Origin: an uncultured Alphaproteobacteria bacterium
GTDB lineage: Bacteria; Pseudomonadota; Alphaproteobacteria; Sphingomonadales; SMXR01
Assembly: GCA_937126915.1 (NCBI GenBank)
Contig: CAKZLM010000106.1
Coordinates: 1 to 34,102 of the forward strand
DNA length: 34,102 bases
Direction of reading: 5' to 3'
Of this stretch, positions 1 through 34,102 are shown piece after piece. The translations under genes were made by a program, and so were the position numbers. How positions within the stretch are numbered: the stretch's first letter is position 1; each line of letters starts with the position of its first letter. The notes under the pieces are model-generated. The model was not told the origin of the DNA. It saw nothing but the letters and a program-made list of their open reading frames with translations, and did not search any database.

Positions 1-1383
1 TTTAGAACCCGTAACAAAGAAGACGAAGATGGCACCGCCAACATCGCCACTTATTTCGATACGGAAAACTATGAGAAGAACAAACACTTTTATGAAGAGC
101 TGCGCGTTAATGGCACGTTGGACAATTTCACCATTACCGCTGGCTTAAGCTATTATTGGGAAGATGCCCATCAAGAAAGCCGCACCAACACCTTTACCGA
201 TACCATTGATACCGTGTTGACCAATATTGGTGCCTTCCCTTACCCACCTTTTGCCGCAACCACACAGCTCCTTAATCAAGCGGGTTATGACTTTAACTTG
301 CTTGGCTTGGCATGGAATGAAACCATGTATAATGATGGCACTTATTCTGCCTATGCCGCTTTTGGTGATGTTACTTGGGCGGCCACAGACAAATTAAATG
401 TCACTGTTGGTTTGCGCTATACCGAAGATAAGAAAGAGTTTTCATGGTTTAACGGTCCGCGCGTCGCACCTGAAGTTGATTATATCCAATCATTAATTGG
501 TGTGAATGACTTTAGCTTTGACTTTGTCTTCCCTGTAGGCGCTCTTGAGGGCCAAACCCTAACGCTTGATAAAACATGGGATGACGTTAGCGGCCGCGTG
601 GTTGTTGACTATAAAGTTGCTGACCACATTATGGCCTATGGTTCTTATGCCCAAGGGTATAAGGCAGGTGGTTTCAATTCGGTTGAGGTAAACTCACAGT
701 TTGAACCTGAAAGTGTTGATAACTATGAGATTGGCATCAAGTCTGAATGGTTTGAGCGCACCTTGCGTCTCAATGCCTCTGCTTATGAATATCGCTATGA
801 TGACAAGCAAGAAATTAGCTTGGAAAGCTTAAATGATGCTGGTGTTCCGCAATATGTAACCCGCACAGGTGACACCAAAGGTACTGGCTTGGATGTAGAG
901 TTAACTTGGCTGCCACTTGATAGCATCAGCCTCTTTGCCAACTATGGTTACTTAGATGCAGTTTGGACACGTCGCTTGCAAAACGGCATCGACATTTCTG
1001 GTCAACCAACAGGAACACCAAGTCAACGCCTTGCTGTTGGTGCTGATTATTTTGACACAACCGACGACGGTTCAGAATGGCGTTATCATGTCGACTATAG
1101 CTACACCAGTGCTAGCCGCCGAAATGATGCTTGTGAAGCAACGGGCACATGTACCAACACGCTTTATAATTTTGAAACAGGCGTAGCCCGCAAAATTGCC
1201 AATGCACGGGTAACATGGACCAACCCTGATGGTTATTTAAGCGCTTCCGTATTTGTGAAAAACCTGCTTGATAAACGCTATGTTGGCGGTGTGAACAATA
1301 TCACCACACAAACACTGGGCACGCCTTATGCCCGTATCAATCAACCAATGACATGGGGCCTTGATCTTCGAGTGAACTTCTAA
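1..1383 (+). CDS. TonB-dependent outer-membrane receptor, C-terminal part (5' end cut by window)
   Basis: The frame is open from the first base and ends at TAA 1381-1383, so at least 460 residues of the barrel domain are present and the plug is missing. The segments are those of TonB-dependent receptors: SYAQGYKAGGFNSV followed by FEPESVDNYEIGIKSEWF, then a late strand with NLLDKRYVGG, and a terminal strand ending RVNF with the C-terminal aromatic residue that signals BAM-dependent insertion. Such receptors take up siderophores, vitamin B12 or oligomers across the outer membrane using TonB energy. The substrate cannot be read from this part. An internal TTG at 118 could be mistaken for a start, but the sequence upstream of it is clearly coding in the same frame. 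The gene ends 27 bases before a strong hairpin shared with the convergent peptidase gene. Confidence 0.93.
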   Translation, partial: FRTRNKEDEDGTANIATYFDTENYEKNKHFYEELRVNGTLDNFTITAGLSYYWEDAHQESRTNTFTDTIDTVLTNIGAFPYPPFAATTQLLNQAGYDFNLLGLAWNETMYNDGTYSAYAAFGDVTWAATDKLNVTVGLRYTEDKKEFSWFNGPRVAPEVDYIQSLIGVNDFSFDFVFPVGALEGQTLTLDKTWDDVSGRVVVDYKVADHIMAYGSYAQGYKAGGFNSVEVNSQFEPESVDNYEIGIKSEWFERTLRLNASAYEYRYDDKQEISLESLNDAGVPQYVTRTGDTKGTGLDVELTWLPLDSISLFANYGYLDAVWTRRLQNGIDISGQPTGTPSQRLAVGADYFDTTDDGSEWRYHVDYSYTSASRRNDACEATGTCTNTLYNFETGVARKIANARVTWTNPDGYLSASVFVKNLLDKRYVGGVNNITTQTLGTPYARINQPMTWGLDLRVNF

Positions 1384-1410
1384 ACCCACCCCATAACAAC
1401 GAACAAAAAA

Positions 1411-1440
1411 AAACCCGGGCCTCTGAGCCCGGGTTTTCTT
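1411..1440. terminator. Bidirectional hairpin terminator between the receptor and the M20 peptidase
   Basis: A perfect 10-bp stem, AAACCCGGGC (1411-1420) with GCCCGGGTTT (1427-1436), closes a 6-base loop. It is flanked by an A-run on the left and a T-rich run on the right, so it can terminate transcription from either side. It lies between two convergent genes. Confidence 0.9.
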
Positions 1441-1463
1441 TTATTGTCTTTAAACAACTAGCC

Positions 1464-2840
1464 TTATTGCGCCACTTTGGTTTCTGCCAACAAGGTTAAC
1501 AAACCAACTTGAACGGCCTTATAAGCATCAACATCTTGCCACCATTCATCAGGAGCGTGACCACGACCACCTTTACCACCACGACTAATGGTAATCGCCG
1601 GAATGCCTAAGGAAATTGGCACATTACTGTCAGTTGATGAGACTGCCAAAGATGGCTCAACACCATATGACTTTAACGCCGCCATCATATGCTGCACCAA
1701 GGATCCATTGGGGTCACTTAAACCCGCTGGACGAAGACCCACTTGGTCAACATCTACTGTTAAGGCTGGCCCATGTTGACGGGCGGCATTTTCTTCTTCC
1801 AACGCCTGTTGCATTGCAGCTTTAAAAACAGCATCAATGGCATCCAATCGTGCTGGTGCTCCTGAGCGCATGTCAACTTCCATCCAGCTTTCAAACGGGA
1901 TTGAATTGATCGACGTACCACCGCCAATGCGGCCAACACTAAAGCTAGACTTTGGACCAACTGAGGTTACAGATGGACCATTTTCTGCCAATAACCGCAT
2001 GGCACGACCAAGAGCATGGTGCGGGTTTGCCAATCCAAAGGCGCCCCAAGAGTGACCACCCGGCCCTTTAAAGGTTACGCGGTAACGGTATGACCCAATA
2101 CCACCATAAACCAAACGGCTTAGATCACCGCCATCAACCGCGATAAAGGTATCAATCTTCGGGCCGCCTTCACGGAACAAATGCTTCACACCGCGCAAGT
2201 CACCCAAACCTTCTTCACCAACAGAGCCGATAAACAAAACATGATCTTCGGTTTCAACACCTTGGCTTTCTATGGCATCAAGAACCGCCAATTGCATCAC
2301 CAAACCACGGGTGTCATCACCAATGCCGGGGGCGTATAATTTTCCATCCACCTCACGCACGGTAACATCAGTGCCTTCAGGGAAAACCGTATCAAGATGC
2401 GCAACCATAGCAACTGTTTCAGCGCCTACAGTACCTTCACGAAGGGCAATGACATTGCCAACCTCATCCATCCACACTTTATCAGCGCCTGCCTCTTTTA
2501 ACATTTCTGCATAACGGGCCGCGCGCTTTTCTTCTTTAAAAGGGGGAGCTGGAATTTCCGTTAGTTCAATTAATTGTGCCAAGGATTTATCAGAAATATC
2601 TTGGGCATATTGTAATGCCGCCTGCACTTTTGGCTGGCTTTTAATCTGCTCGATATTGCTTTGATATTGTGGGTTAAGGACCACGTCTTGTGCCACCGCG
2701 GCGGCAGGGGCAAAATCATCATCATGGGCTGTTGCAAGTGATGATGTAACAGCACCGGTCATTACCATCGCCGCCAGTGAAACCCCCATAAAGCTTTTGG
2801 TCATTGTTGAAAAGACACTTTGGTCTTTTTTCTTATTCAT
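1464..2840 (-). CDS. Secreted M20-family metallopeptidase (PepT/ArgE/CPG2-like)
   Basis: 458 residues. An N-terminal hydrophobic stretch at about 15-38 ending ATA-HD is a likely signal peptide, so the enzyme probably works in the periplasm. The di-zinc centre looks complete: AHLDT (H148, D150), GIGDDTRG (D175/D176), VGEEGLGD (E209/E210), AVDGGD (D236) and GRGHAPDEW (H428). The family hydrolyses the C- or N-terminal residue of peptides or acylated amino acids. The layout resembles peptidase T-like and carboxypeptidase G2-like members, with a dimerisation lid in the middle (KGPGGHSWGAFG). Exact substrate is not readable. GGGAG upstream of ATG 2840 is a good ribosome site. It is divergent from an amino acid permease, which fits peptide or amino-acid use. 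Confidence 0.9.
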   Translation of the reverse strand: MNKKKDQSVFSTMTKSFMGVSLAAMVMTGAVTSSLATAHDDDFAPAAAVAQDVVLNPQYQSNIEQIKSQPKVQAALQYAQDISDKSLAQLIELTEIPAPPFKEEKRAARYAEMLKEAGADKVWMDEVGNVIALREGTVGAETVAMVAHLDTVFPEGTDVTVREVDGKLYAPGIGDDTRGLVMQLAVLDAIESQGVETEDHVLFIGSVGEEGLGDLRGVKHLFREGGPKIDTFIAVDGGDLSRLVYGGIGSYRYRVTFKGPGGHSWGAFGLANPHHALGRAMRLLAENGPSVTSVGPKSSFSVGRIGGGTSINSIPFESWMEVDMRSGAPARLDAIDAVFKAAMQQALEEENAARQHGPALTVDVDQVGLRPAGLSDPNGSLVQHMMAALKSYGVEPSLAVSSTDSNVPISLGIPAITISRGGKGGRGHAPDEWWQDVDAYKAVQVGLLTLLAETKVAQ

Positions 2841-2978
2841 TATCGTCTCCCTATTTTATAAAAATTTGCCGCTACTTTATCGAAGCCCAGATCAGATGAC
2901 AAGCATGTTCGGCTTTACTTTGGCCTGATATCTATTAAGATCAAAAATCATATAAGGGGAACTGGCAGGGGAAACTGA

Positions 2979-4292
2979 ATGAGCGAAACATCATCACCAA
3001 AATTAAAGCGCGATATTACCTTTTTAACGTCGGGTTTTTTAATTCTGAACAGCGTTATTGGCGCAGGCATTTTTGCCCTTCCCGAACGCATGTATCAAGC
3101 GGCAGGTGATTTTAGCCCGTGGCTGTTTCCGATTATGGGGTTGATGATGATGTCCATCGTTTTAAGCTTTGCTCGCATCACCAGTTTTTTCCGCTTAACC
3201 GGTGGGCCTTCGCTTTATGCCACGGCTGGTTTTGGTCCCTTTGTTGGCTTCCAAGTGGGCTGGCTGTTTTATGTGGCCCGTGTCCTTGCCTTTGCTGCCA
3301 ATACCAACGTGCTTATTATGTATAGCAGTTATTTACTGCCAGATATTGCCAGTGGCACCGCGCGAACTGCCGCGATTTTCTTTGTTTGCCTGTTCCTAAC
3401 CATGGTTAACTATTACGGCGTAAAACGCGCCATGCAGGCCTTAACAGGCTTTACATACTTAAAGGTGATTCCGATTATTTTATTAATCATCTTTGGCCTT
3501 CCCGCTGTTGGTTTAGATATCGCCATTCCTTCTGACCCGCCACCTTTAAGCGCCCTTGATGCCTCTATCCTTATTTTGATGTATGCCTTTGTCGGCTTTG
3601 AAGGGGCTATTGTTTCGGCAGGCGAAATGAAAAACCCTCGCCGTAACCTGCCCCGCGCCCTGATCGGCACCATTTTGGCGATCACGCTTATTTATACCTT
3701 GATCCAAGCGGTTTATACCGCCAACATCAGCGGTGACGTTGAGGCAGCAGCCCCGCTAATCGCGCTTGGTTCAATCTTGGGTGGTGATATCGGTGCCATC
3801 GTCATTACCTTAGCGGCGATCTTCTCCATTGGCGGCAATTTAACCTCCAGCTTGATTGCCGCGCCAAGGGTCAGTTTTTCTTTGGCTAAAGACAAATTAC
3901 TCCCTAAATGGTTTGGTCATATCCATGAAAAATACGCCACTCCTGACTATGCTATTTTGTTCACAGGGGTGCTGGTTTTCATCCTAACCATCAGCGGCAG
4001 TTTTGTTTTATTAGCCGCCATGTCGTCAGTAGCGCGCATGCTTATTTACGCCACATGTATTGCTTCGCTGCCAAAAATTGAACGCGCGGCCGATGAAGAA
4101 ACCCGCAACAATGCTTATAAAATTCCGGGGGGAATGATCATCCCCGTCATTGGCATTGCTTTCAGTTTGTGGGCCGCCGCACAATCTTCTCTTGAGGGGT
4201 GGAAGATCCTTGGCATTATGGCCCTTGTGGGAACGGTGCTTTATCTTATAAGCAAACGATCTTACCAAAACGAGGATAAAACCAATGTCTGA
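2979..4292 (+). CDS. APC-superfamily amino acid permease
   Basis: 437 residues, almost entirely hydrophobic, with about 12 predicted membrane helices. The first helix carries NSVIGAGIFALPERM, the unwound-helix G-x-G motif of amino acid/polyamine/organocation transporters, and GFEGAIVSAGEMKNPRRNLP after TM6 is also typical. It should be an inner-membrane secondary transporter for amino acids or a related amine. Specificity is not readable. The start ATG 2979 is preceded by AGGGGAAA. The last 8 bases (ATGTCTGA) overlap the start of slyX, so the two are translationally coupled. The divergent neighbour is a secreted peptidase, so uptake of released amino acids is a reasonable inference. Confidence 0.9.
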   Translation: MSETSSPKLKRDITFLTSGFLILNSVIGAGIFALPERMYQAAGDFSPWLFPIMGLMMMSIVLSFARITSFFRLTGGPSLYATAGFGPFVGFQVGWLFYVARVLAFAANTNVLIMYSSYLLPDIASGTARTAAIFFVCLFLTMVNYYGVKRAMQALTGFTYLKVIPIILLIIFGLPAVGLDIAIPSDPPPLSALDASILILMYAFVGFEGAIVSAGEMKNPRRNLPRALIGTILAITLIYTLIQAVYTANISGDVEAAAPLIALGSILGGDIGAIVITLAAIFSIGGNLTSSLIAAPRVSFSLAKDKLLPKWFGHIHEKYATPDYAILFTGVLVFILTISGSFVLLAAMSSVARMLIYATCIASLPKIERAADEETRNNAYKIPGGMIIPVIGIAFSLWAAAQSSLEGWKILGIMALVGTVLYLISKRSYQNEDKTNV

Positions 4293-4506
4293 AATCGATG
4301 CCCTTGATGAACGCTTGCGGCTTTTAGAAGAAAAAGTCGCCTTTCAAGACGAAACCATTGAAACGCTAAACCAGACCGTAACCGATCAATGGAAGCTAAT
4401 TGACCGCTTGAAAAAGCGCCTTAAAGACATGGATGACCAGATATACGAGTTGGAAAATAACGCAGGCATGAACGCCCCTGCCAACCAGAAACCACCGCAT
4501 TATTGA
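4285..4506 (+). CDS. slyX: SlyX family protein
   Basis: 73 residues forming one long amphipathic coiled coil (DERLRLLEEKVAFQDETIET) and ending in the PPHY tail that marks the SlyX family. SlyX proteins are small, widely conserved in Proteobacteria and of unknown biochemical role. The ATG lies inside the last codons of the permease, which suggests coupled translation rather than a functional link. Length equals the family norm of about 70 residues. Confidence 0.92.
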   Translation: MSEIDALDERLRLLEEKVAFQDETIETLNQTVTDQWKLIDRLKKRLKDMDDQIYELENNAGMNAPANQKPPHY

Positions 4507-4542
4507 TTGTTCCCCGATCGGGCGTTTGAAGGTGATAAATAA

Positions 4543-6924
4543 TCATCCCCCACGGCGTTTTAGGGTGATGGCGGTGTGGTGGCGCTTTGGCTTGGCTTTT
4601 CGGCCTAATTCCAATTCTTTCTCACGGCGCTTGCTTTCTGCCGAAAAGGCCTGCCCCATACCAGCATAATATTGTTTTTCCCAATTTTGACGCTCGGTTT
4701 TAGCGCCATACCAACCAGCGGCTTGGCGGCTGAAAAACGGGTTCCACATGTGTGGGCGGCCCAAGGCCACTAGATCAGCGCGGCGGGTGTGAAGAATAGT
4801 ATTCACCTGAGCGGGTTCGGTAATAGCCCCCACGGTCATGGTTGCCATTTTGGGCACATTACGAATGGCTTCTGAGAAACCAACCTGATACATACGGCCA
4901 TAAGTGGGTTTTTGATCAGGCACGGTTTGACCACTAGACACCGACACCAAATCACAGCCAGCTTCACGGAATGTCTCAGCAATGATAAAGGTTTCATCTT
5001 CCGAAATACCGCCCTCTTTCCAATCGCTGGCGGATATACGGATCGACATAGGCTTATTACTTGGCCAAACGGCGCGCATCGCCTCAAACACTTCTAACGG
5101 ATAGCGCAGGCGGTTTTCAATGCTGCCGCCATAATCATCATCACGCACATTGGTTAAGGGCGATAAGAAACTAGCCAGCAAATACCCGTGGGCGCAGTGT
5201 AATTCAATCATGTCAAATCCAGCACGATCAGCGCGCTTGGTTGCTTGCACAAAATCATCCTTGATGCGATCCATATCAGTGCGCGTCATCTCATGCGGGG
5301 TATCACTAATACCATCCATATAAGGTATCGGTGAGGCTGAGTATAACGGCCAATTAGCGCCGTCATCTTCCAAGGGATAATCCATTTTTTGCCAACCCAA
5401 TTGGGTCGACCCTTTTCGACCCGCATGACCTAATTGCAGGGCGATTTTTGAGGCACTGTTTTGATGAACAAAATTTACCAGTTTTTTAAAGCCAGCCTCA
5501 TGCTCGTCCGTCCAAAGACCGGGGCAACCAGGCGTAATGCGTGCATCTGCTGATGGGCACGTCATTTCCACATATAGTAAACCCATGCCACCACGTGCGG
5601 CACCGCCATAATGAACCAAGTGCCAATCGGTTAAATTGCCATCTTCTGTGCAGGAATATTGTGCCATCGGCGCCATTACCACGCGGTTATGCAGTTCCAT
5701 ATCGCGCAGCTTAAACTTGGTGAACATCGGCGTTGGGCGGCTGTCACGATAATCATAACCAGTGCGATCATAATAATTTTGATACCATTCCGTATCGGCC
5801 TTTTCGACAAAGCTTTCATCGCGCAGGATCAAATTGTCATAAGTCACAGATTTGGCGCGGCACATCACCACCATGGCAAATTCATAGGTATCCATATCCC
5901 ACGAGCGATCCATATGTTCGAACCACGCCAAGGAAACATCGGCATTATGCTGAACAATTTGCGCAGGGGTGCGGCGCAGTTCGTCATATTTTTCAAAGGC
6001 CGCTGTTACACCATCTTTTTCCAAATGCTCAATCACCGCATCATGCAAGCCAATGGCACAATCCATCGCTAGTTTTGAGCCAGACCCAATTGAGAAGTGC
6101 GCCGATGCCTTAGCATCACCCAGAATAACGATGTTTTTATGATACCAATTGTTACAGAAAATACGCGGGAATTGACGCCAGTGAGAGCGGTTCAATAAAA
6201 GCGGGTGACCATCCAATTCTTCGGCAAATATTTTTTCTAATTTGTCGCGGCTGTCTTCTTCGTCATCAACCTTAAAGCCATGGCCCTGCCAGCATTCATC
6301 AGACATCTCAATCACCCATGTTGAGCAATCTTGTGAATATTGATAGGTGTGGGCGCAGATCAAACCATGCTCGGTTTCCTTAAAGAAATAGGTGAAGTCT
6401 TTTAGGAAACGGGTTGATCCCATCCAAGTAAAGCGGTTGGACTTGATCTTGGTATCTGGGTCAAACTGTTCCTTATAATATTCCCGCACAGCTGAATTAA
6501 TACCATCAGCCGCCAGCACAATATCACTGTCGCCAAAGCGTGTTTCAATGGTTGCAGGGTCAATGCGCTCGCCATACACCATGGTCACACCCAGCTCTTC
6601 ACAGCGATTTTGCAAGACATTCAACAGATGAATTCGGCTGGACCCACAAAAGCCATTACCGCCACAGGTCACCGTTTTGCCCTTACGCACGATGTGGATA
6701 TCATCCCAATAAGCAAACTCATCACGGATGCGCTCGTAGCTATCGCGGTCACGAATTTCATATTCCGATAAGCTATCATCGGAAAACACCACGCCAAAGC
6801 CAAAGGTATCATCAGCGCGGTTTTGTTCATAAACCGTAATATCCCAATCAGGGCGTGCTTTTTTGGTCAGAAGGGCAAAATACAAACCACCCGGGCCACC
6901 ACCGATTACGGTAATTTTTGTCAT
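4543..6924 (-). CDS. Flavin monooxygenase fused to old-yellow-enzyme reductase (2-aminobenzoyl-CoA monooxygenase/reductase or salicylyl-CoA 5-hydroxylase type)
   Basis: 793 residues in two enzymes. Residues 1-about 390 are a class A flavin monooxygenase: GGGPGG (8-13) binds FAD, and a second FAD motif begins at GDAKAS (269-274). Residues about 398-760 are an old-yellow-enzyme FMN barrel with QLGHAGRKG and the HCAHGYLLASFLSP segment (H576, H579). This order and size match the known 2-aminobenzoyl-CoA monooxygenase/reductase of Azoarcus evansii. That enzyme hydroxylates the CoA-activated ring and then reduces it to a non-aromatic ketone using O2 and NADH. Homologues are often labelled bifunctional salicylyl-CoA 5-hydroxylase/oxidoreductase, so the substrate (amino- or hydroxybenzoyl-CoA) is not settled. 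It is last in an operon, 41 bases after a beta-oxidation gene, with GAGGAGGG before ATG. Confidence 0.88.
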   Translation of the reverse strand: MTKITVIGGGPGGLYFALLTKKARPDWDITVYEQNRADDTFGFGVVFSDDSLSEYEIRDRDSYERIRDEFAYWDDIHIVRKGKTVTCGGNGFCGSSRIHLLNVLQNRCEELGVTMVYGERIDPATIETRFGDSDIVLAADGINSAVREYYKEQFDPDTKIKSNRFTWMGSTRFLKDFTYFFKETEHGLICAHTYQYSQDCSTWVIEMSDECWQGHGFKVDDEEDSRDKLEKIFAEELDGHPLLLNRSHWRQFPRIFCNNWYHKNIVILGDAKASAHFSIGSGSKLAMDCAIGLHDAVIEHLEKDGVTAAFEKYDELRRTPAQIVQHNADVSLAWFEHMDRSWDMDTYEFAMVVMCRAKSVTYDNLILRDESFVEKADTEWYQNYYDRTGYDYRDSRPTPMFTKFKLRDMELHNRVVMAPMAQYSCTEDGNLTDWHLVHYGGAARGGMGLLYVEMTCPSADARITPGCPGLWTDEHEAGFKKLVNFVHQNSASKIALQLGHAGRKGSTQLGWQKMDYPLEDDGANWPLYSASPIPYMDGISDTPHEMTRTDMDRIKDDFVQATKRADRAGFDMIELHCAHGYLLASFLSPLTNVRDDDYGGSIENRLRYPLEVFEAMRAVWPSNKPMSIRISASDWKEGGISEDETFIIAETFREAGCDLVSVSSGQTVPDQKPTYGRMYQVGFSEAIRNVPKMATMTVGAITEPAQVNTILHTRRADLVALGRPHMWNPFFSRQAAGWYGAKTERQNWEKQYYAGMGQAFSAESKRREKELELGRKAKPKRHHTAITLKRRGG

Positions 6925-6965
6925 TTTGCCCTCCTCACACTTTTTATATTTATGAACTATTTTAC

Positions 6966-9065
6966 TTAACTTTGACGATCATAATCAGCAAAAGATTTAC
7001 CCTCTTTTGCCAATTGTTCAATCAAGGGCGCTGGTTTCCACCAACGATCGCCAAAACGATCTTTAAAGCCGTTGATCTTCTCAAGAACCTTATCAAGGCC
7101 CATTTGATCGGCATAATGCATCGGGCCACCACGGAACGGCGGATAGCCATAACCATTAACATAAACCACATCAATATCGCTGGCGCGAAGGGCAATGCCC
7201 TCACCCAAAATTTTGGCACCCTCATTCACCAAGGCCAGCATGCAGCGCTCAACAATTTCTTCCTCGCTAATCGGCTGGCGACTGATGTCGGCTTTGTTCG
7301 CTTCATCCATGATGATCTGTTCGGTTAACTGCGATGGTTTTGGCGTGCGACTGCCTTGGTCATAGTCATAAATACCAGCGCCCACTTTAAGACCCTTGCG
7401 GTCTTTTTCAACCAAACGATCCATCCAATCAAACGCCTTGGTTTCATAGGCATCACGCCCCATGGCCTGACGGTTCATATAACCAATATCCAACCCTGCA
7501 AGGTCAAACACGGTTAAGGGCCCCATCGCCATGCCGAAGTCATAAAGCGCTTTATCCACCTCTTCCGGCGCAGCGCCTTCGATGACACAAAGACCTGCCT
7601 CGCGACCATAATGCGACAACATACGGTTACCGATAAAGCCATAGCAAACGCCTGAAACAACACCGACCTTTTTGATCTTTTTCGCCAAATCAATAGAAGT
7701 GGCCAATACATCATCGCCAGTTTTTTCACCGCGCACAATTTCCAATAATTTCATCACATTGGCAGGGCTGAAGAAGTGTAAACCGATAACATCTTCAGGA
7801 CGTTTGGTCACATCGGCAATGTCATCAACATTTAAATATGATGTGTTAGTGGCAAGAATTGCACCGTCTTTTGCCACCTCATCCAACTGGGTGAAGACCT
7901 TTTTCTTCACCGACATTTCTTCAAACACCGCTTCGATAATCAAATCACAATCCGATAAATCAGAATAAGATTGTGTGCCTGTTAAAAGGCCCATGCAGGT
8001 TTCAACTTGCTCGTCCGTCATGCGGCCTTTTTTGGCAGTGTTTTCATAATTTCGACGAATAACGCCCAAGCCACGCTCTAAGGCTTCTTCGCTAAGTTCC
8101 AAAATGGTAACCGGAATACCCGCATTGGCAAAGTTCATGGAGATGCCACCACCCATGGTACCAGCGCCAATTACGCCAACTTTTTTAATGTCGCGACGCG
8201 GTGTTTCTTTTCCTATACCTGGCACGCGGGCAATTTGACGATGGGCAAAGAACATATGCTGCATGGCTTTTGATTGTGGGTTGGCCATACATTCAGCAAA
8301 CAATTCACGCTCTTTTTTCAGGCCCTCTTCAATCGGCATGGCAACTGCTGCTTCCACCGCCTGAATGCATTTTTCAGGGGCAAAATAGCCACGGGTTTTA
8401 CGCGCCACCGATTGGCGGAAACCATCAAAAAAGGCGCTGTCATATTTGCTTTTATCTAAATCCATTTGGCTGGTTGGGCGCGCGCCTTTGCCATCGGCCA
8501 CTAAGTGCTTGGCAAAATCAATGGCATTATCAACCAAGTCGCTTTCATAAACCGCATCAAGGGCGCCCATTTTAAGGCCCTTTTCAACCGGAACATGCTT
8601 GCCACTTACAATCATATCAAGTGATCCTTCAACCCCTGCCACGCGTGGCAAACGCTGTGTACCACCAGCGCCGGGAAGCAAACCGAGCTGCACTTCAGGC
8701 AGGCCAATTTTTGCCCCCGCCACAGCCACACGGTAATGACAACCAAGGGCAATTTCCAACCCACCGCCAAGGGCCGTACCATGAATTGCTGCCACTGTTG
8801 GTGTTTTGACGGCCTCCATTTGGTTAATCACATCAGGTAAATGTGGTGCCACAGGTGGCTTGCCAAATTCCGTAATATCAGCGCCCGCCATAAAGGTGCG
8901 TCCAGCAGCGGTTAACACAATGGCTTGTACCTCTGGGTTTTGATCAGCAGCGCTAAAGGCTTCAACCAAGCCAGCGCGCACAACTTGAGAAATAGCGTTT
9001 ACAGGTGGGTTATCAACTGTGATAACCGCGATGCCATCTTGAATATTTGTCGTTACAACAGTCAT
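6966..9065 (-). CDS. Bifunctional enoyl-CoA hydratase / 3-hydroxyacyl-CoA dehydrogenase
   Basis: 699 residues, the length of FadJ-like and peroxisomal-type multifunctional enzymes. The crotonase half (1-about 180) has AGADITEFG and the oxyanion-hole/acid pair [13 protein letters not shown] (E104) and GLPEVQLG (E124), with both hydratase glutamates present. The dehydrogenase half starts at about 295 with [12 protein letters not shown] (NAD motif G300-x-G302-x-x-G305), followed by [16 protein letters not shown], which carries the catalytic His. A second C-terminal HCDH repeat contains [14 protein letters not shown]. It hydrates enoyl-CoA and oxidises the 3-hydroxyacyl-CoA. No thiolase accompanies it. 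It lies between the acyl-CoA dehydrogenase and monooxygenase/reductase genes, so its substrate is probably the pathway intermediate rather than ordinary fatty acids. AGGGGGAAG precedes the ATG. Confidence 0.92.
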
Positions 9066-9128
9066 TATTCTTCCCCCTTTAGGATAATGTTTTTAGTCGC
9101 TTTTCTTACGATGATATTTTGAAAAGGA

Positions 9129-10331
9129 TTACATAAAGGCCTGTAACCCCGTGATGCCACGGCCCAATATAAGAGCATGCACATCATGGGTCCCTTCATA
9201 GGTATTAACGGCTTCTAAGTTCATCACATGACGAATCACATGAAACTCATCAGCGACACCATTACCACCATGCATATCACGGGCAGCGCGGGCAATATCA
9301 AGGGCCTTACCCACATTATTACGCTTAACAAGCGAGATCATTTCTGGCGCAAAATTATCTTCATCCATCAAACGACCCACACGCAACGATGATTGCAAGC
9401 CTAGGGTAATTTCGGTTAAGGCATCCGCTAATTTCTTTTGGATCAATTGGTTCGCCGCCAATGGTTTATTAAACTGTTTTCGATCCAAGGTATATTGGCG
9501 CGCTGCAGCCAAGCAAAATTCTGCTGCTCCCAAAGCACCCCATGAAATGCCATAACGGGCACGATTTAAACAACCAAACGGCCCGCCCAACCCTTGGGCA
9601 TTTGGCAATAATTGATCGTCAGACACAAACACATCATCCATCACAATTTCACCAGTGATGCTGGCGCGCAGGCTAAACTTTCCTTCAATCTTTGGTGCTG
9701 ATAAGCCTTCCATGCCTTTTTCAAGGATGAAACCACGGATTTTGTTATCATGAGCGTCAGATTTGGCCCAAACCACAAACACATCTGCAATCGGGCTGTT
9801 GGTGATCCACATTTTGTTGCCTGTGATGCGATAACCGCCATCAACCTTTTTAGCGCGGGTTTCAAGGCCACCAGCATCAGAACCATGATTTGGTTCGGTC
9901 AAACCAAAACAGCCAACCCATTCACCAGTAGCAAGTTTTGGTATATATTTCATGCGCTGCTCTTCGGAACCATAGGCATAAATAGGATGCATCACTAACG
10001 AGCTTTGCACAGAAATGGCAGAGCGATAGCCACTATCAACCCGTTCTACCTCACGAGCCACCAAGCCATAAGCCACATAACCCAAGCCCGCACAGCCATA
10101 TTTTTCAGGAATGGTCATCCCCAAAAAACCCTGCTCGCCCGCTTCTGTCATAATTTCACGATGAAACACCTCATTGCGGTTTGCATCCAACACACGCGGC
10201 ATCAATTTATCCTGGCAAAAAGCATGGGCCGCATCACGGATTATACGCTCTTCTTCGGTTAATTGACCATCCATGAAAAACGGGTCGTCCCATTTAAACT
10301 CGGTCATGCCTTTGGTGTAATTCATGCTCAT
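9129..10331 (-). CDS. gcdH: Acyl-CoA dehydrogenase, glutaryl-CoA dehydrogenase type
   Basis: 400 residues, full length for the family. [14 protein letters not shown] is the FAD/substrate segment. [15 protein letters not shown] contains R103, which I align with the arginine that holds the distal carboxylate in human glutaryl-CoA dehydrogenase (Arg94). [20 protein letters not shown] holds the catalytic base E379 in the glutaryl-CoA dehydrogenase context. The enzyme oxidises and decarboxylates glutaryl-CoA to crotonyl-CoA and passes electrons to ETF. It is the first gene of the operon, 63 bases ahead of the hydratase/dehydrogenase. Two ATGs (10331 and 10325) are possible, with AGGGA upstream. 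Lysine or tryptophan catabolism is the usual role, and the neighbours suggest aromatic acid degradation. Confidence 0.9.
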
Positions 10332-10560
10332 AAAATTATCCCTATGGTTTTGGCCTCAATATGAAGGCTCACTATTCTTCTTAAAAGTTGCGGCGATTAT
10401 AACGCTTAATCTCTGTTGGAAAAGCCTTTAATGGGATTTTTTTACCCGACTTTTGCAAGCCTAAACAAAAAAACTTCGAAGGTTACCCTCCACCCCGTCC
10501 GTATAAAGAACAAAATCTTAAAATTCATGACAGCAAATGGTCGGGGAGGCCACCCTTTCG

Positions 10561-13026
10561 ATGTTTAAAAACTATCTTCTATCAGCCTTGCGCAATATCC
10601 TAAAGAATCCCTTATTTAGCCTGATCAATATTGGTGGTTTGGCTGTTGGTTTAATGGTTTGCATTCTGGTTTATTTATATGTTGACCGTGAAATGCATTA
10701 TGATGCATGGGTCGACAATCCTGAAAACCTCTACAAAATTGAAGAAAAATTTAGTTTTCCAGAATGGGGTGAGGGCTGGATGACCAGCGTGCAAGTACCG
10801 CTGCATGTGGAAATTCAAAATAACTTCCCCGAGGTAACCCACAGCACGTTGTTTGATCACCTTTATACCACCGTCAAAAAAGACAATATCGTATTTTATG
10901 AACAATTGGCTGAGGTTGACGAAGACTTTTTCGATATGTTCAGCGTGACCTATCTGGAAGGCAACCGTGAAAGCGTCATGCCCAACCAAAACAGCATTAT
11001 ATTGACGCGGTCATTGGCCGAAAAATATTTTGGTTCCGAAAGCCCAATTGGCAAAATGGTCACGGTTTCTGGGGATCGCGACATGATGGTTAGCGCGGTG
11101 ATTGAGGACTTCCCAACCGAAACTCACATGGAAGTTGATGGCTTTGTTCAATATCGTTATGGTATCCACCCTTATCAAAGCGAATGGAGCAGTAACAGCC
11201 CATGGCTTTATGTCCAAATTGACGATCCAAGCTTGCTGCCCAATGTGAAGGAAAAGTTTTTCCAGTTAGTGGCTGAACACAAACCATTCATGTCAGAAGA
11301 TGAAGAAAACCCAAATGATAAACTTGAGATTACCCTACAACCTTTTTCGGATGTGCATCTGATATCGTATGGCAGAACCGCCAGCAACCCTTATGGCAAC
11401 CTTGCTTATGTTTATGGCTATATTGGTATCGCGGCCCTGATCTTAATGATCTCTTGTATCAACTATGTCAACTTATCCACTGCCCGTGCCACCAAACGCA
11501 CAAAAGAAGTGTGTATGCGTAAAATCATGGGCGCTTCTCGCAAGCAATTAACCGGACAATTTATGGGCGAGACATTGGTGCTTGCAGTGATCGCCTTGGG
11601 CGCTGCCATACTTTTAACCTATGCAGCTATCCCTTGGTTTGAAGCCGTTGTTGGCGGCAGCTTATCCTTTAATCTTTTCAGCAATGCAAACCTTTGGCTT
11701 TTATTTATTGCGCTACTGGCCTTCACAGGTTTAACGGCGGGGCTTTATCCTGCCCTCATCGTGTCGCGTTTTAGACCATCGCATTTCTTACATGCCAATA
11801 AATCAGAGGCAGGGGCTAGCTCGGTTCTACGTAACCTGTTGGTGATTATGCAATTTGCCATCGCCACTGCCCTTATCGCCGCCGTTTCGGTTATATACAG
11901 CCAAATGCAATATATGAATAATATGGACCTTGGTTATGAGCCAGAAGGCCTTGTTGTGATGCGCGGTGTTAACACCTCATTGACCAAAGATGGTCGTGAA
12001 ACCTTACGCAATGAATTAATGCGAATTGACGGCGTTGAGTTTGCCGCTGGCGTTTATAATGTGCCAGGGGATGGCAGAACCTCATCTCGGGGCGTAACGT
12101 TAGAGGGCACCTCGCCAGATCAACGACCATCACCACAAATTATGCCAAGCGATTATGAATTTTTAGAGGCTATGTCAGTGCCACTGGTACATGGTCGCTA
12201 TTTGGATCGCAATTTAGCTGGTGACGATGCCACACCATCAATGTTACGCGCCCCTGAGGGTGAAGAAATTCCGCGCGTAACCGCCAACGTTGTGATCAAC
12301 GAAAGTATGGCCCGTGAATTTGGTTATACCGAAAACATGGAAGAGATTATCGGCAAAACTTTTGCTGTTGGCTTGAACGCTTATGGTGCCGCCGGTGATT
12401 TAACCATTGTTGGCGTGGTGCAAGACTTTATCTTTGGCATGGCAAAAAACACGGTTCGCAGCATGGTGTTTTTCCGCCAAGAACAAATGCATGACCAGAT
12501 GCTGCTGAAAATTGACCCTGCCCGCATGGATCAAGTGTTAACTGAGGTGGATGCCACTTGGAAAAACCTATTTCCTGACACACCAGTTCGTCGCCAATTC
12601 GTTGAAGAACGTCTTGAAACCCGCATTGCCCGTGAAAAGGCCCAGTCGCAATTATTCTTAGGCTTCTCCATCATTGCTATTGCGCTTTCTTGCCTTGGCT
12701 TGTTGGGCTTAGCAATCTTTACAGCCGAACACCGCACCAAAGAAATTGGCGTTCGAAAGGTGATGGGGGCAACTGTGCCACAAATTGTGCGTCTTTTAAC
12801 GTGGGAGTTTTCAAAACCCATGCTGATCGCCAATGTCATTGCCTTACCTGCCGCTTATTATTTTGCCGCCAACTGGCTAGATAATTTCTCACAGCGCATT
12901 GATCTAACCCCCAGCTATTTTATCGTGGCATCCTTAACCGCGCTGATCATTGGTTGGATCACCATTGGCGGGCATTCCTTTAAAGCGGCACAAGGCAACC
13001 CCATAAGGGCGCTTCGCTACGAATAA
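10561..13026 (+). CDS. MacB/FtsX-type ABC transporter permease
   Basis: 821 residues from ATG 10561. An in-frame ATG at 10537 has no ribosome site, whereas GGGGAGG at 10542-10548 precedes 10561. The protein has an N-terminal transmembrane helix (FSLINIGGLAVGLMVCILVY), a periplasmic MacB-like core domain, then an FtsX block of three helices starting near YGYIGIAALILMISCINYVN. A second TM-periplasmic-FtsX module begins at about residue 425 and ends with AEHRTKEIGVRKVMGAT and three final helices. This duplicated layout is typical of large permeases that couple ATP hydrolysis to periplasmic conformational change in export or lipoprotein/peptide efflux. The ATPase and membrane-fusion partners are not adjacent, which is unusual for MacB systems. 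Substrate unknown. Confidence 0.88.
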   Translation: MFKNYLLSALRNILKNPLFSLINIGGLAVGLMVCILVYLYVDREMHYDAWVDNPENLYKIEEKFSFPEWGEGWMTSVQVPLHVEIQNNFPEVTHSTLFDHLYTTVKKDNIVFYEQLAEVDEDFFDMFSVTYLEGNRESVMPNQNSIILTRSLAEKYFGSESPIGKMVTVSGDRDMMVSAVIEDFPTETHMEVDGFVQYRYGIHPYQSEWSSNSPWLYVQIDDPSLLPNVKEKFFQLVAEHKPFMSEDEENPNDKLEITLQPFSDVHLISYGRTASNPYGNLAYVYGYIGIAALILMISCINYVNLSTARATKRTKEVCMRKIMGASRKQLTGQFMGETLVLAVIALGAAILLTYAAIPWFEAVVGGSLSFNLFSNANLWLLFIALLAFTGLTAGLYPALIVSRFRPSHFLHANKSEAGASSVLRNLLVIMQFAIATALIAAVSVIYSQMQYMNNMDLGYEPEGLVVMRGVNTSLTKDGRETLRNELMRIDGVEFAAGVYNVPGDGRTSSRGVTLEGTSPDQRPSPQIMPSDYEFLEAMSVPLVHGRYLDRNLAGDDATPSMLRAPEGEEIPRVTANVVINESMAREFGYTENMEEIIGKTFAVGLNAYGAAGDLTIVGVVQDFIFGMAKNTVRSMVFFRQEQMHDQMLLKIDPARMDQVLTEVDATWKNLFPDTPVRRQFVEERLETRIAREKAQSQLFLGFSIIAIALSCLGLLGLAIFTAEHRTKEIGVRKVMGATVPQIVRLLTWEFSKPMLIANVIALPAAYYFAANWLDNFSQRIDLTPSYFIVASLTALIIGWITIGGHSFKAAQGNPIRALRYE

Positions 13027-13101
13027 GCCTGCTTGGCAAGTAAATAGTCCTGTGATAGCCTCCCTCAAAAGATATCAAACACTTTGGGGGAGGCTATTTT
13101 T

Positions 13102-14748
13102 ATGGCAAATGGACTTAAAAATGCAGTGATGGTTTTGGTGGGCCTGTTATTAGGGTTTGTTCTATTTAATCAAAGCACCGACACCCCCAATACCCCGAAC
13201 AGTTCTTCTCAATCTAATCAATCTGTTAGCCAAACTGATCGTACCTCTATCAACAATGACCGCATTAATGCCATTGTTACCCGCGCCATGGAAACCTTCA
13301 ATGTCCCCGGCATGGCGGTTGCCGTTATCAGCCCTGACCGTCCAACGCCCTATTTCAAAGGCTATGGCATCGCAAATGTTGATACACAAACCCCTGTCAC
13401 CCCTGACACCCTTTTTGGTATCGCCTCACACAGTAAGGCTTATACCACAGGTGCCTTGGCCATATTGGTGGATGAAGGCATCATCAAATGGGATGATCGT
13501 GTGCAAAAATACATCCCTGAATTTGAGCTTTATGATCCTTGGGTCAGTGAGCATTTCACCATACGTGATCTATTAACTCACCGCAGCGGCTTACCGCTTG
13601 GTGCAGGCGATTTAATGTGGTGGCCTAACCCTGATTTCAGCCGCCAAGATGTGATCAATGGGTTGAAGCATTTAAAGCCAACCTCACAGTTTCGCACCAA
13701 ATATGACTATGACAATTTGCTCTATATTGTAGCGGGGGAAATTGTCACCCGCACCAGTGGCATGTCTTGGGAAGATTTTGTGACCGAGCGCCTTTTTAAA
13801 CCCCTTGATATGACCAATTGTTATGCAGTGCGCCGATACATTCCTGAGGGCACCGACGAAGCCCGCCCTCACGCCGTGGTGGATGGGCAATTGGTCACCA
13901 CCTTCTTCACCAAAAGTGAGCCATCATCCTCTGCCGCCAGCCTCACCTGCAGTATCTCAGATCATGCCAAGTGGGTTCAATTGCAGCTCAATGATGGCGT
14001 CTTAGCCAATGGCGACGCGCTTTTTAGTAAAAAGCAACACGCTGAAATGTGGAAACCTGTAACCCTTCGCGGTGTGTCCAACTCAATGCGTGAACGCATC
14101 AATATGCAATTGAACGCTTATGGCTTGGGTTGGGGTGTTTCCAATTATCATGAACAGCTCATGATCCAACATTCAGGCGGCCTGCAAGGCATGGTCACCT
14201 TAACCACTTTATTGCCTGATACCGACACAGCCGTGATCGTCTTCACCAACCGCATGTTGGGTGGTCCCATGCGCGCCATTACCTATCAAATTTTAGAAGA
14301 AATGTTTGGCTACAAAAATCAAAATGGCGATCATCATGACTGGATTGCTTTTTATGACAATGCTGCCAAGGCATCAGCCCAGCGGGCTGCAGCCACCATT
14401 AAAAACGCCGCTCCCAAAGCCGCTGCCCCTAAGCCAGCAAGCACTGACCTTGCCGCTGTCATTGGCACTTACCGCGACCCTTGGTATGGTGATATTCATG
14501 TGCGGGCAGGTGACGATGGTAAAACCCGCATCATATTCAGCAAAACCCCTGTCTTAGTGGGCGACCTTAGCCATCACGATGGCGACACTTATATCGCCAC
14601 ATGGGATGATCGCAGCCTGTTTGCAGATGCTTATTTAACCTTGAAAGTGAGTGATGGCACGGTGGTTTCTGCCACCATGAAAGCGGTCTCACCAGAAACC
14701 GACTTTAGCTATGACTTCCATCACCTAAACCTCAGTAAGGTTGAATGA
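13102..14748 (+). CDS. Serine hydrolase, beta-lactamase/S12-like, membrane-anchored
   Basis: 548 residues from ATG 13102, chosen over TTG 13084 because GGGGGAGG (13086-13093) lies 8 bases upstream. A single N-terminal hydrophobic segment (residues 9-22) is a signal anchor, followed by a Ser/Asn/Thr-rich linker. The catalytic fold is complete: SHSK (S109-K112), YDN (Y203-N205) and HSGG (H357-G360), the last standing in for the KTG box as in esterase/peptidase members. A C-terminal lipocalin-like DUF3471 domain (about 450-548) follows an Ala/Pro-rich linker. The family includes D-aminopeptidases, esterases and DD-peptidases, so the substrate is uncertain. It may act on D-amino-acid peptides or cell-wall fragments in the periplasm. 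The ABC permease gene ends 75 bases upstream. Confidence 0.87.
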   Translation: MANGLKNAVMVLVGLLLGFVLFNQSTDTPNTPNSSSQSNQSVSQTDRTSINNDRINAIVTRAMETFNVPGMAVAVISPDRPTPYFKGYGIANVDTQTPVTPDTLFGIASHSKAYTTGALAILVDEGIIKWDDRVQKYIPEFELYDPWVSEHFTIRDLLTHRSGLPLGAGDLMWWPNPDFSRQDVINGLKHLKPTSQFRTKYDYDNLLYIVAGEIVTRTSGMSWEDFVTERLFKPLDMTNCYAVRRYIPEGTDEARPHAVVDGQLVTTFFTKSEPSSSAASLTCSISDHAKWVQLQLNDGVLANGDALFSKKQHAEMWKPVTLRGVSNSMRERINMQLNAYGLGWGVSNYHEQLMIQHSGGLQGMVTLTTLLPDTDTAVIVFTNRMLGGPMRAITYQILEEMFGYKNQNGDHHDWIAFYDNAAKASAQRAAATIKNAAPKAAAPKPASTDLAAVIGTYRDPWYGDIHVRAGDDGKTRIIFSKTPVLVGDLSHHDGDTYIATWDDRSLFADAYLTLKVSDGTVVSATMKAVSPETDFSYDFHHLNLSKVE

Positions 14749-14790
14749 TAAAAGCCGCCGACAATACTGCAACACCGCTAAGAGTACCAC

Positions 14791-14824
14791 CGTCAAGACC
14801 GAGACACCAAAACTTGATGGCGCC
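14791..14824. repeat. 34-bp direct repeat, copy 1
   Basis: It begins CGTCAA and ends with the invariant 17-mer CAAAACTTGATGGCGCC, which recurs in copy 2 at 14969-15002. The middle differs at 8 positions. ATGGC (14817-14821) and GCCAT (14829-14833) can form a small hairpin across the right end. Confidence 0.7.
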
Positions 14825-14968
14825 TAAAGCCATACATCATCATCAATAGCCAGATGCAGACCTTTGTTGCTGCCTTAGCTATTGTTGAGGCACCGAAAAA
14901 GGGGCAGATACCCTTAAAAAAACGATCAAACACGACCCAACACGATTGCGCTTTAAATCATCAACAGC

Positions 14969-15002
14969 CGTCAAATGCACGGCAGCAAAACTTGATGGCG
15001 CC
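14969..15002. repeat. 34-bp direct repeat, copy 2
   Basis: Second copy of the unit at 14791-14824, with the 17-mer CAAAACTTGATGGCGCC intact. Here the right end runs into a perfect 10-bp palindrome ATGGCGCCAT (14995-15004). Confidence 0.7.
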
Positions 15003-15059
15003 ATAAGCTAGATGGCATCGACAGGTAAAAGGCAGCAACGATATAGAATGAGCATGGCC

Positions 15060-15099
15060 CTTACCTCACCCTATAAATGCTCTTACCCCATCCTATAAG
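15060..15099. repeat. Two tandem ~18-bp units
   Basis: CTTACCTCACCCTATAAA (15060-15077) and CTTACCCCATCCTATAAG (15082-15099) match at 15 of 18 positions with a 22-base period, about two helical turns. They sit downstream of the minus-strand NTF2-like gene. Confidence 0.5.
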
Positions 15100-15152
15100 A
15101 ATTTAATTTAATGCTGCTTCGAGCAGGTTTGATCGCGTCTATTGGAAACTTA

Positions 15153-15647
15153 TTACGGCTGAACCGCATTCCAGTGCATGGTGATGATTTTCCATTTCCC
15201 ATCCATCTTTCGGGCGATCATAATTTCGTTGCCTTCGCTAGTGGTTTCAACACCATCAACCTCAAAGGTTAGCAGATAACGCCCAATAACATAGCCGAGA
15301 TCACCTTTGACCTCAGACTTTTGGATCGAATGTTGAAAGTTCACAACCGTGCCATTCACGCGGCCTTCAGGAAACCAGTAATCCTGAATGTCATGGCGGC
15401 CCATAATAATCTCAGCCCCTTGATCAGGCATGAGGGCCGCATCTGCAGAGAATAGATCAATTAATTCTTTAATTTGCTCATCTTCATTCCGCAGCCAAAC
15501 TTGGCGATATTGTTCATAAAGGGCCTCAACATGATCAAGGTCGCCATGGCCTTCATGCAAGGCATAAGCCTTACAAGATAAACTTAAAACAGGCACGATT
15601 AAAAGTGCCATGATCATTGTGCGCACCAATTTAGACGATTGTTTCAT
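15153..15647 (-). CDS. Secreted SnoaL/NTF2-like domain protein
   Basis: 164 residues from ATG 15647. A start further upstream at 15749 is less likely, because MKQSSKLVRTMIMALL at the chosen start begins a signal peptide cleaved near KAYA-LHEG and AAGGAAAG lies just upstream. The mature domain has the cone-like NTF2 pattern: an N-terminal helix (HVEALYEQYRQVWLRNEDEQ), a loop FSADAALMPDQG, and strands ending in ARKMDGKWKIITMHWN. SnoaL-like proteins may be small enzymes or ligand-binding modules, and many secreted ones have no assigned reaction. LSLSC looks like a lipobox at first, but the -3 position is Ser, so it is more likely a plain secreted protein. It is divergent from the amidohydrolase gene. 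Confidence 0.78.
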   Translation of the reverse strand: MKQSSKLVRTMIMALLIVPVLSLSCKAYALHEGHGDLDHVEALYEQYRQVWLRNEDEQIKELIDLFSADAALMPDQGAEIIMGRHDIQDYWFPEGRVNGTVVNFQHSIQKSEVKGDLGYVIGRYLLTFEVDGVETTSEGNEIMIARKMDGKWKIITMHWNAVQP

Positions 15648-15816
15648 GATTGTTCTTTCCTTCAACATAGCCCAAAGTTTACGCCTTTTCTTAAAAAGGC
15701 GCAAATATCTTTTATGCTGACTTGCCAAGCCCTGCTTTTTAATGTTCAATCATGAACAACCAAGCAAGGGGGGAGCCTTGCAAGATTTGTATTACTCTAG
15801 CAAGAAGGGTGCAGCC

Positions 15817-17133
15817 ATGCGTTCAACATTTTTAAAATCATTATTGGCATCTACATTTTTATTAGGCGGCGTTACAACCAGTCATGCTGATGACTGGCAA
15901 GAAAAGGTTGTTGCTGCCACCAATAAGGTGATGCCCAATGTGGTGAGCTTGCGCCATCATTTCCACCAATATCCTGAGCTGGGTAACCGCGAATTTAAAA
16001 CCGCTGAGAAAATCGCTGAACACTTAACCTCGCTGGGTATTGAGATTGAAACAGGTGTTGCCCACACTGGCATTGTTGGCACCTTAAAAGGTGGCAAGCC
16101 CGGTAAAACCGTGGCGCTGCGCGCTGATATGGATGCCCTGCCTGTAACAGAGAAAACCGGCTTGCCGTTTGCCTCAAAAGTAACAGTTGATTGGCGCGGT
16201 CAGGAAACTGGTGTGATGCATGCCTGCGGCCACGATGCCCACATGGCTATTCTTTTAGGTGTGGCTGAAATTTTAGCGGGCATGAAAGAAGACATACCCG
16301 GCACCGTAAAGTTTTTCTTCCAACCCGCGGAAGAAGGCGCCCCTCCGGGTGAAGAGGGTGGTGCCAAGCTTATGATCAAAGAGGGCGTTTTAAAGGGCGA
16401 CGATGCCCCCGAAGCGATTTTTGGCCTGCATGTTATGCCTGGGCCTGCTGGACTAATTGCCTATAAGCCCGAAGGCATGATGGCCGCATCTGATGGTTTT
16501 AGCATTCGCGTTAAAGGCCAACAAACCCACGGATCCATGCCATGGGGTGGAATTGACCCGATTGCAGTATCCGCCCAAATTATTAACAGTATGCAAACCA
16601 TTGTTAGCCGCCAAATGGATATTACCAAGGCCCCTGCTGTGGTCACCGTTGGTTCTATCAATGGCGGCAACCGTGGTAACATCATCCCCGAAGAGGTGGT
16701 GATGACAGGTACCATCCGCACCCTTGATATGGATATGCGCGCTGAAATACATGAACGCTTAAAACGCACCGTTACCATGGTCGCCGAAAGCTATGGTGCC
16801 AGCGCCGATATTGATATTAGCATTGGTTATGACGTGACCTTTAACGATCCAGAATTGACCGCTGAAATGTTGCCCATTCTTGATCAATATTCTACTGGCG
16901 GTAAAGCCATGTTGATCAAACCTATCATGGGTGCTGAGGATTTCTCCTTCTTCCAACAACAAATCCCCGGTCTATATTTCAGCCTTGGCGTGGCAGCCGA
17001 TGATGCCGAACCGGGCACGTCAGCGCCTAATCATTCGCCCTATTTCTATGTTAATGACAAGGCCTTGCCTGTGGGTGTGAAAGCGTTAAGCAACCTTGCC
17101 CTTAATTGGTTATCCACCAACGCTGGTGAATAA
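15817..17133 (+). CDS. Secreted M20D amidohydrolase (N-acyl amino acid / hippurate hydrolase type)
   Basis: 438 residues from ATG 15817, preceded by AGAAGGG. Residues 1-about 24 are a signal peptide ending TSHA-DDW. The metal site is complete for M20D: MHACGHDAHM (C137, H139), QPAEEGAPPG (E172/E173), GLHVMPG (H205) and a C-terminal NHSPYFYV His. RHHFHQYPELG and ALRADMDALPV are the family's N-terminal signatures. These enzymes cut the amide bond of N-acylated amino acids, and some act on hippurate, indole-acetyl amino acids or N-acetyl-diaminopimelate. A signal peptide is uncommon for M20D and points to the periplasm. It lies 18 bases ahead of a secreted aminopeptidase P gene, so the two are probably co-transcribed. 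An alternative TTG start near 15778 follows a GGGGGGAG run but would put the signal peptide 13 residues in. Confidence 0.9.
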   Translation: MRSTFLKSLLASTFLLGGVTTSHADDWQEKVVAATNKVMPNVVSLRHHFHQYPELGNREFKTAEKIAEHLTSLGIEIETGVAHTGIVGTLKGGKPGKTVALRADMDALPVTEKTGLPFASKVTVDWRGQETGVMHACGHDAHMAILLGVAEILAGMKEDIPGTVKFFFQPAEEGAPPGEEGGAKLMIKEGVLKGDDAPEAIFGLHVMPGPAGLIAYKPEGMMAASDGFSIRVKGQQTHGSMPWGGIDPIAVSAQIINSMQTIVSRQMDITKAPAVVTVGSINGGNRGNIIPEEVVMTGTIRTLDMDMRAEIHERLKRTVTMVAESYGASADIDISIGYDVTFNDPELTAEMLPILDQYSTGGKAMLIKPIMGAEDFSFFQQQIPGLYFSLGVAADDAEPGTSAPNHSPYFYVNDKALPVGVKALSNLALNWLSTNAGE

Positions 17134-17151
17134 TATGATGAACAGGAGATT

Positions 17152-18600
17152 ATGATGAAACAGGCAATGAAATCACTATTAAAGGCAGGCATTGCATCTT
17201 GTTTGTTAATGGGTGCAGCTGTCAGCGTAGACGCCTCTGCACAAATACCCTTAGTGCCGCAAGAACTGGAACAACGCCGCCTTGAGGTCACCAGCCACAT
17301 GGGTGATCATGATCTCTTGATTTTACAAGAGCGACCACATCAAGTGCGCAATGATGATGTGCATTGGCCCTATCGCCCCTCGAACGCGCTATATTATTTA
17401 ACCCATAACAAAATGCCTGACACGGCCTTAATGGTACAAAAATCTGGATCAGGTGTGAACAGCACGCTTTATGCCAAGGCATATAATGCACGCTGGGAAA
17501 CATGGGAAGGGAAGATTCCCACCGTGGAGGACAACCGCGCCGAAAGCGGCATTCAAAATGTGCGTCCTGCCAGCCAATTTGACGCGGCCATTTTCCAAAC
17601 CATTAACACCATGACAAATGTGGCAGGCCAAACGCCCACCATTTGGTTAGACCTAGGCGAATTGCGCGGCGACGATGATCACCATCGCAACCAAGCGCAA
17701 ATATTGGCGGAAGAATTAAAAGCCACCTTCCCTGATATTATCATTAAAAACATCACACCTTTTTTGGATGAAATGAGGATTGAAAAATCAGCCTCAGAAT
17801 TGGCAATTTTACAGCGCGCCACCGACATCACGGTTGAGGCCCATAAAGCCGCCATGTTGAAAGCCAAAACCGCGCGTTATGAATATCAAGTTGAAGCCAC
17901 TTTGGAATATGTTTACCGCGAAATGGGGGCCGAGCATTGGGGATATCCCAGCATCGTTGCCAGCGGCAGCAATGGCCCCATTTTGCATTACCAAACCAAC
18001 CAAGAAGCCCTGCAAGAGGGTGGGTTAATGCTCATAGATGCAGGGGCCGAGGTGAGTTTTTATTCCACCGACCTAACTCGAACCTTCCCGCAAGACGGCA
18101 CCTTCACTGCGTCACAAAAAGGCATTTACCAAGCGGTTCTGGATGCCCAAAATGCGGCCATAGACATGGCGCGGGTGGGCACACCTTATAGTGCTCTTAG
18201 TCAACGCTCGATGGAGGTGCGCATTGATGCGCTTTATGACCTAGGTTTAATCAGTGAAAAAACAACAGCGCAGGCTCAGCTCTACACATTGCACGGCCTT
18301 GGACATACTGTTGGCTTGGATGTTCACGACCCCGCTAATCGCAACGCTCCCCTAACCGCAGGCCAAGCGTGGACCATTGAACCGGGCATTTATGTGCGCA
18401 AGAAACATGTCATTGCCAGCGACATATTTAAAGCCCTGCCTGCGCGCCAGCAACAATCCATCACCGCGGCTTTGGATAAATATGATGGCATTGGTGTGCG
18501 CATTGAAGACGTGGTGCTGATCACCGATGGCGACCCCGTTATTATGTCAGCTAATTTACCGCGAACCATTGCGGATATTGAGCGCCACATGGCACAATAA
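17152..18600 (+). CDS. Secreted M24B aminopeptidase P (Xaa-Pro aminopeptidase)
   Basis: 482 residues (ATG 17152; 17155 is equally possible, GGAG upstream). Residues 1-30 form a signal peptide ending ASA-QIP. The pita-bread C-terminal domain has every metal ligand of aminopeptidase P: IDAGAE (D296), STDLTRTF (D307), GLGHTVGLDVHD (H385), TIEPGIY (E410) and RIEDVV (E452). An N-terminal creatinase-like domain covers about 35-205. The enzyme removes an N-terminal residue ahead of proline. E. coli PepP is cytoplasmic, so the exported form suggests work on extracellular peptides with the upstream amidohydrolase. No terminator is visible downstream. Confidence 0.92.
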   Translation: MMKQAMKSLLKAGIASCLLMGAAVSVDASAQIPLVPQELEQRRLEVTSHMGDHDLLILQERPHQVRNDDVHWPYRPSNALYYLTHNKMPDTALMVQKSGSGVNSTLYAKAYNARWETWEGKIPTVEDNRAESGIQNVRPASQFDAAIFQTINTMTNVAGQTPTIWLDLGELRGDDDHHRNQAQILAEELKATFPDIIIKNITPFLDEMRIEKSASELAILQRATDITVEAHKAAMLKAKTARYEYQVEATLEYVYREMGAEHWGYPSIVASGSNGPILHYQTNQEALQEGGLMLIDAGAEVSFYSTDLTRTFPQDGTFTASQKGIYQAVLDAQNAAIDMARVGTPYSALSQRSMEVRIDALYDLGLISEKTTAQAQLYTLHGLGHTVGLDVHDPANRNAPLTAGQAWTIEPGIYVRKKHVIASDIFKALPARQQQSITAALDKYDGIGVRIEDVVLITDGDPVIMSANLPRTIADIERHMAQ

Positions 18601-18655
18601 GCATACACAGTTGTCTATTTCGAAGAGAACAACCATTGTCACAAACCTAAAATAG

Positions 18656-18670
18656 ACTGATCAGTATAAT
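18656..18670 (+). promoter_or_regulatory. Palindrome touching a -10-like box upstream of the VOC gene
   Basis: ACTGATCAGT (18656-18665) is a perfect 10-bp palindrome sharing one base with TATAAT (18665-18670), 17 bases before the ATG at 18687. No good -35 box is visible at 17 bp, and the start codon would give a very short leader. It could be an operator or chance. Confidence 0.3.
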
Positions 18671-18686
18671 ATGAAAGGAATTCGCC

Positions 18687-19103
18687 ATGATTGATGACAC
18701 CCTTGCAGGACATGTTGTTGGCTTAGGGGGGATTTTCTTTAAATCCGATGATGGCGATGCGACACTAAAATGGTATGCTGATACATTGGGCGTTAAAACA
18801 GACCCATACAGCGCCCTTTTCACCTTTCGCGAAGAGGACGATCCTGAGAAACGCGGTTATAATCTGATCGCGCCTTTTAAGGCTGATACCGATTATTTAA
18901 AACCAACCGACAAAGATTTTATGATCAACCTTAGGGTCCGTGACTTGGCTGGCTTGGTTGAGAAATTAAAAGCCAAAAATGTTGAATTCGTCGACGAGGT
19001 GGTTAGCACCCCTGAGGGAAATTTCGCATGGATTGTTGAACCCATCAACAACATCAAGCTTGAACTTTGGGAACAAACTGGCGATGCCCCCGACCCGCAA
19101 TAA
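18687..19103 (+). CDS. VOC (glyoxalase/bleomycin-resistance) family protein
   Basis: 138 residues in two beta-alpha-beta-beta-beta halves. The first contains GGIFFKSDDGDATLKWYADT followed by LGVKTDP. The second contains NLRVRDLAGLVEKLKAKN and ends ANINNIKLELWE-like (EPINNIKLELWEQ), where the Glu in the last strand is a usual metal ligand. Metal ligands are not fully assignable by eye, so the reaction (isomerase, dioxygenase or binding protein) is unknown. It is intracellular, as there is no signal peptide. The next gene starts 26 bases downstream in the same direction, so they may be an operon. AAGGA precedes the ATG. Confidence 0.82.
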   Translation: MIDDTLAGHVVGLGGIFFKSDDGDATLKWYADTLGVKTDPYSALFTFREEDDPEKRGYNLIAPFKADTDYLKPTDKDFMINLRVRDLAGLVEKLKAKNVEFVDEVVSTPEGNFAWIVEPINNIKLELWEQTGDAPDPQ

Positions 19104-19129
19104 GCGACATTTATAATTTGAGAAAATAT

Positions 19130-20359
19130 ATGACCCTGAACCTTGATTATGTGAGAGCGCAATTTCCAGCGTTAGCAAAAAATGATTTTGTTTTTTTGGA
19201 TAATGCTGGTGGATCATTGGTGCCACAGGTGGTGGCTGATCGTGTGGCAGAACACTTAACCATGACGCCCGTGCAACATGGCGCCACTTACCGTATTTCC
19301 GCTGATGCTACCAACCGCCTCAAAACCGCACAGGCCGACATGGCTGCCTTTATCAACGCACAACGCCCTGAAGAATTGGTTTTTGCACCATCAACAACCG
19401 CTATGCTGCGTATCTTGGGGCATTGTTATCATTCAATTCTGAAACCGGGCGATCAGGTTATTGTTAGCAATAGCGAGCATGAAAGCAATTTTGGCCCATG
19501 GCAGCGTCTTAAAGACCATGGCATTGAGGTCATTATCTGGCCCATTGACACCACAACTTGGCGGCTTGAGCCTGAGACATTAAAATCCCTTATCAGTGAT
19601 AAAACCAAACTTGTCTGTTTTAACCATGTGTCAAACTTGGTGGGCACTATTAATCCGGTCAAAGAAATAACCACCCTTGCGCACGACCATGGCGCCAAGG
19701 TGGTGGTTGACGGGGTTGCCGCTGCACCGCACATGTCAGTGGATGTGCAAGACCTTGATGTCGATTATTATATCTTTAGCTGTTATAAAACCTTTGGCCC
19801 CCACTGCGCGGCTTTTTATGGCAAATATGACAACCTACTGGCCCTACCCCAACAAAACCATTCTTTCATTGGCATGGAAGAAACCGCCTATAAGTTACAG
19901 CCCGGCAATGCCAATTTTGAGCTAAGCTGGGGTTGCGGCGGTATCATTGATTATTTATCGCTGTTAGGTTTGCACCACGGCAGCAACAGCGAAAGCCGCG
20001 CGCAAAATTGCCGCCATGCCTATGATGTTATCCTGGACCATGAACGCACCCTGTCTTATCACTTATTGTCGTATCTAGAAGGCGTGGCTGACGTCACCCT
20101 AATCGGCAAAGGCAGTGATGAGGTTGAGGCCCGCGTACCCACCATTAGCTTTACCCATAACAAAAAATCATCGCGCTCTATTGTTGAAGCCATTGACCCC
20201 TTTGATATTGGCGTCCGTCATGGTGATTTTTATGCCCGCCAACTTAGTACCCATTTAGGACTAGACGCGGCAGATGGCGTGGTGCGCATTTCAATGGCGC
20301 ATTATAACACCATGGATGAAATGGATCGCCTGCTCAGCCATCTAAAAACTGTGCTTTAA
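19130..20359 (+). CDS. Cysteine desulfurase-like class V PLP enzyme lacking the desulfurase Cys
   Basis: 409 residues from ATG 19130. A TTG at 19067 lies inside the preceding gene and has no site. The fold-type I class V features are clear: FLDNAGGSLVP at the start, the PLP ring His H117 in NSEHESN, D194 and H201 in VVVDGVAAAPH, and Schiff-base K220 in FSCYKTFGPH. The matching C-terminal loop reads GVRHGDFYARQ, where SufS-type desulfurases carry RTGHHCA. The sulfur-accepting Cys position is Tyr (Y368). It resembles the TIGR01976 cysteine-desulfurase-like family, whose reaction is not established as far as I know. It could be a lyase, epimerase or aminotransferase. It follows the VOC gene by 26 bases. 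Confidence 0.85.
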   Translation: MTLNLDYVRAQFPALAKNDFVFLDNAGGSLVPQVVADRVAEHLTMTPVQHGATYRISADATNRLKTAQADMAAFINAQRPEELVFAPSTTAMLRILGHCYHSILKPGDQVIVSNSEHESNFGPWQRLKDHGIEVIIWPIDTTTWRLEPETLKSLISDKTKLVCFNHVSNLVGTINPVKEITTLAHDHGAKVVVDGVAAAPHMSVDVQDLDVDYYIFSCYKTFGPHCAAFYGKYDNLLALPQQNHSFIGMEETAYKLQPGNANFELSWGCGGIIDYLSLLGLHHGSNSESRAQNCRHAYDVILDHERTLSYHLLSYLEGVADVTLIGKGSDEVEARVPTISFTHNKKSSRSIVEAIDPFDIGVRHGDFYARQLSTHLGLDAADGVVRISMAHYNTMDEMDRLLSHLKTVL

Positions 20360-20385
20360 GGATTGGATAACGTTAAAGGCAGAGC

Positions 20386-20862
20386 TTAATTTAAAAATTG
20401 GCCCTCAACCGCAACACCATGACGTTTGGCGCAAATAAGCAACAAATAGGCTTCTTTGGTTTTCGGTTGGATGGTGTTAGGAATCTTCTCTAAAAGCTTT
20501 TTCTCGTGGGCGCGTAACGGCACATTATTAACCAAAAACTCTTTTAGTTTCGATAAGGTGCCATCAAAGGCCTTTTTACTATCTGCCGCTTGTTCGGTTT
20601 TTAAGGAAAGCTCTTTGATCTGTTTACGTTGTTCTAAAATGATGCGTTGCAAATGATGCAATTGGCGCTCATGTCCAGGATTACCAGAGCGTACCAATTC
20701 CTCAAACAAAGCTTCGTAGGTTAGTTGATGACGTTCTAATATGTTACGAGCTTTACGCGCGGCGGCAAGGGCCTCAGAGTCATATTGCGACGCTGTCATT
20801 TCCAACAGCTTGACCAGCCGTTTCAGCTCTTTCTCGTTACCCAAAGTAGGAATAGTGCCCAC
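20386..20862 (-). CDS. Conserved hypothetical protein, DUF2786-like N-terminus with coiled coil
   Basis: 158 residues, starting at GTG 20862 with GGGGAG 8 bases upstream. The N-terminal 60 residues (KRLVKLLEMTASQYDSEALA then AARKARNILERHQLTYEALF) resemble the helical pattern of DUF2786, in which a run of Ala-rich residues precedes a helix with the conserved R/K-H-x-L/I. A polar coiled coil of about 30 residues (HLQRIILEQRKQIKELSLK) follows, then a compact helical C-terminus (TKEAYLLLICAKRHG). The protein has no signal peptide and no membrane helix and is basic overall. The function is unknown. Assignment to the DUF rests on pattern only. Confidence 0.7.
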   Translation of the reverse strand: MGTIPTLGNEKELKRLVKLLEMTASQYDSEALAAARKARNILERHQLTYEALFEELVRSGNPGHERQLHHLQRIILEQRKQIKELSLKTEQAADSKKAFDGTLSKLKEFLVNNVPLRAHEKKLLEKIPNTIQPKTKEAYLLLICAKRHGVAVEGQFLN

Positions 20863-20926
20863 TTTAACTGCTCCCCGTAAACAGTAAGATTCCCCGTGAT
20901 TCGCGGCTCACCATGAACCAGAACTG

Positions 20927-20955
20927 ATTCTATAACATCCGATTCGCGAATACAA
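20927..20955 (-). promoter_or_regulatory. Possible sigma-70-like promoter for the 20386-20862 gene
   Basis: On the minus strand, TTGTAT (20955-20950) and TAGAAT (20932-20927, 5 of 6 to consensus) are 17 bases apart. The predicted start lies about 58 bases before the GTG. The palindrome ATTCGCGAAT (20942-20951) covers the end of the spacer and part of the -35 box. The -35 match is weak. Confidence 0.3.
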
Positions 20956-21051
20956 TATGTTATGTAGCGAAAAATCACCCATACCACATGTATGATTCCT
21001 AACCCCTTAATAAGACTCAAAACTTTTTTAGAGAAATTGATTTTTAATGTC

Positions 21052-21621
21052 TTATTTTTGGCGAAAAAAGCGCATTAACTTGGTGCCATTCATATTTAGG
21101 GCACGAACACCCCCCTCGACATCAAAACCCAGCTTGGCCATGGCCGGAATTATCTCGTCTATACGCTGAAACCCTGACCACTGATCATGCCAAAAAAGCG
21201 GTAAGCCAGCCCCAAAAACAACAGGCTCCACACTCAACTCGATGACATCAATAAGGTTGCGCTCCAAAAACCAATCATGAACTCGAGTTCCGCCCAGCAA
21301 TGCAACGCTGGAAGCACCGACGAATTGATCCATAACTGTGTCTTGAATATTGCCATCAGGGTTAAGCCACAGGTGATTTTCAGTGCGCCACTCCGGCTTT
21401 TCAGGGAGAGTTGAGAATACAACCCGCTTTCGGTTAGGGCGAAAGGCGGCTTCGTGGGTTACGCGGCCCATCACCGACCAATCCATCTGGTCCATGCGGG
21501 TAAGGAAGTGATCCTGCTCCTCTGGACTAGCCCATGTGGCGGGGGCATGACCTGAATGTTTGGCGATATATCCATCCAAACTGGTCACAGCTAATAGGGT
21601 AATGATGGGCTTTTCGGTCAT
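21052..21621 (-). CDS. RibD C-terminal / dihydrofolate reductase-fold protein
   Basis: 189 residues. The first strand ITLLAVTSLDGYIA is the N-terminal signature of the RibD_C/DHFR-like family, and MGRVTHEAAF and SVALLGGTRVHDWFLERNLI are its NADPH-binding and helix segments. Members include riboflavin-pathway reductases and many stand-alone reductases of unknown substrate. There is no deaminase domain, so it is not full RibD. It is cytoplasmic, with no signal peptide. The gene starts 90 bases from the divergent phosphatase-like gene. Confidence 0.85.
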   Translation of the reverse strand: MTEKPIITLLAVTSLDGYIAKHSGHAPATWASPEEQDHFLTRMDQMDWSVMGRVTHEAAFRPNRKRVVFSTLPEKPEWRTENHLWLNPDGNIQDTVMDQFVGASSVALLGGTRVHDWFLERNLIDVIELSVEPVVFGAGLPLFWHDQWSGFQRIDEIIPAMAKLGFDVEGGVRALNMNGTKLMRFFRQK

Positions 21622-21711
21622 TTGTTCATCTTTGGTTCAGATTAATTTTATACAATTGCGATTATGCATTTTTCGAAATAGAAAACAGATATTTTAGATC
21701 GCTTTTTAACT

Positions 21712-22218
21712 ATGAAATTACTCAACAATCAACTGATCATTGGACATAAACCAGAACTTTCCAGCTTGATGACCATGGCCAAAGACGGCATCACTGACGT
21801 GGTAACCATTTTAATGGAAAGTGAAGGTGCCAGAAAAATTAAAACCATGGCCCAATCTCAGGGGCTTAACTGGCATTGGTTTTCCTTTAACAAAATCAAT
21901 CATCCTGATCAATTGCAAAACATTGATGAAACCTTATTTCTTCATCAGGCCCACACCCTAAAAAGTCACATCCAAAAGTCACGCTATCGCACTTATTACA
22001 TCCATGGCGACGAAGGCATTTGCCGTACGGGCATGATGGTTTATGCGGTCTATCAATTGCTAGGGCACAGCCGTGACGAGGCGCGCGCCGCCATCCTGCA
22101 CATCAGACCAAAAACCTATCAAGAAATGGGCGCACCCTGCCTTGATCGTGTTGATGAAATGCTTGCAAACTGCAGCGACAAAGTGGTTTACATGGCCAAC
22201 TTTAAAAAGGCATCATAA
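21712..22218 (+). CDS. Tyrosine/dual-specificity phosphatase-fold protein with Cys replaced by Gly
   Basis: 168 residues. The protein follows the pattern of bacterial DSP-like phosphatases: an N-terminal strand-turn region about a phosphate-binding hand (ITDVVTILMESEGARKIK), a WHWFSFNKINHP loop at the general-acid site, then the P-loop. The signature HCxxGxxRTG reads HGDEGICRTG (98-107). The essential nucleophile position is G99 while R105 is intact, and a Cys lies at 104 next to the Arg. The codon is GGC, one base from TGC. It is likely a pseudophosphatase that binds phosphorylated ligands, or else it uses Cys104 in an altered geometry. Start ATG 21712 lacks a clear ribosome site. Confidence 0.78.
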   Translation: MKLLNNQLIIGHKPELSSLMTMAKDGITDVVTILMESEGARKIKTMAQSQGLNWHWFSFNKINHPDQLQNIDETLFLHQAHTLKSHIQKSRYRTYYIHGDEGICRTGMMVYAVYQLLGHSRDEARAAILHIRPKTYQEMGAPCLDRVDEMLANCSDKVVYMANFKKAS

Positions 22219-22264
22219 GACACGCTAACGTCCTGCCTCTTCACATCAAAATTTCAGCAATAAA

Positions 22265-22292
22265 AAACCCGATGTCGGAACATCGGGTTTAT
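22265..22292. terminator. Bidirectional hairpin terminator
   Basis: An 11-bp stem AAACCCGATGT (22265-22275) pairs with ACATCGGGTTT (22280-22290) around the tetraloop CGGA. There is an A-run on the left, and the T-run after the right arm is short. It separates the plus-strand phosphatase-like gene from the convergent M14 gene. Confidence 0.85.
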
Positions 22293-22321
22293 TGGTATTT
22301 TCTGAGTGATTTGCTTTACGC

Positions 22322-25162
22322 TTAGTCGATGTCATTCCAGAACATCAAAGCGTTATAGACAAAGCCATGATCATGGTGGTTTAGGTGACGGTGCATGGGG
22401 TTCCAACCATAGACAACCACGCGGCCATCACCGACTTTTTGCTTCACAATAGCTGGGGCTCCATTTAACTGGCCCTTACCGCGTAAAATTCCACCGGACA
22501 ACACCAACGGCTTGTTGGCAGGTTTAGCTTGCGCTGTGTCACCTTCCAACCATGGGCGAACGCTGGCTTCTTTGGTGCCAAATTGCGCCACCATCATTTC
22601 ACGATGATCATCCTTACCAACGCGGTAGAACGGCACATTACCGCGGAACGCATGGGTGTAACCATCATACCCATAAACAAGGGGCGATGATGGGTTGGTG
22701 ACCTTCATGGTGATCACTGACCCTGGGGTATTAACCGCAGGGCGTGACATGCCAATATCTGAGGCAATGCCGCTTTCAGCCACCAGTGATCCACCTGAAC
22801 CAAGGCCCACAAAAGTACCACCTTGTTTAATAAAGGCTTCAAGCGATGCCATACCATCAAAACCGTAACCGCCTGTGATATCAGGCGATGACACAATGCG
22901 ACCATGGCTTGGGGTTTCATCAGTGGTTTCATAGGCCAATGGCGACCATTTGCTGTCCACCCCATTGATCAAAGCGCGCAAGGAACCACGACGACCAAAG
23001 CTAGGCGCAACGATCACGTCATATTTGTCGTTTAAGTTACCCGCTTTTAATTCGTCTTTTTCAATGATGCTGAACGGCACCTTCGCCATATCAAAGCTGT
23101 AACGAACCCAACCCGGGTCTTGAGTTGAAATCCAGCTGTGCAGCAAACCAATACGCGGAACGTCCATTTCGATCATCTCACCCTTTGGCATTGACCGCAA
23201 ACCATCCACGGGCAGCAATGTACGACCGACAACCTCGTTCAAGGCAGCAAGGTCAACACTATCCCCCTCAATAAAGATAGAACCTGCAGGATAAGTTTTA
23301 CCGCCTGCTTTTACCTCACCTTTACTAGCAAACATTTTTGCTGTTGGCAGCGCAAAGCGCAGCTCGCCCAGCCCCTCTTGAGCTTTGTGAGCCACAGCAT
23401 AAACATTGGCTTTTCGTACATTGGCAGATTTAAACACGTCAGCGCCTGAAGCAATTGGGTCAACATCAAGTTCCAGAATATCTGTATCGCTTACCAATTG
23501 TGCGTCCACACCGCGTAGATAACTCATAGTCCATGCCACATCATCATAAGGCGGTACTTGCGCATCTTCAGGGAAGGATTGCTTATCAAACAAGGTTTTG
23601 GCAAAGGGACCATAAGGCTGATCCAAACGGATGATTAAGTCACCTTCTTCTACTTTCACTTCGCCAAATGTGCCATCATCATCGGCTACATGCACTTCAA
23701 TAGCTTGCTCGATAATCAGGTCAACCAATTCACGCGCCGCACCGGGATCACGTTGCTTCATCGGGATGACAACGGCATTTGCATCATCTGACTTGGTACC
23801 CGCTGCAACGGCTTCCTGACCTTTAGCATAATAATTACGCAACAGGTCAGCACCATTTTTGGCGGCATATTCAAGCGAAGCATAAACACCGCTGGACATA
23901 TAATTAAGGTTATTACGCATCGACCACAGCGTTTGTTCCGCAGGCGGGCTTGGGCGATACCACGTTTTATCAACCACCTTGTCACCAGCATAACTGCTGT
24001 CGCTTAAGTCACGCAGCATGGTTTCAGAACCACCATTTCCGAAGGTTTCATAAAAACGACCATTGGCATTACGGTTATTGGTCACCCACAGCATATAGCC
24101 TGGCCACCAACCGGTGTAAAAGCCCCATGTCCAAACACCAGGCATCCCTTTTCCGGTTAGGCGAGAGACCTCATAGTTAGCAATTGACGCCCATTCTGAA
24201 ACCGTAGTTGCACTAACACCGGGGTTATAAGGCCCAGTGCCCGTCGCCACATAAAGATAAGGCACACTTTCGTGCAAATCGAGCGACAAAATTGGCTTAT
24301 ATTTCAAGAAATGCTTCAGATAATTTTTGGTCATCGGTTGGGTTAGGCCAATACCGTCACGGTTGTTATCGTGGAAGGTATATTTCCCCCAGAACGGCGG
24401 GCCAGACGGTGGGCGATTATAATAATCTGTGCGGCCCTTATTATGCTTTAAAAACCACTCGGTTGAGCGATTGCGACCATCGACCTCAAACACAGGCGTG
24501 ATCATGGTGATAACATTTTTTCGCACATTTTGGAAAAGCTCACGCTCTTCCGCCGCCACACGGTAGGCAATTTCCATCGCCGTTTCAGGTGGACCATACT
24601 CGGTTGAGTGCAAGCCCGTTGTGATATAATAAATTGGTTTTAAGTCTTTGATGATGGCTTCAGCCTCTGCCTCGCTGGTTTTGCGCGGGTCAGACAGGGC
24701 ATCATTCATCTTGGCAAACTCATCCATTTGCGCCAATACCTCAGGATCTGCAATAGCAATGGCTATTTGCTCACGCCCCTCAGCGGTTAATCCTAAAGAC
24801 ACAACCTTGGCACGATCCGTTGCCGCAGCAATGGCGCGCATGTAAGCATGAATTTCATTCACATTGGTCATTTCACTTTCCGCCCCTGCGATATGACCTA
24901 AAAAGTCGCGCGGGCTGGGAATGGTTGGGTGGTCTGGCATCGCTGACACCCAATCATTTAAAAAGCGTGCCTCGGTGGTGGCTGCGCGAATAGCTTTGGT
25001 TGATGTGATATCAACCTTCAAACCGCCTAAGGTTTCTGGAATGGGTAGATGCGATAAATCTTCTTTTTCGTTAGCAATGGTGATGCTGCCAAGGCCTGCA
25101 CTCAAGGCCAATAAGGATAGTCCAGCACCAAAACGTGCTAAACGTTGCTGTCTTTTGAACAT
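22322..25162 (-). CDS. Secreted M14 zinc carboxypeptidase with C-terminal GATase1-like domain
   Basis: 946 residues. Residues 1-30 form a signal peptide ending TIA-NEK. The zinc site is GLHSTEYG (H185, E188) plus LDLHES (H297), and NNRDG before it is the usual substrate-pocket motif of this family. ETFGNGGSET probably holds the catalytic Glu. After residue about 480 come a beta-rich region and a C-terminal domain of the glutamine-amidotransferase-like fold (DVIVAPSFGRRGSL and FVGLGSGGSLVAES, without a clear Cys nucleophile). The protein should be a periplasmic or secreted peptidase acting on peptide C-termini. The long two-domain architecture is shared by many uncharacterised homologues in marine bacteria. 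GGGGGGAA precedes the ATG. Confidence 0.9.
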   Translation of the reverse strand: MFKRQQRLARFGAGLSLLALSAGLGSITIANEKEDLSHLPIPETLGGLKVDITSTKAIRAATTEARFLNDWVSAMPDHPTIPSPRDFLGHIAGAESEMTNVNEIHAYMRAIAAATDRAKVVSLGLTAEGREQIAIAIADPEVLAQMDEFAKMNDALSDPRKTSEAEAEAIIKDLKPIYYITTGLHSTEYGPPETAMEIAYRVAAEERELFQNVRKNVITMITPVFEVDGRNRSTEWFLKHNKGRTDYYNRPPSGPPFWGKYTFHDNNRDGIGLTQPMTKNYLKHFLKYKPILSLDLHESVPYLYVATGTGPYNPGVSATTVSEWASIANYEVSRLTGKGMPGVWTWGFYTGWWPGYMLWVTNNRNANGRFYETFGNGGSETMLRDLSDSSYAGDKVVDKTWYRPSPPAEQTLWSMRNNLNYMSSGVYASLEYAAKNGADLLRNYYAKGQEAVAAGTKSDDANAVVIPMKQRDPGAARELVDLIIEQAIEVHVADDDGTFGEVKVEEGDLIIRLDQPYGPFAKTLFDKQSFPEDAQVPPYDDVAWTMSYLRGVDAQLVSDTDILELDVDPIASGADVFKSANVRKANVYAVAHKAQEGLGELRFALPTAKMFASKGEVKAGGKTYPAGSIFIEGDSVDLAALNEVVGRTLLPVDGLRSMPKGEMIEMDVPRIGLLHSWISTQDPGWVRYSFDMAKVPFSIIEKDELKAGNLNDKYDVIVAPSFGRRGSLRALINGVDSKWSPLAYETTDETPSHGRIVSSPDITGGYGFDGMASLEAFIKQGGTFVGLGSGGSLVAESGIASDIGMSRPAVNTPGSVITMKVTNPSSPLVYGYDGYTHAFRGNVPFYRVGKDDHREMMVAQFGTKEASVRPWLEGDTAQAKPANKPLVLSGGILRGKGQLNGAPAIVKQKVGDGRVVVYGWNPMHRHLNHHDHGFVYNALMFWNDID

Positions 25163-25237
25163 AGTGTTCCCCCCTCGTTTTTCATATTACGAGGAAAAAG
25201 ATTAAATCAGAAAACCTTGAAAGAAAAGCCCTAATAA

Positions 25238-25263
25238 AAAAGGCCGGACACTGCCGACCTTTT
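25238..25263 (-). terminator. Terminator of the beta-barrel gene, strand-specific
   Basis: AAAAGGCCGG (25238-25247), loop ACACTG, then CCGACCTTTT (25254-25263). In minus-strand RNA the single mismatch becomes a U-G wobble, so the stem is a full 10 bp, and it runs into a U-run (plus-strand A-run at 25236-25241). In plus-strand RNA the same position is a C-A mismatch. This fits a terminator for the gene ending at 25286. Confidence 0.8.
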
Positions 25264-25285
25264 CTATCACTTATGTCCCAAAAAT

Positions 25286-26092
25286 CTAGAAGCGATAACG
25301 TACACCAATGTTAAACAATGATGCTTTGTTTTCCACCTTCAATTCTCCGGGCAATAGATCAAGCTGGGTTTTAACCTTTTGTGACATGAAATAACGATAG
25401 TCAGCAAAAAGAGTTGTCTGATCGTTTAAATCAAAGTCTGCACCTGCGATTAATTGAAACGCCAAGGCACCATCTTTGTCATCGGCTACACCAACGGCTG
25501 AGGGTGAGAACTTCACACTGTTTGATGAATAACCAATACCCGCGCCTAAATAAGGCGAGAAAGCTTCACCAGCCATAAAATCATAATAGGTGTTACCCAT
25601 AAAAGCTAGGGTGCTAACACTGCCTTGACCATCTGCAACGATGGTGGCGACATCTGCACCAAGATTTGGCGATCCTGTGATTAAAACACCGGCATCTTCT
25701 GTGCCAATTGCACCACCGCCAACCAACACACCGTCATGGCTATCAACATCACTGTCGATATAGCGAACTTCAAACTCGGTCCTAAAACCATTGCCGTAAT
25801 CATATCCCATACCAAGGGCAAAATTATAACCTGATTTAAAGTCAGTATCCCAAGCCAAGTCGGTGCCAGATGGCAACACTGTGCCAGCAGGAATGGTTGT
25901 GCCTGCCCCTGTGGTAAAGTCAGAGGTTAAAGCACCTGCATTGTTTGACTTCATCAAAGAGGCCAAACCAAAAGAACCACTAAAATACAAACCACCACTG
26001 GCTTGTTGTGCCACACTTGGGGATGCCAACGTAAAGCCAGCAAGTGTCGCAACCAGAGCTGTCGTCTTCTTAAAAGTAAGCAACTGTTTCAT
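25286..26092 (-). CDS. Small outer-membrane beta-barrel protein
   Basis: 268 residues from ATG 26092, with GGAGG 6 bases upstream (an upstream in-frame start at 26116 is not supported). The signal peptide ends at about SVAQ-QAS. The mature chain alternates hydrophobic and polar residues in strands (GLYFSGSFGLASL, AFSPYLGAGIGYSS, TTLFADYRYFMSQ) and closes with IGVRYRF, the aromatic C-terminal signature for BAM insertion. It belongs to the OMP beta-barrel/Opa-like group (8-stranded) rather than a porin. No peptidoglycan-binding OmpA domain follows. Function is unknown. A strand-specific terminator lies downstream. Confidence 0.85.
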   Translation of the reverse strand: MKQLLTFKKTTALVATLAGFTLASPSVAQQASGGLYFSGSFGLASLMKSNNAGALTSDFTTGAGTTIPAGTVLPSGTDLAWDTDFKSGYNFALGMGYDYGNGFRTEFEVRYIDSDVDSHDGVLVGGGAIGTEDAGVLITGSPNLGADVATIVADGQGSVSTLAFMGNTYYDFMAGEAFSPYLGAGIGYSSNSVKFSPSAVGVADDKDGALAFQLIAGADFDLNDQTTLFADYRYFMSQKVKTQLDLLPGELKVENKASLFNIGVRYRF

Positions 26093-26526
26093 TGTTTCCT
26101 CCATCAGTTGTTCCACCCCACTGTACGTAACAAATAAGCAACTAGTTTATGTCTTTTTTAAGAGCGTGATATAGGTCTTCAAACGATACCCATCATGCGC
26201 ACCACTAACGTTTAAAAAATCGAATCACTGTAAAAAAAGTATCATCAAACTCTTTTTGAGGTTTTTACAAAATAACAAGCACGACGTTTTTTGCTATCAC
26301 CAATAGCGCATCTGTAATAATTTTATCTTTATTAACAACACTTTAATAAAAACATGTTGTTTTGCGTAAAATTAAACACACTAAATTTACTTCTTATTAA
26401 GGCATCTCAAGCTAAAACCCTTCCCGCAGACAAAAGTAATTTTTGCACGCTAAGTATTTATTAAAAATTTACTTAACAATATCTTACTTTTTACTTCGTA
26501 ATACTATTGAGAAAGACCCCCTAGCT
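26093..26526. other. 434-base AT-rich divergent intergenic region
   Basis: No coding sequence is supported. The region is strongly AT-rich with many short A/T runs and contains a 7-bp inverted repeat AACAACA (26334-26340) and TGTTGTT (26355-26361). It should carry the promoters of the divergent beta-barrel and chemoreceptor genes, but no clear sigma-70, sigma-28 or sigma-54 pair can be named. Confidence 0.5.
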
Positions 26527-28323
26527 ATGAAACAGCTCACCGCAAGATTTAGTGATCTAAAAACCCAAACTAAAATTCTAATTGGTACTATGGCCCCTTT
26601 GGCGCTTACCCTAATTTTAGCCGTAATCATCAACACTAATTTAACCAAAATCGTTGAAACTTCTGGTTGGGTTGAACACACTCATAATGTTTTGGAAAAA
26701 GCCAATAACATTGTTGCCTCTGCTGTTGACATGGAAACAGGTATGCGTGGCTTCATGCTGGCGGGTAAAAACGAATTTCTAGATCCCTATAATGGCGGCC
26801 AAAAAGCCTTTTATGAGCAACTGGCTGATTTACAACAAACAGTAAGCGACAACCCCCCACAAGTGGCACGTCTTGAAGAAGTAAAAAAGACCATCCAAGA
26901 CTGGCAAGCAAACATTACCGAGCCTTATATTCAATACAGACGTCAAGTTGGCGCTACAAACACCATGGATGGTGTTGCTGCTATGATTGGTGAAGCCCGT
27001 GGTAAACAATATTTTGATAAATTTCGTGGCCTAATGGCAGAGTTTTCATCAATTGAACGTTCCTTGATGGAACAACGACAAGTAGAGAATGAAGCAACCG
27101 TTTCTTCAACTTTCACAATGCTTTACACCTTTGTGATCTTTGCCATCATCATTGGCCTTGCCATGGCTCTTTTCGTTGGTCGTATGGTATCTAACCCCAT
27201 CGTTCGCATGACCAACGCCATGACTGAATTGGCCGACGGCAATGACGAGATTGAAATTCCTTGCCTTGATCAAAAAGACGAAGTTGGCGATATGGCAGAT
27301 GCCGTTATGGTCTTCAAAGATGCCTCTATTGAAAACAAACGCTTACAAAAAGAAGCAGAAGAGCAACGCATCCGTGATGAGGAAGAAGAACGCCAGCGTG
27401 TTGCTGCTGAAAGAGCAAGAGAAACGCAAGATGCCGCTGATAAAGAAGCTGCCCGTCTAAAAGCAGAAAGCGACAAGAGAGAGGCCCAAAACGCCCTAGC
27501 CAACAGATTTGACGAGCGCGTTGGTGGTGTACTACAAATTGTTCGCAATTCTGTAAGTCAAATGTATGATGCCTCTAGTTCAATGGTCCAGTCTGCAGAC
27601 AGCACCAGAAGCGAAGCACAAAATGCTGCTGTTGCCGCTAAACAAGCAGGTAGCAACGTACAAATGGTGGCCAGCGCATCTGAAGAAATGTCTTCTTCAA
27701 TTTCAGAAATTAATGGTCAAGCAAACGAAGCCGCAACCATTTCAAACAATGCTTTGGAAGTTTCAACCAATGCCGCCAGCCAAGTAGCAGCCTTAAGCGA
27801 AGCAACTGACAAAATTAATCATGTCACTGCCTTAATTAATGACATTGCCGAACAAACCAATCTTCTAGCCCTAAACGCCACAATTGAGGCGGCCCGCGCC
27901 GGTGAAGCAGGTAAAGGTTTCGCGGTTGTTGCATCAGAAGTAAAAGCACTGGCCAGTCAAACAGCCCAAGCAACCTCTGATATCGCAACTCAGGTTGCTG
28001 AATTGCAGCAGGTTTCTGGATCTGCCGTTTCATCGGTTCAAGAAATTTCTGGCACCATTTCTCGTCTTAACGAAATTTCAGTTGCCATCGCAGGAGCCAT
28101 GGAAGAGCAATCAGCAGCTACACAAGAAATCTCTAGAAACTCAATTGAAGCTGCAAACGGTACACAGTCTGCCGGAACCAACGTAGAAAAAGTTTCGACC
28201 ATTGCGCAAGATACTGGAACGGCTGCAGAACAAGTTAATAGCTCTGCCAGCAGCCTGAAAGAACAGGCCGAAACTCTTCAAATGGAAGTGGCAAGCTTCT
28301 TAAATGAAATTCGTTCCGCTTAA
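26527..28323 (+). CDS. Methyl-accepting chemotaxis protein with CHASE3 sensor
   Basis: 598 residues from ATG 26527. In-frame codons further upstream continue back to 26443 but have no ribosome site and would add a non-signal N-terminus. TM1 is at about 19-37 and TM2 at 199-218. Between them is a CHASE3 domain with [20 protein letters not shown] (67-84). A HAMP domain follows at 219-270 ([20 protein letters not shown]), then a charged coiled coil of about 55 residues rich in E, K and R. The MCP signalling hairpin tip is [20 protein letters not shown] followed by [20 protein letters not shown] (437-477). It reports to CheA/CheW. The ligand is unknown. The C-terminus lacks the NWETF-type CheR/CheB tether. 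Confidence 0.93.
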
Positions 28324-28357
28324 AGATAAGCCCCAGTAAAAAATAAGTAGAAAATTA

Positions 28358-29479
28358 ATGTTACATTTCAATAAACTAATGATCGTAGTGTCACTCATCA
28401 TGACACTACTACCCCACTCTTTTGCTCATGCACAGGACAAACAGCCCTTTGATCTTGGCGCCTCTTATGAGATGGGCTATCAGCCTACGCCTCTGAAAGG
28501 TGGTGATGGCAGCTCAGCTAAGCAACGCTTAACCTTTAACATTTTAGCCGATACCGCTGCTTTGGTAGGTCTTGAAAACGGTTCAGTTTTCTTTCAATAT
28601 CAAAACCACAACGGTGAACACGGCGTTAACAATGTGGGTGACATCCAGCAATTTGATGGCCTAGACGACCCAGAATATAACCGCATCCACATGTTCTGGT
28701 ATCAGCATATTTTATTGGATGGCGATCTACGTGTTAAGGTGGGTAAAGTTGAACCTAAAAGCGAATTCTTTGCCCCAGAAAACGCCCGTAATCACCTAGG
28801 ATTTTCAACGGAACGCAGCCCAACCATCATTGCCCAAGGCCCACCATCAATGAGCATTAACGCCTTCTACAGCCCTACGGATAACCTCACATTGGCTGTG
28901 GGTGTGTATGACGCCAGCTGGAATCAAGGTGCAGACCAAAACAATTTCAAACTGCGTAATTTCTTTGATGCCGAAGACTATGCCTATTTTCTTGAGGGCC
29001 GCTATACATGGACCCAAGGCCTTAACAACCTACCGGGTGGCATTAAAGTTGGCGCTTGGCAATTAGACGGTACCGTTATCGAATTTGATGGTAACCAGAA
29101 AGAAAACACCAGCGGTTTATATTTTGTCTATGACCAAGACATCAGCGATAATGGCGTTGGGGTGTATGCCCAATTTGGACTTGCTGATAAAAAGGTTAGC
29201 AACTTATCACGCCATGTTGGTTTAGGCATGCAATGGAAAGGTCCAATTGCCAGCCGCATGGACGACGTATTTGGCGCCGGCATCTCAACGGTGAAATTTT
29301 CCAGCAGTCAGGGCAGCCCCTTCTTAAAGGATTCAGAAACCGCCTTTGAAGTGTTCTACAAAGCACCTTTGAAAAACTGGTTCATTGTCCAAGCTGACCT
29401 GCAATATATCACTAACCCAGGCGGCCAGACCCATGATAATGTTTTGGTTTCAACTTTTAGAGCAACGCTTGCCTTCTAA
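28358..29479 (+). CDS. OprB-type carbohydrate-selective porin
   Basis: 373 residues. Signal peptide 1-25 ends SFAHA-QDK. The body matches the OprB family: an N-terminal PFDLGASYEMGYQP strand, FWYQHILLDGDLRVKVGKVE and the closing segment ETAFEVFYKAPLKNWFIVQA followed by QYITNPGG, which is the family's most conserved part. A final ATLAF strand carries the C-terminal aromatic. OprB porins let sugars and similar small solutes through the outer membrane. It starts 34 bases after the chemoreceptor stop in the same direction, so they may be co-transcribed. The transcript ends in a hairpin embedded in the convergent kinase gene. Confidence 0.85.
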   Translation: MLHFNKLMIVVSLIMTLLPHSFAHAQDKQPFDLGASYEMGYQPTPLKGGDGSSAKQRLTFNILADTAALVGLENGSVFFQYQNHNGEHGVNNVGDIQQFDGLDDPEYNRIHMFWYQHILLDGDLRVKVGKVEPKSEFFAPENARNHLGFSTERSPTIIAQGPPSMSINAFYSPTDNLTLAVGVYDASWNQGADQNNFKLRNFFDAEDYAYFLEGRYTWTQGLNNLPGGIKVGAWQLDGTVIEFDGNQKENTSGLYFVYDQDISDNGVGVYAQFGLADKKVSNLSRHVGLGMQWKGPIASRMDDVFGAGISTVKFSSSQGSPFLKDSETAFEVFYKAPLKNWFIVQADLQYITNPGGQTHDNVLVSTFRATLAF

Positions 29480-29505
29480 GCCAAGCAGCAGCGTTAAATG
29501 TTGAT

Positions 29506-31626
29506 TTAGGGAGAGGCAAGCCTCTCCCTTTTTTTCAATTTCTTGCTGTTTAACACAATATCCAAAACCCCACGAATATCATCAATATCATAAGGCTTAG
29601 TGATCACACCATTTAGACCAGCTTGCTCGCATAGGTCTTTAACCTCCGTTAAGGCATCAGCGGTCAGGGCAAAAATGGTGGTACGCTGATTAATACCTAA
29701 TTCCATCATTTTATGCCCAGCTTCAATACCATTCATCACCGGCATATGTATATCAAGGAAGATCAGATCAAATTGCTGATCTGACGCCGCCTCTACAGCT
29801 TTTTTACCATTATCGACCATAGTGGGAACAATGTGAAACATGTCCAAGATACTGGTCACGATAGCTTGATTAATGGCATTATCTTCTGCCACCAACACTT
29901 TTAACCCTGAATAATCCTGATCAACAGAACGGTCCAATTCTTTCTTGGTTGGTTGCCCCTCAGACATTGGCAACAACAACCTAAACTGACTGCCAACACC
30001 AACATCACTTTTGACCGATACATCACCATCCAGCAGCTTAACCAGTGACTTAACGATCGCCAAACCAAGTCCTGTACCACCATACTCCGACGAGATCATT
30101 TTATTATCCTGCTCGAAGCGGCCCCAAATTTTATCAATGTTTTTAATGCCAATACCCGTATCTTGAATGTCAATTTGCATGCCAGTCACAACGTCATCTT
30201 TCATGACCGCTTTGAAAGACAGTGTCACACTTCCCTTTGATGTAAATTTAAAAGCATTTGATAAAAGATTATTCAGAATTTGCCGCAAGCGCATTTTATC
30301 ATAAACCACATAATCTGGCAGAGCTGCATCTCTTTCAACGGCAAATGACAAGCCCTTTTTATTCGCTTGTCCTTTATAAACCTTAGTAAGAGACTCAATC
30401 ATATCTTCAAGGCTAAAACTCTCTTTTTGAACACTCAGCTTACTGCGTTCAATTTTCGAGAAGTCCAATATATCATTCAATGAATGCATTAAGCTTTCAG
30501 CACACTCTTTGATGGTTGTAATATGCTGGGCGCGATCTTCTGGGCGATGCGCCTTTGACAACAAATCGGCCATACCCATAATGCCCGTTAAAGGGGTTCT
30601 AATTTCATGGCTCATATTCGCCAAAAAGTGGCTTTTGGCACTATTGGCCGCCTCGGCATTTTCCTTGGCCTTTTTCAAACTACCCTGCATTGCCTTTTGG
30701 TTAGTAATATCTTGAATGATAGACCACACCACAGGGATACCGCCCTCATCCTCAACCGCAACACCATGCATCATGACATCAAAAAAGGCTCCTGACTTAT
30801 GCTTTAACACATGCTCTGCGGGCTCATAACGCCCTGATTGCTGAACCATTTGCAATAAATCACTGCTTTCATCAGCCTTTAAATCCACCAATGACTTTTC
30901 TAGGAGTTCCGCCTCTTGATAGCCTGAGTAAAGCTCAAACTCTTTATTCGCAGAAATAAATTTACCATCTGAAGCGCGGTTTTTCACAATGCCAACCGGG
31001 GCAATTTCTACAAACTCGTTGAGAGACCTCGTAAGAAGCTCATTGTCTTTTTGAACCTTGGCGTTCAGCTTTTTAATCTCGATGGTAGCCGCGCCCATTT
31101 CCGCAACCATTTGCGCCAAGCCAACCAAGAAATCAAAATGCCTTTTAATTTCATCTTCAGAATAAACGGGCACCCGCTTAATGGCATCTAGGTAATCTTC
31201 TTCAGGAAAGCCAATACGTTTTGCCCGCTCTCTAAACTCGTCCAAATTGGGCGGTGATAAGAAAAACTGACCAGTAAATAAATTGGCCACATGGACGCCA
31301 TCAATTTTAATCGGCGTTGCCACATCAACCAAACCGTTTTTACAGCGATATAAATTATAGCTATTGCCCTGCTCAATAGAACTTGCGATGGCGGTATCGC
31401 TTTCTAAGCAATTGGCACAAGTGGTAGCGTTTTGACGATGAAATTTGGTGCAGCTATCTTGCCAATTTGTAGCGATCAAAACCGTCCCTTCCAAATCAAG
31501 AAGAGCCGTCACCATCCCAGTGGCGTCAGAATATTTCTCAAGCAACCCATTAAGCTTTTGAACATCAATAAGCTCAGTAATATGGGGTGTGGGGTTTTCT
31601 ATATGCAACACGTTTTGAACATTCAT
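29506..31626 (-). CDS. Hybrid sensor histidine kinase with PocR and PAS sensors
   Basis: 706 residues and no membrane helix, so cytoplasmic. In order: a PocR sensory domain (about 20-180) with cysteines C59, C70, C73 and C95; a short coiled linker; a PAS domain (about 200-310); HisKA with phospho-acceptor H340 in ANMSHEIRTPLTG; HATPase_c (N-box near LNNLLSNAFKF, G-box DTGIGI and GGTGLGLAIV); and a receiver with D625 in LIFLDIHMPVMNG. A phosphorelay output is expected but no partner HPt or regulator lies nearby. PocR domains sense small organic ligands in regulators such as PocR (propanediol). The last seven residues RERLASP are encoded inside the terminator of the convergent porin. Confidence 0.93.
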   Translation of the reverse strand: MNVQNVLHIENPTPHITELIDVQKLNGLLEKYSDATGMVTALLDLEGTVLIATNWQDSCTKFHRQNATTCANCLESDTAIASSIEQGNSYNLYRCKNGLVDVATPIKIDGVHVANLFTGQFFLSPPNLDEFRERAKRIGFPEEDYLDAIKRVPVYSEDEIKRHFDFLVGLAQMVAEMGAATIEIKKLNAKVQKDNELLTRSLNEFVEIAPVGIVKNRASDGKFISANKEFELYSGYQEAELLEKSLVDLKADESSDLLQMVQQSGRYEPAEHVLKHKSGAFFDVMMHGVAVEDEGGIPVVWSIIQDITNQKAMQGSLKKAKENAEAANSAKSHFLANMSHEIRTPLTGIMGMADLLSKAHRPEDRAQHITTIKECAESLMHSLNDILDFSKIERSKLSVQKESFSLEDMIESLTKVYKGQANKKGLSFAVERDAALPDYVVYDKMRLRQILNNLLSNAFKFTSKGSVTLSFKAVMKDDVVTGMQIDIQDTGIGIKNIDKIWGRFEQDNKMISSEYGGTGLGLAIVKSLVKLLDGDVSVKSDVGVGSQFRLLLPMSEGQPTKKELDRSVDQDYSGLKVLVAEDNAINQAIVTSILDMFHIVPTMVDNGKKAVEAASDQQFDLIFLDIHMPVMNGIEAGHKMMELGINQRTTIFALTADALTEVKDLCEQAGLNGVITKPYDIDDIRGVLDIVLNSKKLKKRERLASP
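29508..29535 (+). terminator. Hairpin terminator of the porin, inside the kinase coding end
   Basis: AGGGAGAGGC (29508-29517) and GCCTCTCCCT (29520-29529) pair, with the loop formed by the CAAG at the tip, and are followed by a T-run to 29535. The kinase's stop codon (29506-29508) abuts the left arm, so this terminator doubles as coding sequence. Confidence 0.85.
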
Positions 31627-31856
31627 AAATCATCTTCACACATCTATATGACACTTATATGAACTAAGCCGAAAACAACGAAGATATAAAAACAATAAAG
31701 GCCACTATTATGCGGCCCTAATAATTATAGCACAATGCGACATATTCTCACATCACATAAAACTGATTTCACATATTTAAAAAGAAACAAACAACGAATA
31801 TGCAGCGAAACCACAATTCTATAACTATTTGATATATATAAAAAATCGTAGGAAAA

Positions 31857-31931
31857 TGGTGCCGCTGGAGAGAATTGAACTCTCGACCTCTCCCTTACCA
31901 AGGGAACGCTCTACCACTGAGCCACAGCGGC
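31857..31931 (-). tRNA. tRNA-Thr(GGT)
   Basis: 75 bases with CCA encoded (31857-31859) and discriminator A at 31860. The acceptor stem is GCCGCTG/CAGCGGC. The D-arm includes GCTCAGTGGTAGAGC, the anticodon loop is TTGGTAA with GGT at 31897-31899, and the T-arm is GAGAGTTCAATTCTCTC. It lies alone between the kinase and the small basic protein. Confidence 0.97.
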
Positions 31932-32173
31932 ACATTTTCATTTTGTTAGGCGAGGACGCCCTAGATGTGCCATCCAACAAGCTAGCATCGCCAGCGCTTG
32001 GAAGTTGAGGTTAGTTGCCAGATGTTTGAGCACATTTCAAGACCAAAATGTTTAAAAACGCATTTTTTCTGGCTTTTTGGTTTTTTTTGATCCCAGACCG
32101 CTTTTTTGACAGCATTTCACTTGCAATTACGCCCAAAAATAGACAAGGTGCAGTGAATTGAGGGAGATGCAGA

Positions 32174-32311
32174 ATGTCCGCTGACACAGAATCAGAAAAA
32201 CCACAAAAAGACAACGCACAGACCGACAAAGAAAAACGCCTTGCTGAGGCTTTACGCGCCAACTTACGGCGCCGTAAAGATCAAAAGCGCGATCGGCAGT
32301 CTGATTCGTAA
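32174..32311 (+). CDS. 45-residue conserved basic small protein
   Basis: ATG 32174, stop TAA 32309-32311, with GGGAG upstream. The first half is acidic/polar (MSADTESEKPQKDNAQTDK) and the second a basic helix (EKRLAEALRANLRRRKDQKR). From memory, similar short basic proteins occur next to murA in many alphaproteobacteria. Neither role nor partner is established from sequence. It lies 143 bases ahead of dcd, so the three genes may form a transcription unit. Confidence 0.75.
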   Translation: MSADTESEKPQKDNAQTDKEKRLAEALRANLRRRKDQKRDRQSDS

Positions 32312-32454
32312 TGTCGTCTTGGCTTTTGCCGATCCCTTTCGTCAACACCTAAAAGCAAGCATCACCAATGCTGTTGGTACAATAACAATGATTAAAAGAC
32401 TAAGGCTTTGATCGTCAAATTTATGGCAAAGCCGCACAATGGGAGTGATTTTAA

Positions 32455-33009
32455 ATGGCTATTATGTCTGATCGTTGGATACGAGAAAAAGCCCTTAACG
32501 AAAACATGATCGAACCGTTCGTTGACGCCCAACGCCGCGAAGGCACCATTTCTTATGGCGTCTCATCTTATGGCTACGACGCTCGCGTCTCTGACGAATT
32601 TAAAATCTTCACCAATGTCGATTCTGCGGTTGTTGACCCGAAAGACTTTTCATCAGACAGCTTCGTTGATCGCCAAGGCGATGTTTGTGTGATCCCACCA
32701 AACTCATTCGCCCTTGCCCGCACGGTTGAATATTTCCGCATTCCTGAAAATGTTTTGGTTGTATGTATGGGCAAATCTACCTATGCCCGCTGTGGTATTA
32801 TTGTCAACGTCACCCCGCTTGAACCGGGTTGGGAAGGCCATGTAACGCTTGAGTTTTCGAACACCACACCGTTACCTGCAAAAATTTATGCCAATGAGGG
32901 CGCTTGCCAGTTCTTGTTCTTTGAGGGCAATGAACCGTGTGAAGTGTCATACGCAGCGCGTTCTGGTAAATATATGGGCCAACGTGGCGTTACCCTGCCA
33001 AAGCTTTAG
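32455..33009 (+). CDS. dcd: dCTP deaminase
   Basis: 184 residues, the family length. It converts dCTP to dUTP and ammonia, feeding dTMP synthesis through dUTPase. Family motifs: [20 protein letters not shown], the active-site region [10 protein letters not shown], the Glu-bearing [14 protein letters not shown] and the C-terminal nucleotide-gripping tail [12 protein letters not shown] 32455 (GGGAG 9 bases upstream) is preferred to the in-frame ATG at 32464. Followed by murA in the same direction. Confidence 0.96.
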
Positions 33010-33130
33010 GCATTAATCCCTTCCCTGCCAAACTTGCTGGTCTTTATATCGGCACAATAGGCCGCATTATGGCCTTTGGCTTGCCATGTTTGCTGATCAG
33101 GTTATGCTGAAAAGCAACGGAGAAAATAAA

Positions 33131-34102
33131 ATGGAAAAATTGGTTATTCAAGGTGGTAAGCGTCTATCGGGTGAGGTGCATATTTCAGGTGCCAAAAACG
33201 CTGCACTGCCTTTAATGTGTGCATCGCTTTTATCTGATGATGGTTTAACCCTGACCAATTTACCAAAGCTGGCTGATATTAGAACCCTAGAAAGCGTTCT
33301 TATTCATTTAGGCCTATCTTCGAACCGGTCTCGCCATGGTCGGGCTGAAAAAATTACCCTTAAACCAAACGGCAGCATCGACACCACAGCGCCTTATGAC
33401 ATGGTGCGGAAAATGCGCGCATCTATCTTGGTTCTTGGACCCTTACTGGCGAAATATGGGAAGGCATCGGTTTCATTGCCCGGCGGCTGTGCCATTGGTA
33501 ACCGTCCAATTGATGTTCATTTGGGTGGGTTAGAGCTATTGGGTGCCAAGATTGATTTAAGCGGCGGCTATGTAACCGCCAGCGCACCAAATGGCCGCTT
33601 AATAGGTGGCCGCATTGTGATGCCGATGGTGTCTGTGGGCGCTACCGAAAACTTGGTGATGGCGGCCACCCTTGCCACTGGCATCAGCACCATTGAAAAC
33701 GCCGCCCGCGAACCAGAGATTTCTGATCTTTGCCGTTGCCTTAATGCTATGGGCGCCAAAATTTCTGGCATTGATTCTACCACCCTCACCATCGAAGGGG
33801 TGGAAGCACTGCGCCACGCCGAACACAGCATTATGGCTGATCGCATTGAGGCAGGGTCTTACGCCATTGCCGGGGCCATTACAGGCGGCAGCGTTACCCT
33901 AAAAGACATCGACGCCACCATCTTATCCAGCACCCTTGATGCCTTACGGCAAATGGGGGTTAAAGTGCATATAACAGACGATGGCATCATCATCACAGCC
34001 CCTGAAACACCTTTAAAAGGCATAAACCTTAAAACCCAGCCTTACCCGGGGTTTGCCACTGATATGCAACCGCAATTTATGCCCCTTGCCCCTGTGGTGC
34101 CA
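33131..34102 (+). CDS. murA: UDP-N-acetylglucosamine 1-carboxyvinyltransferase, 5' part (runs off the window)
   Basis: 324 residues to the window end, of about 420. The first committed step of peptidoglycan synthesis transfers enolpyruvate from PEP to UDP-GlcNAc. SGAKNAALPL carries the Lys-Asn substrate pair. PGGCAIGNRPIDVHL holds the catalytic loop Cys (Cys115 in E. coli). IMADRIEAGSYAIA and YPGFATDMQPQFM are the later signatures. The frame is open throughout without a frameshift. ATG 33131 has GGAG just upstream. It lies 121 bases after dcd, with weak inverted repeats in the gap and no terminator, so read-through is likely. Confidence 0.96.
   Translation, partial: MEKLVIQGGKRLSGEVHISGAKNAALPLMCASLLSDDGLTLTNLPKLADIRTLESVLIHLGLSSNRSRHGRAEKITLKPNGSIDTTAPYDMVRKMRASILVLGPLLAKYGKASVSLPGGCAIGNRPIDVHLGGLELLGAKIDLSGGYVTASAPNGRLIGGRIVMPMVSVGATENLVMAATLATGISTIENAAREPEISDLCRCLNAMGAKISGIDSTTLTIEGVEALRHAEHSIMADRIEAGSYAIAGAITGGSVTLKDIDATILSSTLDALRQMGVKVHITDDGIIITAPETPLKGINLKTQPYPGFATDMQPQFMPLAPVVP

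Follow-up and report, generated by a model that had tools for sequence, protein, structure and literature searches.

The question raised by this locus is what becomes of a protein with the fold of a dual-specificity phosphatase (DSP) when a glycine stands in the place of the catalytic cysteine. The locus lies in the window, the 34,102-nucleotide stretch of DNA from an uncultured alphaproteobacterium that was analyzed here as a whole, and consists of an open reading frame (21712–22218, forward strand; ATG start, TAA stop) for a stand-alone DSP/PTP-fold protein of 168 residues, a putative STYX-like dead phosphatase judged by the reading of the ORF, its relatives, a structural model and fold matches. 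Residues 95–108 read YYIHGDEGICRTGM; within them, the P-loop region HGDEGICRTGM (residues 98–108; 22003–22035, forward strand) was delimited by translation and column comparison. His98 is encoded by cat (22003–22005), Gly99 by ggc (22006–22008) and Arg105 by the codon at 22024–22026, and codon 99 specifies glycine at the nucleophile place of the Cys-X5-R motif. An earlier reading of the letters (the original prediction) had proposed a loop HGDEGICRTG with cysteine changed to glycine at 99 (codon GGC), Arg105, Thr106 and Gly107 retained and Cys104 adjoining the arginine, and the translation agrees with it in each detail. Not noted there were the residues at 100, 101 and 104, which are also unlike those of the nearest relatives, and Lys61, which occupies the general-acid column.

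Homologues of the protein are few and distant. A whole-genome search located a single copy in the 176-contig draft to which the window belongs, and matches were confined to that genome in the family search (1 of 8 genomes; none in the other seven) and in an order search that used the protein alone as query (1 of 396). At E ≤ 0.05, 10 of 385 genomes of the class were matched, its own included and mostly weakly; the phylum search with a two-row alignment (A1) matched 13 of 398 genomes and a further order search 14 of 292, and the two orders to which its nearest relatives belong (5 and 48 genomes) yielded one match each, in the genome already known. The best relative in the class (L002/L032; genome G686; E 1.2e-14, 31% identity) lies on contig JANQLI010000197.1 of the metagenome-assembled genome Alphaproteobacteria bacterium PL25a_bin.55, and the best match in the phylum after the window's own genome is L034, in genome G784. 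Direct BLASTP comparison aligned the window protein with L002 and L034 across 148 and 138 columns, each time at 30% identity (E 3e-21 and 6e-16, as single comparisons). A collection of genome contigs gave no match with the window protein and only the L002 contig with A1, and relatives closer than about 30% identity were absent from the family, order, class, phylum and contig searches alike.

Both nearest relatives read HCSAGIHRTGM. For the wider set, every ORF of 66 loci was scanned with a hidden Markov model built from the window protein, L002 and L034 (A3), and 49 of the loci matched at E ≤ 1e-3; the 17 that did not, mainly PF22741 matches and weak class-search matches, stand outside the count of the nucleophile column, which held Cys in 41 of 42 distinct segments. 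When the run was repeated on 92 loci, 59 distinct alignable segments were obtained, with Cys in that column in 58 and Gly only in the window protein; because A3 includes the loop, with the window protein as one of its three rows, its matches lean toward similar loops. Several of the 59 have a loop of CX4R length (one gap), among them L012, a paralogue from the window's own genome. The original prediction had raised the question whether relatives share the glycine: those aligned do not, none of them being closer than about 30% identity, and the Gly-for-Cys form is known from one sequence in one draft genome. Given the homology over most of its length to HCSAGIHRTGM proteins and the near-universal Cys in the aligned segments, the Gly-for-Cys loop is more than a chance resemblance to a phosphatase motif.

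All 11 positions of the P-loop (98–108) are identical in L002 and L034, and the window protein keeps seven of them. The changes are C99G, S100D, A101E and H104C; Gly102, Arg105, Thr106, Gly107 and Met108 are exactly as in the two relatives. The glycine could in principle be an artifact of sequencing or assembly, to which the draft state of the genome gives some room, but with residues 100, 101 and 104 differing as well this is hardly credible; in particular, a single miscalled base was rejected, since it would leave the three further loop differences unexplained. Outside the loop, 23 of the 51 positions common to L002 and L034 are kept. The presumed general-acid column, where 31 of the 59 aligned segments have Asp, holds Lys61 (21892–21894, forward strand), in a loop whose alignment is less certain than that of the P-loop; the five other members of the small clade described below have Asn, Thr, Asn, Ser and His there. 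With all six members non-Asp, the clade as a whole seems to lack the standard general acid, although this loop is gapped in the alignment and those members that keep the Cys could rely on a different acid; we treat the missing Asp as a lead, not as proof.

Because the nucleophile Cys is Gly and the usual general-acid column has no Asp, the phospho-cysteine mechanism would be unavailable, and the product is, as judged from these residues, almost certainly dead as a Cys phosphatase. Catalysis by other chemistry, through Cys104 or through a metal held at His98, Asp100 or Glu101, would draw on residues that do lie in or beside the loop; Cys104, however, precedes the arginine, a position held by His in both nearest relatives, and we consider such an enzyme very improbable. 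We know of no PTP-fold member with its nucleophile at the residue before the Arg, and Cys104 as a stand-in nucleophile was rejected for its wrong place in the loop.

The fold itself is predicted to be complete. An AlphaFold model of the window protein, built from a two-row alignment (pLDDT 83.5, pTM 0.81), has the full order of elements of the PTP fold, with a strand at 94–98, the loop and a helix at 104–116; the tail (156–168) is unsure. In a VIA-align comparison, in which rows differing by less than 1 Z count as tied, the model matched Tk-PTP (Z 15.2), KAP (15.1), ShufPTP (15.1), STYX (PDB 2r0b; 14.8) and many DUSPs, and KAP was ranked first by Foldseek (E 6.6e-6). The best fold matches, KAP/CDKN3 and the small archaeal PTPs Tk-PTP and SsoPTP (Z 14–15), differ from the window protein in being Cys enzymes, at 11–16% identity to it. 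A Cys-bearing relative (model pLDDT 80.4) gave much the same list. Sequence profiles were less decisive: PTP-NADK (PF22741, 18.5 bits) and Tc-R-P (PF22785, 15.1 bits) match weakly, both under cut-offs of 27, so that at 18.5 bits against its curated cut-off the protein falls below membership of PF22741, and L002 is matched by PF22785 and by PF22784 (PTP-SAK). Unlike the Pfam comparison set of PTP-NADK, Tc-R-P and PTP-SAK proteins, the window protein has no fused domain. No match to it was found in NCBIfam, PHROGs or PADLOC, or by a PDB sequence search with the single protein (P0001). The model thus places it in the Cys-based class I PTP/DSP fold, and its designation as a probable pseudophosphatase, proposed in the original prediction, is well supported by the Cys-to-Gly change, the absence of a general-acid Asp and the predicted intact fold.

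Nearly all pseudophosphatases described so far are eukaryotic. The open-access literature searched yielded no bacterial example with Gly for Cys, which is weak evidence of absence, subscription papers being outside its scope. The closest parallel is STYX, the human and mouse serine/threonine/tyrosine-interacting protein, which like the window protein combines a DSP fold with Gly for Cys and a retained loop Arg, and which superposes on the model with Z 14.8 (rmsd 2.8, 138 aligned, 19% identity). Two reports describe how a single Gly-to-Cys change restores activity to STYX, which carries Gly for Cys, and how STYX competes with DUSP4 for ERK (PMC8269279, PMC10211241); pseudophosphatases are spoken of in another as phosphate traps (PMC5106787). 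There are also STYX-type proteins in kinetoplastids and a Gly-for-Cys group of ArsC proteins, which show that this Cys has been lost elsewhere and that Gly has taken its place in another Cys-X5-R family as well (PMC2175518). STYX is nevertheless an animal protein; Asp100 and Glu101 are a feature of the bacterial loop, and a MAP kinase target is not to be expected in a bacterium. Since the Cys-bearing relative gives the same STYX Z of 14.8, the likeness would be one of fold, not of special kinship, and STYX was absent both from the PDB sequence matches of the single protein, of which there were none, and from 20 PDB matches of the A3 profile. As a pseudophosphatase the window protein is ordinary, and as a bacterial Gly-for-Cys case it is unusual.

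In a maximum-likelihood tree of 38 of the 42 segments (four under 105 residues were dropped), the window protein groups with L034, L002 and a trio, L035–L037 (97/88), its row joining the trio, which is itself long-branched; its end branch (3.18 vs. a median of 0.63) is the longest in the tree. Without the trio it still groups with L034 and L002, with weaker support (92/85) and a branch of 4.07 vs. a median of 0.56. L002 and L034 are thus in its clade in both trees and resemble it in length and in about 30% identity over 138–148 columns, but they keep the catalytic Cys and a C-S-A-G-I-H-R loop, and their neighborhoods differ. Placement on so long a branch is unsure, though pairwise BLAST scores agree with it. 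The trio comes from three genomes of one genus, g407 (G1099, G1019 and G788; L035 1441–1965, reverse strand, HCDGTGHRCS; L036 1432–1941, forward; L037 1468–1980, reverse). It keeps Cys and Arg in changed loops (HCDGTGHRCS, HCDGSQHRCS and HCAPGKERCR) that lack the TG after the Arg and in some cases the usual Gly, it has no Asp at the general-acid column, and it may represent another lineage of the clade that has partly degenerated.

Whether the gene is live bears on the alternative that it was recently inactivated, serves no purpose today and has begun to decay. The codon adaptation index (0.709) falls inside the range of 20 other tabled genes (0.650–0.774) and above that of this protein encoded with composition-only codons (0.536 ± 0.026), GC3 is 0.50, and a terminator-like hairpin (22265–22290; a pattern match only, two being found vs. 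0.8 expected by shuffles) lies between the ORF and a convergent M14 peptidase gene (22322–25162, reverse strand). With codon usage like that of its neighbors and this hairpin after the stop, the gene has no outward sign of decay; codon usage, open frame and hairpin cannot, however, show selection. Upstream, a gap of 90 bases (21622–21711), with no Shine–Dalgarno or promoter-like match on the forward strand, separates the ORF from a divergent RibD_C-type reductase gene (21052–21621, reverse strand); no Shine–Dalgarno match was found within 20 bases before the ATG, as was the case for 9 of the 20 other tabled genes. Early decay would fit the loss of the Cys, the fast evolution of the protein in both trees, the missing Shine–Dalgarno match and the absence of the gene from the other seven family genomes, which makes it apparently dispensable, but it must also accommodate 168 codons still open, codon adaptation like that of the neighbors, a confident predicted fold and an untouched R-T-G-M in the loop; we judge it improbable, and the product is probably a functional protein.

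The surroundings suggest no partner. The left side also encodes a protein with a sub-threshold match to DUF2786, and the neighborhoods of L002, L034 and L035, compared by eye, share nothing evident with that of the window, so that the three relatives have no common neighborhood from which a partner could be proposed. The M14 neighbor has a homologue in family genome G003 (60% identical), but the contig stops 218 bases beyond it, on the flank where the ORF would be expected and too soon to show it. The RibD_C neighbor was found in only one of the eight family genomes, its own, and so the divergent pair that it forms with the ORF may have arrived together. A defense or phage origin of the window protein was rejected with the lack of any PADLOC or PHROG match; it had no match in plasmid and phage collections, nor did a relative (P0002) among plasmids or A3 in a collection of viral contigs. 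An Rfam scan of the window returned tRNA only.

What, then, might a folded but inactive protein do? With the gene live and its product folded, a pocket formed by Arg105, Thr106 and the loop glycines could bind but not hydrolyze a phosphorylated ligand or protein partner and, in the manner of STYX, might shield what it holds or compete with an active phosphatase. Specific phosphate binding on its own we put at or a little below an even chance. Two newly acquired acids in the loop, Asp100 and Glu101, could weaken anion binding, and a repurposed interaction domain that has given up phosphate, using only the fold and presenting a D100/E101/C104 loop to another ligand or protein surface, would account for the four changed loop residues (two of them to acids), the non-Asp general-acid column and the very long branch. 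That alternative is unlikely, since a pocket not meant for anions would not obviously need Arg105, Thr106, Gly102, Gly107 and Met108, all of which are kept, and an Asp directly after the Cys is also found in Cys-keeping relatives (HCDGTGHR in L035, HCDGSQHR in L037). VHR and CDC25, too, have an acid at comparable loop positions and yet are active. The argument of the original prediction, in which an otherwise intact domain spoke for binding over decay, holds only in part: the predicted fold, Arg105 and the codon usage stand behind it, but "intact" is too strong for a protein in which four of the 11 loop residues are changed, 23 of 51 shared positions are kept and the branch is the longest in the tree, all of which indicate visibly altered constraint. 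The reading taken as a whole, that of an inactive DSP-fold protein holding a phospho-ligand or partner as STYX does, we regard as evenly poised.

A likely path is that an ancestor in the clade first left the standard Asp loop and that the window lineage then lost the Cys. That the outcome was an independently arisen bacterial counterpart of STYX, its loop remodeled to G-D-E-G-I-C-R as a dedicated trap for a phospho-ligand, is a more doubtful extension. Should the protein prove to be maintained by selection, it would offer a simple bacterial test of whether a phosphatase becomes a phospho-binding protein on losing its nucleophile, for which the Cys-bearing relatives supply the before state; overall, the case is a modest, testable curiosity.

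Among the loci searched, five (L023, L024, L083, L086 and L088) have adjoining ORFs with several DSP-like segments and loops of CX4R length (HCSHGQRAG, HCGSGDRAS), which are presumably of the DUF442-like kind. Elsewhere in the window, a 793-residue ORF (4543–6924, reverse strand) appears by eye to encode an FAD monooxygenase fused to an oxidoreductase of the Old-Yellow-Enzyme type, and it adjoins acyl-CoA genes (6966–10331) in what resembles, again by eye, a cluster for aromatic acyl-CoA degradation. A further ORF (29506–31626, reverse strand) encodes a hybrid sensor kinase with, on inspection by eye, an apparent cysteine-containing N-terminal sensory domain followed by PAS, kinase and receiver domains.
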